The notes below the pieces were generated by a model, which was not told the DNA's origin, ran no database searches, and worked only from the letters and a program-made list of their open reading frames with translations. DNA of 64,000 nt from Pseudomonas vanderleydeniana (GTDB lineage Bacteria; Pseudomonadota; Gammaproteobacteria; Pseudomonadales; Pseudomonadaceae), in assembly GCF_014268755.2 (NCBI RefSeq), contig NZ_CP077093.1, positions 1,724,001 through 1,788,000 of the forward strand, written 5' to 3'. Made by a program: the position numbers and the translations under genes. Shown here piece after piece: positions 1 through 64,000 of this stretch (the first letter of the stretch is position 1; each line of letters begins with the position of its first letter).

Positions 1-4
1 CAAT

Positions 5-1267
5 CTACAGGAGGGAGATCGGGTAGCTGATGATCAGGCGGTTTTCGTCGAACTCGTTGGTGCTGAAGTCCCGGCGCATGCTCGAGTTACGCCAGCGCAG
101 GCTCAGGTCGCGCAAGGTGCCGCTCTGGATGGTGTAGGCCAGTTCCGACTCGCGACCCCATTCCTTGCCGTCGGTGATCGTGCCGACATGCACGTTGCTG
201 CCGCTGATGTAGCGGTTCATCAGGGTCAGCCCCGGAATCCCCAGCGCGGCGAAGTTGTAGTCATGGCGCAACTGCCAGGATTTTTCCTGGGCGTTGTCAT
301 AGCTGCTGTTGTAGCTGTCGTTGGCCAGGGTGCCGCCGCTGGTGCCGTTGACCCGCATCCAGGCGCTGTCGCCGGTGAGTTTCTGCAGGCCGACATAGAA
401 GGTGTTGCCGCCGTACCTGGCCGAGAACATCCCCGACCAGGTGCGGTTTTCCAGGTCGCCGGCCAGTGCCTTGCCATCTTCCTTGCCGTAGAAGAACCCG
501 AGGTTGGCGCCCAGGGTCCAGTCACCCAGTGGCTGGCTGTGCACCAGGTTGACGTACTGCTGGCGGTAGATGTCCTTCAGTTGCGCGTTCCAGAGGCCAA
601 TCAGGGTGCGCTTGTCGTTGAAGGTGTACTCGCCACCGGCGAAGTTGAAGCGGTCGGAGGTGAAGGCGGTTTTCCCCTGCATGTACATGTCGGTCATGCT
701 TGAGTCGTTGCGCGGGCTGTTCTTCTGGAACTGGCCGCCGTACAGGGTCAGGCCGTCGATTTCCTTCGAGGTGACCTGGCCACCGCGGAAGGTCTGCGGC
801 AGCGAGCGGCCGTCATCGGAACGCAGGATCGGCAGCACCGGCATCCATTCGCCGACCTTCAGCTCGGTCTTGGAGATGCGGGCCTTGAACGCCACGTCCA
901 GGCGACCGAAGTTGTCGGCCGGGCGCCCGTCATGGTCCAGCGGCAGCAGTTGCGTGCCGCCGGTGCCCTTGCCGCCATCGAGTTTCTGGGAAAAGGTGCC
1001 GAGCACATCGACGCCAAAGCCGACGGTGCCCTGGGTGAAACCGGACCTGGCATCGAGGATGAAGTTCTGCGTCCATTCCTCGGCCTTGCCTTGGGGGTAG
1101 GCCGGGTTGGTGAAGTTGCGGTTGATGTAGAAGTTTCGCAGGTTCAGGTTGGCCTGGGCGTCTTCCACAAAGCCATGTTCCTCGGCCATGGCCGGCAGGG
1201 CCGCACCGGCGATGGCGAGGGTCAGCAGGGCACGGGAGGGACGGTTGCTCTTGTTCAGTGGCTTCAT
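5..1267 (-). CDS. OprD (OccD/OccK) family outer-membrane porin
   Basis: This is a 420-residue outer-membrane channel of the OprD family, which lets small molecules such as amino acids, peptides or organic acids cross the outer membrane. A signal peptide is visible (basic start, hydrophobic core, cleavage after ALPAMA near residue 28). The mature protein begins with the family's acidic segment (HGFVEDAQANLNLRNFYINR) and continues as alternating amphipathic strands to a C-terminal ISYPISLL. The length fits the family (about 420-450). The ATG lies next to a purine-rich AGAGAGA stretch. It is followed on the same strand only by the window edge. The substrate cannot be read from the sequence. The family call is safe; the subgroup is not assigned. 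Confidence 0.9.
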   Translation of the reverse strand: MKPLNKSNRPSRALLTLAIAGAALPAMAEEHGFVEDAQANLNLRNFYINRNFTNPAYPQGKAEEWTQNFILDARSGFTQGTVGFGVDVLGTFSQKLDGGKGTGGTQLLPLDHDGRPADNFGRLDVAFKARISKTELKVGEWMPVLPILRSDDGRSLPQTFRGGQVTSKEIDGLTLYGGQFQKNSPRNDSSMTDMYMQGKTAFTSDRFNFAGGEYTFNDKRTLIGLWNAQLKDIYRQQYVNLVHSQPLGDWTLGANLGFFYGKEDGKALAGDLENRTWSGMFSARYGGNTFYVGLQKLTGDSAWMRVNGTSGGTLANDSYNSSYDNAQEKSWQLRHDYNFAALGIPGLTLMNRYISGSNVHVGTITDGKEWGRESELAYTIQSGTLRDLSLRWRNSSMRRDFSTNEFDENRLIISYPISLL

Positions 1268-1518
1268 GGATCGGTCTCTCTAATTGTTAGGGGTGAGGCA
1301 GGGCACAGCCGCAACATGAGGGTTGCAGACGAGGGTGTGTTGTCGGGGCGAGCGTGCGGCGGTGATCAGCCGCTGAGGGCAGGGCGTCGGGGCATGGCGG
1401 ATGAACCTGTTGTTATTGGTATGGGTCGATGCGCAAGCATGGTGCGGTGGATCGAAGCGCGTATTCAATTGCGGTTTGACGGTTCCGGGCGATTACCGAA
1501 CGGAACAGTGCGGGCATG

Positions 1519-1545
1519 AAAAAACCCGCCGAAGGCGGGTTTTTT
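1519..1545. terminator. Bidirectional rho-independent terminator after ttgC
   Basis: A perfect stem (AACCCGCC / GGCGGGTT) with a GAA-type loop is flanked by an A-run on one side and a T-run on the other. It lies 18 bases past the ttgC stop and would end the ttgABC transcript on the minus strand. The symmetric tails also allow termination of plus-strand transcription. Confidence 0.85.
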
Positions 1546-1562
1546 GTGCAGCACGAACGACG

Positions 1563-3014
1563 TCAGCCTTTCGGTGGCGTGTCGTCGACCGGGCGGGCCT
1601 GGCCGGTCTGCTCGTTCCAGCCACCGCCGAGGGCCTTGTACAGGTTGACCTCGCTGGTGAGCTGCGACAGGCGATCGCTGATCAGCGACTGCTGGGCGCT
1701 GAACAACGAGCGCTGGGCATCGAGGAAGGTCAGGTTGCTGTCGACACCGATGCGGTAGCGACGCTCGGCCAGGCGGTAGTAGTCCTGGTTGGCGGCGACC
1801 AGGTCGCGCTGGGCCTGCAACTGCTCATTGAAGGTCTGGCGTGCGGCCAGGCCATCGGACACTTCCTTGAAGCCGGTCTGGATCGCCTTCTCGTAGTTGG
1901 CGACGCTGATGTCCTTCTGGATCTTGGAATAGTCCAGGCTGGCCCTCAGGCTGCCGGCGTTGAAGATCGGGATGCTGATCTTCGGCGAGAACAGCCAGGT
2001 GCCCGAACCGCCCTTGAACAGACCGCCCATGTCCGGGCTCAGGGTACCGGCATTGGCGGTCAGGCTGATGCTCGGGAAGAACGCTGCGCGCGCCGCCCCG
2101 ATGTTGGCGTTGGCCGCCATCAGCTGGTGCTCGGCACTGAGGATGTCCGGACGCCGCTGCAGCAGTTCCGAAGGCAGGCCAGCCGGCAGGTCGCTGAGCA
2201 GCTTGGCCGACAATGGCTGGGCCGCTGGCAGGTTCGCCGGAATGCCGGTGCCCAGCAGTTGGGTCAGGCTGTTCTGGTCTTCGGCGACCTGGCGAGTGAA
2301 CTGCGCCAGCTTGACGCGTGCACCTTCAACCGAAGTCCGCGACTGGCTCAGGTCCAGGGCCGAGGCCACGCCGACTTCGTTGCTGCGCGAGGTCAACCGG
2401 TAGCTTTCCTCGTAGGCTGCCAGGGTTTCCTGGGTCAGCTTGAGCAGTTCCTTGTCGGCCTGCCAGGTCAGGTAGGCGTTGGCGACACTGGCCACCAGGC
2501 TGATCTGCGTGGTGCGGCGCGCCTCTTCGCTGGCGAAGTAGGTCTGCAGCGCCTGCTCGCTCAGGCTGCGGATGCGGCCGAACAGGTCCAGTTCATAGGA
2601 GCTGACCCCGAGGGTTGCCGAGTACTGGCTGTTGATCGCCGCCTTGCCGGTGGTCGAAGCGTCGGCCGGGACCCGTTGGCGGCTGCCGCTGCCGTCGGCA
2701 GTGACGGCCGGGAACAGGTTGGCGCGCTGGATCTGGTACTGGGCACGGTAGGCTTCGATGTTCAGTGCCGCGACCCGCAGGTCGCGGTTGTTTTCCAGGG
2801 CCACCTGGATCAACTGCTGCAGCGCCGGGTCGTTGAAGAACTGGCGCCAGCCCTGCTCGGCCGCGGCGACGTTCGCCGCCTGGGCCGGCGAGTAGGCCGG
2901 CCCTTGCGGGTACTGCGCCGCTACCGGCGCTTCGGGGCGCTGGTAGTCGGGGATCAGCGAGCAGCCGCTGAGCACGAAGGCCGCGACCGCTACAGAGAGA
3001 AGGGACTTGCTCAT
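1563..3014 (-). CDS. ttgC: TtgC/OprM-type outer-membrane efflux lipoprotein
   Basis: This is the outer-membrane channel of a tripartite RND multidrug pump (TolC/OprM class, 483 residues). It has a lipoprotein signal peptide with lipobox LSGC and the acylated cysteine at residue 18. Two outer-membrane-efflux repeats follow, with the family's [17 protein letters not shown] and [12 protein letters not shown] segments. It is the last gene of the operon, and its ATG overlaps the ttgB stop by four bases (ATGA), which implies translational coupling. A strong terminator follows. The name ttgC is preferred to emhC/oprM because the linked repressor and operator match the P. putida Ttg system closely. 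In fluorescens-group strains the same operon is called emhABC. Confidence 0.93.
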
Positions 3015-6000
3015 TGGCCAGCCTCATGGTGTGGAGTTTCAGGGGTTGCGGGTTTCGCGTGCTTCTTCTCGCCGCCAATCGCCGAGACGGCCACGAAGAA
3101 TAACGGAACCCAGAAAATCGCCAAGATGGTTGCGCTGATCATACCGCCAACCACCACGGTACCGATGGCGTGCTGACTGCCGGAGCCGGCGCCGGTGGAG
3201 ATTGCCAGCGGAACCACGCCGAGGATGAACGCCAGCGAGGTCATGATGATCGGACGCAGACGCATGCGGCAGGCCTCGATCGCCGCATCGCGCAGGCTCT
3301 TGCCGTGTTCGTGCAGTTCCTTGGCGAATTCCACGATCAGGATGGCGTTCTTCGCCGCCAGGCCGATGGTGGTCAACAGGCCCACGAGGAAGTACACGTC
3401 GTTGGACAGGCCACGCAGGGTGGTCGCCAGCAGTGCACCGATGATCCCCAGCGGCACGACCAGTACCACCGCGATCGGGATCGACCAGCTTTCGTACAGC
3501 GCCGCCAGGCACAGGAACACCATCAGCAGCGAGAGGGCGAACAGCGCCGGCGCCTGGGAGCCGGACAGGCGTTCTTCATACGACAGGCCGGTCCAGGAAA
3601 TACCGACACCCGCCGGCAGCTTCTTGGCCAGGGCCTCGACTTCCGCCATGGCCTCACCGGTGGTGTGGCCTGGAGCCGGGGCACCGAGGATCTCCATCGC
3701 TTCGACGCCGTTGTAGCGTGCGAGCTTCGGCGAACCGTAGACCCACTCGCCCTTGGCGAACGCCGAGAACGGAACCATGGTGCCGCTGCTGCTGCGCACG
3801 TACCACTTCTGCAGGTCTTCCGGGCTCATCCGCGCGGCGGACTTGCCCTGGATGTAGACCTTCTTCACCCGGCCGCGGTCGATGAAGTCGTTGACATAAC
3901 TACCGCCCAACGCAATCGACAGGCTGTTGTTGATGTCCGACAGGCTCACGCCCAGCGCGCTTGCACGCTCATCGTCGATGCTCAGCTGGTATTGCGGTTC
4001 ATCGTTCAGGCCGTTGGGGCGGACCGCCGCCAGGACCTTGCTCTGTGCCGCCATGCCGAGGAACTGGTTGCGCGCTTCCATCAGCTTCTCGTGGCCGATA
4101 CCGGCACGGTCCTGCAGGTACACGTCGAAACCGGTGGCGTTACCCAGTTCCAGTACTGCCGGTGGAGCGAAGGCGAACACCATCGCGTCACGGAAGCTGA
4201 AGAAGTGCGCCTGGGCCCGTTCGGCCAGCTTGAACACGCTGTTGTCGGCGTTACGCTGGTCCCATGGCTTGAGCATGATGAAGGCCATGCCCGAGCTCTG
4301 GCCACGACCGGCGAAGTTGAAGCCGGTCACGGTGAACACCGAGTTCACGGCTGCCGATTCGTCCTTGAGCAGGTAGGCGCGCATCTTGTCGACCACCGCC
4401 TGGGTCCGCTCGGCACTGGAGCCGGCCGGGGTCTGGACCTGGGCGAAGAGTACGCCCTGGTCTTCCTCGGGCAGGAACGAGCTGGGGATACGGGCGAACA
4501 GCCAGATCATGCCGACCACGATCAGCGCATAGGCCAACAGGTACGGCAGCTTGTGCGCCAGGATATTGCCGACGCTGCTTTCGTAGGCGCGGACGCTGCG
4601 ATCGAAGTTGCGGTTGAACCAGCCGAAGAACCCACGTTTCGGCGTGCCGTGCTCGCCATGGGGAATGGCCTTGAGCATGGTGGCGCACAGCGCCGGGGTG
4701 AAGATCAGCGCCACCAGCACCGACAGGCCCATGGCCGAGACAATGGTGATGGAGAACTGGCGGTAGATCACACCGGTGGAGCCGCCGAAGAACGCCATCG
4801 GCAACAGTACCGCCGAGAGCACCATGGCGATACCGACCAGGGCGCCCTGGATCTGGCTCATGGACTTCTTGGTCGCTTCCTTGGGCGACAGGCCTTCCTC
4901 GCTCATGACCCGTTCGACGTTCTCCACCACGACGATGGCGTCGTCCACCAGCAGGCCGATGGCCAGGACCATGCCGAACATGGTCAGGGTGTTGATGCTG
5001 AAGCCGGCCGCCGCGAGGATGCCGAAGGTACCCAGCAGTACCACCGGTACGGTCATGGTGGTGATGATGGTGGCGCGGAAGTTCTGCAGGAACAGGAACA
5101 TCACCAGGAACACCAGCACGATCGCTTCCATCAGGGTTTCAACCACACCCTTGATCGACTCGGTCACCACCGGGGTGGTGTCGTACGGGAATACCACCTG
5201 CATGCCAGGCGGGAAGAACGGCTGCAGGTCGTTGATGGTCTTGCGCAGTGCCTTGGCGGTGTCCAGGGCGTTCGCGCCGTTGGCCAGCTTGACCGCCAGG
5301 CCCGAGGCCGGGTTGCCGTTGTACTGGGCCGCGATGCTGTAGTTCTCACCCCCCAGGCCGACGTCGGCGACATCGCCCAGGCGCACCTGCGAGCCGTCCT
5401 TGTTGACCTTGAGCAGGATGTTCTTGAACTGCTCGGCGGTCTGCAGGCGGGTCTTGCCGATGATGGTGGCGTTCAGTTGCTGGCCAGGCAAGGCCGGCAG
5501 GCCACCCAACTGGCCGGAGGACACCTGGACGTTCTGTGCGGCCACGGCGGTCTTCACGTCCACCGGGGTCAGCTGGTAGTTGTTCAGCTTGGCCGGGTCG
5601 AGCCAGATCCGCATCGCGTACTGGGCACCGAACACCTGGAAGTCACCGACACCCGCGGTCCGCGAGATCGGGTCCTGCATGTTGGAGACGATGTAGTTCG
5701 ACAGGTCGTCCTTGGTCATGCTGCCGTCGGTCGACACCACGCCGATCACCATCAGGAAGTTCTTCACCGCCTTGGTGACGCGGATACCCTGCTGTTGCAC
5801 TTCCTGCGGCAGCAGGGGAGTCGCCAGGTTCAGCTTGTTCTGGACCTGGACCTGGGCGGTGTCGGAACTGGTGCCCTGCTCGAAGGTGGCGGTGATGGTC
5901 ATGCTGCCGTCGGAGTTACTTTCCGACGAGACATAACGCAGGTTGTCGATACCGTTGAGCTGCTGTTCGATCACCTGGACCACGGTGTCCTGCACGGTCT

Positions 6001-6163
6001 GCGCCGAGGCACCCGGGTAGGTCACGGAAATGGCGATGGCCGGTGGCGCGATTGCCGGGTACTGGTTGATCGGCAACTTGAGGATCGAGAGCGCGCCGAC
6101 CAGCATGATCACCAGGGCGATCACCCAGGCGAAGATCGGGCGGTCGATAAAGAATTTCGACAT
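3011..6163 (-). CDS. ttgB: TtgB/EmhB/MexB-type RND multidrug efflux pump (inner membrane)
   Basis: This is the proton-driven inner-membrane pump of the tripartite exporter (HAE1 family, 1050 residues, the usual length). It begins with the classical [20 protein letters not shown] first membrane helix. The proton-relay pair of aspartates is in [18 protein letters not shown], near residue 405, and the later transmembrane block contains [19 protein letters not shown]. Two large periplasmic loops lie between the twelve predicted helices. The gap to ttgA is only three bases and the end overlaps ttgC, so the three genes form one operon. Homologues export solvents, antibiotics and hydrophobic aromatics. 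The call rests on full-length family features. Confidence 0.95.
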
Positions 6164-6166
6164 GGT

Positions 6167-7330
6167 TTACTCCCCTTTGCTGCCTGCGGCTTTGTCGGTT
6201 GCCGGGGCAGGGGCCGGGTTGGCGGTTTTGACGTTGGTGGCTTCGCTGGCCTTGACCTCGACGCCTGGACGCACGAACTGCAGGCCTTCGGTGATCACGC
6301 GATCGCCCGACTTCAGGCCGTCCTCGACCAGCCACTGGCTGCCCTGGGTACGGCTGGCCTTGAGCTGGCGCAGTTCGACCTTGTTGTCCGGGCCGACGAC
6401 CAGGGCGGTCGGAGTACCCTTGAGGTCACGGGTCACGCCTTGCTGCGGTACGAGGATCGCCGCGCTGTTGACGCCGGACTGCAACTGGGCATGGACGAAC
6501 ATGCCAGGCAGCAGCGAGTGGTCAGGGTTCGGGAACACCGCGCGCAGGGTCACGGAACCGGTGGTTTCATCCACGGTGACTTCCGAGAATTCCAGCTTGC
6601 CCGACTGGGCGTAGGTGCTGCCGTCTTCCAGGGTCAGCTTGACCATGGCCGCGTTGTCGCCGGCCTTCTGCAGGCGGCCGCTTTCCAGCTCGCGACGCAG
6701 CTTCAGCAGGTCGGCGGTGGATTGCGTGATATCGACGTAGATCGGGTCCAGCTGGGTGATCGTCGCCATGGCATCGGCCTGGCCGGTGCTGACCAGCGCG
6801 CCCTCGGTCACCGAGGAACGGCCGATACGGCCGGACAGCGGCGCGAGGACCTTGGTGTAGCGTACGTTGATCTGGGCGCTTTGCAGGGCCGCTTCCGATT
6901 GCAGGCGGTTGGCGACGGCGGTGTCGTATTCCTGACGGCTGACAGCCTGCTCGTTCACCAGTTGCTTGTAGCGGTCGGCGATCGACTTGGTCGATTGCAG
7001 GTTGGCCTCGGCGCTTTTCAGGGTCGCTTCATAGACCGATGGGTCGATCTGATAGAGCTGCTGGCCGGCCTTGACGTCGCCGCCTTCCTTGAACAGGCGC
7101 TTGAGGATGATGCCATTGACCTGTGGCCGGACCTCGGCGATGCGATAGGCCGTGGTGCGCCCTGGCAGCTCGGAGGTCAGGGTGAACGGTTGGGCTTGCA
7201 GGGTCACGACGCCGACCTGAGGGGCGGGGGCGGCCGCGGGCGCGGCCTCTTCCTTTTTATTGCATCCGCTGAGCAGCGATGCCAGGGCGACGGCGGTGAC
7301 CAGAGCGGTAACAGCTGGCTTGAGTTGCAT
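6167..7330 (-). CDS. ttgA: TtgA/EmhA-type periplasmic adaptor (membrane-fusion protein)
   Basis: This is the periplasmic adaptor linking the RND pump to the outer-membrane channel (387 residues). It carries a lipoprotein signal with lipobox LLSGC and the lipidated cysteine at residue 23, followed by a charged linker. Barrel-sandwich and coiled-coil adaptor segments follow (GDVKAGQQLYQIDP, then an alanine/glutamine-rich hairpin, then APLSGRIGRSSVTEGALV). An upstream in-frame ATG would add 12 residues, but the start at 7330 has a GAGGATCTTC ribosome site directly before it and yields a proper lipoprotein signal. It is the first gene of the ttgABC operon. Its promoter region is shared with divergent ttgR and contains the TtgR operator. 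Confidence 0.93.
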   Translation of the reverse strand: MQLKPAVTALVTAVALASLLSGCNKKEEAAPAAAPAPQVGVVTLQAQPFTLTSELPGRTTAYRIAEVRPQVNGIILKRLFKEGGDVKAGQQLYQIDPSVYEATLKSAEANLQSTKSIADRYKQLVNEQAVSRQEYDTAVANRLQSEAALQSAQINVRYTKVLAPLSGRIGRSSVTEGALVSTGQADAMATITQLDPIYVDITQSTADLLKLRRELESGRLQKAGDNAAMVKLTLEDGSTYAQSGKLEFSEVTVDETTGSVTLRAVFPNPDHSLLPGMFVHAQLQSGVNSAAILVPQQGVTRDLKGTPTALVVGPDNKVELRQLKASRTQGSQWLVEDGLKSGDRVITEGLQFVRPGVEVKASEATNVKTANPAPAPATDKAAGSKGE

Positions 7331-7412
7331 GAAGATCCTCGGGTCAGGCGCGCGTGAAGCGCACAAGAAGGGTGGAAGGGTATGAAGGGTGATCCGGCTG
7401 GATAAATAGGGT

Positions 7413-7450
7413 GCTAATGAATATACTTACATTCACGGTTGTTTGTAAAG
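7413..7450. promoter_or_regulatory. TtgR operator and ttgA/ttgR divergent promoter
   Basis: The divergent ttgA-ttgR spacer holds an AT-rich imperfect palindrome. Read on the minus strand it runs from TTTACAAACAACC through GTGAATGTAAGTATATT. This matches, from memory, the known P. putida TtgR operator nearly base for base. TtgR represses both its own gene and ttgABC from such a site and is released by antibiotics and plant flavonoids. The palindrome lies about 85 bases from the ttgA start and 135 bases from the ttgR start. Confidence 0.82.
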
Positions 7451-7584
7451 GCTTGAACTTTTGCCCAAAGTCGTTACAAAGCATGGAATTCATCTCGGGA
7501 AAAGGCACAAAAATCGCCGCCCGTCGTTAAGCCCGGATTAAGCCCAGGGGGAGTCCGCGGCACCCTGATCGAGGTTTTACTGCC

Positions 7585-8217
7585 ATGGTTCGTCGTACCA
7601 AAGAAGAAGCTCAGGAAACCCGCAGGCAGATACTCGAGGCGGCCGAAAAGGCCTTCTACGAGCGCGGCGTGGCGCGCACCACCCTGGCCGATATCGCGAC
7701 CCTGGCGGGTGTCACCCGCGGTGCCATCTACTGGCATTTCAGCAACAAGGCCGACCTGGTGCAGGCGATGCTCGATTCGCTGCGCGAGCCGCTGGACGAC
7801 ATGGCCAAGGCCAGCGAGGACCAGGACGAGCCCGACCCGTTGGGCTGCATGCGTCAGTTGCTGATTCATTTGTTTCAGCAGATTGCTCTTGACCCGAAAG
7901 TTCGGCGCATTAATGAAATTTTGTTTCATAAGTGCGAGTTCACCGATGAAATGTGTGACCTGCGCCGCCAGCGCCGTGCCGTCAGCCTGGACTGCAACGC
8001 GCACATCGAACTGGCCTTGCGTAATGCGGTGAACCGAGGGCAGCTTCCCGAGACTCTCGATACGGCCCGCGCCGCCATCAGTCTCCATGCCTGGATCGAT
8101 GGCGTTCTCTATCAATGGCTGTTGGCGCCGGACAGCTTCGACCTGAACAAGGATGCCGAGCGCTGGGTCGATACCGGGCTGGACATGCTGCGCTTGAGCC
8201 CCAGCCTGCGCAATTGA
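7585..8217 (+). CDS. ttgR: TtgR/EmhR TetR-family repressor of the efflux operon
   Basis: This is a 210-residue TetR-family repressor. The N-terminal helix-turn-helix spans roughly residues 32-52 ([20 protein letters not shown]). The ligand-binding domain carries TtgR landmarks: [25 protein letters not shown], and the ending [23 protein letters not shown] [17 protein letters not shown]. Length and residues match P. putida TtgR throughout. It is divergent from ttgABC with the operator between them, so it is expected to repress both units until an effector binds. A GAGG sequence precedes the ATG by about 11 bases. Confidence 0.94.
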
Positions 8218-8379
8218 GTCAAAATGCGTAATTGAGTCTAGTTGTGTCAATATTCCCTGCCAGTCACATCGGCCTGGCGGTGCGTGCCTCGACAGCGGGC
8301 AACATTTATATACCTGTACGGCGCATCTTGGTAGTTAGTGTGCTAAGTATTTTGTAGTGAATTTGTTGCGAGCCTGTGA

Positions 8380-9267
8380 ATGAATGTACCCAACCTGCTG
8401 CACAAGGGCGCCGAGCAGCCGCTCAAGGGCATTGCACTGATCTGTGGGGCGGTACTGCTGTTCGCCAGCCACGATGCGTTGTCCAAGTACCTTTCCGGGT
8501 TCTATCCGATCGTGATGGTGGTCTGGGCCCGTTACGTGGTCCATACCTTGCTGATGCTGGTGGTGTTCGTGCCTCGCAGCGGCTTCTCCGCGGTGGTCCG
8601 CACCCGGCGTCCGGGGCTGCAACTGTTGCGTGCGCTGTGCCTGATCGGTACCAGCCTGTTTTTCACCACCGGCCTGCGCTACATCCCCCTGGCGGAAGCC
8701 ACCTCGGTCAACTTCCTGGCGCCGCTATTGGTGACGGCCCTGTCGGTTCCGCTGCTGGGCGAGCGAGTGAGCCGTGGCCAGTGGGCGGCGGTCATTGCCG
8801 GTTTCGTCGGGGTGCTGATCATCATTCGCCCGGGCAGTGCGCTGTTCACCCCGGCGATCCTGCTGCCGCTCTGCTCGGCGTTGTGCTTCGGTTTCTACCA
8901 ATTGCTGACCCGCATGCTCAGTGGCGTCGACAGCCCGACCACCAGCAACTTCCTCACCGGCATCCTCAACAGCCTGATCATGACCGCGATGCTGCCGTTC
9001 TTCTGGAGCGCGCCGACCCTGGTCCATGGGCTGTTCATGATCGGCCTGGGCACCTGCGGCATGCTCGGCCACCTGCTGCTGACCCAGGCGTTCCGGCATG
9101 CGCCACCGGCGATGCTGGCGCCGTTCAGCTACGGGCAGATTCTTTTCGCCGGCATGTATGGCTACCTGGTCTTCGACCACATGCCGGACATGTTTGCGGT
9201 GATCGGCATTGCCGTAATCTGCCTGAGCGGACTGCTGGTGGCCTGGGGGCAGCGCAGGCGCGCTTGA
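8380..9267 (+). CDS. EamA/DMT-family inner-membrane transporter
   Basis: This 295-residue membrane protein belongs to the drug/metabolite transporter superfamily. It has ten predicted transmembrane helices arranged as two EamA repeats. The typical sequence PLAEATSVNFLAPLLVTALSV sits at the end of the first repeat and is followed by GERVSRGQWAAVIAGFVGVL. The N-terminus is a short cytoplasmic arm. It is probably transcribed alone, because the next gene downstream is convergent. The substrate is unknown; relatives export amino acids, sugars or other small metabolites, and the sequence offers no way to choose. Confidence 0.85.
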   Translation: MNVPNLLHKGAEQPLKGIALICGAVLLFASHDALSKYLSGFYPIVMVVWARYVVHTLLMLVVFVPRSGFSAVVRTRRPGLQLLRALCLIGTSLFFTTGLRYIPLAEATSVNFLAPLLVTALSVPLLGERVSRGQWAAVIAGFVGVLIIIRPGSALFTPAILLPLCSALCFGFYQLLTRMLSGVDSPTTSNFLTGILNSLIMTAMLPFFWSAPTLVHGLFMIGLGTCGMLGHLLLTQAFRHAPPAMLAPFSYGQILFAGMYGYLVFDHMPDMFAVIGIAVICLSGLLVAWGQRRRA

Positions 9268-9282
9268 CCCCAGGGGCGGCCG

Positions 9283-10146
9283 TCAGCCGTTGCGATTGCC
9301 GCTGAGGAACGCGGCGAGTGATGATTGCCAGCCGCCGTTGCGCATCATCTGCAGCAGGACCCTGTGCCAGACGTCTTTCACAGTATCGGTGGTTTTTGCG
9401 CCAGATTCGGCGGAGGGCGTGGTGCCGTTCTCGGCGCTGGAGGCCTGCTGCTTTTTGGCCATGCGTTCCAGTACCGTTGGGTTGAGAATTTCCTTGGACT
9501 TATGCTCGATGTATCCCGGCTTGCTTTCGTAGGTTTGGAATTGGGACGATAGTTTCACGTCTGGATCACCAGTACTGGAGAAGCGGGTAATGACTTTTTC
9601 CAAAAAGTCGAAATCGAAGAGGTGGTGAGCACCAAAGCCGGGATCCATCATGTAGCGAATGAAGTCCTGATCTAGGGCGCTGCCTTTTATGGCTTCGCCC
9701 TTGAGAATTCGCTCGGCTGTTGCCGCGTCCTTGTCGAAGAAGCTGTAACTCAGCCGATGTCCTTCATTATCGTAATTATGACCGCAGTTCAAGTTGTGCA
9801 GCATGGTGCCATTTTGAAACTGGCGATAGCTCGCCAGATCCCTGGCCAGGCCTGTGACGTATCTGGGGGATGCCCCCTGTTCCTGGGCAAATTCGTAAAT
9901 ACGTGCCAATAGATCTCTGTCTGCTTGGGTTAGGTAATATTTCTCGCATTTTGTTGAGTCAAGAATTGTTTCAAATCGAGGGTTCGGCTCTCCTCCATAC
10001 ATGTGAGTGATTAGTAGTGCGTAGCCACTAATTGAAACCGATGACGGTTCGGTGGCGACTGTGGAAGTTCTTTCTAGTGTATTTTTGGATGGGGTGGCTG
10101 TTTGTGGTGTGTAGTTGTATGAGTTGCTTGTTTGAGTGATTTTCAT
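9283..10146 (-). CDS. Conserved hypothetical protein, S/T-rich N-terminus, low-GC gene
   Basis: This is a 287-residue soluble protein that I do not recognise. Its first 40 residues are rich in Ser, Thr, Asn and Pro with no signal peptide or membrane segment, followed by a folded-looking middle with several His and aromatic residues (NLNCGHNYDNEGHRLSYSFF, FGAHHLFDFDFLEKVI). The tail has a low-complexity SSAENGTTPSAESGAK linker and then a hydrophobic helix. The upstream half of the gene is visibly AT-richer than its neighbours. It starts a few tens of bases after a small exported protein on the same strand and ends 15 bases from the convergent transporter. A secreted or effector-like role is possible from the N-terminus alone, but nothing confirms it. 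Confidence 0.7.
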   Translation of the reverse strand: MKITQTSNSYNYTPQTATPSKNTLERTSTVATEPSSVSISGYALLITHMYGGEPNPRFETILDSTKCEKYYLTQADRDLLARIYEFAQEQGASPRYVTGLARDLASYRQFQNGTMLHNLNCGHNYDNEGHRLSYSFFDKDAATAERILKGEAIKGSALDQDFIRYMMDPGFGAHHLFDFDFLEKVITRFSSTGDPDVKLSSQFQTYESKPGYIEHKSKEILNPTVLERMAKKQQASSAENGTTPSAESGAKTTDTVKDVWHRVLLQMMRNGGWQSSLAAFLSGNRNG

Positions 10147-10173
10147 CTTGTTGACCTTATGGCCGTGTGGAGG

Positions 10174-10201
10174 CTCCGCCAGCCTGTTTCTGCTGGCGGA
10201 G
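10174..10201. other. Intergenic hairpin
   Basis: Perfect ten-base arms CTCCGCCAGC and GCTGGCGGAG are separated by an eight-base loop, between two same-strand genes. There is no T-run on either side, so an attenuator or mRNA-stabilising role is as likely as termination. Confidence 0.55.
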
Positions 10202-10208
10202 GAGCTCG

Positions 10209-10649
10209 TTACTGGTAGCTGTATTCAAAGGTGATGCTGTCTTCCCCTGCGGGGTGAGCCGGTTTTTTCAGATCGTCCGTCAGATGGGTGAGATGGACTT
10301 TTGCTCCATGTCCAAAGCGTTTTTGGTTGAAAAGAGTGGTGGTGCCTGTCGAGTTCGGGGTGATGAATTGACAGTCGACTTCGGCATTGGAGTAAGGCTC
10401 GAAGTAGCAGAGCTTCACCCTCTCGTTTATCGCGTCAGGAAAGAATGTCGTGTTCCAGCGAAGTCCTTTCAGCTTCATCTGGACGTTGGTCGGGTGGGTG
10501 AAGTCGGCGAGTAGCGTTCGATGTATTGAAGTCGCTGTGCTTATATAGCTGAAGAAGCTGGGTGGCTTTTGCGACTTGGTAATGCTGGCATCCGCTGCGA
10601 AAGTTTGAGTGCTGGCCAGAATCAAGGCGAGCGAAAGTATCTTTTTCAT
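10209..10649 (-). CDS. Small exported protein of unknown function
   Basis: This 146-residue protein has a clear signal peptide (MKKILSLALILASTQTFA, cleavage before ADASITK). The mature part is about 127 residues with two cysteines (KLCYFEPYSNAEVDCQF) that could form a disulfide and a basic-aromatic character, ending in ITFEYSYQ. It has no recognised domain. It lies between the MacB-like permease and the 287-residue unknown on the same strand, with lower GC than the surrounding genome. It may belong to one transcript with them. It is a plausible periplasmic or secreted protein; its function is unknown. Confidence 0.7.
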   Translation of the reverse strand: MKKILSLALILASTQTFAADASITKSQKPPSFFSYISTATSIHRTLLADFTHPTNVQMKLKGLRWNTTFFPDAINERVKLCYFEPYSNAEVDCQFITPNSTGTTTLFNQKRFGHGAKVHLTHLTDDLKKPAHPAGEDSITFEYSYQ

Positions 10650-10707
10650 GATGATGTTCCTGAAAAATGAGTAGGTATTTAGGTTTTAAATGTGATGCCG
10701 GTATTAG

Positions 10708-11922
10708 TTACTCATAGGCAGTCTCCCGTAGTGCTTCCATGGGTTGCAGGCGGGAGGCCTTGAGGGCCGGATGCAGGCCGAAGAACACACCGGTCAACAG
10801 GGAACTGCCGGTACCGAGCAGCAGGGGCGTCAGGCTCAGGCGTAGGGGCCAACCGGCGAAATGGCTGAAGAGCAGCGCGGCGAGGCTGCCCAGCAGCGCC
10901 CCGAGGAGGACGCCGGGTAGCGACAGGCACAGCGTCTCGCAGAGGAAGGCATTGCGGATGTCCCGAGGGCGCGCGCCGAGCGCCAGGCGCAGGCCGATCT
11001 CTCGGCGTCGCTCGGCCAGGTTCATCAGCATCACGTTCATTACGCCGACGCCCGATACCAGCAGGACGATGCCGCCCAGGCCGGCCAGCAAGCGGGAGAA
11101 GGTCGCGGCCTGGCGTTTCAGGCCGTCGAGCAACTGCCGTGGAATTCGCACCTCGGCCTTCTGGCCGTGGAGCAGCGCTGGCAGGTGACGCTTCAAGTCT
11201 TGTGCCGTCAGTTCCGGATCGGCTTGCGTGGCGATCCGGATGATCAGGCTGTCGATCCTGGGTTCCGGGAACAGGCGTCGCAGCCCCTCCAGGGGGACCA
11301 TTATCGAGTAGTCGATGTCCACGGGGAGCAACGGGTTGCCGGGTTGCCCTGCGACGATACCGATGACGTTGAACAGGTAGCCCTCGATGGGCAGCCGGTC
11401 ACCCGGTTGCAGCGGTCGGCCTCGCACCGAGAGTTGCTGCGCAACCTGCGCGCCGACCACGGCGAATGTTTGCCGGCGGTCGAATACTGTCAGGAAACGC
11501 CCCCTTCGCAGCTTCAGGCCGAGCGCGTTCGCCAGCTCGCTGGAGGTGCCGAGCAGGGCGGCGTCGACCTCGATCGCCGATTGCCTGAAGCGGATCGAAT
11601 GCAGGCTGACGGGCGCGATATCGATCAGCTGTGGGACGACATGGCGCAAGACATCTGGATCAAGGGTCACGGGAGGGGGGAGAGTGCTTCTACGATCAGG
11701 CGCAAGCCTCACCACCAGCATGTCGGTGCCCATGGACTGGAACGAGCGCAGGGCTTCGGCTTCCGCGCTGCTGCCGATGTTCAACAAGGCGATGACCGAA
11801 CCGCTACCGATAGCCAGCCCCAGCAGGCTGAGCCCGGCTCGTCGACCCGCCAGCCGCAGGTTGTCGATGGCCTCGGCCAGCACCTGTTTCGGTAGCGGGC
11901 CGTAGTGCTCGGGGAAGGTCAT
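10708..11922 (-). CDS. MacB-like ABC transporter permease (no ATPase domain)
   Basis: This is a 404-residue permease of the MacB/FtsX class. An N-terminal helix (about residues 30-50) is followed by a large extracytoplasmic domain (about residues 55-270). Three C-terminal helices follow, preceded by the diagnostic cytoplasmic coupling segment RRREIGLRLALGARPRDIRN. Unlike full MacB it has no nucleotide-binding domain, and no separate ATPase or adaptor gene lies nearby, so it is an orphan subunit here. The start at 11922 is chosen over a further upstream codon because GGGGAG precedes it and it overlaps the stop of a 38-codon ORF by ATGA. The substrate is unknown. Confidence 0.82.
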   Translation of the reverse strand: MTFPEHYGPLPKQVLAEAIDNLRLAGRRAGLSLLGLAIGSGSVIALLNIGSSAEAEALRSFQSMGTDMLVVRLAPDRRSTLPPPVTLDPDVLRHVVPQLIDIAPVSLHSIRFRQSAIEVDAALLGTSSELANALGLKLRRGRFLTVFDRRQTFAVVGAQVAQQLSVRGRPLQPGDRLPIEGYLFNVIGIVAGQPGNPLLPVDIDYSIMVPLEGLRRLFPEPRIDSLIIRIATQADPELTAQDLKRHLPALLHGQKAEVRIPRQLLDGLKRQAATFSRLLAGLGGIVLLVSGVGVMNVMLMNLAERRREIGLRLALGARPRDIRNAFLCETLCLSLPGVLLGALLGSLAALLFSHFAGWPLRLSLTPLLLGTGSSLLTGVFFGLHPALKASRLQPMEALRETAYE

Positions 11923-12035
11923 GCCACTCCCCGCCCAGCCAGCCACATGCCGACCGTTTCGGCAGCGTCGATGTGCGGTTGGTGCTGATGTTGCCAGGGC
12001 AGCCATTCAGCTTGCCGCTGAGGCTTGGGTACCAT
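11919..12035 (-). CDS. 38-residue ORF translationally coupled to the permease
   Basis: This is a short ORF with its own good ribosome site (GGGAGG, eight bases before the ATG). Its stop overlaps the start of the MacB-like permease as ATGA. It begins MVPKPQRQAEWLPWQHQHQ and is rich in Gln, His and Trp. It could be a coupling leader, or the remnant of a lost upstream transporter gene. No homology is recognised, and the protein may not accumulate. The arrangement itself is directly visible. Confidence 0.45.
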   Translation of the reverse strand: MVPKPQRQAEWLPWQHQHQPHIDAAETVGMWLAGRGVA

Positions 12036-12194
12036 GCTGCGGTCCTCCCGTCGGGCCGATCACTGCATCGCGCAGATGCTTCAAGAATCGGCCGCTGGAA
12101 GGGGGACTAAATAGGAATGGTTTCCGTTTGTTGTGTAGGATTTTTCCATTGCTGACAGCGTTTTGAGTGACGCTGACAGGTCCGACGAAGGGGC

Positions 12195-12653
12195 TCAGCC
12201 CATGCTGAATTTCACGCTATAGCTGTAGGGCGGTGCCTTGAGGGTCTTGCTCAGGCGCGCCTTGCAGGAGGCCGTGCGTTCGCCGATCGATTCGGCCTGG
12301 CGGGACCAGACCGGCAGGTAGCTGGTGTGTTCCGAGTCGGTGAAGCGCTGTTTCAGCGAATGCTGGGCGACGAACCGGCATTTGCGCGGTCCCGAGCCGT
12401 AGATGAACCAGGCCCGTTGTCCCTCCAGGTGCAGCTCCCGACGCTCGCCGCTGGCAATCGAAAAGCTCGAGACCGGGGCGCCCTGCAGGTCCAGGCCGGT
12501 TCCCAGCAGTTCGAGCGGTTGCGGCGATTCGTTGCTGATCTCCACGGTGAGGGTGGCGAGGGCTTGAGGGGCCGAGGCGTAGGCGGCGAATGAGAGCAGG
12601 CCGCAGAGGGCTGCGCAGGATAGGGCTACGCCCAGGAATTGGCTGAGGTACAT
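12195..12653 (-). CDS. Exported hypothetical protein
   Basis: This 152-residue protein has a signal peptide ending near residue 26-28 (CGLLSFAAYASA). The mature part starts with a beta-rich stretch (ATLTVEISNESPQPLELLGT) and contains two cysteines (RKCRFVAQ and ASCKARLS) that may pair. It was started at 12653 because AAGGA lies six bases upstream and this start gives a proper signal sequence; a longer reading frame extends upstream without a ribosome site. It lies upstream of the permease unit on the same strand, across a gap of about 160 bases. The family is not recognised and a periplasmic location is inferred. Confidence 0.65.
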   Translation of the reverse strand: MYLSQFLGVALSCAALCGLLSFAAYASAPQALATLTVEISNESPQPLELLGTGLDLQGAPVSSFSIASGERRELHLEGQRAWFIYGSGPRKCRFVAQHSLKQRFTDSEHTSYLPVWSRQAESIGERTASCKARLSKTLKAPPYSYSVKFSMG

Positions 12654-12827
12654 GTTAAGTCCTTTTAGTTGGGTCCGGATGGTGGCGCCAGTCCATGACG
12701 TCACGCGCTTTCCCGTGCCTGGGGCGCGCCAGACAAGTATGGGGATCAATGCAAAAAATGCTTGGAGTAAACCACTCGCTATTTTGTGAGTGTTTTCCCA
12801 TGTTCAGGTCGGGGCATTCGGCTACAA

Positions 12828-12860
12828 CGAAAAGGCCCCGGCTCTTTCGAACCGGGGCCT
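12828..12860 (-). terminator. Rho-independent terminator of the xenB operon
   Basis: A strong stem (AGGCCCCGG / CCGGGGCC) is followed on the minus strand by TTTTCGTT, 26 bases after the xenB stop. It ends the ArsR-MFS-XenB transcript. Confidence 0.8.
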
Positions 12861-12885
12861 GCACGTACTGCTGAAGTTTCTGCGT

Positions 12886-13935
12886 TTACAGGGTCGGGTA
12901 GTCGATGTAGCCGACCGGGCCCTTGCCGTAGAAGGTTTCAGGGTGTGCCGCGTTCAGTTCGGCGTCGGCCTTCAGGCGCGCTGGCAGGTCCGGGTTGGCG
13001 ATGAACGGTACACCGAACGCCACTGCGTCGGCCTTGCCCTCGGCCAGCCAGGCATTGGCACTGTCCTTGGTGAAGCGCTCGTTGGCGATGTAGGGGCCGC
13101 CGAACGCTTCTTTCAAGCGTGGGCCAAGGCTGTCGTCGGCCTCTTTCTCCCGCGAGCAGATGAACGCGATGCCACGCTTGCCCAGCTCGCGGGCGACGTA
13201 GGTGAAGGTTTCCGCCAGGTTGTCGTCGCCCATGTCATGGGAGTCGGCACGCGGAGCCAGGTGGACACCGACGCGGCCGGCGCCCCAGATTTCCACCACG
13301 GCGTCGGTGACTTCGAGCAGCAGGCGAGCGCGGTTTTCCAGGGAACCACCGTAGTTGTCGGTGCGCTGGTTGGTGCTGCTCTGCAGGAACTGGTCGAGCA
13401 GGTAGCCGTTCGCCGCGTGGACTTCAACGCCGTCGAAACCGGCGGCCTTGGCGTTCTCCGCACCGACCCGGTAGGCCTCGACGATGTCGGCGATCTCGGC
13501 GGTTTCCAGGGCTCGCGGGGTCGGGTAGTCCGCTTGCGGGCGGACCAGGCTCACATGGCCCTTGGGCTGGATGGCGCTCGGTGCGACCGGCAGTTCGCCG
13601 TTCAGGTACGACGGGTGCGAGATCCGGCCGACGTGCCACAGTTGCAGGAAGATCCGGCCGCCGGCGGCGTGCAGGGCTTTGGTGACATTGGACCAGCCAC
13701 GGACCTGGTCGTTGGACCAGATGCCGGGGGTGTCGGGGTAGCCGACACCCATTGGCGTGACCGAGGTCGCCTCGCTGAGGATCAGCCCGGCAGAGGCGCG
13801 CTGCACGTAGTACTCGGCCATCAGCGCGTTCGGTACGCGGCCTTCATCGGCGCGGCAGCGGGTCAGCGGTGCCATGACGATACGGTTCGGCAGTTCGAGG
13901 TCGCCCAGTTTGATCGGATCGAAAATAGTTGCCAT
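12886..13935 (-). CDS. xenB: XenB, NADPH-dependent old-yellow-enzyme (xenobiotic/ene reductase)
   Basis: This is a 349-residue FMN-dependent TIM-barrel reductase of the old-yellow-enzyme family. It reduces nitroaromatics, nitrate esters and activated alkenes with NADPH. The N-terminus (MATIFDPIKLGDLELPNRIV), the MAPLTRCRA flavin-site segment, the His/Asn substrate pair in VHAANGYLLDQFL and the SSTNQRTDNYGGSLENRARL motif match XenB of P. fluorescens/P. putida along the full length. It is the third gene of an operon behind an ArsR regulator and an MFS pump (20-base gap). This suggests induction by toxic electrophiles that the pump and reductase remove together. Confidence 0.95.
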   Translation of the reverse strand: MATIFDPIKLGDLELPNRIVMAPLTRCRADEGRVPNALMAEYYVQRASAGLILSEATSVTPMGVGYPDTPGIWSNDQVRGWSNVTKALHAAGGRIFLQLWHVGRISHPSYLNGELPVAPSAIQPKGHVSLVRPQADYPTPRALETAEIADIVEAYRVGAENAKAAGFDGVEVHAANGYLLDQFLQSSTNQRTDNYGGSLENRARLLLEVTDAVVEIWGAGRVGVHLAPRADSHDMGDDNLAETFTYVARELGKRGIAFICSREKEADDSLGPRLKEAFGGPYIANERFTKDSANAWLAEGKADAVAFGVPFIANPDLPARLKADAELNAAHPETFYGKGPVGYIDYPTL

Positions 13936-13955
13936 GTGTACAACCCTCTTGATGA

Positions 13956-15122
13956 TTAGTTGCTAACGGGAGCCAGCCCGGCGTTGTCGTTCTGGCGAAA
14001 GGTGATCAGGGTAACCAGCAGTGCGAGCACCGCCAGTGCGCCGGCGGCCAGGGGCACGCTGGTGAGGCCCAGGCCATGGGCGATGACGCTACCGCCGACC
14101 CAGGCCCCTAAGGCGTTGCCGACGTTGAAGGCGCCGATGTTCAGGGTCGAGACCAGGTTGGGTGCGGCCTGGCCGTAGGTCACCACGTTGATCTGCAGGG
14201 CCGGGACGGCGGCGAAGCAGGCGGTGGCCCAGAGGAACAGGGTGATCTCGGCGGGGATGACCAGCACGCTGCTCCAGGTCAGCACGGTCGCCAGCACGGC
14301 CATGGCAATGAATACGCCGATCAGCGTCGCGGCCAGGTTGCGGTCCGCCAGCTTGCCGCCAATGATGTTGCCGACGGTCAGGCCCAGGCCCATCAGCACG
14401 AGGGTCCAGGTCACGCCCCGTGGCGAAACGCCGGTGACTTCGCCGAGCAGCGGCGCGATGTAGGTGAACAGGGCGAACACGGCGGCGGAGAACAGCGCCG
14501 TCATGCTCAGCGACAGCCACAGGCCGGCGCCCTTGAGTGCGCCAAGTTCGGCGCGCATGTCGAGTTTTTCCTCGTCGTGCCTGACCGGCAGGAAGCGGAC
14601 CAGGCCGATCAGCGCGATCACGCCGATGACGGTCACCGCCCAGAAGGTCGAGCGCCAGCCGGCCTGTTGGCCCAGGGCGGTACCCAGCGGCACGCCGAGT
14701 ACGTTGGCCAGGGTCAGGCCGGTGAACATCAGGGCCACGGCCGAGGCGCGCTTGTCCGGTGCCACCAGGTTGGCCGCCACGACCGAGCCGATGCCGAAGA
14801 AGGCACCGTGGCACAGGGCGGTGATGATCCGCGCCAGCATCAGCACGTTGTAGTCGCTGGCGACGGCACACAGCAGGTTGCCGACAATGAAAATGCCCAT
14901 CAGCACCACCAGGGCCGCCTTGCGTGGCAGCCGCGAAGTGGCCATGGCCATGAAGGGTGCACCGATCGCCACGCCCAGGGCGTAGCCAGTCACCAGCCAG
15001 CCGGCACCGGGGATCGAGACGCCGAGGTCGGTCGCCACATCGGGCAGCAGGCCCATGATGACGAACTCGGTGGTGCCGATGGCAAAGGCGCTCAGGGCCA
15101 GGATGAGTAGTGGGAGGGGCAT
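13956..15122 (-). CDS. pyeM: MFS transporter, DHA1 family (PyeM-like)
   Basis: This is a 388-residue major-facilitator permease with twelve predicted helices. The opening MPLPLLILALSAFAIGTTEF and the helix-4 segment HGAFFGIGSVVAANLV are typical of the DHA1 sugar/drug-efflux branch. It is the middle gene between an ArsR-family regulator (13-base gap) and xenB (20-base gap). This is the same order as PA4354-PA4356 of P. aeruginosa, named pyeR-pyeM-xenB. Export of a small toxic organic compound is inferred from family and context. The substrate is unknown. Confidence 0.85.
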   Translation of the reverse strand: MPLPLLILALSAFAIGTTEFVIMGLLPDVATDLGVSIPGAGWLVTGYALGVAIGAPFMAMATSRLPRKAALVVLMGIFIVGNLLCAVASDYNVLMLARIITALCHGAFFGIGSVVAANLVAPDKRASAVALMFTGLTLANVLGVPLGTALGQQAGWRSTFWAVTVIGVIALIGLVRFLPVRHDEEKLDMRAELGALKGAGLWLSLSMTALFSAAVFALFTYIAPLLGEVTGVSPRGVTWTLVLMGLGLTVGNIIGGKLADRNLAATLIGVFIAMAVLATVLTWSSVLVIPAEITLFLWATACFAAVPALQINVVTYGQAAPNLVSTLNIGAFNVGNALGAWVGGSVIAHGLGLTSVPLAAGALAVLALLVTLITFRQNDNAGLAPVSN

Positions 15123-15135
15123 CGTCTGCGGTCCT

Positions 15136-15438
15136 TTAGAGCTCTTGGCTCATGATGCGGAGGAACGCCTGGATGGTTTCCTCGTTGCGTTTGAAGAAGT
15201 GCCACTGACCGGCCTTCTGGCTGCTGATCAGGCCGGCCCGCTGCAACGTCGCCAGGTGCGCCGAGACGGTCGACTGCGACAGGCCGCAGCGCTGGTCGAT
15301 CTGCCCGGCGCAGATACCGTACTCATGGTTGTGCAACTGGTCGGGGAACTGGGCCTTCGGGTCTTTCAGCCAGTGGAGGATGTCTCGGCGTACTGGGTGT
15401 GCCAGCGCTTTTATTATTTCGTCGAGGTCGATGGTCAT
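15136..15438 (-). CDS. pyeR: ArsR-family repressor (PyeR-like)
   Basis: This is a 100-residue winged-helix repressor. The recognition helix lies around residues 52-68 (GLSQSTVSAHLATLQRAGLI), followed by the wing (SSQKAGQWHFFKRNEE). Cys43 and Cys51 flank the start of the DNA-binding domain and could sense thiol-reactive compounds. The usual ArsR metal motif ELCVCDL is absent. The start at 15438 gives the normal family length; an open frame extends over 100 codons upstream but crosses the promoter region. It is the first gene of the operon with the MFS pump and XenB, with palindromic operators immediately upstream, so autoregulation is expected. Confidence 0.85.
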   Translation of the reverse strand: MTIDLDEIIKALAHPVRRDILHWLKDPKAQFPDQLHNHEYGICAGQIDQRCGLSQSTVSAHLATLQRAGLISSQKAGQWHFFKRNEETIQAFLRIMSQEL

Positions 15439-15463
15439 GGCGGTGTCTCTGGGGGAATAAAAC

Positions 15464-15565
15464 GGTATATCGCGATGGGGCGAAATATAAATCGCTATTT
15501 CGCGATACACCAATATGATTTTGCTCTGGATACCGAGTAAATCGCTATATCGGGTTATAACGATA
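15464..15565. promoter_or_regulatory. Palindromic operator cluster between arsR-type gene and acpH
   Basis: Three related AT-rich palindromes occupy the divergent promoter region. They are TATATCGCGAT near 15467, ATCGC-N6-GCGAT at 15491-15506, and ATCGCTATA-N6-TATAACGAT at 15541-15564. The shared half-site ATCGC(T/A)AT is what a small winged-helix dimer would bind. They sit between the regulator start and the acpH start, so both directions may be controlled. Confidence 0.7.
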
Positions 15566-15594
15566 TGGGGTCGCAAGGTGTTAAGCTGGCGGGC

Positions 15595-16182
15595 ATGAAC
15601 TATCTCGCGCATCTTCACCTGGGTGGGCACCACCCGGAACAACTGCTCGGCAGCCTCTATGGCGACTTCGTCAAAGGTCGGGTGGAAGGGCAATTCACGC
15701 CTTCGATCGAGGCGGCTATCCAGCTGCATCGCCAGATCGATGTGTTCACCGACAGCCATCCGCTGGTGGGCCAGGCGCTATCGCGCTTCGAACGGACCCG
15801 CCGGCGGTTTGCCGGTATCGTCCTGGACATCTTCTTCGACCACTGCCTGGCACGGGACTGGGCCCTGTATGCCGAGGGGCCGCTGGACAGTTTTACCGCC
15901 GGGGTCTACCGCGTACTGGCGGATGAGCCCAACCTGCCGGAACGCCTGGCAGAGGTCGCGCCACACATGGCGGCGGGTGATTGGCTGGGTTCCTACCGGC
16001 GCTTCGAATCGCTGGAGCGGGCGTTCCTGGGGATTGCCCGGCGCCTGTCGCGACCGGAGGAAATGGCCCATGCCATGGAGGAGCTGGAGTCGTTGTACGA
16101 ACCGTTGAGCGAGGATTTCCGACTGTTCTATCCGCAGTTGCAGGTCTTTGCGCGGGAGCGTCGGATCGACACGATCCTGTAG
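15595..16182 (+). CDS. acpH: Acyl-carrier-protein phosphodiesterase
   Basis: This 195-residue enzyme removes the 4'-phosphopantetheine group from acyl carrier protein, giving apo-ACP. The opening MNYLAHLHLGGHHPEQLLGS and the stretch GSLYGDFVKGRV, together with HRQIDVFTDSHPLV, carry the conserved His/Asp residues of the AcpH family. An in-frame ATG ten codons upstream lies inside the operator region; the start at 15595 gives the family N-terminus. It is divergent from the ArsR-type operon and convergent with olsA. Confidence 0.88.
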   Translation: MNYLAHLHLGGHHPEQLLGSLYGDFVKGRVEGQFTPSIEAAIQLHRQIDVFTDSHPLVGQALSRFERTRRRFAGIVLDIFFDHCLARDWALYAEGPLDSFTAGVYRVLADEPNLPERLAEVAPHMAAGDWLGSYRRFESLERAFLGIARRLSRPEEMAHAMEELESLYEPLSEDFRLFYPQLQVFARERRIDTIL

Positions 16183-16218
16183 GCGCAGGCGGATCGCCGC
16201 ACCGCCGGCTCCTACAGG
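16176..16218. repeat. REP-like inverted repeat between acpH and olsA
   Basis: CCTGTAGG and CCTACAGG form the ends of a GC-rich imperfect palindrome that overlaps the acpH stop codon. The CTGTAGGAGC-type ends match other intergenic hairpins in the window. It probably separates two convergent transcripts. Confidence 0.6.
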
Positions 16219-16283
16219 TTGATCAGCGTTCTCGGGACGGCGGGTGTCACGCCAGCGAAAACGTCTTCGACTACGTCAAACAG

Positions 16284-17090
16284 TCAGGCGGCTTCCGCCT
16301 CGCCGGTGACCACGGGGCGTGGCGCCGGACGTTTCACCTCGGCTGCCTCGCCGAACAGCGCCATCTGTACCGCCTGCTGGGCCTGGAACGCCAGGGCCGC
16401 ACGTTCCTGGCCATTGCACGGGATTGGCTGCAGCAGCTGGATTTCGACATCGCCCTGGTCGTTGGAGAACAGGCGCATCAAATGTGACAGCAGGTCATCG
16501 TCACCGATGAAGGGCGCCAGCGTGTCCGGTTGCCCATCGCGGGTGTAGCGGATCGCCACCGGTTGCAGCGACACGTCCGCATCGATGGCCGCCGACAGCA
16601 GGCGGCCATGGAAGGTGCGCAGCGAGCGGCCATCGGTGGTGGTGCCTTCGGGGAACATCAACAGCGGGTAGGCCTGTTCCAGATGACGGGTCATCTGCTT
16701 GCGTACCAGTTGGCTGTCACCCGAGCCACGCCGGATGAACAGGCTGCCGGCCTTCGCTGCCAGCCAGCCCGCCACCGGCCAGGTACGCACTTCGGCCTTG
16801 GACAGGAAGGACAGCGGTGTCAGGGCGCCGAGCAGGGCAATGTCGGTCCAGGACACATGGTTGCTGATCCACAGCATCGGTTGCGTCGGCAGGTTGCCGC
16901 GCACCGTCACGCGAAAGGGCAGGGCATTGCCCAGGCGGGCCATGAAGAACCGTGACCAGCGTTGCCGGCGGGCCATCGAGTTGGCGATCCCCAGGCGCTC
17001 GAAGGCGCCGAACACGCTGGCCATGCTCAAGCCGAGCGCGACCACCAGCAGGACCCGGGCGATTCGCCCGTAAACCCGCAACCGGCTCAT
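16284..17090 (-). CDS. olsA: OlsA, lyso-ornithine lipid O-acyltransferase (PlsC family)
   Basis: This is a 268-residue membrane-associated acyltransferase that adds the second acyl chain to lyso-ornithine lipid. An N-terminal membrane helix (about residues 8-28) precedes the family motifs: the catalytic HX4D in NHVSWTD, the FIRRGSGD block, and the FPEGTTTDG substrate motif. The start at 17090 overlaps the olsB stop by one base (TAATG), so the pair is translationally coupled. Other PlsC-family substrates are possible, but the olsB neighbour makes OlsA the natural reading. Confidence 0.9.
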   Translation of the reverse strand: MSRLRVYGRIARVLLVVALGLSMASVFGAFERLGIANSMARRQRWSRFFMARLGNALPFRVTVRGNLPTQPMLWISNHVSWTDIALLGALTPLSFLSKAEVRTWPVAGWLAAKAGSLFIRRGSGDSQLVRKQMTRHLEQAYPLLMFPEGTTTDGRSLRTFHGRLLSAAIDADVSLQPVAIRYTRDGQPDTLAPFIGDDDLLSHLMRLFSNDQGDVEIQLLQPIPCNGQERAALAFQAQQAVQMALFGEAAEVKRPAPRPVVTGEAEAA

Positions 17091-17845
17091 TACACCGCCG
17101 CCTTGAAGTGCCGGGCATAACGCGGGCACAGCTCGTCGCGCTTGAGCAGGATGAACACATCGGCGACCTGGAAGTCTTCGTCCCAGCACGGTTCGCCGCA
17201 GATCTTCGCGCCCAGGCGCATGTAGGCCTTGAGCAGCGGTGGCATTTCGGCGATGACGTTGCCGGGGATGTCCAGGTTCGGCAGCGGTTTCTTCGGTTCG
17301 GCACGCAGGTGCTCGGTGCTCAGGTAGCGTTCACGCAGGCGCTGCATGATCGCCTGGGCCTGGACGCCGCCATCCTGCATCGGGATGCTGGCGCAACCCA
17401 TCAGGTAGCTGTAGCCGCCTTCGTTGAGCACTTCGGCCAGTTCGCCCCAGAGCACGGCGATGGTGCCGCCGTTACGGTAGGCCGGGTCGACGCAGGTGCG
17501 GCCGATTTCCAGGATCGGGCCTTGCAGGTGGCCGAGGCCATGCAGGCTGAATTCCTCTTCACTGTAGAAACGCCCCAGGGTGCTGGCGGCCTTGTGGTCG
17601 AGCAGCCGGGTGGTCGCCACCAGGCGGCCGCTGTTCAGGTCGCGCACGCCAATGTGGCTGCAGTGCACATCATAATCATCCATGTCCAGGCCGAGCTCGG
17701 CGCCTTTCAGCTTGGCATTGAATTCGCCGCTGAAAACGTTGAAGCGCAAGGCCTGGGCTTCTTGCAAGGCCGCGGCGCCCAACAGGCGTTCGGCTTGCAG
17801 GCGGCGTTCATTGCCGGTGTCGCTGATGCGGGCGATCTGAGTCAT
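17090..17845 (-). CDS. olsB: OlsB, L-ornithine N-alpha-acyltransferase (GNAT-like)
   Basis: This 251-residue enzyme transfers a 3-hydroxyacyl chain from acyl-ACP to the alpha-amino group of ornithine, the first step of phosphorus-free ornithine lipid synthesis. It has the GNAT-like fold segments [20 protein letters not shown] and [14 protein letters not shown] and the late conserved [20 protein letters not shown]. It directly precedes olsA with a one-base overlap. In other pseudomonads this pair is induced by phosphate limitation, but no Pho box was identified here. Confidence 0.92.
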
Positions 17846-17975
17846 GACGCGTCTCCGGTTGCCGGCCAGGGTTGCGGCCAGTCGACTTTGTTGTGCAAAG
17901 TCAGGCTATGTAGCCCCGGTGTCATCGCCATGAAGCTTTGGTGATGCTTATATGACAGCCCCCCAGGAGCCCGCC

Positions 17976-18854
17976 ATGCCTTGGTCCTTTCTGATCGAAC
18001 CGCCGCAACGCCAGCCTGCACCCGCCGACCTGGCGGAGGGTTACGCGCAGTTGCTCGACACACTGGGCACGGTGACACCGTTCGAACTGGCGGTACGGGG
18101 CGGGCATGTCATGGCCTCGCCCGGCCTGGCGTTCCTGGTCGGGTACCAGGCGGCCTTGCGGATGTTGTGGCCCAGTGCACCGGCCAGCCTCGGTGCCTTG
18201 TGCGCCACCGAGCAGCGCAGCCTGCGTCCGGCCGACCTGCAGACGCGTGTTGAAGGCTTGCGGCTGTGCGGGCGCAAGGACTTCGTCACCGCCGGCCATG
18301 CCGCCGACTGGCTGCTGGTCGCCGCGCGCAGCGAGGAGGCCGGTGAGTCGCCGCGTTTGAGCCTGGTGATCGTCTATCCGGGCGAGCCCGGCATCCAGCT
18401 GGAGAGCCTGCCGGTACTGCCGCTGATGCCGGACATCGCACATGGACGGGTGCACTTCGACCAGGCGGCCTGCGAGCGCCTGGCCGGTGATGGCTGGGAT
18501 GCCTACGTCAAGCCGTTCCGCACCCTTGAGGACATCTATGTCCTCAGCGCATTGGCCGCCTGGCTGCTCGGTGTCGGCCAGGACTGCGGTTGGCCGCAGC
18601 CTCTGCAATTGCGCCTGCTGGGACTGTTGGCCGGATTGTCCGAAGCCAGCCGGCAGAGCCCGGCTTCGGCGGCAGGGCATATCGTGCTGGGCGGGCTGTT
18701 TGCCCAGTTCGATGGGCTCAAGGCCGAGCTGGAGCTGGCCTTTGCCCAGGGGCCCGAGGAGTGGCGGGAGATGTGGCTGCGCGATCGCGGGGTGCTGGAC
18801 ATCGCCGCAGGCGCGCGTGCCCGACGCCTGGCGAAGGCGCTGGGGCGCGGCTGA
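17976..18854 (+). CDS. Conserved protein, possibly acyl-CoA-dehydrogenase-related
   Basis: This is a 292-residue alpha/beta protein without a signal peptide or membrane segment. The middle contains a hydrophobic stretch (DWLLVAARSEE, then LSLVIVYPGEPGIQLESLP) and the C-terminal half is helical. This overall pattern resembles a shortened acyl-CoA dehydrogenase, but no catalytic or flavin motif is visible. The start at 17976 is preferred because AGGAG lies seven bases upstream; an ATG eight codons earlier has no clear ribosome site. It is divergent from olsBA. Function is not assigned. Confidence 0.6.
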   Translation: MPWSFLIEPPQRQPAPADLAEGYAQLLDTLGTVTPFELAVRGGHVMASPGLAFLVGYQAALRMLWPSAPASLGALCATEQRSLRPADLQTRVEGLRLCGRKDFVTAGHAADWLLVAARSEEAGESPRLSLVIVYPGEPGIQLESLPVLPLMPDIAHGRVHFDQAACERLAGDGWDAYVKPFRTLEDIYVLSALAAWLLGVGQDCGWPQPLQLRLLGLLAGLSEASRQSPASAAGHIVLGGLFAQFDGLKAELELAFAQGPEEWREMWLRDRGVLDIAAGARARRLAKALGRG

Positions 18855-18913
18855 GCGCAACTGTCATCAAGTCCCGTTAGACTGCTCGAAAGCTATTTTT
18901 CAGAGTTCGCCCA

Positions 18914-20014
18914 ATGCCCAAGGGTTCGACCTTCCTGGCGGTTTTCCTGCTGCTTGTCACTTCCACCTCCCGCGCCGAGAGCTGGCCCGGCGCCGAATGG
19001 TCACCAGGGCCGCAGGCGACCGGCCCGGCTGTCGAAGCCTTGCAGGCCTATGCTTTCCCGCAGCGTGATGACGCGACCCGCAAGGGGGTGCGCACCGATG
19101 CCTTGCTGGTGATCCAGCACGGCCAGGTGGTCTATGAGCGTTATGCCGGACCGACCCAGCGCGATACGCCGCACCTGACCTGGTCGATCAGCAAGAGCAT
19201 CATGGCCACGGTCCTGGGCGTCGCCTATGGCCAGGGCCTGTTCCAGCTGCATGACCCGGTGGCGAAGTTCTACCCTGCGTTCCAGGCGCACCCTGGGGTC
19301 ACCCTGGAACATCTGCTGAACTGGTCGTCCGGTGTCGCCTGGCAGGAGGACTATGAATATGCCCCGCTGAACTCCTCGGTGGTGGCGATGTTATACACCC
19401 TGGGCCATGCCGATATGGCCGGCTATACGGCCGGGCAGGGCGAAGACGCGCCGCCCGGCCGCTCCTTCCGTTATTCCAGTGGCGATAGCAATGCCTTGGC
19501 GGCGGCCCTGCGCGGTATCGTCGGCAGCCAGCGCTACCCGGACTATCCGTGGACCGCGCTGTTCGATCCGCTGGGTATTCGGGGGGCAGTCTGGGAACGC
19601 GATGGCAGTGGCACCTTCGTCGCTTCATCCTATGCCTACCTGAAGGCTCGCGACCTGGCGCGCATCGGCCTGCTGATGGAGCGCAACGGCCGTTGGCAGG
19701 ACCGGCAGTTGCTGCCCAGGGCCTGGGTCGACTTCAACCGGCGGGCGTTTGCCGGCTACAAGCCAGGGCAGGATGAGGCGGTAGGGGGCGGACAGTGGTG
19801 GCTCAACCGTTCGATCGACGGTGCGCGCAAGCCGTGGCCGGATGCGCCTGCCGACACCTTCGCCGCCCTCGGGCACTGGGGGCAGGCGCTGTATGTCATC
19901 CCCAGCGCCGGGCTGGTGATCGTGCGCTACGGCGATGATCGCGATGGCAGTTACCGTCACAACGAACTGCTCAAGCTGGCCATGACGGCCTTCGGCCCCA
20001 AGGTGCAACCATGA
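18914..20014 (+). CDS. Exported serine hydrolase, beta-lactamase/NylB-like fold
   Basis: This is a 366-residue penicillin-binding-protein-like serine hydrolase. It has a signal peptide (FLAVFLLLVTSTSRA, about residues 7-21) and the catalytic SxxK motif SISK at residues 91-94. A tyrosine motif occurs in FRYSSGDSN, where the usual Tyr-x-Asn becomes Tyr-Ser-Ser, and HWGQ lies late in the protein in place of the KTG box. This motif set fits 6-aminohexanoate-oligomer hydrolase-like and class-C-related esterases. Its stop overlaps the next small gene by ATGA. A periplasmic esterase or amidase is inferred. Confidence 0.85.
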   Translation: MPKGSTFLAVFLLLVTSTSRAESWPGAEWSPGPQATGPAVEALQAYAFPQRDDATRKGVRTDALLVIQHGQVVYERYAGPTQRDTPHLTWSISKSIMATVLGVAYGQGLFQLHDPVAKFYPAFQAHPGVTLEHLLNWSSGVAWQEDYEYAPLNSSVVAMLYTLGHADMAGYTAGQGEDAPPGRSFRYSSGDSNALAAALRGIVGSQRYPDYPWTALFDPLGIRGAVWERDGSGTFVASSYAYLKARDLARIGLLMERNGRWQDRQLLPRAWVDFNRRAFAGYKPGQDEAVGGGQWWLNRSIDGARKPWPDAPADTFAALGHWGQALYVIPSAGLVIVRYGDDRDGSYRHNELLKLAMTAFGPKVQP

Positions 20015-20340
20015 AGTCCGTCGGTTTCGTTCGTCGTCACCCATTCATCAGCCTGCTGGCGTTGTTGCTGCTGGCGTTGCTGGCCTGGGTCTGGAATGAG
20101 CGGGTGGCCCTGCGCGTGTTTCCCCGGATCATCAGCGCCTATACCGCCAAGGAGTACTGCTCCTGCCGGTACGTGATGAACAACAGCGCCGACTATTGCC
20201 AGGGTTATGTGAAGCAGTCGGTGCCGGTCAGCCGCCTGCTCGACGACCCACGCCAGCGCCAGGTCAGTGTCGAGGGCCTTGGGCGCGAGGCCACGGCGGT
20301 GTGGGTGAGCGAGCGTGAGGGCTGCCGCCTGCAACCCTGA
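20011..20340 (+). CDS. Small membrane-anchored protein coupled to the serine hydrolase
   Basis: This 109-residue protein has one N-terminal transmembrane anchor (about residues 13-28, ISLLALLLLALLAWVW). A periplasmic part of about 80 residues contains four cysteines (EYCSCRYVMNN, DYCQGYV and a C-terminal REGCRLQP). Its ATG overlaps the hydrolase stop by four bases, so the two are made together. The cysteine-rich domain and strict coupling suggest an accessory subunit. No biochemical role is recognised. Confidence 0.75.
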   Translation: MKSVGFVRRHPFISLLALLLLALLAWVWNERVALRVFPRIISAYTAKEYCSCRYVMNNSADYCQGYVKQSVPVSRLLDDPRQRQVSVEGLGREATAVWVSEREGCRLQP

Positions 20341-20403
20341 GCGGTGTTTGCTCGCGCCTGCGTGGCCGGGTAAGGTGGCGCCTACGTTCAATCAGGAGCT
20401 TGC

Positions 20404-20982
20404 ATGCACCGGTCCCGCCTTTTCCTGGCCCTGCTCGGGGCGCTGGCCTTGCCGGCCCACGCCAACTGGTACCTGGACAATGAGTCCTCGCGCCTGTCGT
20501 TCGTCAGCACCAAGAATGCCGATATCTCCGAGGTCCATCGTTTCCTGACCCTGCACGGCAAGATCGATCGCCAGGGGGTGGCAACCCTCGATGTCGAACT
20601 GGAGTCGGTCAGTACCGGCATCCCGCTGCGTGATGAGCGGCTGCGGCGTGAGTTGTTCGACATCAGGCAGTATCCCGAGGCGCAGGTCACCGCGCAGATC
20701 AACGTCCAGCCGATCAATGATCTGGCCCCGGGCGCCCAGCTGGAGCTGCGTCTGCCGCTGGTGGTGCGCCTGCACGGCAAGGAGCACAGCTACAACGCCG
20801 AACTGCTGGCGACCCGCCTCGATGACCGGCGCTTCCAGGTCGTGACCCTGGAGCCGCTGGTGGTGCATGCCGAGGACTTCGGCCTGCTGCCCGGGCTGGC
20901 GGAACTGCGCAAGCTCGCCGGCCTCTCGGCCATCAGCCTGTCGGTGCCGGTGGGTGCGGTGCTGATTTTCACGGCGCGCTGA
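20404..20982 (+). CDS. YceI-family periplasmic lipocalin-like protein
   Basis: This is a 192-residue YceI-domain protein with a short signal peptide (LFLALLGALALPAHA, cleavage before NWYLD). The family opening WYLDNESSRLSFVSTKNADI leads into the beta-barrel, with paired strands around RDERLRRELFDI. YceI proteins bind isoprenoid-type amphiphiles in a hydrophobic pocket. The gene ends two bases before the phospholipase-D-type gene, so the two are probably cotranscribed. Confidence 0.85.
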   Translation: MHRSRLFLALLGALALPAHANWYLDNESSRLSFVSTKNADISEVHRFLTLHGKIDRQGVATLDVELESVSTGIPLRDERLRRELFDIRQYPEAQVTAQINVQPINDLAPGAQLELRLPLVVRLHGKEHSYNAELLATRLDDRRFQVVTLEPLVVHAEDFGLLPGLAELRKLAGLSAISLSVPVGAVLIFTAR

Positions 20983-20984
20983 AC

Positions 20985-22142
20985 ATGCCTGGCGCGATCT
21001 TCCCCTGGCGCAGCGACAACGCTTTCGAGCTGTTGATCGACGGGCCGGCGTTTTTCCCGCGCATGCTGGTGGCGATCGCCAGGGCCGAGTCCCGGGTCGA
21101 GCTCGAGCTGTACCTGGTCGAGGCCGGCGAGTGCGCCGAGGCCATGGTCCAGGCGCTGGTACAAGCCGCCGAGCGGGGAGTGCGGGTGCGCTGCCTGTTC
21201 GATGATTATGGCAGCCTGGCCTTTACCCTGGGCCTGCGCCGGCGCCTGCTTGAAGCAGGTGTCGAGCTGCGCTTCTACAACCGCCTGCGCTGGCGGCGCG
21301 GCTTGCGCAACCTGTATCGCGACCACCGCAAGCTGCTGCTGGTGGACAGCGCCCTGGCGGTGGTGGGCGGCACGGGGGTCACCGATGAGTTCTGGACCCC
21401 GAGTGACGACCGCTTCGAATGGCATGAGGTAATGGTGCAGATCCAGGGCCCGTTGGTGCTCGACTGGCAGCTGCTGTTCGATCGCCAGTGGCTGGCCAAC
21501 GAACAGCGCACGGCCTGGAAGCCTGTCGCCCACTTCGGGCTGCCGCGCCTGCCGAGGTTTCCGCCGGCGGGGCAGGGCCTGGGGCGCGTGGCCTATGCCG
21601 ATGCCCGTCAGCACCGTGACATCCTGCAGTCCCTGGTGCGTGCGCTGAACAGCGGCAGCCAGCGTATCTGGCTGGCGACCCCGTATTTCCTGCCGACCTG
21701 GAAGGTCCGGCGTTCGCTGCGCCGGGCTGCCTTGCGGGGCGTGGATGTACGGCTGTTGCTGACCGGGCCGCGCACCGATCATCCGTCGGTGCGGTATGCC
21801 GGCCATCGTTACTACCCGCGCCTGCTCAGGGCCGGGGTGCGGATCTTCGAGTACCAGCCGTGCTTCCTGCATCTGAAGATGGTGCTGGTCGATGACTGGG
21901 TCAGCATCGGTTCCTGCAACTTCGATCACTGGAACCTGCGCTTCAACCTCGAGGCCAACCTTGAGGCACTGGACCCCTCCCTGACCGCGGCAGTGGCGGC
22001 CAGCTTCGCCAGTGACTTCGAGCTCAGCCAGCCGGTCAGTCTCGCCGACTGGAAGAAGCGGCCGCTGTGGCGTCGGGTCAAGCAACGGATCTGGGGTTGG
22101 GTTGACCGCCTGGTGGCGAACGTACTGGACCGGCGGAGCTGA
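20985..22142 (+). CDS. clsB: Phospholipase-D-type cardiolipin synthase (ClsB-like)
   Basis: This is a 385-residue member of the phospholipase D superfamily with two HKD catalytic motifs: HRKLLLVD with H114, K116 and D121, and HLKMVLVD with H296, K298 and D303. Length and the absence of N-terminal membrane helices fit the ClsB branch, which joins phosphatidyl groups to make cardiolipin. It starts two bases after the YceI gene. The C-terminus is basic and amphipathic, as expected for membrane association. Transphosphatidylation is inferred from the family. Confidence 0.88.
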   Translation: MPGAIFPWRSDNAFELLIDGPAFFPRMLVAIARAESRVELELYLVEAGECAEAMVQALVQAAERGVRVRCLFDDYGSLAFTLGLRRRLLEAGVELRFYNRLRWRRGLRNLYRDHRKLLLVDSALAVVGGTGVTDEFWTPSDDRFEWHEVMVQIQGPLVLDWQLLFDRQWLANEQRTAWKPVAHFGLPRLPRFPPAGQGLGRVAYADARQHRDILQSLVRALNSGSQRIWLATPYFLPTWKVRRSLRRAALRGVDVRLLLTGPRTDHPSVRYAGHRYYPRLLRAGVRIFEYQPCFLHLKMVLVDDWVSIGSCNFDHWNLRFNLEANLEALDPSLTAAVAASFASDFELSQPVSLADWKKRPLWRRVKQRIWGWVDRLVANVLDRRS

Positions 22143-22306
22143 TTCATCCGCATTTGAGGGTATTGCCCCGGGGCGACCTTGGGATAGACTCCAGCCAACC
22201 GGCTATGGAACGGGACTGATTCTCCCGGTTTTCTTGGCGGGGGCGCGCCATACGCTATCCTGATCGATAGTCGGGGGGCAGGACGCTGTGGTTTTCCAAG
22301 GGATAG

Positions 22307-23617
22307 ATGCTGACGCTCAATTCTTCTAGCGATGTCTTCCTGATGGAAAGTAGAACTGTCACACCCGTCTCCAGCTTCTTCGACCTGCTGCTCGATGCCG
22401 TTTGCGCCGTCGATGTCGAGGGACGCTTCGTTTTTGTCAGTGCGGCCTGCGAGCGGATTTTCGGCTATACCGCAGAAGAGCTGGTCGGCACATCGATGAT
22501 CGAGCTGGTCCTGCCCGCCGACCGTGAGCGGACCCTCAAGGCCGCCGCGCAGATCATGGCCGGCGAGCCCAAGCCGCACTTTGAGAACCGCTACGTGCGC
22601 AAGGACGGCCAGGTGGTCCATATCATGTGGTCGGCCCGCTGGTCCGAGGTCGATCGGTTGCGCATCGCCGTCGCCCGGGATATCACCGCCCTAAAGCTGG
22701 CCGAGGCCAAGCAGGCGGCGCTCTACGCGATTTCCGAGGCCGCTCACGCGACCGAAGACCTGCTGGCGCTGTTCCAGCGGGTGCACCAGATCGTCGGTGA
22801 ATGGCTGCCGGCGCAGAGTTTCTGCGTGGCGCTGTACGACGGTGCGCGGGACCAGTTGAGTTTTCCCTATCACATGGATGACCGTCGTGCGCCCGGTAAT
22901 GTCGACGGCCACTGTGCACAGATCGTGCGCAGCGGCCAGCCACTGCTGCACAACGAAGCCGAAGCGCCCTGCCTGGGGGTGCCGCTGTCTTCGCAGAACG
23001 GCATCATCGGCGCGCTGCTGGCCAAGAGTTCGGGTGGCGAACGCTATACCGGGCACGACCAGGACCTGCTGCAGTTCGTTTCGGCCCAGGTGGCCGCAGC
23101 CATCGAGCGCAAGCAGTTGCATGCGCGCCTGCAGTACATGGCGCGTTACGACCAACTGACCCACTTGCCCAACCGCGGGTTCCTGCAGGAGCGCCTCAAG
23201 GCCGCGCTGGGCAGGGCACGTCGGGAACAGGGGCGGTTGGCGCTGCTGTATGTCGACCTGGACAAGTTCAAGCAGGTCAACGACAACTTCGGTCATGCGG
23301 TCGGCGACCTGCTGCTACAGGAGGTCGCTCGCCGATTGCAGCAGTGCGTGCGTGAAACCGACACCGTGGCGCGGATCGGTGGCGATGAGTTCGTCATCCT
23401 GCTGGAGCAGTTGCACCTGGGGGACGCGGCCGCGCAGGTCGCCGACAAGATTCGTCGGCTGCTCAACGAGCCGATGGTCTGGGACGAGTGCGAGCTGAGC
23501 ATCATGCCGAGCATCGGTATTGCCTTGTACCCGGAGAACGGCGAGGAGGCGCAGCAGCTGTTCAAACATGCGGACGAGGCGATGTACGGGATGAAGCGGG
23601 GGGCGGGGGTGCACTGA
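22307..23617 (+). CDS. PAS-GAF-GGDEF diguanylate cyclase
   Basis: This is a 436-residue soluble signalling protein. A PAS domain (about residues 22-125, with GRFVFVSAACERIFGYTAEE) is followed by a GAF domain (about 135-270) and a GGDEF domain (about 280-436). The intact active-site motif is RIGGDEFVILL, preceded by DLDKFKQVNDNFGHAVGD. All catalytic residues look present, so it should make cyclic di-GMP under PAS/GAF control. No EAL domain is attached. A second ATG 12 codons downstream is an alternative start. It is followed by a terminator shared with tRNA-Gly. Confidence 0.9.
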   Translation: MLTLNSSSDVFLMESRTVTPVSSFFDLLLDAVCAVDVEGRFVFVSAACERIFGYTAEELVGTSMIELVLPADRERTLKAAAQIMAGEPKPHFENRYVRKDGQVVHIMWSARWSEVDRLRIAVARDITALKLAEAKQAALYAISEAAHATEDLLALFQRVHQIVGEWLPAQSFCVALYDGARDQLSFPYHMDDRRAPGNVDGHCAQIVRSGQPLLHNEAEAPCLGVPLSSQNGIIGALLAKSSGGERYTGHDQDLLQFVSAQVAAAIERKQLHARLQYMARYDQLTHLPNRGFLQERLKAALGRARREQGRLALLYVDLDKFKQVNDNFGHAVGDLLLQEVARRLQQCVRETDTVARIGGDEFVILLEQLHLGDAAAQVADKIRRLLNEPMVWDECELSIMPSIGIALYPENGEEAQQLFKHADEAMYGMKRGAGVH

Positions 23618-23657
23618 ACACATTCGTCGAACGGGTGGCGGGTCGTTTTTCAGGCAT

Positions 23658-23685
23658 AAAAAAACCGGCCTCTTGGGCCGGTTTT
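23658..23685. terminator. Bidirectional terminator between GGDEF gene and tRNA-Gly
   Basis: A stem AACCGGCC / GGCCGGTT with loop TCTTG has seven A on the left, giving seven T for minus-strand transcripts, and four T on the right. It can end both the GGDEF mRNA and the tRNA precursor. Confidence 0.85.
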
Positions 23686-23730
23686 CATGTCTTCGTCGCC
23701 ACTGCGGGCAACGTCGGACCTGATGCGATC

Positions 23731-23804
23731 TGGAGCGGGTAGAGGGAATCGAACCCTCAACTAAAGCTTGGGAAGCTTTCGTTTTACCACTAAACTATAC
23801 CCGC
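23731..23804 (-). tRNA. tRNA-Gly (anticodon CCC)
   Basis: A complete 74-base cloverleaf includes an encoded CCA end. The acceptor stem is GCGGGTA/TACCCGC, the D-stem GTTT/AAAC, and the anticodon stem AAAGC/GCTTT. The loop TTCCCAA places CCC at positions 34-36. The T-stem is GAGGG/CCCTC with loop TTCGATT. It decodes GGG. Confidence 0.96.
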
Positions 23805-24070
23805 TTTTTACATCTCTCTTTGCTCACCGAAGCGGCGGGTCCGAATGAGAACGTCAGTTGTCATTCCGGAGCGCTGGAGTGATGCCATCTCATGACACCC
23901 GCTCGGGTGGCCACTTTGTACCAGATGTTGCCGCGCAATTGAAGTTTTTCTTTGAAAATCTGTGTTTTAGCGGATCTTCCAGGCGTGTCTCGCGCCGAGG
24001 CTGATCGTGGGCAAACGGCTACTGGCCGGAGGGTTCCTGCTGGTAGACCGTTGCCCGTGACCTGGCCTGC
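23805..24070. other. Intergenic gap without recognised features
   Basis: These 266 bases lie between the tRNA-Gly 5' side and the phaG stop. They contain no convincing ORF. The tRNA promoter must lie at the left end. No repeat or clear terminator was seen. Confidence 0.5.
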
Positions 24071-24958
24071 TCACATGGCTCGTGCATGGTGCTCCTGGAC
24101 GTATCGGTAGTAGCGCGCCCGGCTTTCCTGGTGGCTGGGCTTGAGGAAGTCGAGCAGGACCCGGCGCGTGTCCTGGCAGGCGGACTTGTGCTCCATGTCG
24201 AGGAAATGCCCAGCCGTTGCGATGGTGCGGAAATGGCTCTGCCGGACATGCTTGCCGAATTGCCGGGCATCCTCGGGCGTGGTGTATTCGTCCCACTCGC
24301 CGTTCACGAAGAGGACCGGTACGTGGATCCTGCTCGCAATTTTCAGGCAGCCCGGGCGGTCGCTCTCCAGCACTTCGCGGACATGAAAGTGCATCTGGCC
24401 GTACTCATGTTCGGCCAGGCTGCTGACATGGCGGTAGTTGAAGCGCTTGAACAGCGAGGGCAGGTGCTTGCCGATGGTGCTGTTGACCAACTGGCCGACC
24501 TCGGCGCGGTCACAGGCGCCCAGATGCTTGATGCCACGCTCCAGGTAGTCGCGCATCGGTTCGTTGATCACCGGCGAGAAGGAGCAGATCACCGCCTTCT
24601 CGATGCGCCGCGGCTGTTCGGCCAGCGCAACCAGGGTCGCCGCGCCGCCCCAGGAGAACGACATCACGTGCTCGGCGGCGAAGTGGTCGATCAGTTCCAG
24701 CAGGATCTGCGCCTCGACGGCCCGGGTGAGCATCTTCTCGTGGTGGTTGTGGGCCCGGGACCGGCCCGCGTAGGGCTGGTCGTAGCACACGACGTTGTAC
24801 TGCGGGTGCAGGTTCTTCACGGTCTGTGCAAATGACGCAGTGGTGGCCATCGAGCCGTTGACCAGGATGATGGTCTTTTCCGCGGCATCCGCGCGATAGA
24901 ACTCCGTGTAAACCCGATACTGACCCTGTATATCCAACACAGCGATTTCTGGCGTCAT
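24071..24958 (-). CDS. phaG: PhaG, (R)-3-hydroxyacyl-ACP thioesterase/transacylase
   Basis: This is a 295-residue alpha/beta-hydrolase that diverts (R)-3-hydroxyacyl chains from fatty-acid synthesis (acyl-ACP) toward medium-chain polyhydroxyalkanoate. The N-terminus (PEIAVLDIQGQYRVYTEFYR) matches P. putida PhaG almost exactly. The nucleophile elbow is SFSWGG, the acid lies in GEWDEYTTPEDARQF, and the histidine in GHFLDME. The related RhlA is less similar. The start at 24958 is chosen because AGGAG lies eight bases upstream and it gives the PhaG N-terminus; a longer frame adds six residues. It stands alone, with no pha genes beside it, as is usual. Confidence 0.94.
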   Translation of the reverse strand: MTPEIAVLDIQGQYRVYTEFYRADAAEKTIILVNGSMATTASFAQTVKNLHPQYNVVCYDQPYAGRSRAHNHHEKMLTRAVEAQILLELIDHFAAEHVMSFSWGGAATLVALAEQPRRIEKAVICSFSPVINEPMRDYLERGIKHLGACDRAEVGQLVNSTIGKHLPSLFKRFNYRHVSSLAEHEYGQMHFHVREVLESDRPGCLKIASRIHVPVLFVNGEWDEYTTPEDARQFGKHVRQSHFRTIATAGHFLDMEHKSACQDTRRVLLDFLKPSHQESRARYYRYVQEHHARAM

Positions 24959-25267
24959 GTCAAAGACTCCTGGCAAGCGGGTATGCGCGCAACTGACTGT
25001 GCACGAGATATATGACAGGTAGGCATTTGCCTGGAATTTTCAGCCCATGCCGGTCCTGTGAAACGCTGGCCGGCGGGTGTTGTTATAGGCGGGCAATCAG
25101 CCGGAAAGCCAAGGCTGGCAAGCCCTGGCGCCGACAAAAAGTTTTTTTAGCTAGGATGTGACCTGTCAGTCATTTTTTGGCTGACGGTCTGATTCAAGCA
25201 GCGGACCGGCGATTGCGCAAGGAGCGATTTGGCATAAGCGGCTCACTTCTGCTCAACGGTATGTGAC
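24959..25267. other. Intergenic region upstream of phaG
   Basis: These 309 bases lie between the phaG start and the pseudouridine-synthase stop. They must hold the phaG promoter. A small interrupted hairpin (GTCAG...CTGAC, 25165-25185) with a T-rich loop is present. No gene with support was found, and no promoter could be assigned with confidence. Confidence 0.45.
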
Positions 25268-25960
25268 TCAGACGCGGATGATTTCGTCGCGCGTCAGCGG
25301 ACGGTACTCTCCGGGGGCGAGGGTGTCGTCGAGCACCAGCGGGCCCATGCGTTCGCGGTGCAGGCGCAGGACCTTGTTGTCGAAATGGCCGAACATCCTT
25401 TTGACCTGGTGATAGCGGCCTTCGACGATGCTCAACCGGGCGCTGCGCGGCCCCAGCAGTTGCAGGTCGGCAGGCTGGGTGGTGAGGTCCTCGAAGGCGA
25501 AGTACAGGCCCCTGGCGAACGTCTCGGCGTACTGCGGGCCGATCTCCTGCTCGGTTTCCACGTAGTAGACCTTGGGCAGCTTGGCCTGCGGCTGGGTCAG
25601 TCGCCTGGACCACTGGCCGTCGTTGGTCAGCAGCATCAGGCCGGTGGTGTTGAAGTCCAGGCGCCCGGCAATGTGCAGGTCCTCGACCTCCGGCTCCTGG
25701 AGCAGGTCGAGTACGGTGCGGTGTTGTGGATCGCGGGTCGCGCTGACACAGCCCTGGGGCTTGTGCAGCATGAAGTAGCGTGCCGGGCGGCCGGCCTGCA
25801 GGATCTCGTCGTCGACTTCGACCCGGCTGAACTCGCGCACCTCGTGGTGCGGGTCGCCGATGGCCTGGCCGTCGACCCGGATCCGGCGTTCCACCAGCAG
25901 CAGGCGCACCTGCTGGCGATTGAGGCGGGGCAGGTTGCTGAGGAAACGGTCCAGGCGCAT
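25268..25960 (-). CDS. rsuA: RsuA-type 16S rRNA pseudouridine synthase
   Basis: This is a 230-residue pseudouridine synthase of the RsuA/RluB/E/F family. An N-terminal S4 RNA-binding domain (about residues 1-55, MRLDRFLSNLPRLNRQQVR) precedes the catalytic domain. The active-site aspartate lies in GRLDFNTTGL (Asp102), and the conserved EGRYHQVKRMF stretch is near the C-terminus. Length fits RsuA, which modifies U516 of 16S rRNA. RluE-type paralogues are close, so the exact target is inferred. It ends facing the phaG promoter region. Confidence 0.85.
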   Translation of the reverse strand: MRLDRFLSNLPRLNRQQVRLLLVERRIRVDGQAIGDPHHEVREFSRVEVDDEILQAGRPARYFMLHKPQGCVSATRDPQHRTVLDLLQEPEVEDLHIAGRLDFNTTGLMLLTNDGQWSRRLTQPQAKLPKVYYVETEQEIGPQYAETFARGLYFAFEDLTTQPADLQLLGPRSARLSIVEGRYHQVKRMFGHFDNKVLRLHRERMGPLVLDDTLAPGEYRPLTRDEIIRV

Positions 25961-25998
25961 GACAGGAGGGTCGTGGGAAAACGGGCCGCTATTCTACG

Positions 25999-26211
25999 TC
26001 ATGCTGGCGGCGGCTGCTTCAGCTGTTCATCCACCTGGGCGCAGCGTGGGCACAGGCAGGCCGTGTTGCGCAGTTCGGCGGGCAGCGCTTCGAGTACCGC
26101 CGGGTCGATGCTGACGCTGTAGCACCAGCAGGGCCGGTCCACGGTGCGCGGGTCGGCCAGGGTGCAGTCGTTGCGTGCGCCGCAGGCTGGGCAGAGGCCG
26201 GGGTCAGGCAT
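25999..26211 (-). CDS. Cysteine-rich CWC family protein
   Basis: This is a 70-residue protein with eight cysteines (7, 10, 16, 28, 30, 52, 54, 57), including the family signature CWCYSVSIDP and a closing CLCPRC. This spacing suggests a zinc-ribbon-like fold. Its start lies inside the end of the diguanylate cyclase gene, an overlap of eight bases. It is therefore coupled to it and sits upstream of rsuA. The function of the CWC family is unknown. Confidence 0.85.
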   Translation of the reverse strand: MPDPGLCPACGARNDCTLADPRTVDRPCWCYSVSIDPAVLEALPAELRNTACLCPRCAQVDEQLKQPPPA

Positions 26212-27694
26212 GGGCGGGGACCGCCAGGTCGCTGCAGACACGGTTGCGGCCACTCTGCTTGGCCCGGTACAACGCCTGGTCGGCGCGGGCCAGCAGGCTG
26301 TGCAGGGTATCATCGGCGCGCAGCGACGTCAGGCCGATGCTGACGGTCAGTTGCAGGCTCTTGCCGTTGTAGCCGTAGCGTTGCTGTTCGATGTGCTGGC
26401 GAATCTTCTCGGCGATCGACAGGGCATGGGCGCTGTCGGTGTCCTTGAGCAGGACGATGAATTCCTCGCCACCCCAGCGGCAGATGATGTCCGACTGGCG
26501 CAGGCAGCTCTCCAGGTTGCGGGCGAAGCCGCTGAGCACCACATCGCCGGCCAGGTGGCCGTGGTTGTCGTTGAGCTGCTTGAAGTGGTCCAGGTCCAGC
26601 AGCAGGGCGGTCAGGGGCTTGGGTTCACGCTGGGCCTCGTTGAGGGCCTGGGCCGCCAGCAGGTCGAAGCCGCGGCGGTTGGGCAGGCCGGTGAGGCTGT
26701 CCAGCGTGGCCAGGGCCTGGATCTTGCGCTGGTAGCGATGCACCACGCGGTTGAGCAGCACCAATACTATGAGTGTCACCACCAGGCAGATCAGCAGGTT
26801 CAGGTACAGCGACTGGCGAATGCCGCTCAGGGCACCGTCTTCGCGCTTGTCGACGAACAGGTACCAGTTCAGCTCCGGGATGAAGCGCACATTGAGGAAG
26901 TGTTTCTTGCCGTCCGGCTCGGTGTACTCGTAGCTGCCATCGTGTGGCTTGGGCAACTGGGCCTGCAGGTTCTTCAGGCTCTCGATATTGTTCAGCGACT
27001 GGCCGACCCGGGCACCCTCTGGCCCACCATCGGCACCGGTCAGTACCAGGCGACCGAAGTTGTCGACGAAATATACGCCGCGCTGGTAGCGCTGCTGGTA
27101 CTTGTCGATCAGCTTGATCACGGCGTCCACCGTCAGGCCGACCCCGGCCGCGCCGATGAAGTTCTCCTGGTAGTCGAAGACCTTGTAGTTGATGAAGAAC
27201 GTCAGGCTGTCATGGTTGGCCATGTCCGGGTCGACGTTGATCTCGTAGGGTTCCTTCATGTCCCTGACACGGAAGTACCAGAGGTCGCGAGGTTCGTTGA
27301 TACGCACGCTCTTGAGCACGCCCTTGGCCTGGTAGTAGGTCAGGTTGCTGTTGGAGACGAAGAAGGCCGTGTAGGCACCGTAGTGGGTCATGACCTCGTT
27401 GAGGTAGCGGGTCATCTGCTGTGGGTCGCGTTCACCCGCCATGACCCAGTCGCGCAGGAAGGTGTCGCGGGCCATCATCGAGGAGATCAGGATGGGCCTG
27501 ACCAGATCCTTCTGGATTTCCGAGTAGACCGTGTCGGACGTCAACGGCAGTTCGGTATTGATGATGCCGTCGCGGATCGAGGCACGGGAGGCGTGGTAGC
27601 TGAGCAGTGAGGTGGCCAGGAAACCGCAGCCGAGCAGGGCGATCAGTGTTACGGCCAGCGAGCGTTGCGAGTAGAGCACGGAGCGAAGCGGCAT
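26204..27694 (-). CDS. Membrane diguanylate cyclase with periplasmic dCache sensor
   Basis: This is a 496-residue signalling protein. A first membrane helix (about residues 10-30) is followed by a periplasmic double-Cache sensor (about 35-280) whose strands include GAYTAFFVSNSNLTYY and HDSLTFFINYKVFDYQENFIGAAG. A second helix around residue 300 precedes a C-terminal GGDEF domain whose active site reads WGGEEFIVLL (GGEEF variant, catalytically competent in known cyclases). The start at 27694 places the first helix at the N-terminus; an upstream start 22 codons earlier lacks support. It overlaps the CWC gene. It probably senses a periplasmic ligand and makes cyclic di-GMP. Confidence 0.88.
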   Translation of the reverse strand: MPLRSVLYSQRSLAVTLIALLGCGFLATSLLSYHASRASIRDGIINTELPLTSDTVYSEIQKDLVRPILISSMMARDTFLRDWVMAGERDPQQMTRYLNEVMTHYGAYTAFFVSNSNLTYYQAKGVLKSVRINEPRDLWYFRVRDMKEPYEINVDPDMANHDSLTFFINYKVFDYQENFIGAAGVGLTVDAVIKLIDKYQQRYQRGVYFVDNFGRLVLTGADGGPEGARVGQSLNNIESLKNLQAQLPKPHDGSYEYTEPDGKKHFLNVRFIPELNWYLFVDKREDGALSGIRQSLYLNLLICLVVTLIVLVLLNRVVHRYQRKIQALATLDSLTGLPNRRGFDLLAAQALNEAQREPKPLTALLLDLDHFKQLNDNHGHLAGDVVLSGFARNLESCLRQSDIICRWGGEEFIVLLKDTDSAHALSIAEKIRQHIEQQRYGYNGKSLQLTVSIGLTSLRADDTLHSLLARADQALYRAKQSGRNRVCSDLAVPAHA

Positions 27695-27869
27695 CACGAT
27701 TCCATCGACGGGTATGCGGTGAACGCATTCTAGTGCGGCCACTGGAAAATAACCGCTCAATTTTGGTGGCTATCTGCTGCTGTCGAATCGACCCCTGTCT
27801 GCTGAATGCTTCCGTATAGGCGGTGACGGTCTACGCTGCTGGCAGGTCAACAGGAATGGGGGATGCACC

Positions 27870-28718
27870 ATGGGGTTGGGTTTGATTCGGGCCTTGTCAG
27901 GCGGCCTGATGCTGTTGTGCCTGGGGCCGGTGCTGGCGGCGACCGCGCCGGATGATGAGGCCCCGGCGGCCAGGGCGCTGCTGGAAAAGGCATTGGCCTA
28001 CTATCACGAACAGGGAGACCAGGCATTTGCGGCCTTCAGCCGCCAGGGCGAGTTCGTCGACCAGGACCGCTATGTGTTCGTGGTCGATACCCATGGGGTG
28101 ATGCTGGCCAGCGGCGGGCCATCCTCGGCCCTGATCGGCCGGGATGTGTCCGAAGTGCTCGGTGCGGATTTGCGCAAGGCGTTCAAGGCGGCGTTGACGA
28201 CGCCGGACAATGGCGCAATCCAGGAGGCCGAGTATCGCTGGCAGAACTGGAAGGATGGCAAGGTCGAGCGCAAGCGGGTGTTCTACCAGCGGGTCGGTGA
28301 GCGCATCCTGGCCGTGGGTTATTACCTGCCGCGCGCATCGGCGCAGGAGGCCAGGGCCTTCCTGGACCGCGCGGTGACCGAACTGGGCAGGAACCGCCAG
28401 GTGCTGCTGGACGAGATCAATGCCTCGCCGGGCGGTTTCCTGCAGGACGACCTGTATGTCTTCGTGGTCGATCTCAAGACCCGCCGCTATCTGGCCCATG
28501 GCACCAATCAGCGATTGCTCGACACCGATTTCGGCAAGGTCAGGGACCCCGACGGCAAGCCGGTGGGTGAGCCGATCCTGGCCCTGATGAACAAGCAGGA
28601 GGAGGGCGAGTACGAGTATCGCTGGAAGAACCCGGTGACCGGCAAGGTCGAGAACAAGCACACCTACCTCAAGCGCGTTGGGCAACTGCTGCTGGCGGTC
28701 GGTTACTACCGCCCTTGA
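27870..28718 (+). CDS. Periplasmic tandem-Cache domain protein
   Basis: This is a 282-residue exported protein with a signal peptide (about residues 1-23, ending GPVLAA). Two homologous single-Cache (sCache_2-type) domains follow. Each contains a YVFVVD strand (DRYVFVVDTHGVMLA and DLYVFVVDLKTRRYLA) and each ends in a LAVGYY motif. It has no transmembrane or output domain, so it is a free periplasmic sensor or binding protein. It is divergent from the Cache-GGDEF gene, with starts about 175 bases apart, which suggests it may deliver a ligand to a membrane receptor. The partner is unproven. Confidence 0.8.
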   Translation: MGLGLIRALSGGLMLLCLGPVLAATAPDDEAPAARALLEKALAYYHEQGDQAFAAFSRQGEFVDQDRYVFVVDTHGVMLASGGPSSALIGRDVSEVLGADLRKAFKAALTTPDNGAIQEAEYRWQNWKDGKVERKRVFYQRVGERILAVGYYLPRASAQEARAFLDRAVTELGRNRQVLLDEINASPGGFLQDDLYVFVVDLKTRRYLAHGTNQRLLDTDFGKVRDPDGKPVGEPILALMNKQEEGEYEYRWKNPVTGKVENKHTYLKRVGQLLLAVGYYRP

Positions 28719-28754
28719 CGGTTTGTTATGAACCCCAGGGCGGGGGCCTTACCT

Positions 28755-28884
28755 GTGGCGAGTGGGCTTACCCATGTTCGGCTGCGAAGCAGCCGTGAAC
28801 CGTTGACCACCGTTTACCTGGCATACCGCGCTCGCAGGCTTTGGGGGCGCTTTGCGCCCCAACGCGGGCAAGCCCGCTCGCCAC
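28755..28884. repeat. REPIN copy A1
   Basis: This 130-base REP doublet begins GTGGCGAG and ends CTCGCCAC in inverted orientation, with an internal GGCTGCGAAGCAGCC palindrome. It is the first of three tandem copies spaced 261 bases apart. Confidence 0.85.
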
Positions 28885-29015
28885 GGAGGGGCAGTGCCCA
28901 GGCGGTACTCGGTTGGGTAGGGCGACCGCCGCGGCCAAGCCCAACCGGGCCAGCCCGCTGCTGATCAGCCGCTCGGCGCGCAAGCGAAGTGACAACCCGG
29001 ATAGGGCTTGTACCT
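28885..29015 (-). pseudogene. Decayed copy of an MFS-gene 3' end (spacer 1)
   Basis: This spacer between REPINs resembles, on the minus strand, the end of the adjacent DHA2 transporter gene. It encodes GLAAAVALPNRV, where the intact gene has GLAAAIAMPNRV, and is preceded by a LISSGL/LISAGV-like pair. It is nearly identical to the second spacer but clearly diverged from the intact gene end. Confidence 0.65.
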
Positions 29016-29145
29016 GTGGCGAGTGGGCTTGCCCACGTTCGGCTGCGAAGCAGCCGTGAACCGTTGACCACCGTTTACCTGGCATACCGTGCTCGCAGGC
29101 TTTGGGGGCGCCGTGCGCCCCAGCGCGGGCAAGCCCGCTCGCCAC
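29016..29145. repeat. REPIN copy A2
   Basis: This is a second 130-base copy, 261 bases after A1, nearly identical to it. Both inverted ends are present (GTGGCGAGTGGGCTTGCCC and GGGCAAGCCCGCTCGCCAC). Confidence 0.85.
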
Positions 29146-29276
29146 GGAGGGGCAGTGCCCAGGCGGTACTCGGTTGGGTAGGGCGACCGCCGCGGCCAAG
29201 CCCAACCGGGGCAGTCCGCTGCTGATCAGCCGCTCGGCGCGCAAGCGAAGTGACAACCCGGATAGGGCCTGTACCT
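29146..29276 (-). pseudogene. Decayed copy of an MFS-gene 3' end (spacer 2)
   Basis: This has the same composition as spacer 1 with only a few differences (for example CCGGGGCAGTCC against CCGGGCCAGCCC). The 261-base period is a multiple of three, so the copies stay in one reading frame. Confidence 0.65.
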
Positions 29277-29405
29277 GTGGCGAGTGGGCTTGCCCACGTT
29301 CGGCTGCGAAGCAGCCGTGAACCGTTGACCACTGTTTACCTGGCATACCGCGCTCGCAGGCTTTGGGGCGCCGTGCGCCCCAGCGCGGGCAAGCCCGCTC
29401 GCCAC
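29277..29405. repeat. REPIN copy A3
   Basis: This is a third copy (129 bases), ending four bases before the stop codon of the DHA2 transporter gene. The next unit after it is the real gene end instead of a spacer. Confidence 0.85.
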
Positions 29406-29409
29406 GGGG

Positions 29410-30927
29410 TCAGCGGGCTTTGTCTTCCCGGCCACGCAGTACCCGGTTGGGCATGGCGATGGCAGCGGCCAGGCCCAGCAGGGCGACGCCTGCGCTGATC
29501 AGCAGCAGGTGGCGGAAGGTCAGCAGCAGTTCGGCCCGCAGGGTTTCCTGGGCCGGCCCCGTGGCCGCGTTGAGACCATCGAGCAGGGCGTTGCCCGAGT
29601 GGCCCTCGCCGAGCACCGCGCCGCTGGCCAGGTGAGTCAGCCCCGAGTCCTGCACCAGGGCCAGCAGCAGGGCCGACATCAGGGCCACGCCGACGGCACC
29701 GCCGAGCGAGCGGAACAGGTTGGTGGTGCTGGTCGCGACGCCGATATCGCGCTGCTCCACCGAGTTCTGCGTGCCCACCAGCGAAGTCGGGAATTGCAGG
29801 CCGCCGGCGATACCGCACAGCAACATGAACAGGCTGCTCAGCAACACCGACTGGGGAGGCGTGAAGGCCATGCCGACGATGGACAGTGGCATCAGCAGCG
29901 CGCCACTGAGGATCAACGGCTTGTAGTAGCCGGTCACCGAGGTCATGCGCCCGGCGAAGTAGGCGCCCATCGGCAGGCCCATCGCCAGCGGCAGCAGGTG
30001 CAGCGCCGCACTGTCGGCCCCGGCTCCGGTCACGCTCTGGAAGCGCAGCGGCATCAGCACGGTCAGGGAGATCGCCTGGAAGCTGGTGAAGAAGATCGTG
30101 CACCAGCACAGCACGGCATTGCGGTTGACGAACAGGTGCATTGGCAGCAGCGGCTCGACCGTGCGTCGCTCATGCAGGACGAACAGCGTCAGGCCCACCA
30201 CCGCCGTGGCCAGCAACCCGAGCACGTCGCTGTCGTTCCAGTGATAGCCCTGGCCGATCCGGGTGATGCCCAGCAGCAGGGCCGTCAGGCCGATGACCAT
30301 CAGTACGGTACCGAGGTAGTCGATGACCGGCTTGCGCTGCGGCACCGGCAGCCCGACCAGCACGCGGTGGGCGACCCACCAGGCCGTCAGCCCGAGCGGC
30401 AGGTTGATCAGGAACACCCAGCGCCACGACAGGTATTCGGTCATGTAGCCGCCCAGCACCGGGCCGGCGACGCTGGCCAGCGCGTACATGCTGCTGAAAT
30501 AGCCCTGGTAGCGACCGCGTTCGCGCGGTGGCACGACATCACCGATGATCGCCTGGCTGACCGAGACCATGCCACCGGCCCCGATGCCCTGGATGATCCG
30601 TGCCAGGACCAGCTGCTCCATGCTCTGGGCCAGGCCGCAGAACAGCGAGGCCAGGGTGAACAGGCCCATGCCGAACAGCATCAGCCGACGGCGGCCATAG
30701 AGGTCGCCGAGCTTGCCGTAGATCGGTACGGCTACCGTCATGGCGACCATGTAACCGGAGATCACCCAGGCCAGCAGGCCGACGTCCTTGAACTGGGCGG
30801 AGATGGCCGGCATCGAGACCGCGACGATGGTCTGGTCGAGGGCGCCGAGGAAAATCGCCATCATCAGGGCGATCAGTATGCTGCGAATCGCCGGCTTCGT
30901 CTGGCCGGGCTGATTGAGGTTGGTCAC
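29410..30927 (-). CDS. DHA2-family MFS drug exporter (EmrB/QacA type)
   Basis: This is a 505-residue major-facilitator exporter of the fourteen-helix DHA2 branch. Typical elements are FLGALDQTIVAVSMPAI in helix 1, GKLGDLYGRRRLMLFG in loop 2-3, and the antiporter motif around ARIIQGIGAGGMVSVSQAII followed by GPVLGGYMTEYLSWRWVFLI. The final helix (ISAGVALLGLAAAIAMPNRV) is the sequence that reappears, decayed, in the tandem repeats just downstream. It lies 74 bases after the pobA stop on the same strand. Substrates are probably drugs or toxic organics, but no specific one is indicated. Confidence 0.88.
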   Translation of the reverse strand: MTNLNQPGQTKPAIRSILIALMMAIFLGALDQTIVAVSMPAISAQFKDVGLLAWVISGYMVAMTVAVPIYGKLGDLYGRRRLMLFGMGLFTLASLFCGLAQSMEQLVLARIIQGIGAGGMVSVSQAIIGDVVPPRERGRYQGYFSSMYALASVAGPVLGGYMTEYLSWRWVFLINLPLGLTAWWVAHRVLVGLPVPQRKPVIDYLGTVLMVIGLTALLLGITRIGQGYHWNDSDVLGLLATAVVGLTLFVLHERRTVEPLLPMHLFVNRNAVLCWCTIFFTSFQAISLTVLMPLRFQSVTGAGADSAALHLLPLAMGLPMGAYFAGRMTSVTGYYKPLILSGALLMPLSIVGMAFTPPQSVLLSSLFMLLCGIAGGLQFPTSLVGTQNSVEQRDIGVATSTTNLFRSLGGAVGVALMSALLLALVQDSGLTHLASGAVLGEGHSGNALLDGLNAATGPAQETLRAELLLTFRHLLLISAGVALLGLAAAIAMPNRVLRGREDKAR

Positions 30928-31001
30928 GGTATAACCTGCACGCGGAAGTGGACCCGCACATCGGCTGTGCGGGGATGCGTGTCAGTTTACTCGATAGCTT
31001 G

Positions 31002-32346
<1,345 letters not shown>

Positions 32347-33252
32347 ATGAACAAGCCTGCGGCACCGGCGATTCCGGTGTTCAAGCTCTACGGGGAAAAC
32401 CAGGACTGGATCGCCCCTGATCTCTTGCACTGCGAGACCATTCCCAAGCGCAGTCGCCTGCACCATTGGGAGATCCAGCCGCATCGGCATGCCGATCTCT
32501 GCCAGTTGCTGTTCGTCAACAAGGGCCAGGCCCGGGTCGATATCGAGGGACAGCGCAGCACCCTTCGCGAGTCGGCGATCCAGGTGGTGCCGCCGCTGTG
32601 CGTGCACGGTTTCCAGTTTTCCGAGAACATCGATGGTCATGTGCTGACCCTGGCGGCGCCGCTGGTATCGCAACTGCAGCAGCAACTGGGCAGTTCGCCG
32701 GACGCGCTGGCGCGCGCCGCGAGTTATCCGGCGGGGCGTGACCGCGTCTACCTCAACCGGTTGTTCAGTGCCTTGCAGAGCGAGTATGCGGCGAACCAGC
32801 CGGCGCGTGACCTGCTCCTGCGTTCGCTGGTCAGCGTGCTGCTGGTGTGGCTCAGTCGCCAGGTGATCCGGCGCGAGGCGGATGGCCAGTCACCCGAGCG
32901 CGGACGCGAGTACCTGAGCCGCTTCAATGGTCTGGTCGAAGCGCATTTCCGCGAGCATCCGACGGTCGAGCAGTTGTCCCACCAGGTCGGGGTGTCGGTG
33001 GCGCACCTGAACAACATCTGTCGGGAATTGGCGGGGCAGTCGGCGTTGCAGGTGATCCACCAGCGACTGCTGCTGGAGGCCAAGCGCAACCTGATCTACA
33101 CGCGAATGAGCGTCAGCCGGGTGGCCGACGAGCTGGGTTTTGCCGATCCGGCCTATTTCGCCCGGTTCTTCCGGCGCATGAGTGGGCTTTCGCCCAGTGC
33201 CTTTCGCGCCGATGTCGATCGCCAGGCCCAGGGGATCATCTCAGGGCACTGA
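32347..33252 (+). CDS. pobR: PobR, AraC-family activator of pobA
   Basis: This is a 301-residue AraC/XylS-family regulator. The N-terminal cupin-like sensor (about residues 15-110, with HWEIQPHRHADLCQLLFVNKG) is followed by a C-terminal double helix-turn-helix of about 100 residues ending AYFARFFRRMSGLSPSAFR. It is divergent from pobA, the arrangement found in pseudomonads where PobR activates pobA in response to 4-hydroxybenzoate. The name rests on context plus family. Confidence 0.85.
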   Translation: MNKPAAPAIPVFKLYGENQDWIAPDLLHCETIPKRSRLHHWEIQPHRHADLCQLLFVNKGQARVDIEGQRSTLRESAIQVVPPLCVHGFQFSENIDGHVLTLAAPLVSQLQQQLGSSPDALARAASYPAGRDRVYLNRLFSALQSEYAANQPARDLLLRSLVSVLLVWLSRQVIRREADGQSPERGREYLSRFNGLVEAHFREHPTVEQLSHQVGVSVAHLNNICRELAGQSALQVIHQRLLLEAKRNLIYTRMSVSRVADELGFADPAYFARFFRRMSGLSPSAFRADVDRQAQGIISGH

Positions 33253-33412
33253 GGCTCGCGGTATGCGGTACGCAGTGCTCGAGATTGCAGGTGGCGACCG
33301 CGTGGGGCGTTTGCCTGATCTGTTCAACCCGCCAGGCGGCGGTGGCGTACAGGGCCAGGACGGCGCTGATGGCAAGTACGGCGGCACATTTTCTTGTTTT
33401 TAGAATATTCAT
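33236..33412 (-). CDS. Small single-helix membrane or exported protein
   Basis: This 58-residue ORF has a basic start and one hydrophobic helix (CAAVLAISAVLALYATAAW). A short tail with two cysteines follows (ATCNLEHCVPHT). AGAGGTC precedes the ATG by about seven bases. Its end overlaps the pobR 3' end by 17 bases on the opposite strand. It is plausible but unrecognised; expression is unproven. Confidence 0.45.
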   Translation of the reverse strand: MNILKTRKCAAVLAISAVLALYATAAWRVEQIRQTPHAVATCNLEHCVPHTASLSALR

Positions 33413-33502
33413 GACGCAGACCTCTGACTGTCGAACCGGGTTCGCTAGAAGTACTGAGTACAAGACTAGGCCAGCTGCGGCGACTTGCCAGCTTTTTGCG
33501 GG

Positions 33503-34408
33503 TCAGAGGCCCTTGTCCCAGGCCGGTGTTTGCGGAAAGCGCACCACCAGGAAATCGAGCATGCTGCGCAGTGTCGCCGGCATGTGCTTGCGTGAGGCGT
33601 ACACGGCGTACATGTCCATGGTCCGCGGTTCGGCATGGGCGAGCAGACGCACCAGCTCACCGCTGCGCAGGTACTCCCAGGCCTGGTAGGTGGGCAGCAT
33701 CGAGATGCCGGCGCCAGCGACGGCGGCACGCAGCAGGGTGCTGGCCTCGTTCGCGCTGATATTGCCCTGCACCGGTACCGACACCTGTTCGCCATCCTGT
33801 TCGAAGTGCCAGAGGCTCTTGCCGAAATAGGAGTGCGTCAGGCAGTTGTAGCGGCTCAGGTCCTCCACCCGCTGCGGCGCCGGGTGCTCGCGCAGGTAGG
33901 CTGGCGAGGCGCAGATCACCGAGCGGCAGACTGTCAGCCGCCGGGCAATCAGGTTTGGGTCCAGGTCATTGCTGGCGCGGATCGCCAGGTCGATGCGCTC
34001 GTCCACCAGGTTGACGGTGCGGTCGAGCATCTGCAGGTCGATGTTGACGCCGGGGAAGCGCCGGACGTATTCGGTCATCGCGTCGGCGAACTGGGCCTGG
34101 CCGAACGAGGTGCTGACACTGATCCGCAGCAGGCCACGGGGCGCCTCGTCCGGAATGCTCACGGCGGCCTGCATGTCGCCGGACAGCTCCAGCAATTGCC
34201 GGCAGCGCGGCAGCGTTTCAGCACCGGCGGCGGTCAGGCTCAACTTGCGCGTGGTGCGGTGCATCAGCCGTGCACCGATCCAGTCTTCCAGTTCCGCCAG
34301 GTAGCGCGAGACCACCGGGCGCGACAGTTCCAGATGGTCGGCGGCCGCCGACTGGCTGCCCAGGTCGACCACCGTGACGAATACCCGCATTGCGGTGAGA
34401 CGGTCCAT
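33503..34408 (-). CDS. LysR-family transcriptional regulator
   Basis: This is a 301-residue LysR regulator. The N-terminal helix-turn-helix lies at about residues 18-40 (SQSAAADHLELSRPVVSRYL), followed by RTTRKLSLTAAG. The effector-binding periplasmic-binding-protein fold fills the rest. It resembles the large CrgA/AaeR-like subgroup. It is divergent from the metallo-beta-lactamase-fold gene, so it may regulate that gene and itself. No LysR box (T-N11-A) was assigned with certainty. Confidence 0.88.
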   Translation of the reverse strand: MDRLTAMRVFVTVVDLGSQSAAADHLELSRPVVSRYLAELEDWIGARLMHRTTRKLSLTAAGAETLPRCRQLLELSGDMQAAVSIPDEAPRGLLRISVSTSFGQAQFADAMTEYVRRFPGVNIDLQMLDRTVNLVDERIDLAIRASNDLDPNLIARRLTVCRSVICASPAYLREHPAPQRVEDLSRYNCLTHSYFGKSLWHFEQDGEQVSVPVQGNISANEASTLLRAAVAGAGISMLPTYQAWEYLRSGELVRLLAHAEPRTMDMYAVYASRKHMPATLRSMLDFLVVRFPQTPAWDKGL

Positions 34409-34521
34409 GATTTGCTCGCTTTGAGAAACAAACTATGTCCCAGCATCGCATTTTTTGTATCGGTTCGGGCAACTAAGCTCTGTCCATCGCCTATCACGGC
34501 CCACAGATGACGGAGCAGCAC

Positions 34522-35403
34522 ATGATCGGATTCACCTCACTTCGCCGCCTCTTGCTCGCCACCGCGGTGCTGGGTTTCGCGGCCCATGCGGCGGCCGAAT
34601 CGCCACTGACCCTGGAGGTCTACAACCCCGGAACCTCGGCGATTTTCCCGGTCAGCTCGGTGCTGGTCAGCGGCAGCAAGGAGGCCGTGCTGGTCGATGC
34701 CCAGTTCGGCAAGTCCCAGGCCGAACAGCTGGTGGAGAAGATCCGCGCCAGCGGCAAGCAACTGACCACCATCTACATCAGCCATGGCGACCCGGACTAT
34801 TACTTCGGCCTGGACACCCTTACCCGAGCTTTCCCGAAAGCCAAGGTGCTGGCGTCGGCCCCAACCGTCGAACACATCAAGGCCACCGTCGACGGCAAGC
34901 TGGCGTTCTGGGGACCGAAAATGGGCAGCGACATTCCGGCCAAAACCATCGTGCCAGAGGTGCTCAAGGGCCATCGCCTGATGCTGGAAGGGCGTGAGCT
35001 GGAGGTGATCGGCCTGGACGGCCCGCAGCCGGACCGCAGCTTCGTCTGGATCCCGTCGCTCAAGGCGGTGGTCGGTGGCGTGGTGGTGGCGCAGAACATC
35101 CATGTGTGGATGGCCGATACCCAGTCGGCCAAGTCCCACCAGGACTGGCTGGCGACGCTGCAACGCATCCAGGCGCTGCAACCGAAGGTCCTGGTCCCTG
35201 GCCATTACCTGGGTGACGGCCCGCACAGCGTGGCGGCCGCGCAGTTCACCGCGGACTACATCAAGGCCTTCGACGAGGAGACCGCCAAGGCCAAGGACTC
35301 GGCGCAACTGATCGCCGCGATGAAGCAGCGTTATCCGAACCTGGGCGAGGAGTCCTCGCTGGAGCTCAGCGCCAAGGTGGCCAAGGGTGAAATGAAGTGG
35401 TGA
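34522..35403 (+). CDS. Exported metallo-beta-lactamase-fold protein with altered metal motif
   Basis: This is a 293-residue protein with a signal peptide (LLLATAVLGFAAHAAA, cleavage near residue 25) and the metallo-beta-lactamase fold (EAVLVDAQFGKSQAEQLVEK, then the metal loop). The usual HxHxDH motif reads SHGDPDYYFG (residues 87-96): the first His and the Asp are kept, but the second and last His are replaced by Asp and Tyr. A later histidine appears in VPGHYLGDGPHS. The start at 34522 follows a GGAG sequence by eight bases. The family is annotated as MBL-fold hydrolase; the substrate is unknown. Confidence 0.82.
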   Translation: MIGFTSLRRLLLATAVLGFAAHAAAESPLTLEVYNPGTSAIFPVSSVLVSGSKEAVLVDAQFGKSQAEQLVEKIRASGKQLTTIYISHGDPDYYFGLDTLTRAFPKAKVLASAPTVEHIKATVDGKLAFWGPKMGSDIPAKTIVPEVLKGHRLMLEGRELEVIGLDGPQPDRSFVWIPSLKAVVGGVVVAQNIHVWMADTQSAKSHQDWLATLQRIQALQPKVLVPGHYLGDGPHSVAAAQFTADYIKAFDEETAKAKDSAQLIAAMKQRYPNLGEESSLELSAKVAKGEMKW

Positions 35404-35509
35404 CCGGTCCGGTCACTGGCAAAGGGATTTCGTGAATCAATCGTCCTGTCCACCCGGGCAGGGCGCCCCCTCGACGCACAGCGTCATACGATTGGAACTG
35501 GAGAGTGTC

Positions 35510-36124
35510 ATGAGCAAGATTGCAATCATCGGTGCCACCGGTCGTGCCGGTAGCCAATTGCTGGAAGAAGCCCTGCGTCGCGGCCACAGCGTGACGGCCA
35601 TTGCGCGTAACACGGCGAAGATCACCAGCCGTGACGGCGTTGTCAGCAAGGCGGTCGATGCGCTGGATGCCGCGGCGCTGGAAGCGGCGGTCGCCGGCCA
35701 CGACGTGGTCATCAGTGCCGCACACTTCGCCACGCTGCCGGCGGCAGCGGTGATCGGCCCGGTGAAGAAGGCCGGGGTCAAGCGCCTGCTGGTGGTCGGT
35801 GGCGCCGGCTCGCTGCTGCTGCCGGACAACAGCCGGGTCATCGACAGCCCCGGCTTCCCGCCGGAGTACAAGGCCGAAGCCAGCGCTGGCGCGGCGTTCC
35901 TGGAAACCCTGCGCCAGGAAAAGGAACTGGACTGGACCTTCCTCTCGCCCTCGGCGGAGTTCGTCGAAGGTGAGCGTACCGGCAGCTTCCGCCTGGGCCA
36001 GGATCACCTGCTGGTGAGTGCCGAAGGCCGCAGTTGGATCACCTTCGCCGACTACGCGATTGCCCTGCTGGATGAAATCGAGCAGCCCGCCCACTCGCGT
36101 CAGCGTTTCGCCGTCGGTTACTGA
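35510..36124 (+). CDS. NAD(P)-binding oxidoreductase-like protein (NmrA/SDR atypical)
   Basis: This is a 204-residue Rossmann-fold protein. Its dinucleotide-binding loop is IGATGRAGSQLL (residues 6-17), and a conserved LLVVGGAGSLLL strand-loop lies in the middle, typical of YwnB-like atypical short-chain dehydrogenases. The Tyr-x3-Lys catalytic pair of true reductases is not evident, so a binding or quinone-reductase-like role is possible. GGAGAG precedes the ATG. It lies about 105 bases after the MBL-fold gene on the same strand, so they may be cotranscribed. Confidence 0.82.
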   Translation: MSKIAIIGATGRAGSQLLEEALRRGHSVTAIARNTAKITSRDGVVSKAVDALDAAALEAAVAGHDVVISAAHFATLPAAAVIGPVKKAGVKRLLVVGGAGSLLLPDNSRVIDSPGFPPEYKAEASAGAAFLETLRQEKELDWTFLSPSAEFVEGERTGSFRLGQDHLLVSAEGRSWITFADYAIALLDEIEQPAHSRQRFAVGY

Positions 36125-36147
36125 CTGCGCCTTCGAGCGGCGCCGGA

Positions 36148-36264
36148 TCGCCAGCAAGCGGAGCGCCGCCCGGCCGTCTCCCACAGGTTTCGCGTCGAGC
36201 ACCTCTCTTGTGTACGACGCAGAATCTGTGGGAGACGGCCGGGCGGCGCTCCGCTTGCTGGCGA
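36148..36264. repeat. Large perfect inverted repeat (39-base arms)
   Basis: Arms at 36148-36186 and 36226-36264 are exact inverse complements (starting TCGCCAGCAAGCGGAGCGCC) around a 39-base loop. It sits between convergent genes and may act as a terminator or mRNA-protecting hairpin. A single similar arm occurs near 50183. Confidence 0.85.
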
Positions 36265-36290
36265 CAGCTGTCGACCATTTTGCAGCGACC

Positions 36291-37181
36291 CTACGGATTA
36301 GCCCGCTGCGCCGCCTGGCCGACCAGCCACTCCCGCAGTTCGTGCAGCGCCGCCGAGCCCTCCGAGCGCTTTGGATACGTCAGGTAGTAGGCCTGCCCGG
36401 TACGCACCCGCAATTCGAACGGCATCATCAGCCGCCCGGCACTCAGGTCCTCGCCGATCAACGCCCAGTCACCAATGGCCACGCCCGTACCCTGGGAGGC
36501 CAGGGACATCGCCAGATCCATGGTTTCCAGATGCTGGCCCTGGCCGATATTGCCCAGGCGGACGCCGGCCGCGTCGAGCCAGGTCTGCCAGTCCTGCTGG
36601 TCCAGGGTGGGGTGCAGCAGCGTGTGATGTTCCAGGTCGACGATCTGCTCCAGCGCGACCGCGCCCTGTTTCAACTGTGGCGAACAGACGGGCGTCAGTT
36701 GTTCGTCGAACAGGTGGTGGGCGGTTGTTGCCGGCCCTGGCGGGGCGCCATAGATCACCGCCACATCGAAGTCCTCGCGACGGAAATCGACCCCGTGCTG
36801 CAGGCTGGTGGTCAACTCCACCGGTACGTCCGGACGTTCCTTGCGCCATTGCAGCAGGCGCGGCAGCAGCCAGCGGATCATGCAGATCGGTGCCTTGAGT
36901 TTCAGCGCCGGGTGCTGGGCCCCCACCTGTTCCACCGCGTCTTCGATCTGCCGGAACACTTCCTGTATTCGCGGAAACAGCTCGCGCCCCTGCGGCGTCA
37001 GGCTCAGGCCGCGGGCCTGGCGCTGGAACAGCGCATAGCCCAGGTGCTGCTCCAGGCCGGCGATCTGTCGACTCACGGCGCCCTGGGTGATGTGCAACTG
37101 CTCGGCCGCCCGGGTGAAGTTGCAGCACTGGGCGGTGATCAGAAAAGTATGCAGCGCCGGCAAGGGTGGAAGGCGTTTCAT
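36291..37181 (-). CDS. LysR-family regulator, GcvA-like
   Basis: This is a 296-residue LysR regulator of the GcvA-type subgroup. The N-terminus MKRLPPLPALHTFLITAQCC leads into the helix-turn-helix (FTRAAEQLHITQGAVSRQIA), followed by the effector domain. The start at 37181 gives the subgroup's usual beginning; an ATG five codons upstream is an alternative with a weak ribosome site. It is divergent from the decarboxylase-dehydrogenase operon and is the best candidate for its regulator. The binding site was not defined. Confidence 0.88.
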   Translation of the reverse strand: MKRLPPLPALHTFLITAQCCNFTRAAEQLHITQGAVSRQIAGLEQHLGYALFQRQARGLSLTPQGRELFPRIQEVFRQIEDAVEQVGAQHPALKLKAPICMIRWLLPRLLQWRKERPDVPVELTTSLQHGVDFRREDFDVAVIYGAPPGPATTAHHLFDEQLTPVCSPQLKQGAVALEQIVDLEHHTLLHPTLDQQDWQTWLDAAGVRLGNIGQGQHLETMDLAMSLASQGTGVAIGDWALIGEDLSAGRLMMPFELRVRTGQAYYLTYPKRSEGSAALHELREWLVGQAAQRANP

Positions 37182-37320
37182 GGCGAACTCAGGCATGACG
37201 ACAGGACATGGCTAGTATGACTATTTTTGCGTTGTGCCCGCCATCGCCCAGACGCTCCAATAACGTCACTGCCGGGGCCTGCACCGCCGCGGCCAAGACG
37301 AACAGGAAGGGTGGAAAGCG

Positions 37321-38958
37321 ATGGCGACGTGCGGCGAAGTGTTGGTCAAGTTACTGGAAGGCTACGGGGTCGAGCAGGTGTTCGGCATTCCCGGCGTGCA
37401 TACCGTGGAGCTGTATCGCGGCCTGGCCGCGTCGCGCATCGAGCACATCACCCCGCGCCATGAGCAGGGCGCCGGCTTCATGGCCGACGGGTATGCACGC
37501 ACCAGCGGCAAGCCCGGGGTCTGCTTCATCATCACCGGTCCCGGCATGACCAACATCACCACCGCCATGGGCCAGGCCTATGCCGACTCGATCCCGATGC
37601 TGGTGATCTCCAGCGTGCAGTCGCGCAGCCAACTGGGCGGCGGGCGCGGCAAGCTCCATGAGCTGCCGAACCAGAGCAGCCTGGTGGCCGGCGTGGCGGC
37701 GTTTTCCCATACCCTGATGTCGGCGGCGGAGTTGCCTGCCGTGCTGGCCCGGGCATTCGCCCTGTTCCAGGCCGGACGGCCGCGTCCGGTGCATATCGAG
37801 ATCCCGCTGGATGTACTGGTGGAAAATGCCGACGCCCTGCTCGGCAGCCAGCCGGTGAGCATTGCCCGGGCTGGCGCTGCGCCGGCTGCCGTGGCGCAGA
37901 TGGCTGAACTGCTGGCAAGCGCCAGGCGCCCGCTGATTCTCGCCGGGGGTGGTGCCATCGACGCGGCGCCTGAGCTGACCCGGCTCGCCGAGCGCCTTGA
38001 CGCGCCGGTGGCCCTGACCATCAACGCCAAGGGCATGCTGCCGGGCGAGCATCCGCTATTGATCGGCTCGACCCAATCCCTGGTTGCCACCCGTGCCCTG
38101 GTGGCCGAGGCCGATGTGGTGCTGGCGGTCGGGACCGAACTGGCGGAAACCGACTATGACATCACCTTCGCCGGTGGCTTCGAGATTCCCGGCACCCTGT
38201 TGCGTATCGACATCGATCCGGACCAGACCGTGCGCAACTACCCGCCCCGGGTTGCCCTGGTATCCGACTCGCAGGTGGCGGCCCAGGCATTGCTCGGCGC
38301 ACTCGAAGGTCGCAACCTGGCCGCTCGTCGTGACGACTGGGGCCATCGACGTGCCGCCGCCCTGCGGGCCGAACTCGACCGCCAGTGGGATGCACCGACC
38401 CGTGCCCAGACCCGTTTCCTGGAAACCATTCTCGAGGTGCTGCCGGATGCGGTGCTGGTGGGGGATTCGACCCAGCCGGTGTACACCGGCAACCTGACCT
38501 TGAACCCGCGGCAGGCGCGGCGCTGGTTCAACGCCTCGACCGGCTACGGCACCCTCGGTTACGCCCTGCCGGCGGCGATCGGTGCCTGGCTCGGACGGGC
38601 CTCCCGGCGCGACGAGCGCGGCGCGGTGGTCTGCCTGATCGGTGACGGCGGCCTGCAATTCACCCTGCCGGAACTGGCCAGTGCGGTCGAGGCGAGCACC
38701 CCGGTCATCGTCCTGTTGTGGAATAACCAGGGTTACGAAGAGATCAAGAAATACATGGTCAACCGCGCCATCACCCCGGTGGGCGTGGATATCCATACCC
38801 CGGATTTTGTCGCGGTCGCCAAGGGCCTGGGTTGTGCCGCCGAGGCCACCAGCACCGAGCAAGGCCTGCGCAGCGCCTTGCGGGCCGCGGCGGCGCGTCC
38901 GGGGCCGACACTGATTGAAGTCGACCAGGCTCTCTGGATGAAAGGAATGGTGGTGTGA
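37321..38958 (+). CDS. ThDP-dependent 2-oxoacid decarboxylase, AruI-like
   Basis: This is a 545-residue thiamine-diphosphate enzyme of the acetolactate-synthase superfamily. The first domain carries the catalytic glutamate in RHEQGAGFMADGYAR. The FIITGPGMTN stretch and a middle domain follow, then the ThDP/Mg motif GDGGLQFTLPELASAVEAST through LLWNNQGYEEI. The opening (VFGIPGVHTVELYRGL) and length most resemble AruI, the 5-guanidino-2-oxopentanoate (2-ketoarginine) decarboxylase. The usual partner aminotransferase aruH is absent here, so the substrate may differ. It is coupled to an aldehyde dehydrogenase that would oxidise its product. Confidence 0.78.
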   Translation: MATCGEVLVKLLEGYGVEQVFGIPGVHTVELYRGLAASRIEHITPRHEQGAGFMADGYARTSGKPGVCFIITGPGMTNITTAMGQAYADSIPMLVISSVQSRSQLGGGRGKLHELPNQSSLVAGVAAFSHTLMSAAELPAVLARAFALFQAGRPRPVHIEIPLDVLVENADALLGSQPVSIARAGAAPAAVAQMAELLASARRPLILAGGGAIDAAPELTRLAERLDAPVALTINAKGMLPGEHPLLIGSTQSLVATRALVAEADVVLAVGTELAETDYDITFAGGFEIPGTLLRIDIDPDQTVRNYPPRVALVSDSQVAAQALLGALEGRNLAARRDDWGHRRAAALRAELDRQWDAPTRAQTRFLETILEVLPDAVLVGDSTQPVYTGNLTLNPRQARRWFNASTGYGTLGYALPAAIGAWLGRASRRDERGAVVCLIGDGGLQFTLPELASAVEASTPVIVLLWNNQGYEEIKKYMVNRAITPVGVDIHTPDFVAVAKGLGCAAEATSTEQGLRSALRAAAARPGPTLIEVDQALWMKGMVV

Positions 38959-40406
38959 TGAAAGCGCAAATGAATCAGGACGGCCTCTACATCGACGGCC
39001 AATGGCGTTCCGGCAGCGAGCAGCTGCGGGTGATCAATCCGGCCACCGAGGCGCTGCTCGGTAGCGTTTCCGGTGGTGATGAACACGCCGTCGGGCAGGC
39101 GGTAACGGCAGCGGTGCGAGCCTTTCCGGGCTGGTCGGCGAGCAGTGGTGCCGAACGGGGCGTGGTGCTGCGGCGGATTGCCGAAGGGGTACGCGAGCGC
39201 CGGGAGGCACTGATCCAGCTGCAATCGACCAACAACGGCAAGCCGCTGTTCGAGGCGGCCATCGACGTCGATGACGTGATTGCCACCTTCGAGTACTACG
39301 CCGGTTTGGCCGAAGGCCTGGAGGAACGCCAGGATCAGGACGTGGCACTGCCCAGCGATGACTTCGCCGCCCGCGTGCGCCGCGAGCCCTGTGGCGTGGT
39401 CGGGTTGATCGTGCCGTGGAATTTCCCGATGGTCACCACCGCCTGGAAGCTCGCGCCGGCCCTGGCCGCCGGTTGCTGCGTGGTGCTCAAACCGTCGGAG
39501 GTGACGCCGTTGCCCGAGCTGGAACTGGCTGCGATCATCGCCGATAGCGGCTTGCCGGCCGGGGTGTTCAACCTCGTCTGCGGCACCGGGCTGGCGGTGG
39601 GGGCTCCGCTGTCGGCCGACCCGCGGGTGGCGAAGATTTCCTTTACCGGCAGCAATGCGGTAGGTGTCCAGGTCATGCAGCGGGCGGCGGAAACCATCAA
39701 GGGCGTCAGCCTGGAGTTGGGCGGCAAGTCTTCCCTGCTGGTCATGGCCGACGCCGACCTCGACCTGGCGGTGGAAGTCGCCAGTGGCGGTGCGTTCTTC
39801 AATGCCGGGCAGATGTGCTCGGCAACCAGCCGCGTGCTGGTCGCCGACGAGATCGCCGACGAATTCCTGCAGCGCCTGAAGGCACGGGCCGAGGCCATTC
39901 GCGTGGCCGATCCGTTCGACCCCGAGGTGGAGATGGGGGCGCTGGTCAATCAGGCGCAGTACCAGCGGGTGCTGGGGCATATCGATCGTGGCCTGAGCAG
40001 CGGTGCCCGGCTGGTCTGCGGTGGTAGCCGGCCAGCGGCGCTGTCGCGTGGTTATTTCCTGCAGCCGACGGTGTTCACTGAAGTGCCGCTGGACAGCGCA
40101 TTGTGGCGTGAGGAGATTTTCGGGCCGGTGGTCTGCGTACGCAGTTTCGCCAGCGAGGCCGAGGCGATCGCCCTGGCCAACGACAGTGAATTCGGCCTGG
40201 TGGCGAGTGTCGTCACCACCGATGGCGAGGCGGCGGACCGTATTGCCAATGCCTTGCAGGCGGGCCTGGTGTGGATCAATGCACCGCAGGTGATCTTCCC
40301 GCAGACCGCGTGGGGCGGCTACAAAAAGAGCAGCCTGGGCCGCGAGCTCGGGCCTTGGGGCCTGCAGGCGTTCCAGGAGATCAAGCACGTGGTGCGGGCC
40401 CGCTGA
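38958..40406 (+). CDS. NAD(P)-dependent aldehyde dehydrogenase
   Basis: This is a 482-residue aldehyde dehydrogenase. The cofactor fold includes VGLIVPWNFPMVTTAWKLA and FTGSNAVG, the catalytic glutamate is in SLELGGKSS, and the catalytic cysteine is in FFNAGQMCSATSR. The C-terminal GGYKKSSLGRELG is typical of betaine- and guanidinobutyraldehyde-type enzymes. The ATG overlaps the decarboxylase stop by one base (TGATG), so the two enzymes form a decarboxylation-oxidation pair. A GTG one codon upstream is an alternative start. The likely substrate is the aldehyde made by the preceding enzyme. Confidence 0.9.
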   Translation: MKAQMNQDGLYIDGQWRSGSEQLRVINPATEALLGSVSGGDEHAVGQAVTAAVRAFPGWSASSGAERGVVLRRIAEGVRERREALIQLQSTNNGKPLFEAAIDVDDVIATFEYYAGLAEGLEERQDQDVALPSDDFAARVRREPCGVVGLIVPWNFPMVTTAWKLAPALAAGCCVVLKPSEVTPLPELELAAIIADSGLPAGVFNLVCGTGLAVGAPLSADPRVAKISFTGSNAVGVQVMQRAAETIKGVSLELGGKSSLLVMADADLDLAVEVASGGAFFNAGQMCSATSRVLVADEIADEFLQRLKARAEAIRVADPFDPEVEMGALVNQAQYQRVLGHIDRGLSSGARLVCGGSRPAALSRGYFLQPTVFTEVPLDSALWREEIFGPVVCVRSFASEAEAIALANDSEFGLVASVVTTDGEAADRIANALQAGLVWINAPQVIFPQTAWGGYKKSSLGRELGPWGLQAFQEIKHVVRAR

Positions 40407-40419
40407 ATTCGGTGCCCCG

Positions 40420-40511
40420 TTCGCGGATGAATCCGGCTCCCACAAGGGATCGCGCCGGACACACATTTTGTGTGCCGCACGGACCTTGTGGGAGCCGGAT
40501 TCATCCGCGAA
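40420..40511. repeat. REP-type hairpin (28-base arms)
   Basis: Perfect arms TTCGCGGATGAATCCGGCTC... at 40420-40447 and the complement at 40484-40511 flank a 36-base loop. It belongs to the CGCGGAT-AAATCC-CTCCCAC type also seen at 58106-58244. It lies between convergent genes. Confidence 0.85.
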
Positions 40512-40555
40512 AGCGCCAGCGAGAGCGCCGCATCAAATCCGGATAATCGAGTATT

Positions 40556-41485
40556 TCAAACGCTTTGGCGCAAGCGCGCCAGATCCCTCAGCGGTGGGGC
40601 GCCGAACAGCCGGCTGTATTCGCGGCTGAACTGCGACGGGCTCTCGTAGCCGACCCGATAACCTGCCGCCGAGGCATCCAGCCCTTCGGCGAGCATCAGT
40701 CGCCGCGCTTCCTGCAGACGCAACTGTTTCTGGTATTGCAGCGGACTCATGGCGGTCATCGCCTTGAAGCGGTGGTGCAACGTGGAAACGCTCAGGTTGA
40801 CCTCCCGCGCCAGGTCGTCGATACGCAGAGGTTGCTCGAAGTTGCCGTTCAGCCACTTGATCGCCTGGTTCACCCGATGCCCCTGGCTGTTGGCGATGGC
40901 GATCTCGTAAAGGCGATGGCCCTGCGGGCTGCGTAGCAGCCGATAGAGGATTTCCCGGCGCACCAGCGGTGCGAGCATGGGAATGTCCTTGGGCGCATCG
41001 AGCAGCCGTGCCAGACGCAGCAGGGCGTCGAACATATGAGTATCCACACGCTCTACGTACAGGCCCAGGCCTGTCGGCCGGCTGGGCACACCCAGGGGGC
41101 CGGCCTCGGCGATCAATGCACTGATTTCGTTCGGTTCGATATCCAGTCGCAACGACAGGATCGGCGATTCGGGCGAGACATTCACCACCCGTCCGGCGAG
41201 GGGCATCGACACCGAGACCACCAGATAATGCAGCGGGTCGTAGATGAAATGGCCGTCGCCCAGGCGTACTTCCTTGCGGCCCTGGGCCATGATGCACAGG
41301 GCCGGCTGCGCCAGCACGGGGGCGAAATCGTAGGGATGGCTGTGGCGTCCCAGTACCAGCGAGCCGACGGCGGTCTGGTAGTTGCCGTCCTCGGCGGCAT
41401 GGCGGCGAATGATATCGGCCAGTTCCAGACGCTGCTTTTCCATCTCCGGGGGGATCGGCTCTTGCGGAAGTTCGGACAGTGGCAT
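40556..41485 (-). CDS. AraC-family transcriptional regulator
   Basis: This is a 309-residue AraC-family regulator with the AraC_N-type sensor domain (about residues 30-190, including HPYDFAPVLAQPALCIMAQG) and a C-terminal double helix-turn-helix (LRIDDLAREVNLSVSTLHHR ... YRVGYESPSQFSREYSRLFG). AGGGGG lies eight bases before the ATG at 41485. It stands alone between the aldehyde dehydrogenase end and the monooxygenase-fold gene, which is divergent. The target is unknown. Confidence 0.88.
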   Translation of the reverse strand: MPLSELPQEPIPPEMEKQRLELADIIRRHAAEDGNYQTAVGSLVLGRHSHPYDFAPVLAQPALCIMAQGRKEVRLGDGHFIYDPLHYLVVSVSMPLAGRVVNVSPESPILSLRLDIEPNEISALIAEAGPLGVPSRPTGLGLYVERVDTHMFDALLRLARLLDAPKDIPMLAPLVRREILYRLLRSPQGHRLYEIAIANSQGHRVNQAIKWLNGNFEQPLRIDDLAREVNLSVSTLHHRFKAMTAMSPLQYQKQLRLQEARRLMLAEGLDASAAGYRVGYESPSQFSREYSRLFGAPPLRDLARLRQSV

Positions 41486-41824
41486 GCAGGATCCCCCTCG
41501 TGAAAGACGAGACATAGCTTAAGTTTGGGCAAGGAGGATCGCCAGCCGGATCCTGCGCAATTCTTGCCTGATCCTGCCTTGGGCTCATATGACAGGCGGA
41601 TGACTGCCCGGACCGGGGGCTGTGCTTGCTTAAAACTCCGGATCACCGTGCAAGCCGCCGCTCGGCTGCCGTACGGCAGGGGCAGGACGCGCCGGCAGGA
41701 TTGTGCAATAAGCCGACAGGAATCGACTAACGGGTGCTCGCCGGGGCCACTAATCTATGCTCCTGTCGCCGTCATCCCCGCGGTCGATGGTGTCAGCACA
41801 ACATTCCTTTCGGGAGAGCCGCGC

Positions 41825-42190
41825 ATGTCCAAGCATATCCCTGTCAGTCACATGGCCTTCGTTCGCGCACGCCCGGGGCGCTCCGCCGAGCTGGGCGCAC
41901 GTCTGAGCAGCCTGATCGAACCTTCCCGCCAGGCAGCCGGCTGCCTGCAGTTCTCCCTGCAGCATTCGCTGGCCGATGCCGATCTCTGGCTGGTGTCCGG
42001 TTTCTGGGTCAACCAGTCGGCAATGACTGCCTATTTCAATACCCCGGCCATGCAGGTGTTCGGTGAGCTGGTGCAGGAGCTCGTGGTCGACAGCCTGGAT
42101 TTCCATACGTTCAGCGAGGTGTCCGCTGCCCGTGCCCAGTGCGAATATCACCTGTCCAGTGCAGGTTCCCTGCAACGCTTGGCCAGCTGA
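41825..42190 (+). CDS. Antibiotic-biosynthesis-monooxygenase (ABM) fold protein
   Basis: This is a 121-residue ferredoxin-like ABM-domain protein. The opening VSHMAFVRARPGRSAELGAR and the strand GCLQFSLQHSLADADLWLVS with FWVNQSAMTAYF fit the domain pattern. Such small proteins are monooxygenases or quinone-handling enzymes. GGGAGAG precedes the ATG. A longer open frame upstream lacks a ribosome site. It is divergent from the AraC regulator, which may control it. No substrate is indicated. Confidence 0.82.
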   Translation: MSKHIPVSHMAFVRARPGRSAELGARLSSLIEPSRQAAGCLQFSLQHSLADADLWLVSGFWVNQSAMTAYFNTPAMQVFGELVQELVVDSLDFHTFSEVSAARAQCEYHLSSAGSLQRLAS

Positions 42191-42229
42191 TTTAGAATGC
42201 CGGCCGATCAATTGGCCGGGATGACAGGC

Positions 42230-42460
42230 ATGGCACGTAGAGAGTTTGCACAGTTCGAAGCAGTTTCAGCAGCCGTTCGCGGCGAAGCCGGTTACAACGC
42301 GGCGATTGCGGTAAAGGCCCTGGGTGGTTTCGAGCCACCGCGTTTTCATAAGATCCTTGCAGACCAGACATTCAAGACCGCCCTCGAGGCCGACCAGGCC
42401 GCCGAGCAGGAGTTGGCGCGGCTGAGCGACGTCGACGCCGAGGGCGAGTTGTCCTGGTGA
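42230..42460 (+). CDS. Small conserved hypothetical protein
   Basis: This 76-residue protein is rich in Ala and Glu with predicted helices throughout (FAQFEAVSAAVRGEAGYNAA, then ALEADQAAEQELARLSD). It has no signal peptide or motif. The start at 42230 is chosen over codons nine and thirty-three bases upstream because it lies just after a GGGATGACAGG stretch. It follows the ABM gene by about 40 bases. No function is recognised. Confidence 0.6.
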   Translation: MARREFAQFEAVSAAVRGEAGYNAAIAVKALGGFEPPRFHKILADQTFKTALEADQAAEQELARLSDVDAEGELSW

Positions 42461-42489
42461 TGCTCAGGCTCCGCCAGTGATCAGCCTGA

Positions 42490-43110
42490 TCACTGTGGAC
42501 GATACATCTTGAACAGCGCCTCCGGGCCCAACTGGAAGTAGTCCGCCGGGCCACCGCCACGCAGGATCGGTTCGGCGGCGGCCGTATCATAGATCCCATC
42601 CTTGAGCAGATGCCGGGCGATATGCACCGCAACCACTTCGCCCAGGATCAGCCAGCTGGGTACCAGGGCCTGGTCGGCGCGTTGCAGTTGAATGATCTGG
42701 GTGACCTTGCACTCGAAGGACACCGGGCTTTCCTGTACCCGCGGCACACGGATGACCCGGGAGGCGATGGGCGTGAGGCCGGCCAACTGGAACTCGTCGA
42801 CCTCGGGCGGCACGGCCGCGCAGCTCTGGTTCATCGCTTCGGCCAGCGGACGGGTGGCGAGGTTCCAGGCGAACTCGCCGGTCTGTTCGATGTTGTTCAG
42901 GCTGTCTTTGCGGCCGACGCTGGAGAAGCCGATGATCGGCGGAATGTAGTTGAAGGCGTTGAAGAAGCTGTAGGGGGCCAGGTTCAGGCGGCCCTCGGCA
43001 TCCTGTGAGGAAATCCAGCCGATGGGGCGTGGGCCGACGATGGCGTTGAACGGGTCGTGGGGCAGCCCGTGGCCGTTGGCGGGTTCGTAGTAGTGGATAT
43101 CGTCAGGCAT
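42490..43110 (-). CDS. Flavin reductase-like (FMN-binding split-barrel) protein
   Basis: This is a 206-residue split-barrel flavoprotein. The opening segment (PFNAIVGPRPIGWISSQDAE) and RLNLAPYSFFNAFNYIPPII are signatures of the flavin-reductase-like family, followed by GEFAWNLATRPLAEAMN. The start at 43110 yields this N-terminus; a longer frame runs into the downstream REPIN and is rejected. It may supply reduced flavin or act directly. Its promoter is close to the repeat array at 43219. Confidence 0.85.
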   Translation of the reverse strand: MPDDIHYYEPANGHGLPHDPFNAIVGPRPIGWISSQDAEGRLNLAPYSFFNAFNYIPPIIGFSSVGRKDSLNNIEQTGEFAWNLATRPLAEAMNQSCAAVPPEVDEFQLAGLTPIASRVIRVPRVQESPVSFECKVTQIIQLQRADQALVPSWLILGEVVAVHIARHLLKDGIYDTAAAEPILRGGGPADYFQLGPEALFKMYRPQ

Positions 43111-43218
43111 GGTTCGCGGGTTCCGCAGGGGTATCGGGGGATCGCTAGTGTGCTTTGCGTGGCGGATAAAGGCGATAGGGCGTTTGCGTGGTGCCCTCCG
43201 ATGCTGGGCATATCGCCG

Positions 43219-43348
43219 GTGGCGAGCGGGCTTGCCCACGTTCGACCGCGACGCGGTCGCAATCTGGTCATGCAGGGTTACCTGGCGGACCGCGGAGTCG
43301 GTCGTTGGGGCCGCTGCGCAGCCCAGCGGGGGCAAGCCCCCTCGCCAC
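43219..43348. repeat. REPIN copy B1
   Basis: This 130-base REP doublet has GTGGCGAGCGGGCTTGCCC at one end and GGGGGCAAGCCCCCTCGCCAC at the other, with an internal CGACCGCGACGCGGTCG palindrome. It is the first of four copies. Confidence 0.88.
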
Positions 43349-43418
43349 CTCGGATTTCCTGTCCTCCAGAAATGACTAAGCCCGGCCTGAGCCGGGCTGT
43401 GATGCCATCTGGAAAGCC

Positions 43419-43498
43419 TTAGCTGATTGCAGCGGCACCAGGAGTCTTGTCGTAACCGTCGGAGGCTACCGCGTTGGCGCCTGGGGTCTTGTCGTAGC
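43419..43498 (-). pseudogene. Fragment 1 of the repeat-protein gene 3' end
   Basis: This encodes the last about 25 codons of the 14-residue-repeat protein (...YDKTPGANAVASDGYDKT... to the stop, TAA here) without a start. It is part of a roughly 293-base duplicated unit. Confidence 0.8.
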
Positions 43499-43511
43499 TG
43501 GGCACATCCCG

Positions 43512-43641
43512 GTGGCGAGCGGGCTTGCCCGCGTTCGACCGCGACGCGGTCGCAATCTGGTCATGCGGGGTTACCTGGCGGACCGCGGAGTCGGTCGTTG
43601 GGGCCGCTGCGCAGCCCAGCGGGGGCAAGCCCCCTCGCCAC
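43512..43641. repeat. REPIN copy B2
   Basis: This is a 130-base copy nearly identical to B1, 293 bases further on. Confidence 0.88.
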
Positions 43642-43712
43642 CTCGGATTTCCTGTCCTCCAGAAATGACTAAGCCCGGCCTAAAGCCGGGCTGTGATGCC
43701 ATCTGGAAAGCC

Positions 43713-43792
43713 TCAGCTGATTGCAGCGGCACCAGGAGTCTTGTCGTAACCGTCGGAGGCTACCGCGTTGGCGCCTGGGGTCTTGTCGTAGC
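43713..43792 (-). pseudogene. Fragment 2 of the repeat-protein gene 3' end
   Basis: This is a second copy of the terminal coding segment, 294 bases from the first, again ending at a stop codon (TGA) and lacking a start. Confidence 0.8.
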
Positions 43793-43805
43793 TGGGTACA
43801 TCCCG

Positions 43806-43935
43806 GTGGCGAGCGGGCTTGCCCGCGTTCGACCGCGACGCGGTCGCAATCTGGTCATGCAGGGTTACCTGGCGGACCGCGGAGTCGGTCGTTGGGGCCG
43901 CTGCGCAGCCCAGCGGGGGCAAGCCCCCTCGCCAC
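43806..43935. repeat. REPIN copy B3
   Basis: This is a third 130-base copy, 294 bases after B2. Confidence 0.88.
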
Positions 43936-44006
43936 CTCGGATTTCCTGTCCTCCAGAAATGACTAAGCCCGGCCTAAAGCCGGGCTGTGATGCCATCTGG
44001 AAAGCC

Positions 44007-44043
44007 TCAGCTGATTGCAGCGGCACCAGGAGTCTTGTCGTAG
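44007..44043 (-). pseudogene. Fragment 3 of the repeat-protein gene 3' end (short)
   Basis: This copy keeps only the last unit of the coding repeat (YDKTPGAAAIS plus stop). It has lost one 42-base repeat relative to fragments 1 and 2, so this duplication unit is about 252 bases. Confidence 0.75.
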
Positions 44044-44057
44044 CTGGGCACATCCCG

Positions 44058-44187
44058 GTGGCGAGCGGGCTTGCCCGCGTTCGACCGCGACGCGGTCGCA
44101 ATCTGGTCATGCGGGGTTACCTGGCGGACCGCGGAGTCGGTCGTTGGGGCCGCTGCGCAGCCCAGCGGGGGCAAGCCCCCTCGCCAC
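44058..44187. repeat. REPIN copy B4
   Basis: This fourth 130-base copy lies next to the intact gene. A hairpin AGCCCGGC...GCCGGGCT (44218-44237) separates it from the stop codon, as in the other units (43379, 43672 and 43966). Confidence 0.88.
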
Positions 44188-44257
44188 CTCGGATTTCCTG
44201 TCCTCCAGAAATGACTAAGCCCGGCCTGAGCCGGGCTGTGATGCCATCTGGAAAGCC

Positions 44258-44824
44258 TCAGCTGATTGCAGCGGCACCTGGAGTCTTGTCGTAACCGTCG
44301 GAGGCTACCGCGTTGGCGCCTGGAGTCTTGTCGTAGCCGTCAGCGGCGATGGCATTGGCACCAGGAGTCTTGTCGTAGCCGTCAGCGGCGACAGCGTTGG
44401 CGCCCGGGGTCTTGTCGTAGCCGTCAGCGGCGACAGCGTTGGCGCCCGGGGTCTTGTCGTAGCCGTCAGCGGCGATGGCATTGGCACCAGGAGTCTTGTC
44501 GTAGCCGTCAGCGGCGACAGCATTGGCACCAGGAGTCTTGTCGTAACCGTCAGCAGCGATCGCGTTGGCACCAGGAGTCTTGTCATAGCCGTCAGCGGCG
44601 ACAGCGTTGGCACCCGGGGTCTTGTCGTAGCCGTCAGCGGCGACAGCATTCGCACCTGGGGTTTTGTCGTAGCCGTCAGCGGCGACAGCATTCGCACCTG
44701 GGGTTTTGTCGTAACCGTCGGCAGCGACGCGATAGGCACCTGGGGTGTGGCTGGAACCATCGGCGGCGTAGGTGTTGGCGGCCAGTACGGAGAGGGTCAG
44801 GGCGAGGATCAGTTTGGTTTTCAT
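44258..44824 (-). CDS. Secreted protein of twelve 14-residue repeats, unknown function
   Basis: This is a 188-residue protein. A signal peptide (MKTKLILALTLSVLAANTYA) is followed by a degenerate unit (DGSSHTPGAYRVAA, about residues 22-35). Ten near-identical units DGYDKTPGANAVAA follow (36-175, Val/Ile variation at one position), and a final shortened unit DGYDKTPGAAAIS. The 42-base DNA units differ at silent positions, so the protein sequence is conserved while the DNA drifts. GGAG lies nine bases before the ATG. I recognise no family. The repeat is small, acidic-basic alternating and Gly/Pro-containing. The downstream array contains three copies of its 3' end. Confidence 0.85.
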   Translation of the reverse strand: MKTKLILALTLSVLAANTYAADGSSHTPGAYRVAADGYDKTPGANAVAADGYDKTPGANAVAADGYDKTPGANAVAADGYDKTPGANAIAADGYDKTPGANAVAADGYDKTPGANAIAADGYDKTPGANAVAADGYDKTPGANAVAADGYDKTPGANAIAADGYDKTPGANAVASDGYDKTPGAAAIS

Positions 44825-45212
44825 GGTGGTTGCTCCAGTCGGGTGTTCGTTTTGTTCAGTGGGTGTGGAAGTCATACTACGCTCGTTTATTCGATTAAAA
44901 AGCGCAAATAAGTGCTTAAATTAATCGTATAAATCGATGTATTGTGCGGCGCGATCAAATGGCGGTCACCGGATGCCCGAGGGCAGGCGCGCAAATCGAT
45001 TGGGCGTAGGGTCAGGATGGAGGATGGGAATTAAGTCGCTATTAATTCCGGGCTTGCACGAAATGCAGGAGGGCTCTGTAGGAGCCGGCTTGCTGGCGAT
45101 TGCGGTGTATCAGTCGGCATTTACATCGACTGGCACACCGCAATCGCTAGCAAACCGGCTCCCACTCAAGAGCAATGCCGGTCCCGCAATCGGGAACCGG
45201 CAGAAGGGGTAA
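44825..45212. other. Promoter region of the repeat-protein gene and a REP hairpin
   Basis: There is an AT-rich stretch (44882-44945) directly upstream of the repeat-protein gene that must hold its promoter. No gene is supported. A large hairpin with GGAGCCGGCTTGCTGGCGAT-type arms occupies 45081-45162, just beyond the kgtP stop. Confidence 0.6.
45081..45162. repeat. REP-type inverted repeat after kgtP
   Basis: Near-perfect arms (GGAGCCGG...CCGGCTCC, continuing through GCGATTGCGGTGT and ACACCGCAATCGC) flank a short loop. Likely transcript end of the permease gene. Confidence 0.75.
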
Positions 45213-46535
45213 TCAGTCGGTCTCGATCCGCGAGTGCTTGCGGGTGTCCTTCATGGTGACGTACACCAGCAGCGATACCGCGATGCAGGCGGTCACGTAC
45301 CAGTAGTAGCCGGTCTCCATGCCGATGCTCTTGAACCACAGCGCGATGTACTCGGCAGTACCGCCGAAGATCGACACGGTCAGCGCGTAGGGCAGCCCCA
45401 CGCCCAAGGCGCGGATTTCAGTCGGGAACAGCTCGGCCTTCACCACGGCGTTGATCGAGGTGTATCCGCTGACGATGATCAGCGCCGCCATGATCAGGAA
45501 GAACGCGCCCCACCAGGTCTGGATGGTATGCAGGGTGCTGAGGATCGGGACGGTGCAGAGCGTGCCGAGGATCCCGAAGGCGATCAGGATCGGCCGCCGG
45601 CCCACCTTGTCCGACAGCGCACCGATCACCGGTTGCAGGCACATGAACAGGAACAGGGTGGCCGCCGAGATCGTAGTGGAGTCGGAGATACTCATGCCGA
45701 CGGTGTTCACCAGGTACTTCTGCATGTAGGTGGTATAGGTGTAGAACGCCAGGGTGCCGCCCATGGTCAGGCCGACCACGGTCAGCAGCTCCTTGGGATG
45801 ACGCAGCAATGTGCGCATCAGGCTCTCTTTCGGCTTTTCCTTCTTCTTCACGAACGATTCGGTTTCTTCCATGCCGCGCCGCAGGTAGAGCGCGACCACC
45901 GCGCACAGGGCGCCGATGCCGAACGGAATGCGCCAGCCCCAGTCCTGCAACTGTTCGACGCTGAGGAGCTGTTGCAGCACGATCAGCACCGCCAGGGCGA
46001 TGAGCTGGCCGGAGATCAGGGTCACGTACTGGAAGCTGGAGTAGAAGCCACGGCTCTGCTTGGTGGCCATCTCGCTGAGGTAGGTGGCGGAGGTGCCGTA
46101 TTCGCCGCCGACCGACAGGCCCTGCATCAGGCGGGCGACCACCAGCAGGATCGGGGCGCCGACGCCGATGGTTTCATAGCCGGGGGTCAGGGCGATGATC
46201 AGCGAGCCTGCGCACATCAGCAGGACCGAGGCCATCAGTGCCGCCTTGCGGCCCTTGCGGTCGGCGTACAGACCCATCAGCCAGCCACCGATCGGGCGCA
46301 TCAGGAAGCCCACGGCGAAGATCGCGGCGGTGTTGAGCAGTTGCGCGGTGGTGTCCCCCTTGGGGAAGAAGACCTTGGCGAAGTACAGCGAGAAGGCGGC
46401 GTAGACGTACCAGTCGTACCACTCGACCATGTTGCCGACCGACCCGCTGAAAATCGATTTCAGGCGGCTGGCGGTGGTTCTTTCTTGTGCCGGCGCGACC
46501 GCCGACCCCAGGGGCAGGGTAGTGGAGTTATCCAT
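45213..46535 (-). CDS. kgtP: MHS-family permease, alpha-ketoglutarate/dicarboxylate type (KgtP-like)
   Basis: This is a 440-residue metabolite:proton symporter of the MHS branch of the major facilitator superfamily. Key features are GNMVEWYDWYVYAAFSLYFA (helix 1), GWLMGLYADRKGRKAAL (loop 2-3) and QGLSVGGEYGTSATYLSEMA in helix 5. KgtP of other bacteria imports alpha-ketoglutarate and related acids. A sigma-54-type promoter and palindromic activator sites lie upstream, and a sigma-54-activating two-component system is next to it. This is the same pairing as the MifSR-controlled alpha-ketoglutarate transporter in P. aeruginosa. The exact substrate is inferred. Confidence 0.85.
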   Translation of the reverse strand: MDNSTTLPLGSAVAPAQERTTASRLKSIFSGSVGNMVEWYDWYVYAAFSLYFAKVFFPKGDTTAQLLNTAAIFAVGFLMRPIGGWLMGLYADRKGRKAALMASVLLMCAGSLIIALTPGYETIGVGAPILLVVARLMQGLSVGGEYGTSATYLSEMATKQSRGFYSSFQYVTLISGQLIALAVLIVLQQLLSVEQLQDWGWRIPFGIGALCAVVALYLRRGMEETESFVKKKEKPKESLMRTLLRHPKELLTVVGLTMGGTLAFYTYTTYMQKYLVNTVGMSISDSTTISAATLFLFMCLQPVIGALSDKVGRRPILIAFGILGTLCTVPILSTLHTIQTWWGAFFLIMAALIIVSGYTSINAVVKAELFPTEIRALGVGLPYALTVSIFGGTAEYIALWFKSIGMETGYYWYVTACIAVSLLVYVTMKDTRKHSRIETD

Positions 46536-46597
46536 CTAGGGAACCTTGTGAGTATTGTTTTTGTGGAGCGCGCGTGAGCGCAGCCTGGGCGCTCCAT

Positions 46598-46613
46598 AGC
46601 AGGAGCCGTGCCA
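46598..46613 (-). promoter_or_regulatory. Sigma-54 (-24/-12) promoter of kgtP
   Basis: On the minus strand TGGCACG-GCTC-CTGCT fits the -24/-12 consensus TGGCACG-N4-TTGCW with one mismatch and exact GG-to-GC spacing. Transcription would start near 46587, about 50 bases before the kgtP ATG. Confidence 0.8.
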
Positions 46614-46648
46614 GGGCTCGAAGGCCCGGTTTAGAGGGGGTGGAGAAA

Positions 46649-46676
46649 ATCCATGAGCGGAAATCCGCTCATGGAT
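46649..46676. promoter_or_regulatory. Palindromic activator-binding site (UAS) upstream of kgtP
   Basis: A perfect 12-base inverted repeat ATCCATGAGCGG-AAAT-CCGCTCATGGAT is placed 60-90 bases before the predicted start. The spacing suits an enhancer-binding activator dimer. A weaker related site (GTGAGCGGAAAATC...GCGTCAC, 46686-46713) lies next to it. Confidence 0.72.
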
Positions 46677-46731
46677 GGGCGGTCGGTGAGCGGAAAATCG
46701 CCGATAGCGTCACGGGCACGCAGAGAGACCC

Positions 46732-46877
46732 GTGGCGAGCGGGCTTGCCCGCGCTCGACTGCGCAGCAGTCGTAAAGCCATTCACCTGGGTGGGCCTGGC
46801 GCATGGCGATTGCAGGTTTCAGGGCCGCTCCGCGCCCCAGCGCGGCGGTGCGGCGTTCCGACAAGCCCGCTCGCCAC
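46732..46877. repeat. REPIN copy C1
   Basis: A single diverged REP doublet, 146 bases, with ends GTGGCGAGCGGGCTTGCCC and CAAGCCCGCTCGCCAC, sits just after the response-regulator stop. It contains about 16 extra bases relative to the A and B copies. It is not tandem. Confidence 0.85.
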
Positions 46878-46908
46878 AGGGGCCACAGGAGAGAGGATTG
46901 TGGCGTGG

Positions 46909-48243
46909 TCAGTCGTCGCGCAGGAAGCTTTCGCGCGTCAGCCCGTGGCGCTGCATTTTCTCGTTGAAGGTGCGCCGCGGCAGTTGCAGTTCTTCGAGCA
47001 CGGCCTTGACGTCGCCCTTGTGGCGGGTCAGCGCCGAGCGCAGGCACTGTGCCTCGAAGGCTTCCTGCTGCGCCGCCAATGACTGGCCCGGATCGAGGCT
47101 GACCGGTTCCGGATCGCCCAGGCCGAGCACCGAGCGTTCGGCGGCATTGGCCAGTTCACGGACGTTGCCGGGCCAGTCATGACCCAGCAGCCGGCTCAGT
47201 TGCGAGCCGCCCAGTGGCCTTACCGCGCGCCCCAGGCGCTCGGCCGCGCCCTGGGCAAAGTGCTCGAACAGCAGCGGGATATCCTCGCGCCGCTCGCGCA
47301 ATGGCGGCAGGCGCAGTTCGGCCACGGTCAGCCGGTACGCCAGGTCTTCGCGAAAACGTCCGGCCCGGGCCTCCTCCAGCAGGTCGGGCTTGGTCGCAGC
47401 GACGATGCGCAGGTCGACCGGGATGCTCTGGTTGGAGCCCAGGCGTTCGAGCTTCTGTTCCTGCAACACCCGCAGCAGCTTGACCTGCTGGGCCAGCGGC
47501 ATGCTCTCGATCTCGTCGAGAAACAGGGTGCCGCCATTGGCATACTCCAGCTTGCCGATCCGCTTGCCCTGCGCCCCGGTGAAGGCGCCGCTCTCATGGC
47601 CGAACAACTCGGCTTCGAACAACGGCTCGGGGATCGCCGCGCAGTTGAGGGCCACGAACGGCTTGGCCGAGCGCGGCCCGAAGTCGTGCAGGCAGCGGGC
47701 GACCAGCTCCTTGCCGCTGCCGGTTTCGCCGCGGATCAGCACGTTGACCGGCAGCGGCGCCAGTTCCAGCACCTGTCGGCGCAAGGTCTGCAGGCTGCGT
47801 GACACCCCCAGCAGGCAGGCATCGAGGCGTAAGCGGCTGTCGGCCTGTTCATGCAGACGGCGGTTCTCCAGCACCAGCCGACGCTTTTCCAGGGCGCGGC
47901 CGAGACTGCCGAGCAGGGCTTCGGGGCTGAAGGGTTTTTCCAGGAAGTCGTAGGCGCCATCGCGCATCGCCTCGACCGCCATCGGCACATCGCCATGGCC
48001 GGTCAGCAGGATCACCGGCAGGTCGGGGTCGAGCGCCCGTACCCGCGCCAGCAGCTCCAGGCCGCCGAGGCCGGGCATGCGTACGTCGCTGATGATCACC
48101 CCGGGAAAGTGCGGTGGCAGGTTCGCCAGGCAGTTCTCGGCGCGGCTGAACAGCCGGACCGAGAATCCCGACAGGCCCAGCCACTGCTCCACCGCGGTAC
48201 GAATGCTGGCTTCGTCATCGACCACTATCACCGAATTCAGCAT
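46909..48243 (-). CDS. NtrC-type (DctD/MifR-like) response regulator
   Basis: This is a 444-residue sigma-54 activator. The receiver domain has Asp53 as the phosphorylation site (ISDVRMPGLGG). The AAA+ domain has Walker A GETGSGKE (residues 172-179) and the sigma-54-contact motif GAFTGA (219-224). A C-terminal Fis-type DNA-binding helix ends in RRTFNEKMQRHG. It overlaps the upstream sensor-kinase gene by seven bases. It is the obvious activator of the neighbouring kgtP promoter, given the sigma-54 element and palindrome there. It is close to both DctD and MifR; the choice is not resolved. Confidence 0.9.
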   Translation of the reverse strand: MLNSVIVVDDEASIRTAVEQWLGLSGFSVRLFSRAENCLANLPPHFPGVIISDVRMPGLGGLELLARVRALDPDLPVILLTGHGDVPMAVEAMRDGAYDFLEKPFSPEALLGSLGRALEKRRLVLENRRLHEQADSRLRLDACLLGVSRSLQTLRRQVLELAPLPVNVLIRGETGSGKELVARCLHDFGPRSAKPFVALNCAAIPEPLFEAELFGHESGAFTGAQGKRIGKLEYANGGTLFLDEIESMPLAQQVKLLRVLQEQKLERLGSNQSIPVDLRIVAATKPDLLEEARAGRFREDLAYRLTVAELRLPPLRERREDIPLLFEHFAQGAAERLGRAVRPLGGSQLSRLLGHDWPGNVRELANAAERSVLGLGDPEPVSLDPGQSLAAQQEAFEAQCLRSALTRHKGDVKAVLEELQLPRRTFNEKMQRHGLTRESFLRDD

Positions 48244-50003
48244 GGTTCGCAGACCTCCAGGGCAATGGGCAGGGCCAGGGTGAAGCAGGCGCCGCCCGGC
48301 CGGTTGATGACGTTCAGGCGGCCGCCCTGTTCATGGACGATCGCGTAGGACACGGCCAACCCCAGGCCCAGGCCTTCGCCCACCGGCTTGGTGGTGAAGA
48401 ACGGGTCGAAGACCTTGGCCAGGTGCTCCTCGGGAACACCGCCGCCGCTGTCACTCACACTCAGCAGCCACAGTTGCTGGTCAGCCTCGATACGGATCTC
48501 CAGGCGCCTGAGCGGCTGGTCATGCATGGCATCGAGGGCGTTGCGCAGCAGGTTGATCAGCACCTGTTCGAGGCGGATCGCATCGCCGCGAACCCAGGCG
48601 GGGCGGGTCAGGTGCAGGACGATACTGACGTTGTCCTCGCGCAGGCGCGGATCGAGCAGTTGCAGGGCCTGGTCGACCACGCCGGCCAGGTCCAGCGGCT
48701 CGCGCAGGCCACTGGGGCTTTGCCGGGCGTAGGTCTTGAGGTGGCTGGTCAGGGCGGCCATGCGGGTCAGCATCTGCTCCAGCGGTGCCAGCGCTTCGCG
48801 CGCGGCGTCGAGCCGGCCGTGGTCGAGCAGCAGGCGCAGGGTTGCCAGCTGCATGCGTTGGGCGGTCAGCGGCTGGTTGATTTCGTGGGCCAGGGCGGCG
48901 GACATCTGTCCCAGCGCCGCCAGCTTGGCCGACTGCACCAGGCCGTCCTGTGCCGTACGCAGGTCGCGCGTGCGCTCTTCAACCAGTCGCTCCAGTTCTG
49001 CGCGACTGCGTTGGCGCAGGCGGGCCAGGCGCCAGCGCTGGTTGAGGAACAGCGCCAGGAACACCAGGGTCAGCCACAGGCCGGCCCCGGCCAGCCCGGC
49101 ATTGCGCCGTTCCTCGGCGGCCAGTTGCGGCTTGCGCAGCAGGTGCAGGGTCCAGTGTTCGGTGTCCAGCGGCAGCGATTCCCAGAGCAGCTCGGCGGTG
49201 CCTTCGGGGGTGGTCACCCGGCTCAGGAAGCTGTGGCTGTCGAACACCTGCAAGGTCTGGTGTTCGATGGTGCTCAGCGGCTGCTTGTCGTACTGGCGGG
49301 TACGGCCGATTTCGCTGCGGTCGTTGTCCGACAGCGGCCGCAGCAGGCGATAGCGCCAGTTCGGCTGGTTGGCGATGAACACGATGTCGCGGGCGTCGCT
49401 GACCAGCAGGATGTCGTTGCCCTTGCTCCACTCGTGCTCGATCTCGGGGAACTCCAGCTTCACCACCATGGCGCCGATGAATTCGCCGCGGTCGTTGTAG
49501 ACCGCGCTGGAGAGGAAGTAGCCGGGAATCCCGCTGGTCACGCCGACCGCGTAGAAGTGCCCGCTGCCTTCGCTGCGGGTCTGGTTGAAGTAGGGGCGAA
49601 AGCCGTAGCTATGACCGACATAGCTGCTCGGCAGTTGCCAGTTGCTGGCGGCCACCGACAGACCGTTGCGGTCGAGCAGTTGCAGGGTCGAGGAGCGTGC
49701 GGCGCCGTTCATGCGCTCCAGTTTGCGGTTGAGGGCATCCTGGCGTTGTGGCGTGATCGGCCCATTGAGCGCTTCACGCAGTTCCGGGTCCAGGGCGATC
49801 ACGGCCGGCAGGGCGCGGTAGCGCTCGATCAGGGTATGCAGGGAGTTGGCGTACAGCGCCAGTTGATCGCGGCCGCGGACAGCATCATCCAGCAATGCCT
49901 GCTGCGTGGCACGGTGCATGGCCCAGCCGGCGGCCAGCACGGTGCCGGCGAGAATCAGCAGGGTATGGAGCAGCAGACGCAGGGAGCGGGGGATCGGCGG
50001 CAT
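48237..50003 (-). CDS. Sensor histidine kinase (DctB/MifS-like)
   Basis: This is a 588-residue membrane kinase. Two membrane helices (about residues 10-28 and 300-318) frame a large periplasmic double-Cache sensor. A coiled-coil region and the dimerisation/phosphoacceptor domain follow, with the histidine in [10 protein letters not shown]. The C-terminal ATPase contains the N box [10 protein letters not shown] and the G boxes [11 protein letters not shown] and [11 protein letters not shown]. It overlaps the response-regulator start, so the two form one operon. The periplasmic sensor fits detection of dicarboxylates. Confidence 0.9.
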
Positions 50004-50073
50004 GCGGGCAACGACAGGCTTGGAGAGAGGGCAGGAAAGATAACACGCCCGTCCAGACCAACGCTGACTTGCC

Positions 50074-50212
50074 GATCGTTCCCACGCTCTGCGTGGGAAT
50101 GCCTCTCTGGACGCTCGGCGTCCGCTCTTGTGACGCAGAGCGTCACGGGCTGCGTGCCCACGCTGAGCGTGGGCACTATCATCAAGCGGAGCGCCGCCCG
50201 ACTGTCTCCTAC
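50074..50212. repeat. Compound REP element between the kinase gene and bglX
   Basis: Two nested palindromes of the TTCCCACGCTCTGCGTGGGAA and TGCCCACGCTGAGCGTGGGCA type are followed by a single arm (AAGCGGAGCGCCGCCCG, 50183-50212). That arm matches one arm of the large inverted repeat at 36148. It marks the gap between the bglX 3' end and the kinase promoter. Confidence 0.75.
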
Positions 50213-50221
50213 AAGGAGGGG

Positions 50222-52513
50222 TTACAGCAGTTCGAAGCTCTGTTGCGTCACGTCCCGGGAATCCAGGCCAATCTGCACGTTGAACTTGCCCGGCTCGGCG
50301 ACGTACTTGAGCTGGGTGTTGTAGAACTTCAGGTCGTTCTCGTCGATGGTGAAGTGAATGACCTTCTCCTCACCGGCCTTGAGCATGACCTTCTGGAAGT
50401 TCTTCAGCTCCTTGACCGGACGGATCATCGAACCCGCCACATCCTGGATGTACAGCTGCACCACGGTCTCGCCATCACGCTTGCCGGTGTTGCGCACGGT
50501 GATGCTGGCGTCGAGCTTGCCGCTCTTGTTCAGCGTGGTCGAGGACAGCGCCATGTTGCTCAGGCTGAAATCGGTGTAGCTCAGGCCGTAGCCGAACGGA
50601 TACAGCGGGGTGTTTTCCTCGTCGAAGTACTGCGAGGTGTAGTTGCCCGGCTTGCCCGGCGTGAACGGCCGGCCGATGGTCAGGTGGTTGTAGTACATCG
50701 GCACCTGGCCGACCGAGCGCGGGAAGGTGATCGGCAGCTTGCCCGACGGGTTGTAGTCGCCGAACAGCACATCGGCGATGGCGTTGCCGCCTTCGGTACC
50801 GCTGAACCAGGTTTCCAGCACGGCATCGGCCTGGTCCTGTTCCTGGCCGATGGTCAGCGGACGGCCGTTCATCAGCACCAGTACCAGCGGCTTGCCGGTG
50901 GCCTTGAGGGCGGCGATCAGCTTGCGCTGGGTCTCGGGGATGTTCAGGTCGGTACGGCTCGACGATTCGTGGGACATGCCGCGCGATTCGCCCACCGCAG
51001 CGACGACCACGTCCGCCTGCTTCGCGGCCTGGACCGCCTCGTCGATCAGCTGCTGCTCGGGACGCGGGTCATCGACCACTTCCGGCGCATCGAAGTTGAG
51101 GAAGTTCAGGTAGTCGACGATCTTCTTGTCGGTGGTGATGTTCGAGCCACGGGCGTAGACCAGTTGGCCCTTGTCGCCCAGGGCACGGCTCATGCCGTCG
51201 AACAGGGTGACCGATTGTGCCGGCTGGCCGGCGGCGGCCCAACTGCCCATCATGTCGATCGGGGCCTTGGCCAGCGGGCCGACCACGGCGATCTTCGCCG
51301 ATTTTTCCAGCGGCAGGGTCTGCTTCTCGTTCTTGAGCAGTACCAGGCTGCGCTTGGCCACGTCGCGCGCTTCGGCACGGTGCAGGCGGCTTTCGGCGTT
51401 GGTGTCGGCCGGATCATCCTCGGCCTTGCCGATGCGCAGGTACGGGTCCTTGAACAGGCCCATGTCGTACTTGGCACCCAGCACTTCACGCACGGCGTTG
51501 TCCAGGTCGCTCTGCGGCACTTCGCCGGACTTGATCAGCCCCGGCAGTTCCTTGCCGTACAGCGAGTCGTTCATGCTCATGTCGATGCCGGCCTTGATCG
51601 CCAGCTTGGCCGCTTCGCGACCGTCCTTGGCGACACCATGCTTGAGCAGTTCGAAGATCGCCCCGTGGTCGCTGACCGCCAGGCCCTTGAAGCCCCAGTC
51701 CTTGCGCAGCAGGTCCTGCATCAGCCAGGTGTTGGAGGTGGCGGGCACCCCGTTGACCGAGTTCAGCGCGACCATCACCCCGCCAGCACCGGCGTCGATG
51801 GCGGCACGGTAGGGCGGCAGGTAGGTCTGGTACATCTTCACCGGGCTCATGTCGACCACGTTGTAGTCGCGGCCGCCTTCCACCGCGCCATACAGGGCGA
51901 AGTGCTTGACGCTGGCCATGATGCTGTCCGCCTGGCTCGGGCTCTTGCCCTGGTAGGCCTGGACCATCACCTTGGCGATGCGCGAGACCAGGTAGGTGTC
52001 TTCGCCGAAACCTTCGGAGGTGCGGCCCCAGCGTGGATCGCGGGAGATGTCGACCATCGGCGCGAAGGTGATGTCGAGGCTGTCGGCACTGGCCTCCTGG
52101 GCGGCGATGCGCCCGGAGCGGCCGATGGCATCCATGTCCCAGCTGGAAGCCAGGCCCAGGCTGATCGGGAAGATGGTCCGGTGGCCGTGGATCACGTCAT
52201 AGGCGAAGAACATCGGGATCTTCAGCCGGCTGCGCATGGCCGCGTCCTGCATCGGGCGGTTTTCCGGGCGGGAGATGGAGTTGAAGGTACCGCCGATGTT
52301 GCCCGCGGCAATTTCCTTGCGGATCAGCTCACGGGGCATCTCCGGACCGATGCTGATCAGGCGCAACTGGCCGATCTTTTCCTCGAGGGTCATCTGCTTC
52401 ATCAGGTGGGCGATGAAGGCGTCCTTGTTTTCGATGGGGGCGGTCTTGCTGTCCGCCGCAACCGGGAGACTGGCCAGGCCGACAGCAAGGCCCAGCAAAC
52501 ACAGCTTCTTCAT
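50222..52513 (-). CDS. bglX: BglX, periplasmic beta-glucosidase (glycoside hydrolase family 3)
   Basis: This is a 763-residue exported GH3 enzyme that hydrolyses beta-linked glucosides. The signal peptide is residues 1-20 (MKKLCLLGLAVGLASLPVAA). The N-terminal GH3 barrel includes FAPMVDISRDPRWGRTSEGF, SVKHFALYGAVEGGRDYN and the nucleophile aspartate in LAVSDHGAIFE. A second GH3 domain contains NGRPLTIG, and a C-terminal fibronectin-III-like domain ends the protein. The start at 52513 gives a proper signal peptide. Length and domain order equal E. coli BglX. Monocistronic context. Confidence 0.95.
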   Translation of the reverse strand: MKKLCLLGLAVGLASLPVAADSKTAPIENKDAFIAHLMKQMTLEEKIGQLRLISIGPEMPRELIRKEIAAGNIGGTFNSISRPENRPMQDAAMRSRLKIPMFFAYDVIHGHRTIFPISLGLASSWDMDAIGRSGRIAAQEASADSLDITFAPMVDISRDPRWGRTSEGFGEDTYLVSRIAKVMVQAYQGKSPSQADSIMASVKHFALYGAVEGGRDYNVVDMSPVKMYQTYLPPYRAAIDAGAGGVMVALNSVNGVPATSNTWLMQDLLRKDWGFKGLAVSDHGAIFELLKHGVAKDGREAAKLAIKAGIDMSMNDSLYGKELPGLIKSGEVPQSDLDNAVREVLGAKYDMGLFKDPYLRIGKAEDDPADTNAESRLHRAEARDVAKRSLVLLKNEKQTLPLEKSAKIAVVGPLAKAPIDMMGSWAAAGQPAQSVTLFDGMSRALGDKGQLVYARGSNITTDKKIVDYLNFLNFDAPEVVDDPRPEQQLIDEAVQAAKQADVVVAAVGESRGMSHESSSRTDLNIPETQRKLIAALKATGKPLVLVLMNGRPLTIGQEQDQADAVLETWFSGTEGGNAIADVLFGDYNPSGKLPITFPRSVGQVPMYYNHLTIGRPFTPGKPGNYTSQYFDEENTPLYPFGYGLSYTDFSLSNMALSSTTLNKSGKLDASITVRNTGKRDGETVVQLYIQDVAGSMIRPVKELKNFQKVMLKAGEEKVIHFTIDENDLKFYNTQLKYVAEPGKFNVQIGLDSRDVTQQSFELL

Positions 52514-52759
52514 GAATGGTTTTCTCGAGAGCCCGGTACGGCTAGGGCTCAACGAGCACCGGCCGGGCTGTTTAGTTATAGGGAGCGGCTATTGTCGTGC
52601 CAATAAATCCAGCACACTGCTGAACTGTTTTTCGCGCTGGGCATCTTTTAGCTGATTGGCTTCATACATTCCAGTGGCGGGGGCCGATTATGCCCTAGTC
52701 ACGAATGCGCAAAGCCCAGGCGTTTGTCCCTTTTTATCGTTTCAAGGAGCGTTTCGAGC

Positions 52760-53368
52760 ATGCAGGCACCCCAAGGTTTGCGTTCGAGCTGGAGAGTCGC
52801 GGTCCTGGTCCTGTTGGCCAGCGTGCTGGCGGGCTGCGGTATCAACAATATTCCCACCTACGACGAGCAGGTGAAGGCCAACTGGGCCCAGGTGCAGAAC
52901 CAGTACCAGCGGCGCGCCGACCTGATCCCGAACCTGGTGGAAACGGTCAAGGGCTATGCGAAGCAGGAACAGGACACCCTGACCGCCGTGGTCGAGGCCC
53001 GCTCGCGGGCGACCTCGGTGCAGGTCGATGCCAGTACCCTGGACAACCCCGAGAAGCTCAAGCAGTACCAGGAGGCCCAGGGTCAGTTGACTGGGGCGCT
53101 GAGCCGGCTGATGGTAGTGTCGGAGCGTTATCCGGACCTCAAGTCGAACCAGAATTTCCTCGCCCTGCAGTCGCAGCTCGAGGGGACGGAGAACCGCATC
53201 AGCGTGGCCCGGCGCGACTTCATTCTCAGCGTGGAGAAGTACAATACCGAGATCCGTACCTTTCCCGGTCGCCTCTGGCATAGCCTGATGTACAGCGACC
53301 TGCCGCTGCGGCCGAACTTCGAGGCGACCAGCCAGGACGCCGACAAGGCACCCCAAGTGAAGTTCTGA
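52760..53368 (+). CDS. lemA: LemA-family membrane lipoprotein
   Basis: This is a 202-residue LemA-family protein with a lipoprotein signal (VLLASVLAGC, the lipidated cysteine near residue 26) and a helical bundle. The helices contain QVKANWAQVQNQYQRRADLI, IPNLVETVKGYAKQEQDTL and RYPDLKSNQNFLALQSQLEG, all hallmarks of LemA. AAGGAG precedes the ATG by about ten bases. It begins a three-gene operon with two TPM-domain proteins, a combination that recurs in many bacteria. The molecular role of LemA is not established. Confidence 0.92.
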   Translation: MQAPQGLRSSWRVAVLVLLASVLAGCGINNIPTYDEQVKANWAQVQNQYQRRADLIPNLVETVKGYAKQEQDTLTAVVEARSRATSVQVDASTLDNPEKLKQYQEAQGQLTGALSRLMVVSERYPDLKSNQNFLALQSQLEGTENRISVARRDFILSVEKYNTEIRTFPGRLWHSLMYSDLPLRPNFEATSQDADKAPQVKF

Positions 53369-53397
53369 CCGCTCGGGTCATCACGGATGAGGTAGAC

Positions 53398-54108
53398 ATG
53401 CGCATATTCAAGAGCGCCGTGTGGCTGTTGCTCTGCATGCTGGCCCTGACGGCCAGGGCCGAGTTGCGGTTCCCCGAACTGACCGGGCGGGTGGTGGACA
53501 ACGCCGGCATGATCGAGGCGCCGGTGGCCGAGGCATTGACCCGGGAACTGCAGGCCCATGAAAAGGCCACCGGCGAGCAGATCGTGGTGGTGACCCTGCC
53601 GGACCTGCAAGGCGCGACCATCGAGGAGTACGGCTACCAGTTGGGCCGGCACTGGGGCATTGGCCAGAAGGATCGCAACAACGGTGCCCTGCTGATCGTC
53701 GCCCGCGACGAGCGCAAGGTCCGTATCGAGGTGGGTTATGGCCTCGAGGAGCGCCTGACCGATGCCCGTGCCGCGCTGATCATCAACCAGTTGATCGTGC
53801 CGCAGTTCAAGCGTGGCCATGTCTCCAGCGGTATCCGCTCCGGGGTCGAGGCGATGCTCGATACCCTCGGCGGCAAGGTGCAGGAGCCGGCTGAGCCGCA
53901 GGGTGATTTCGGTTCACGGCATCCCTTGCTGGTCGCTTTCCTGTGCGTGCTGTTCGTGCTGTTCTGCGGCGTCATGCAACTGATGGGCTACGGCCCCAGG
54001 GGCGGTGGCTCGGGAGGACTGGGCGGCGGTGGTGGCAGCCGTTCCGGTGGAGGCTTCAGCGGTGGCGGTGGCAGTTTTGGCGGCGGCGGATCGTCGGGCA
54101 GTTGGTAA
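53398..54108 (+). CDS. TPM-domain membrane protein with glycine-rich tail (YgcG-like)
   Basis: This is a 236-residue exported TPM-phosphatase-fold protein. The signal peptide is residues 1-21, followed by the TPM domain (about 30-150, with VVDNAGMIEAPVAEALTREL and NNGALLIVARDERKVRIEVG). A single membrane helix lies around residues 178-196, and the tail is almost entirely Gly and Ser (GGGGGSRSGGGFSGGGG). This Gly-rich tail is typical of the YgcG group. It starts 29 bases after lemA and 28 bases before the second TPM gene. Confidence 0.88.
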   Translation: MRIFKSAVWLLLCMLALTARAELRFPELTGRVVDNAGMIEAPVAEALTRELQAHEKATGEQIVVVTLPDLQGATIEEYGYQLGRHWGIGQKDRNNGALLIVARDERKVRIEVGYGLEERLTDARAALIINQLIVPQFKRGHVSSGIRSGVEAMLDTLGGKVQEPAEPQGDFGSRHPLLVAFLCVLFVLFCGVMQLMGYGPRGGGSGGLGGGGGSRSGGGFSGGGGSFGGGGSSGSW

Positions 54109-54136
54109 ACCATAATAACGAGAGAGCAGCACAACC

Positions 54137-54754
54137 ATGGCCTTACTCAGTGAATACGAACAGCGCCAGGTCGCCGAAGCGATCGCGCGGGTGGAGCGCC
54201 AGACCGATGCGGAACTGGTGACGGTACTGGCCCGTCGCGCCGACGACTACGCCTATATCCCCCTGCTCTGGGCCAGCCTGCTGGCCCTGCTGGTGCCGGG
54301 CGTGATCAACTTCTTCTTCGGTTGGCTGAACAGCCACACCCTGTTGGCCGTGCAGTGGAGCAGCTTCATCCTGTTGTGCCTGCTGTTTCGCATCCCGTCG
54401 GTCACCAGCCGGCTGATTCCACGTTCGGTGCGGCACTGGCGCGCCTCGGGGCTGGCGCGGCGGCAGTTTCTCGAACAGAACCTGCACCACACGGTTGGCG
54501 GTACCGGCGTGCTGATCTTCGTCAGCGAGGCCGAGCGCTATGTGGAGATCCTGGTGGACGAGGGGATCGCCCGGCGCCTGGACAACAGTGTCTGGGAGCC
54601 GATCGTCAAGGCGTTCACCGAGCGGGTCAAGCAGGGACAGACCCTGCAGGGCTTCGTCTCCTGCATCGAGGACTGCGGCAAGCTGCTGGTCACCCACGTG
54701 CCATTGACCCAGGCGCGCAACGAGTTGCCGAACCGCCTGGTGGTGCTGGGCTGA
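54137..54754 (+). CDS. TPM-domain membrane protein
   Basis: This is a 205-residue second TPM-domain protein. Two membrane helices lie near residues 38-58 and 70-90, and the C-terminal half carries the TPM domain (GVLIFVSEAERYVEILVDEG, then IVKAFTERVKQGQTLQGF). It has no signal peptide. It is the third gene of the lemA operon. The pair of TPM proteins with LemA may form a complex in the inner membrane. Biochemical function is unknown. Confidence 0.85.
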   Translation: MALLSEYEQRQVAEAIARVERQTDAELVTVLARRADDYAYIPLLWASLLALLVPGVINFFFGWLNSHTLLAVQWSSFILLCLLFRIPSVTSRLIPRSVRHWRASGLARRQFLEQNLHHTVGGTGVLIFVSEAERYVEILVDEGIARRLDNSVWEPIVKAFTERVKQGQTLQGFVSCIEDCGKLLVTHVPLTQARNELPNRLVVLG

Positions 54755-54809
54755 TACAATGCCCGGCAATTCCTGATCCGATTCCTGCACGCCCGAGGCG
54801 CTTTCCTAC

Positions 54810-56027
54810 ATGTCAGTCACTGCAAAACCCGCCCAGTCCGTGCCGGACCACCATGCCCAGTTCATCGAACTGCTCGAAACCAGCCTGGCGCAGAATGCCT
54901 TCATCAAGCTGGTGCTGGCCAAGCATGTCGGTGCCGAGGCGGACCTGCAGCGGCTGATCATCAAGCAACTGACGGTCAAGGACCAGCCCTGCCTGTCCTT
55001 CGTCTACCGCTACAAGACCCGCGACATCACCAAGAATTTTCCCTTGGCCGAGGGGGTGGCGAACATCGCGGCGCTGTTGCCGGCGTCGTTCAGGAACGCC
55101 CACTTGCTCTCGCTGACCGACGAGATCCAGCTCGAATACAGCAAGAAGGGCAAGAGCACGCTGTTCAGGGGCAAGGCGCAACAGGAGCGGGAAGTGCCCT
55201 CGGCCGAACACAACCGCGAGAAGAATCGCTACCTGGAACTGAACCGGCCGTTCCTCACCGACCTGGGCGTGACCAACCGCCAGCATGAGCTGATCCCGGC
55301 GATGTCGCGCAAGTGGAAGCAGATCAACAAGTTCATCGAGGTGTTCTCCCATGCCCTGGGCAGCTCACCGATCCAGCTCGACCGGCCGGTGCGGGTGGCG
55401 GACTTCGGTTCGGGCAAGGGCTACCTGACCTTCGCCATCCACGATTACCTGTGCAACACCCGGCAGGCCGAGGCGCAGGTGACAGGCGTCGAGTTGCGCG
55501 AGGACATGGTGAGCCTGTGCAATGCGGCCGCCGCGCGCCTGGAGCATCCGGGCCTGGTGTTCAAGTGCGGTGACGTACGCAGCGTGGCGCCGAGCGAGCT
55601 GGACGTGATGATCGCCCTGCACGCCTGCGATATCGCCACCGACTACGCGATTCACACGGGCATCCGCTCCGGGGCGGCGATCATCATGTGCTCGCCGTGC
55701 TGCCACAAGCAGATCCGCCAGCAGATCCAGAGCCCGGCGCTGCTCAAGCCGATGCTGCAATACGGCCTGCACCTGGGCCAGCAGGCGGAGATGGTCACCG
55801 ACAGCCTGCGGGCGCTGTTCCTCGAAGCCTGTGGCTACGAAACCAAGGTGTTCGAGTTCATCTCCCTGGAGCACACCAACAAGAACAAGATGATCCTCGC
55901 GGTCAAGCGCGCCGAGCCGCAGGACCCGGCCCGGCTGCTGGCGAAGATCGAGGAGCTCAAGACCTTCTATGCCATCCAGGAGCATTGCCTGGAAACCCTG
56001 CTGCGCGGCGATGGCTACTTGAGCTGA
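54810..56027 (+). CDS. SAM-dependent methyltransferase, MTase_32-like
   Basis: This is a 405-residue methyltransferase. The N-terminal accessory part (about residues 1-170) is followed by a Rossmann SAM-binding domain whose motif I is VRVADFGSGKGYLTFAI (about 195-211). Acidic residues follow in GVELREDMVSLC, and CSPCCHKQIRQQI is a candidate substrate- or metal-related site. Such proteins are often linked to RNA methylation. It overlaps the convergent transporter gene by 13 bases at its end. The substrate is not known. Confidence 0.82.
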   Translation: MSVTAKPAQSVPDHHAQFIELLETSLAQNAFIKLVLAKHVGAEADLQRLIIKQLTVKDQPCLSFVYRYKTRDITKNFPLAEGVANIAALLPASFRNAHLLSLTDEIQLEYSKKGKSTLFRGKAQQEREVPSAEHNREKNRYLELNRPFLTDLGVTNRQHELIPAMSRKWKQINKFIEVFSHALGSSPIQLDRPVRVADFGSGKGYLTFAIHDYLCNTRQAEAQVTGVELREDMVSLCNAAAARLEHPGLVFKCGDVRSVAPSELDVMIALHACDIATDYAIHTGIRSGAAIIMCSPCCHKQIRQQIQSPALLKPMLQYGLHLGQQAEMVTDSLRALFLEACGYETKVFEFISLEHTNKNKMILAVKRAEPQDPARLLAKIEELKTFYAIQEHCLETLLRGDGYLS

Positions 56028-56941
56028 ACCCCGGGCGGCAACTGGCCCGGTTGCGCCGGGCGCACTCCGGCCTTGCGCCCGAGCATCACCGTGACGATCA
56101 CCCCGGCGGCGAACAGCCAGGTCACCGGTTCGACATGTTCACCGAAGAACAGCGCCGAGAAGGCAATGGTGAAGAAGATCTGCAACAGTTGGATCTGGCT
56201 GACCCGGGCGATGCCGCCCAGGGCCAGCCCGGCGTACCAGGCGAAGAAGCCGAGGAACTGCGAGAACATCGCCACGTAGCCGAAGGCCCACCAGGTCCGG
56301 GTGGAAACTGCGCCCTGGTGTTGCCAGGCCAGGTACAGCACCGGGCCGAGCAGCACCGGGCCGAGCAGCACCGGCACCGACAGCACCAGCGCCCAGCAGA
56401 TCACCTGCCAGCCACCCATTTCCCGGGCCAGGCGGCCGCCCTCGGCATAACCGAGGCCGCCGACGGCAATAGCACCGAGCATCAGCAGGTCTCCGGCCTG
56501 GATGCTACCGGCGCCGCTGAGCAGGGCATAACCGAGTACCAGCGCACTGCCCAGGGCCGCGCAGGCCCAGAAGGCTTTCGAGGGCCGCTCGTGGGACAGC
56601 CACGCCGCGTACAACGCCACGCACAACGGCTGCAGGCCGTTGACCAGGGCTCCGTGGGAGGCCGGCAGGCTCTGCATGGCCCAGGCCGAGAGCACCGGAA
56701 AGCCGAGGATCACCCCGGCGATCACCAGCCACAGGCCCTTGAACTGGCTCCAGGTCGGCCATTTCTCGCGTCGCCACAACAACAGCGCCGCCGCCGGGAC
56801 CGCCGCCACCAGTGCTCGGCCGAGGCCGTTGAGCAGCGGGTTGATCTCCTGCACCACGATACGGGTGAAGGGCAGGGTCAGGCTGAAGATCACGACGCCC
56901 AGCAGGCCGAGCAGCATGCCGGTGTTTTCACGGGAAGACAT
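56015..56941 (-). CDS. EamA/DMT-family transporter
   Basis: This is a 308-residue ten-helix transporter of the drug/metabolite superfamily with two EamA repeats. It opens TGMLLGLLGVVIFSLTLPFT. A helix-rich middle contains GHVMALYAAWLSHERPS-like LCVALYAAWLSHERPSKA, and the second repeat contains GYVAMFSQFLGFFAWYAGLA. It is convergent with the methyltransferase gene and overlaps its end. It is a paralogue of the transporter near 8.4 kb. Substrate unknown. Confidence 0.87.
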   Translation of the reverse strand: MSSRENTGMLLGLLGVVIFSLTLPFTRIVVQEINPLLNGLGRALVAAVPAAALLLWRREKWPTWSQFKGLWLVIAGVILGFPVLSAWAMQSLPASHGALVNGLQPLCVALYAAWLSHERPSKAFWACAALGSALVLGYALLSGAGSIQAGDLLMLGAIAVGGLGYAEGGRLAREMGGWQVICWALVLSVPVLLGPVLLGPVLYLAWQHQGAVSTRTWWAFGYVAMFSQFLGFFAWYAGLALGGIARVSQIQLLQIFFTIAFSALFFGEHVEPVTWLFAAGVIVTVMLGRKAGVRPAQPGQLPPGVQLK

Positions 56942-57131
56942 AGGGAAGAACCGAAGTAGGTGGGAGAACGAGTGTTCATCTAGCCATAAAGCCCGCCAGG
57001 GCGGCTGCTACAGATAGGCGCAGAGTTGTCCGTACAGTTGTCGTAGTAGCCGGCGATTACCTGTCCCCCCGTACAACGACTACCTTGACTACTCTTGTCT
57101 GCCCAAGCCTTCACCCAGAGGAGTTCACCCC

Positions 57132-57713
57132 ATGGCCGCGAAAAAGATCCTGATGCTGGTTGGCGATTACGTCGAGGACTACGAAGTGATGGTGCCGTTC
57201 CAGGCCCTGCAGATGGTCGGTCACCAGGTGCATGCCGTGTGCCCGGACAAGACCGCCGGCCAGACCGTGCGTACCGCGATCCATGATTTCGAGGGCGACC
57301 AGACCTACAGCGAGAAGCCCGGCCACCTGTTCGCATTGAATTTCGACTTTGCCCAGGTCGATGCCGCCAATTATGACGGTCTGTTGATTCCGGGTGGCCG
57401 TGCGCCGGAGTATCTGCGTCTGAACGACAAGGTGCTGCAACTGGTGCGGGCCTTCGACCAGGCCGGCAAGCCGATCGCCGCGGTGTGTCATGGCGCGCAA
57501 TTGCTGGCGGCGGCGGGTATCCTTGAAGGTCGCGAGTGCAGTGCCTACCCGGCCTGTGCCCCGGAGGTACGCCTGGCCGGTGGTCGCTATATCGATATCG
57601 CGGTCGACAAGGCCCACGTCCAGGGCAATCTCGCCACCGCTCCGGCCTGGCCGGCGCATCCGAGCTGGCTGGCGGCCTTCCTGGGCCTGCTGGGCACCCA
57701 AATCACCCTGTAA
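57132..57713 (+). CDS. DJ-1/PfpI-family protein
   Basis: This is a 193-residue DJ-1/PfpI-fold protein. The nucleophile elbow cysteine is Cys119 in [15 protein letters not shown] with adjacent His120, and the conserved glutamate is Glu15 in GDYVEDYE. The [13 protein letters not shown] strand-loop is typical. Family members are proteases, glyoxalases or stress chaperones. The gene ends 14 bases before the ribbon-helix-helix gene and is probably cotranscribed with it. GAGG precedes the ATG. Confidence 0.88.
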
Positions 57714-57727
57714 GCGAGGCAGCGCCG

Positions 57728-58033
57728 ATGTGCGAGCTCTACGTCAAAGCCGATCCGATTCTCTACGAGTCGCGTTCGCGATCACTGCGCATCGGTGGCG
57801 TGGTGACCACCCTGCGCCTGGAGAACCAGTTCTGGGACATCCTCAGCGAGATGGCCGAGGGCGAGGGCGTGACCACCAACCAGATGATCACCCGGCTGTA
57901 CGAGGAGGTGATGGACTACCGCGGCGAGGTGGTGAACTTCGCCTCGTTCCTGCGGGTCGGGTGTACCCGTTACCTGAGCCAGAAACGGGCTCAGGTCAGG
58001 GAGTTGAGCGTGGTGCGGGCGAACGCCGGCTGA
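57728..58033 (+). CDS. Ribbon-helix-helix domain protein
   Basis: This is a 101-residue protein of the RHH_4 family. The ribbon strand (GVVTTLRLENQFWDIL, about residues 24-39) precedes two helices (SEMAEGEGVTTNQMITRLYE), followed by a C-terminal helix with SFLRVGCTRYLSQKR. It is probably a DNA-binding regulator. GAGG lies eight bases before the ATG. It follows the DJ-1-like gene closely. Targets unknown. Confidence 0.82.
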   Translation: MCELYVKADPILYESRSRSLRIGGVVTTLRLENQFWDILSEMAEGEGVTTNQMITRLYEEVMDYRGEVVNFASFLRVGCTRYLSQKRAQVRELSVVRANAG

Positions 58034-58105
58034 TCGGGGGTGCCCCTGTCTCCGTGGAAGCCAACTGTCTTCAGCTCCCTACTCATGGACGGCTGTGGAG
58101 GCCTA

Positions 58106-58244
58106 TTCGCGGATAAATCCTGCTCCCACGCAGTAAAGTGGTGCCCGCAAGTCGTGTGAACACTGACACCCGTGGGAGCCGGATTTATCCGCGAAGCTTT
58201 TAGCGGTTTCAGTGAATTCTTCGCGGATAAATCCTGCTCCCACA
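58106..58244. repeat. REP cluster with three arms
   Basis: TTCGCGGATAAATCC-type arms at 58106-58130, an inverse arm at 58171-58195 and a third direct arm at 58220-58244. The first two pair as a hairpin. It fills the gap between the RHH gene and the TonB receptor. Confidence 0.8.
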
Positions 58245-58293
58245 GTGAGTCCTGCCAGCCGTTCGTCTTCCCAGCCAGTGTTTTGCCAGGTAC

Positions 58294-60858
58294 TCAGAAG
58301 TAGCGTGTCAGGCTGACCTTGAGGTTGCGGCCCACGCTGTAGGCGCGGTCGCCGCTCAGTTCCGGGCGGTAGTTGCGGTTCATCAGGTTGTCCACCGTCA
58401 GGTTCACTTCCGTGCCCTTCAGGTAGCGCTGCTGCGGTTTCCACTGGGCGAACAGGCTCTGCACCACATAACTGTCGTTCTCGTACTGGTCGTAGAAGGC
58501 ATCGCCGACGCTGGTACCCGGGCCGCTGCTGTACTTGTCGCTGGGTAGCCGGTCGGTCTTGCGTACGTAGACACCCTGCCAGCCGACGCGGGCATCCAGG
58601 GCCGGGATCTTGGTGCCGAGCAGCACCACCCACTTGGCCGGCGGGATGTCCCGAGCCCAGACCGATGGTCCCCAGGGGTTGGTGTACGGGTTGTCGCGCT
58701 TGCCACTCAGGTAGGCATAGGAGAGCTGGCCGAACAAGTAGCTGGAGTCGTAGAAACTCTCGACCTCGAAGCCCTTGATGGTCGTGCCACCGACGTTGCG
58801 GTAGTTGGACATCGGGCCGGGCGGACAGGCGGTGCTGATGGTGCCGCCATTGATCGCCTGGTTTTCGCAGCCCACGCCGGTCGCCTTGAAGATTTCATCC
58901 TCGATCCGGTTGTGCAGGAAGGTGGTGCGGATCATCAGGTCATCGTTATCGGTGAGCAGCTTGGAGAAGTTGCTGATGCTGCCGAACCGCAACGCGGTGA
59001 TGCGTTCCGGGTCGAGGTCGACGCTGGTGGCGGTGCGGCTGCCCAGCCCCTGGACTTCGTATTGCTCGTCGATAACCGGGGCGCGCCAGGTCTTGCTGTA
59101 GTTGGCGTACAGGCCCTGGGTCGGCGTCACCCGCCAGAAGGCCGCCAGGCGTGGCGACCAGCCGGTGTAGGTGCGGTCGCTGTAGTCGTGGCCGATGGCC
59201 GGGTCGGGATTGGAGTAGTAGGGCGCGTCGTTGGCCTCGCCACGGTTGCGCACGTGGTCATAGCGCAGCGACGGGGTCAGGGTGAAGTCGCCCAGGGTCA
59301 CGGCGTCCTCGATGAAGAACGCGTTGGCGTCGACCTTGCCGTGCGGCATGAAGGCCGGCTGGAAGTGCCCATAGTTGTAGCGTGCGGTGTTGTAGGTGCT
59401 GCCGGGCATCCACATCTCGGTCTCGCGGGCGTGCTTGCGGATCTGCGTGCCGACCGTCAGGGCATGCTGCAGGGAGCCGGTATCGAACAGGCTGGTGTTC
59501 TTGATCTCCAGCTCGCGGTCCTTGTAGTCGGTGTCCATCTTGCGCCCACCGGTGGCCAGGCTGAAGAAGGCGGTGGCGTTGCGTTCGTCGGTCTGGTCGG
59601 TGTTGGATTCGGAGTACTTGATCTTCAGGTCCACCAGCGGGTTGTCCAGTGGCTTGTATTCGTACTTGCCCGACCAGGTGGTGTCGATGGTTTCACGATT
59701 GGCCAGCAGGCGCTTCAACGCACCTTCGTAACCATACAGGCGAATGTTTGAGGCGGTGGGTGGCGTCGGGTAGCTCTGGGCGGAGAACGGTGTCCAGCGC
59801 TCGCTGTTGGAGCGCGAGTAGGACAGCTTGAGACTCTGCTCGTCGGTGAGATTCAGGTTCAGCTTGAGCAGCATTGCATCCAGGTCCTGGGCGGTGTTGG
59901 GGATGCGCTTGGGATTGACCGGATACTGGTTGTTGGGGTTGGGCGGGGCTTCGGCCAGCTTCATGTCGCCACCGTCACGCTGGGTCAGGAACACCAGGCC
60001 ATCGATCTTGCCGTCATCGGTACGGCCATAGGTCGCGCCGCTGTAGGTCTGTTCATGGTTGTTGCTGGCGTAGCTGTACTTGACCATGGCGCCGCTGTTG
60101 CGGCCGTCTTCCAGCAGGTCGGGAGCATCCTTGGTTTCCATGTGTACGGTGCCGCCAAAACCGCCGTTGCCGGTTTCGGGCGAGTGCGGGCCCTTTTCCA
60201 CCTCGATGCTCTTGATCAGCTCCGGCTCGATGAAGATGGTGCCCTGCTGGTAGCGCTCGAAGCTGCTCTTGGTAGCACCGTCGACGGTCAGCGGCACGTC
60301 CTCGGCATCGCCCAGGCCCCAGATGTTGATGGTCTGGCCACCCGGTTTCATCGAGCCGCCCATGCTGATACCGGGCAGCGTCGAGAGCAGAGAGGGAATG
60401 TTGCTCGGTTGGGCGCGCTCGATATCGTTCCTGGTCAGGGTCGAACGGCCGACGCTGCTGGAGTCGACTTCCTGGCCGTCGCCGAGAATGCTCATCGCGC
60501 CCAGTTGGATGGCGCTCTTTTCGGGGGCCGGGTCGGCATCGGTCTTGCGGATCACGAAGGTGCTGCCGACCTTGATCAGCTTGAAGTCGCCGCCCTTGAG
60601 CAGCAGGGCGATGGCTTCCTGTGCGGTGAACTGGCCTTCCAGCGCACGTGCCGGGATACCGTGCAACTGGTCCTCGTCGAACAGCAACTGGATCTGGGTT
60701 TTCTGCGCCACCTGGCTGAGAGAGGTCGCCAGCGACTGCGCTGGCAGGCTCATGGCAACCTTGTCGGCTGCCTGGACCTGAAGGCTGGCCACCAGGCAGG
60801 CGGCGACCAGGGTTGGGCGGGAACAGCGATGGAACAGCTCGTGAGCAGCGCGAAACAT
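58294..60858 (-). CDS. TonB-dependent receptor with STN signalling domain
   Basis: This is an 854-residue outer-membrane receptor. The signal peptide is about residues 1-31 (ending SLQVQA), then a secretin/TonB N-terminal (STN) signalling domain (about 32-115, QSLATSLSQVAQKTQIQLLF). The plug carries the TonB-box-to-plug transition DSSSVGRSTLTRNDIE, and the beta-barrel ends in a terminal aromatic (SLTRYF). The start at 60858 follows GGGGGATTCC. The STN domain and the following FecR/FecI genes show that it both imports a substrate and signals. Strand motifs such as YSKTWRAPVIDEQYE resemble heme receptors, but the ligand is inferred. Confidence 0.88.
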   Translation of the reverse strand: MFRAAHELFHRCSRPTLVAACLVASLQVQAADKVAMSLPAQSLATSLSQVAQKTQIQLLFDEDQLHGIPARALEGQFTAQEAIALLLKGGDFKLIKVGSTFVIRKTDADPAPEKSAIQLGAMSILGDGQEVDSSSVGRSTLTRNDIERAQPSNIPSLLSTLPGISMGGSMKPGGQTINIWGLGDAEDVPLTVDGATKSSFERYQQGTIFIEPELIKSIEVEKGPHSPETGNGGFGGTVHMETKDAPDLLEDGRNSGAMVKYSYASNNHEQTYSGATYGRTDDGKIDGLVFLTQRDGGDMKLAEAPPNPNNQYPVNPKRIPNTAQDLDAMLLKLNLNLTDEQSLKLSYSRSNSERWTPFSAQSYPTPPTASNIRLYGYEGALKRLLANRETIDTTWSGKYEYKPLDNPLVDLKIKYSESNTDQTDERNATAFFSLATGGRKMDTDYKDRELEIKNTSLFDTGSLQHALTVGTQIRKHARETEMWMPGSTYNTARYNYGHFQPAFMPHGKVDANAFFIEDAVTLGDFTLTPSLRYDHVRNRGEANDAPYYSNPDPAIGHDYSDRTYTGWSPRLAAFWRVTPTQGLYANYSKTWRAPVIDEQYEVQGLGSRTATSVDLDPERITALRFGSISNFSKLLTDNDDLMIRTTFLHNRIEDEIFKATGVGCENQAINGGTISTACPPGPMSNYRNVGGTTIKGFEVESFYDSSYLFGQLSYAYLSGKRDNPYTNPWGPSVWARDIPPAKWVVLLGTKIPALDARVGWQGVYVRKTDRLPSDKYSSGPGTSVGDAFYDQYENDSYVVQSLFAQWKPQQRYLKGTEVNLTVDNLMNRNYRPELSGDRAYSVGRNLKVSLTRYF

Positions 60859-60950
60859 GGAATCCCCCGACGTGGCCAAAGGCCAAAAAGGCGTTCGTTC
60901 AGAACGCAATCGGGGAGGAAGACGCGGCAGTGAAAAAATACCTCACCTGC

Positions 60951-60975
60951 GAATGAAAAATATTCTCATGAATAT
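60951..60975. promoter_or_regulatory. Candidate promoter/Fur-like site before the receptor
   Basis: An AT-rich stretch holds a palindrome ATATTC-TCAT-GAATAT at 60960-60975, between fecR and the receptor gene. The composition resembles iron-regulated sites. Low certainty. Confidence 0.4.
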
Positions 60976-61935
60976 CTATTTGCGGCTCTCGATCCGCACC
61001 TGGCCGTCGTCCAGTGCCACGGTCCGGACCGGGATCAACGCCGGCAGGGCGTTGAGCAGGGCATCCGGGTCCTGCGCGTCGAGGCTGCCGGAGACCTTGA
61101 AGTGAGCCAGCGGCCCCTCCGCCAGTTGCACCGGCTTGCTGCGGTAGAGGTTCAACTCATCGACCAGGCTGAGCAGTTCGCGGTTACGAAAGGTCAGGTG
61201 GCCGCTACGCCAGTCGGCGACTTCCTCGGCACTCACTGCCTGTTGCTGCACGGTGCCCTTGGCGTAATCGTAGGTCCCGCGCTGGCGGGCTTCGAGCAGG
61301 GTCGCGTTGCCCGGATCGCCTTCCGGCTCGAAGGCGACCTGGCCGTGGGCGACGCTGACCACCAGCTGTTTCTGCCCGCGCCGTACATCGAACGCGGTGC
61401 CGACCACGCGCACCCGTGCGTTGCCGGCGTGCACCCAGAGGGGGCGTTCCTTGTCGGCGGCGACTTCCAGGTAGAGCTGGCCCTGATCCAGGTAGATGTC
61501 CCGTTGCAGGCTGCGGAAATTGATGCGCAGCCGCGTATTGGCGTTCACGTAGAGGGTGCTGCCGTCCGGCAGTTTCAGCGTGCGGGTGCCTTCGGCATGG
61601 GCGGCGACCTGATGCCGGTAGGGGCTGTTGGGGGCACCGACGTTGGTGGTCAGCACCGCACAGACCAGCGCGGCGGCCACAGCGAGGGCCGGGCGCCACG
61701 GGTTTCGCCGGCGTGATGCCAGGGGCACCGGTTTGTTCAGTTGCCGGAGTTCGGCGAGGTCGGCCCACAGGGCCTCGAATTCGGCGTAGGCCTTGGCATG
61801 TGCCGGAGTGGCCCGCCACGCTTCGAAATCCTTGTCGGTCCCCGGGGCCTGCTCGTCGCGATTGCGGGCGAACCAGCTGGCGGCCTGGGCGTCGATGCTG
61901 TTTTCATCGAACTCGATGTCGGTGGCGCGGGTCAT
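60976..61935 (-). CDS. FecR-type anti-sigma/sigma regulator
   Basis: This is a 319-residue inner-membrane signal transducer. The N-terminal cytoplasmic domain (about residues 1-75) binds the partner sigma factor. A single helix (about 84-102, PALAVAAALVCAVLTTNV) leads to the periplasmic FecR domain (SPYRHQVAAHAEGTRTLKLP, then DIYLDQGQLYLEV), whose end contacts the receptor STN domain. It overlaps the sigma-factor gene by four bases (ATGA). Together they form a cell-surface signalling set with the TonB receptor. Confidence 0.9.
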   Translation of the reverse strand: MTRATDIEFDENSIDAQAASWFARNRDEQAPGTDKDFEAWRATPAHAKAYAEFEALWADLAELRQLNKPVPLASRRRNPWRPALAVAAALVCAVLTTNVGAPNSPYRHQVAAHAEGTRTLKLPDGSTLYVNANTRLRINFRSLQRDIYLDQGQLYLEVAADKERPLWVHAGNARVRVVGTAFDVRRGQKQLVVSVAHGQVAFEPEGDPGNATLLEARQRGTYDYAKGTVQQQAVSAEEVADWRSGHLTFRNRELLSLVDELNLYRSKPVQLAEGPLAHFKVSGSLDAQDPDALLNALPALIPVRTVALDDGQVRIESRK

Positions 61936-62471
61936 TCCGGCTGCTCCTTGCCAGGGTCCTGTTCCAGACGCTGCTTGCAGTGCAACAAGGCAAAGGCGAT
62001 ATGTTTTTCCACCATGCTGACGGAAATCCCCATGCGTTCAGCGATCCGGGCCTGACTCAAGCCCTCGAAACGGGCAAGCATAAGGGCTTCTCGACGCCGA
62101 GGCGAGAGTTCGGCGAGCACCTCTTTCAATTGTTCGAGCCGTTGCAGGCGCTGCGCGGCCGCCAGTGGGTCGTTGCGCTCGTCGGCCACGGGTTCCTGTT
62201 CCGGATCGACCTGTTCGCTGTGCACCGCCTGACGGACCTTCTGCTTGCGCCAGTGATCACGCAGCAGATTGCGTGCCATCTGGAACAGGAAGGCCCGCGG
62301 TTGCTCGACCTTGGCCTGCTGGTCGTAGTCCAGCCATTGAGTGAAGACGTCCTGGGTCATGTCCGCCGCGTCGCTGGCGTTGTTCGTGCGTTTGCGCAGG
62401 AAGTGCAGGATGTCCGCATAGAACCCGCGAAAGGCTTCAGCCGACAGCGGGTCGGGCTTTGGACGAGACAT
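61932..62471 (-). CDS. ECF sigma factor, FecI type
   Basis: This is a 179-residue extracytoplasmic-function sigma factor. Sigma region 2 (NASDAADMTQDVFTQWL through QPRAFLFQMARNLLRDHWRK) is followed by region 4 (LSPRRREALMLARFEGLSQA, then ERMGISVSMVEKHIA). It should direct transcription of the TonB-receptor operon when FecR releases it. It starts the fecI-fecR-receptor unit and a Fur-like site lies just upstream. The ligand class is inferred from the receptor only. Confidence 0.92.
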   Translation of the reverse strand: MSRPKPDPLSAEAFRGFYADILHFLRKRTNNASDAADMTQDVFTQWLDYDQQAKVEQPRAFLFQMARNLLRDHWRKQKVRQAVHSEQVDPEQEPVADERNDPLAAAQRLQRLEQLKEVLAELSPRRREALMLARFEGLSQARIAERMGISVSMVEKHIAFALLHCKQRLEQDPGKEQPE

Positions 62472-62510
62472 GGGGAACCTTCACGACTTCAGGTGGCAGG
62501 GCTGGAGGTC

Positions 62511-62535
62511 GCGAATGATATCGAGAATTATTGCT
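62511..62535 (-). promoter_or_regulatory. Candidate Fur box upstream of the sigma-factor gene
   Basis: On the minus strand AATAATTCTCGATATCATT matches the Fur 6-1-6 pattern around the hallmark AATAATTCTC. It lies 40-60 bases upstream of the FecI-type gene, where iron control is expected. Confidence 0.55.
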
Positions 62536-62579
62536 ATTTGTCTCGTCTGAAATGAAACTGTTCGTCAGTCTTGAGGCCA

Positions 62580-62669
62580 TTCGCGGGCAAGCCCGGCTCC
62601 TACAGGGGGGTGGCGTACGCACATCCTGAGTACGGCATAAATCCTGTAGGAGCCGGGCTTGCCCGCGAA
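62580..62669. repeat. REP hairpin with 27-base perfect arms
   Basis: TTCGCGGGCAAGCCCGGCTC... at 62580-62606 pairs with its inverse at 62643-62669. It lies between the sigma-factor promoter region and the rhodanese-gene end, in a likely termination position. Confidence 0.85.
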
Positions 62670-62705
62670 CAGCGCCATCCGTCTGGTCCGCCAGGGTTGC
62701 CAGGA

Positions 62706-64000
62706 TCAGATCACGAAGAAACCATGGGTACCGTCCCGGCCCAGCTGGGCCACCAGGCCATATTCCCAGTCCAGGTAGCCCTGCATGGCTTCGCGCGGAT
62801 TGTCGGTGCCCTCGTAGGGACGGCGGTAGCGATCGATACGCGGCGAGGCCAGGCGTTGTTCCCCGGCCTCCACCGGCAACCCGGCGGCAATCCAGGCGGC
62901 CGTGCCTCCGGCGAGCAGCCAGACCGGTTTGCCGGTCAGGGCCTGGACTTCGGGGATGGCGAAGTTGGCCAGCAGGCTGCTGCCGCAGGTCAGTACATAA
63001 CGTTGAGCCGGAGGAACAATCGCCAGCGCCTCGGCGAGTTGGCTGCGCAACGTCCACCAGGCGCCGGGAATATGCCGTTGCACATGGTTGGCGCTGGCGG
63101 TGAAGTCCAGCACCTGGGTTCCCGGTTCCTGCAGCCAGCCGGCCAGGGTCGTGGCATCCACGGCCTGGGCTTGCGGCCTGGCGGGCAATGGCGCCTGCCA
63201 GGCGCCCTGTTCGCTGAAGTCGCTCGCGGCCAGGCCGTCCAGCACTTTCACCTGCCAGCCCATCTGCGCCAGCCATGACGCGCTCATGTTCGCCCGCACA
63301 CCGTCATCGTCCACCAGTACCAGGCGGGCGCCGCGGACGCTGGCGAAATGATCGGTCTCCTGCACCAGCTGGCCGCCGGGTGTGGAGCGGGCGCCGGGCA
63401 GGTGACCAGCCTCGAATTCCTCCGGGGTACGCACGTCGAACAGGTAGGTGGTGCGAGCGCTTTCGGCTTGCCATTGGTGCAGCTCGGCCAGGCTGGTGCG
63501 GCCCACGTCGGCCCGGTCGGCCACCGCCCGGGCGGCCTTTTGTGCGGCCTGCCGATTGTCTGGGCCGACCTCGGCAAAGCGTCGCGCCTGGCCATGTTCC
63601 AGCGCCTGTCCGGCCAGGGTCCAGCCGATAGTGCCGTTGCGCAGCGCCGCCACCGGGTTGGGGATACCGGCGTTGACCAGCGACTGGGTGCCGATGATGC
63701 TGCGGGTCCGCCCGGCACAGTTGACGATGACCCGGGTGTGCGGGTCGGGCGCCAGTTCGCGCACCCGCAGTACCAGCTCGGCCCCGGGGACGCTGATGCC
63801 ACTGGGGATGCTCATGGTCTGGTATTCGTCGAAGCGCCGGGCGTCGAGTATCACCAGGTCGGCTTGGGCATCCAGCAGCGCCTGGACCTCCTCGGCGGCC
63901 AGCGATGGCGTGTGGCGTTCGGCCTCCACCAGTTCGCCGAAGGACTTGCTGGGCACGTTGACGTCCTGGAACAGTTCGCCACCGGCCGCCTGCCAGCCGG
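62706..64000 (-). CDS. Multi-domain rhodanese sulfurtransferase-like protein (partial)
   Basis: This is the C-terminal 431 codons of a longer protein; the reading frame stays open to the window edge, and the ATG-like codon at 63956 reads GTG inside the protein (...ELFQDVNVPSKSF). At least three rhodanese-type repeats are seen. The first has an active-loop cysteine in VIVNCAGRTRSIIG, the second (YLFDVRTPEEFEAGHLPGA) lacks a clear cysteine, and the third has VLTCGSSLLANFAI. Similar full proteins have four rhodanese domains and about 530 residues. Persulfide transfer is the family role; the physiological partner is unknown. Confidence 0.85.
   Translation of the reverse strand, partial: GWQAAGGELFQDVNVPSKSFGELVEAERHTPSLAAEEVQALLDAQADLVILDARRFDEYQTMSIPSGISVPGAELVLRVRELAPDPHTRVIVNCAGRTRSIIGTQSLVNAGIPNPVAALRNGTIGWTLAGQALEHGQARRFAEVGPDNRQAAQKAARAVADRADVGRTSLAELHQWQAESARTTYLFDVRTPEEFEAGHLPGARSTPGGQLVQETDHFASVRGARLVLVDDDGVRANMSASWLAQMGWQVKVLDGLAASDFSEQGAWQAPLPARPQAQAVDATTLAGWLQEPGTQVLDFTASANHVQRHIPGAWWTLRSQLAEALAIVPPAQRYVLTCGSSLLANFAIPEVQALTGKPVWLLAGGTAAWIAAGLPVEAGEQRLASPRIDRYRRPYEGTDNPREAMQGYLDWEYGLVAQLGRDGTHGFFVI

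Follow-up and report, generated by a model that had tools for sequence, protein, structure and literature searches.

In enterobacteria, duplications with REP–REP join points arise when recombination joins two distant REPs and duplicates kilobases of DNA. For Pseudomonas fluorescens SBW25, the passages on clusters in Bertels and Rainey 2011 (PMC3116915) report 16 ordered clusters in which REPINs are repeated "including the flanking sequences." Three clusters each adjoin one of the three RAYTs, the unit has the form f1-REPIN-f2 (legend to Figure S7 of that paper), and the authors infer "a second mechanism" for the formation of clusters. The part of a BMC Genomics 2013 survey of GTAG REP families (PMC3733652) that deals with tandem repeats reports tandem reiteration together with flanking DNA of variable length, and notes that many repeats are in tandem in some Pseudomonas genomes.

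Here, a stretch of 64,000 nucleotides from the chromosome of Pseudomonas vanderleydeniana (assembly GCF_014268755.2, contig NZ_CP077093.1, positions 1,724,001 to 1,788,000; hereafter the window) was analyzed. Two tandem REPIN arrays lie in it, and they are referred to as array B (window 43203-44257), which is the main subject, and array A (28744-29407), which serves as a comparison.

Results

A tandem REPIN array beside a repeat-protein gene

Array B consists of four REPINs, 130 nt each by their motif edges, with three copies of a gene 3' end between them, and it adjoins the intact gene that was the source of these copies. Its features, in window coordinates, are as follows.

43203..43218, no strand: left flank f1 of unit 1 (GCTGGGCA...), which recurs at each junction outside the REPIN
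43219..43348, no strand: REPIN 1
43379..43398, no strand: GC hairpin copy 1, AGCCCGGC..GCCGGGCT, a presumed terminator that the scan left uncalled
43419..43496, minus strand: captured gene 3'-end fragment 1, stop codon TAA
43512..43641, no strand: REPIN 2
43672..43692, no strand: GC hairpin copy 2
43713..43790, minus strand: captured gene 3'-end fragment 2, stop codon TGA
43806..43935, no strand: REPIN 3
43966..43986, no strand: GC hairpin copy 3
44007..44042, minus strand: captured gene 3'-end fragment 3, shorter by one 42-nt repeat
44058..44187, no strand: REPIN 4, which adjoins the intact gene
44218..44237, no strand: GC hairpin copy 4, the native one
44258..44824, minus strand: intact repeat-protein gene (188 aa), from which the captured ends derive

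An earlier, sequence-only reading of the window had described four REPINs alternating with three gene 3'-end fragments, and this was confirmed by the REPIN starts at 43219, 43512, 43806, and 44058. The periods that it gave (293, 294, and 252, with one 42-base coding repeat missing from the short unit) agree with the spacings of these starts and with the unit alignment, in which unit 3 has one 42-nt coding repeat fewer than the others; beyond this, the units are distinguished by a few point changes and by an indel of one base within the loop of the hairpin. The uniform order of REPIN, spacer, hairpin, and fragment also stood, with one amendment: the unit also takes in about 16 nt beside the REPIN (43203-43218 in unit 1), and the full order on the plus strand is a flank of ~16 nt, REPIN, spacer, GC hairpin, and gene-end fragment. 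The fragments start within a 42-nt repeat and retain the stop codon, and they probably have no function of their own.

The REP pairs of array B are inverted, 111 nt apart, and of one family, which makes each of them a REPIN, and REPIN 2 folds into one long hairpin (-48.8 kcal/mol, z -4.8). With an f1 of ~15-16 nt, an f2 of ~150 nt, and REPINs that are 98-99% alike, array B is an ordered tandem REPIN cluster of the SBW25 type. The longest exact-repeat class in the region reaches 150 nt or more, whereas 200 mononucleotide shuffles gave 12 at most, and a chance origin of the repeats is therefore excluded; TRF scores in the region are 1622 and 991.

The protein encoded by the intact gene contains about eleven 14-aa repeats (DGYDKTPGANAVAA) and has a signal-peptide-like start (by eye), and a profile search placed it in no Pfam or NCBIfam family above cut-off. 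The number of 39- or 42-nt repeats in the gene differs among relatives. Upstream of it, at window 45078-45165, lies a different REP-type inverted repeat (GTAGGAGCCGGCTTGC...) with 39-nt arms that are 87% complementary.

Junctions and exchange between units

At the junction of array B, a coding repeat ending in ...GTCTTGTCGTA (in the gene, ...GTCGTA|GC) is joined to the GCTGGGCA... found to the left of REPIN 1, with ~2 nt in common. The three inner junctions are identical except for one base. To judge from this likeness, the array probably goes back to a single illegitimate event, with exchange between units as the source of the later copies. Across the four units, alignment columns 70 and 186 show all four combinations of their variants, which needs either exchange or repeated mutation; the test comprises two sites only, at which recurrent mutation could yield the same pattern. 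Taken together, the variant mosaic of array B and the homogeneity of array A (below) suggest that an illegitimate tandem duplication was followed by repeated exchange among the units.

The array B locus in relatives

The locus was located in relatives through the neighboring flavin-reductase-like gene (named by eye). The closest named matches came from two strains of P. fuscovaginae, with protein identities of 98 and 96% and longer DNA matches mostly at 88-92%. Strain SE-1 (L121) has a single REPIN at the locus, which together with its flanks aligns to all four window units at 84-86%, and strain IRRI 6609 (L120) has zero; both assemblies are drafts, and the SE-1 contig begins inside the gene, so that a collapsed array is possible there. 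A single gene-end probe run against 298 genomes listed only two of this genome's four copies, which makes it unfit for copy counts, and it served to find relatives. Twenty relatives were fetched. No REPIN array was present at the locus in any of the 13 fetched relatives with a recognized gene, or in any of 15 when the two P. fuscovaginae strains are included; many of these assemblies are drafts in which arrays may collapse, and one, G061, is a single contig. Beside the gene, G006 and G070 carry one REPIN and G039 carries one shorter REP pair, and a REPIN is absent there from G044, G037, and G061. Within the hairpin, the lone REPINs of G006 and G070 depart from those of the window, and they may be separate insertions. 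An order from empty site to one REPIN to array is the simplest reading of the locus, short of proof.

Array A, an older array of the same layout

Three REPINs and two spacers make up array A, which lies beside a gene of another type.

28755..28884, no strand: REPIN 1
28885..29015, minus strand: spacer 1, a decayed copy of an MFS-transporter gene end (gene type by eye)
29016..29145, no strand: REPIN 2
29146..29276, minus strand: spacer 2, 98% identical to spacer 1
29277..29405, no strand: REPIN 3, which adjoins the intact MFS-like gene
29410-30927, minus strand: intact MFS-like gene (gene type by eye)

The sequence-only reading had placed an amplification of the same kind, with a different gene, at 28.76 kb. 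The two arrays do share their layout, but they are not of the same age: the gene-end copy in array A has decayed, to 79% identity with the adjacent gene end over the best 76 columns and 64% over 112 columns. The spacer is about equally far (64-65%) from the gene ends of this genome, SE-1, and IRRI 6609, and the first duplication may therefore predate their split, or the sequence may have come from elsewhere; among the matches listed in this genome, none was a closer paralogue that could be its source. As the spacers are decayed relative to the gene and yet 98% alike, an old gene-end copy would have been followed by recent re-expansion or homogenization of the units. At the same locus, SE-1 has one REPIN, IRRI 6609, P. 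gingeri D8001, G044, G070, and G061 match both flanks with no REPIN match, and in G006 and G037 only the gene side gave a match. By these comparisons, array A is best read as an older, re-expanded array that has its layout in common with array B, but not its history or age. The array A probe gave 9 matches in IRRI 6609 versus 76 in SE-1 (both strands, 40 candidates scored in each), and the REPIN load seems to differ strongly between these two P. fuscovaginae strains.

REPIN arrays across the chromosome

With up to 2 mismatches allowed, the REP motif matched the chromosome at 197 places in the forward and 201 in the reverse direction, against 0 for a control pattern, and is thus dispersed in high copy number. 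At least 13 REPIN arrays, containing 37 REPINs, are present in the chromosome: two within the window, and a further 11 at 10 of the 20 fetched loci. These loci were picked from among part of the 398 REP places, which makes 13 a lower bound. Genes in the fetched loci were called from the open frame and third-position GC only. On this basis, 12 of the 13 arrays have a gene 3' end within ~200 nt, and the thirteenth, L046a, is faced by the 3' end of the Y1 gene described below. Part of the neighboring gene end is found in the spacer of six arrays (A, B, L043, L045 by 14 nt only, L047, and L049). Array units in this genome fall within a narrow range of length, 221-305 nt, with spacers of 91-174 nt, and with units of such length near gene 3' ends, the capture of gene ends is expected. 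Within A, L043, and L049, spacers are 97-98% alike and differ from the native gene end by 12-21% (best local alignments). In 3 of the 13 arrays (L041, L044, and L046b), the spacers match neither outer flank significantly, so that a simple duplication is not visible there.

Two arrays have layouts of their own. L048 (1668-2022) reads spacer-REPIN-spacer-REPIN-spacer, with a near-full spacer copy on both outer sides, suggestive of the loss of an outer REPIN. L049 (1916-3035) comprises four REPINs at a period of 305 with gene-end copies, and its outermost left flank resembles the inside of the same gene (by eye), which suggests several successive duplications.

REPIN arrays in other genomes

Among 14 loci from other genomes that were selected for adjacent REPINs, nine further REPIN arrays were scored, and the remaining five (L238, L247, L249, L250, and L251) had no scorable array. 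The sequence-only reading had proposed to search other pseudomonads for REPIN arrays with captured gene ends, and one, the closest parallel to array B, was found in G005 (L112, 2434-3721). In it, REPINs alternate with copies of a gene 3' end at a period of 322. As in array B, there are four REPINs, three gene-end copies, and an intact adjoining gene; unlike array B, the REPINs are 93 nt long and of another REP family, the gene encodes a sigma-54-type regulator, and ~200 nt of coding sequence (the last 66 codons) have been captured. The fragments lie in 104-codon open frames that would encode the C-terminal end of the regulator alone. With other pseudomonads carrying such arrays, the objection that they are confined to this strain fails as far as tested.

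The adjacent-REPIN pattern was matched by 6 of 296 genomes, this one included, which is a lower bound, the pattern being exact and covering one REP family with spacers of roughly 76-136 nt. A census of 80 named loci (965 kb) gave 10 arrays with a period of at least 100. Six of these coincide in period and position with the coding-repeat gene, and four (L141, L150, L153, and L197) carry REP motifs, recognized by pattern in L141, L150, and L197 and by eye in L153.

Association with palindromes and with RAYT

As a control, 60 evenly spaced stretches of 20 kb were used (1.2 Mb, 17% of the chromosome, with 2,500 masked bases in the first 40). They contained four arrays with a period of at least 60, namely one coding repeat and one low-complexity tract (both labeled by eye) and two arrays of another palindrome (GTTCCCACGCTCCGCGTGGGAA). 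The same 1.2 Mb contained 17 REPINs and zero REPIN arrays, and the rate per REPIN therefore rests on the targeted search. Tandem arrays of the other palindrome lie at L066 11778-12395 (periods 150/298) and L074 18069-18672 (period 124). The mechanism had earlier been proposed to be tied to the REPIN; the 13 arrays here and the nine elsewhere agree with this, and the fact that another palindrome family also forms arrays goes against an exclusive tie. A link of arrays to palindromic repeats is supported.

One alternative is that the arrays are made by RAYT (REP-associated Y1 transposase), which would cut single-stranded DNA at REP hairpins, with read-through cuts or re-joining that copy the REPIN and one flank. 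The sequence-only reading had offered RAYT-related strand exchange as a path and had suggested looking for a RAYT gene elsewhere in the genome. Such a gene exists: a single Y1_Tnp gene (PF01797, above cut-off) was found at G000:C1:3171780-3172094, and its protein reads MPDHFHWLF, which we take to be an HUH-like motif. This RAYT-type gene has a tandem REPIN pair of the same REP family on each side (L046 1783-3192), as reported beside the SBW25 RAYTs. Between one and four Y1_Tnp genes were also found in each of the 12 other genomes tested, which accords with a role for RAYT, but a gene that is present in every genome tested gives no contrast.

The ends of the units speak for RAYT to the extent that, in 6 of the 12 units that could be scored (B, L042, L045, L046a, L245, and L246), the end lies 0-14 nt from the REPIN. 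However, the other six end 28-62 nt away, and the clustering of junctions at REPIN edges is not significant (KS p = 0.076 one-sided and 0.15 two-sided, for 12 of 22 arrays, in a test devised after part of the data had been seen). The 12 distances were entered by hand, with midpoints taken where flanks gap or overlap (B = 14). Ten arrays were left out: A, L041, L043, L044, L046b, L239, L241, L243, and L244, because less than 80% of the spacer was accounted for by the flanks, and L048, because each of its flanks matches the spacer in full. L047 was retained because of a gapped match. A template switch just past the REPIN hairpin, prompted by units of which one end lies ~11-16 nt beyond the REPIN in A, B, and G005, was considered and rejected, as with more arrays the distances ranged up to 62 nt and the above test was not significant.

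Strand exchange by RAYT was thus left unsupported as a path. Because long-period intergenic arrays in this genome go with palindromes beyond the RAYT-flanking REP family, the evidence favors a hairpin effect over a RAYT-specific reaction, and we regard the making of the arrays by RAYT as possible but unlikely.

Discussion

Array B is likely to be explained by REPIN insertion, illegitimate tandem duplication, and exchange between units. A REPIN would have inserted just downstream of the repeat-protein gene, where relatives with none and with one copy are found. A tandem duplication would then have run from inside the last repeats of the gene, over the hairpin and the REPIN, to ~16 nt past the REPIN; given the ~2 nt shared at the junction, this founding event would have been illegitimate and nearly free of homology. 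Subsequently, the units would have exchanged by unequal homologous recombination or slippage, giving four REPINs, shuffled variants, and the loss of one 42-nt repeat. What ties the process to REPINs is most probably their hairpin, which would favor local duplication by stalling or mis-aligning replication, and a dedicated RAYT reaction, while possible, would be unneeded. The gene end would be a passenger, because the REPIN lies 71 nt from the 3' end of the gene and spacers in this genome are 91-174 nt long.

Selection might instead keep array B, with its repeated hairpins and REPINs reinforcing the 3' end of the repeat-protein gene, tuning the expression of that gene, or shielding the neighboring flavin-reductase-like gene against read-through. 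The GC hairpin, which is repeated in each unit and was found in 8 of 8 alignment rows (two window copies and six relatives), would fit such a role. However, the hairpin is followed by no clear T-run, the scan called no terminator-like or promoter-like site there, and no Rfam match reached the gathering score. The array is also absent from 15 of 15 relatives examined at the locus, and arrays adjoin other genes as well, so we consider selection improbable. Tandem repeats commonly trouble assembly, and the earlier reading had itself raised the objection that the copies could be assembly artefacts. This objection fails as far as tested: the genome was assembled as one contig of 7,026,924 bases (7.03 Mb), the units within it differ by a mosaic of SNPs and a 42-nt indel, and independent examples occur in other genomes, which together make an artefact very improbable. 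Repeated independent insertion of REPINs at one spot is scarcely credible, as each REPIN is accompanied by the same hairpin, gene-end copy, and flank, and the REPINs of array B are 98-99% identical to one another versus at most 78% for matches of at least 110 nt elsewhere in the genome.

Beyond this locus, it is conceivable, and we put it forward tentatively, that palindromic repeats, REPINs above all, seed short tandem amplification that repeatedly copies and then homogenizes neighboring gene 3' ends, across species and REP families and in a second palindrome family as well. If true, palindrome-seeded amplification would be a general source of partial gene copies, such as the C-terminal 66 residues of the regulator in the open frames of G005. 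The arrays are of use in other respects. In related strains, the stages of a tandem REPIN cluster are visible as empty site, one REPIN, and array. A captured gene end can serve as a clock when its copies are compared with the still-constrained gene, and this clock distinguishes how old the first duplication is from the homogenization that came later. The origin of REPIN clusters, by RAYT action or by hairpin-driven replication error, thereby becomes testable in a laboratory strain.

Compared with known systems, array B resembles the enterobacterial REP–REP duplications in being a REP-associated tandem duplication and is unlike them in that its junction lies outside any REP and that units in this genome measure 221-305 nt. 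The SBW25 clusters are closer, and the passages of PMC3116915 that describe them mention neither gene 3' ends in the units nor decay combined with homogeneity. The corresponding part of PMC3733652 is a general statement, which includes neither cases of captured gene ends nor a comparison to relatives with a single copy. In searches of open-licence papers, no account was found of gene-end capture in REPIN arrays or of decay relative to the parent gene with homogeneity inside the array. Array B is a clear instance of a kind of repeat cluster known before from pseudomonads and represents no new system; the points that it adds are modest, namely the recurrent capture of gene ends and their homogenization.
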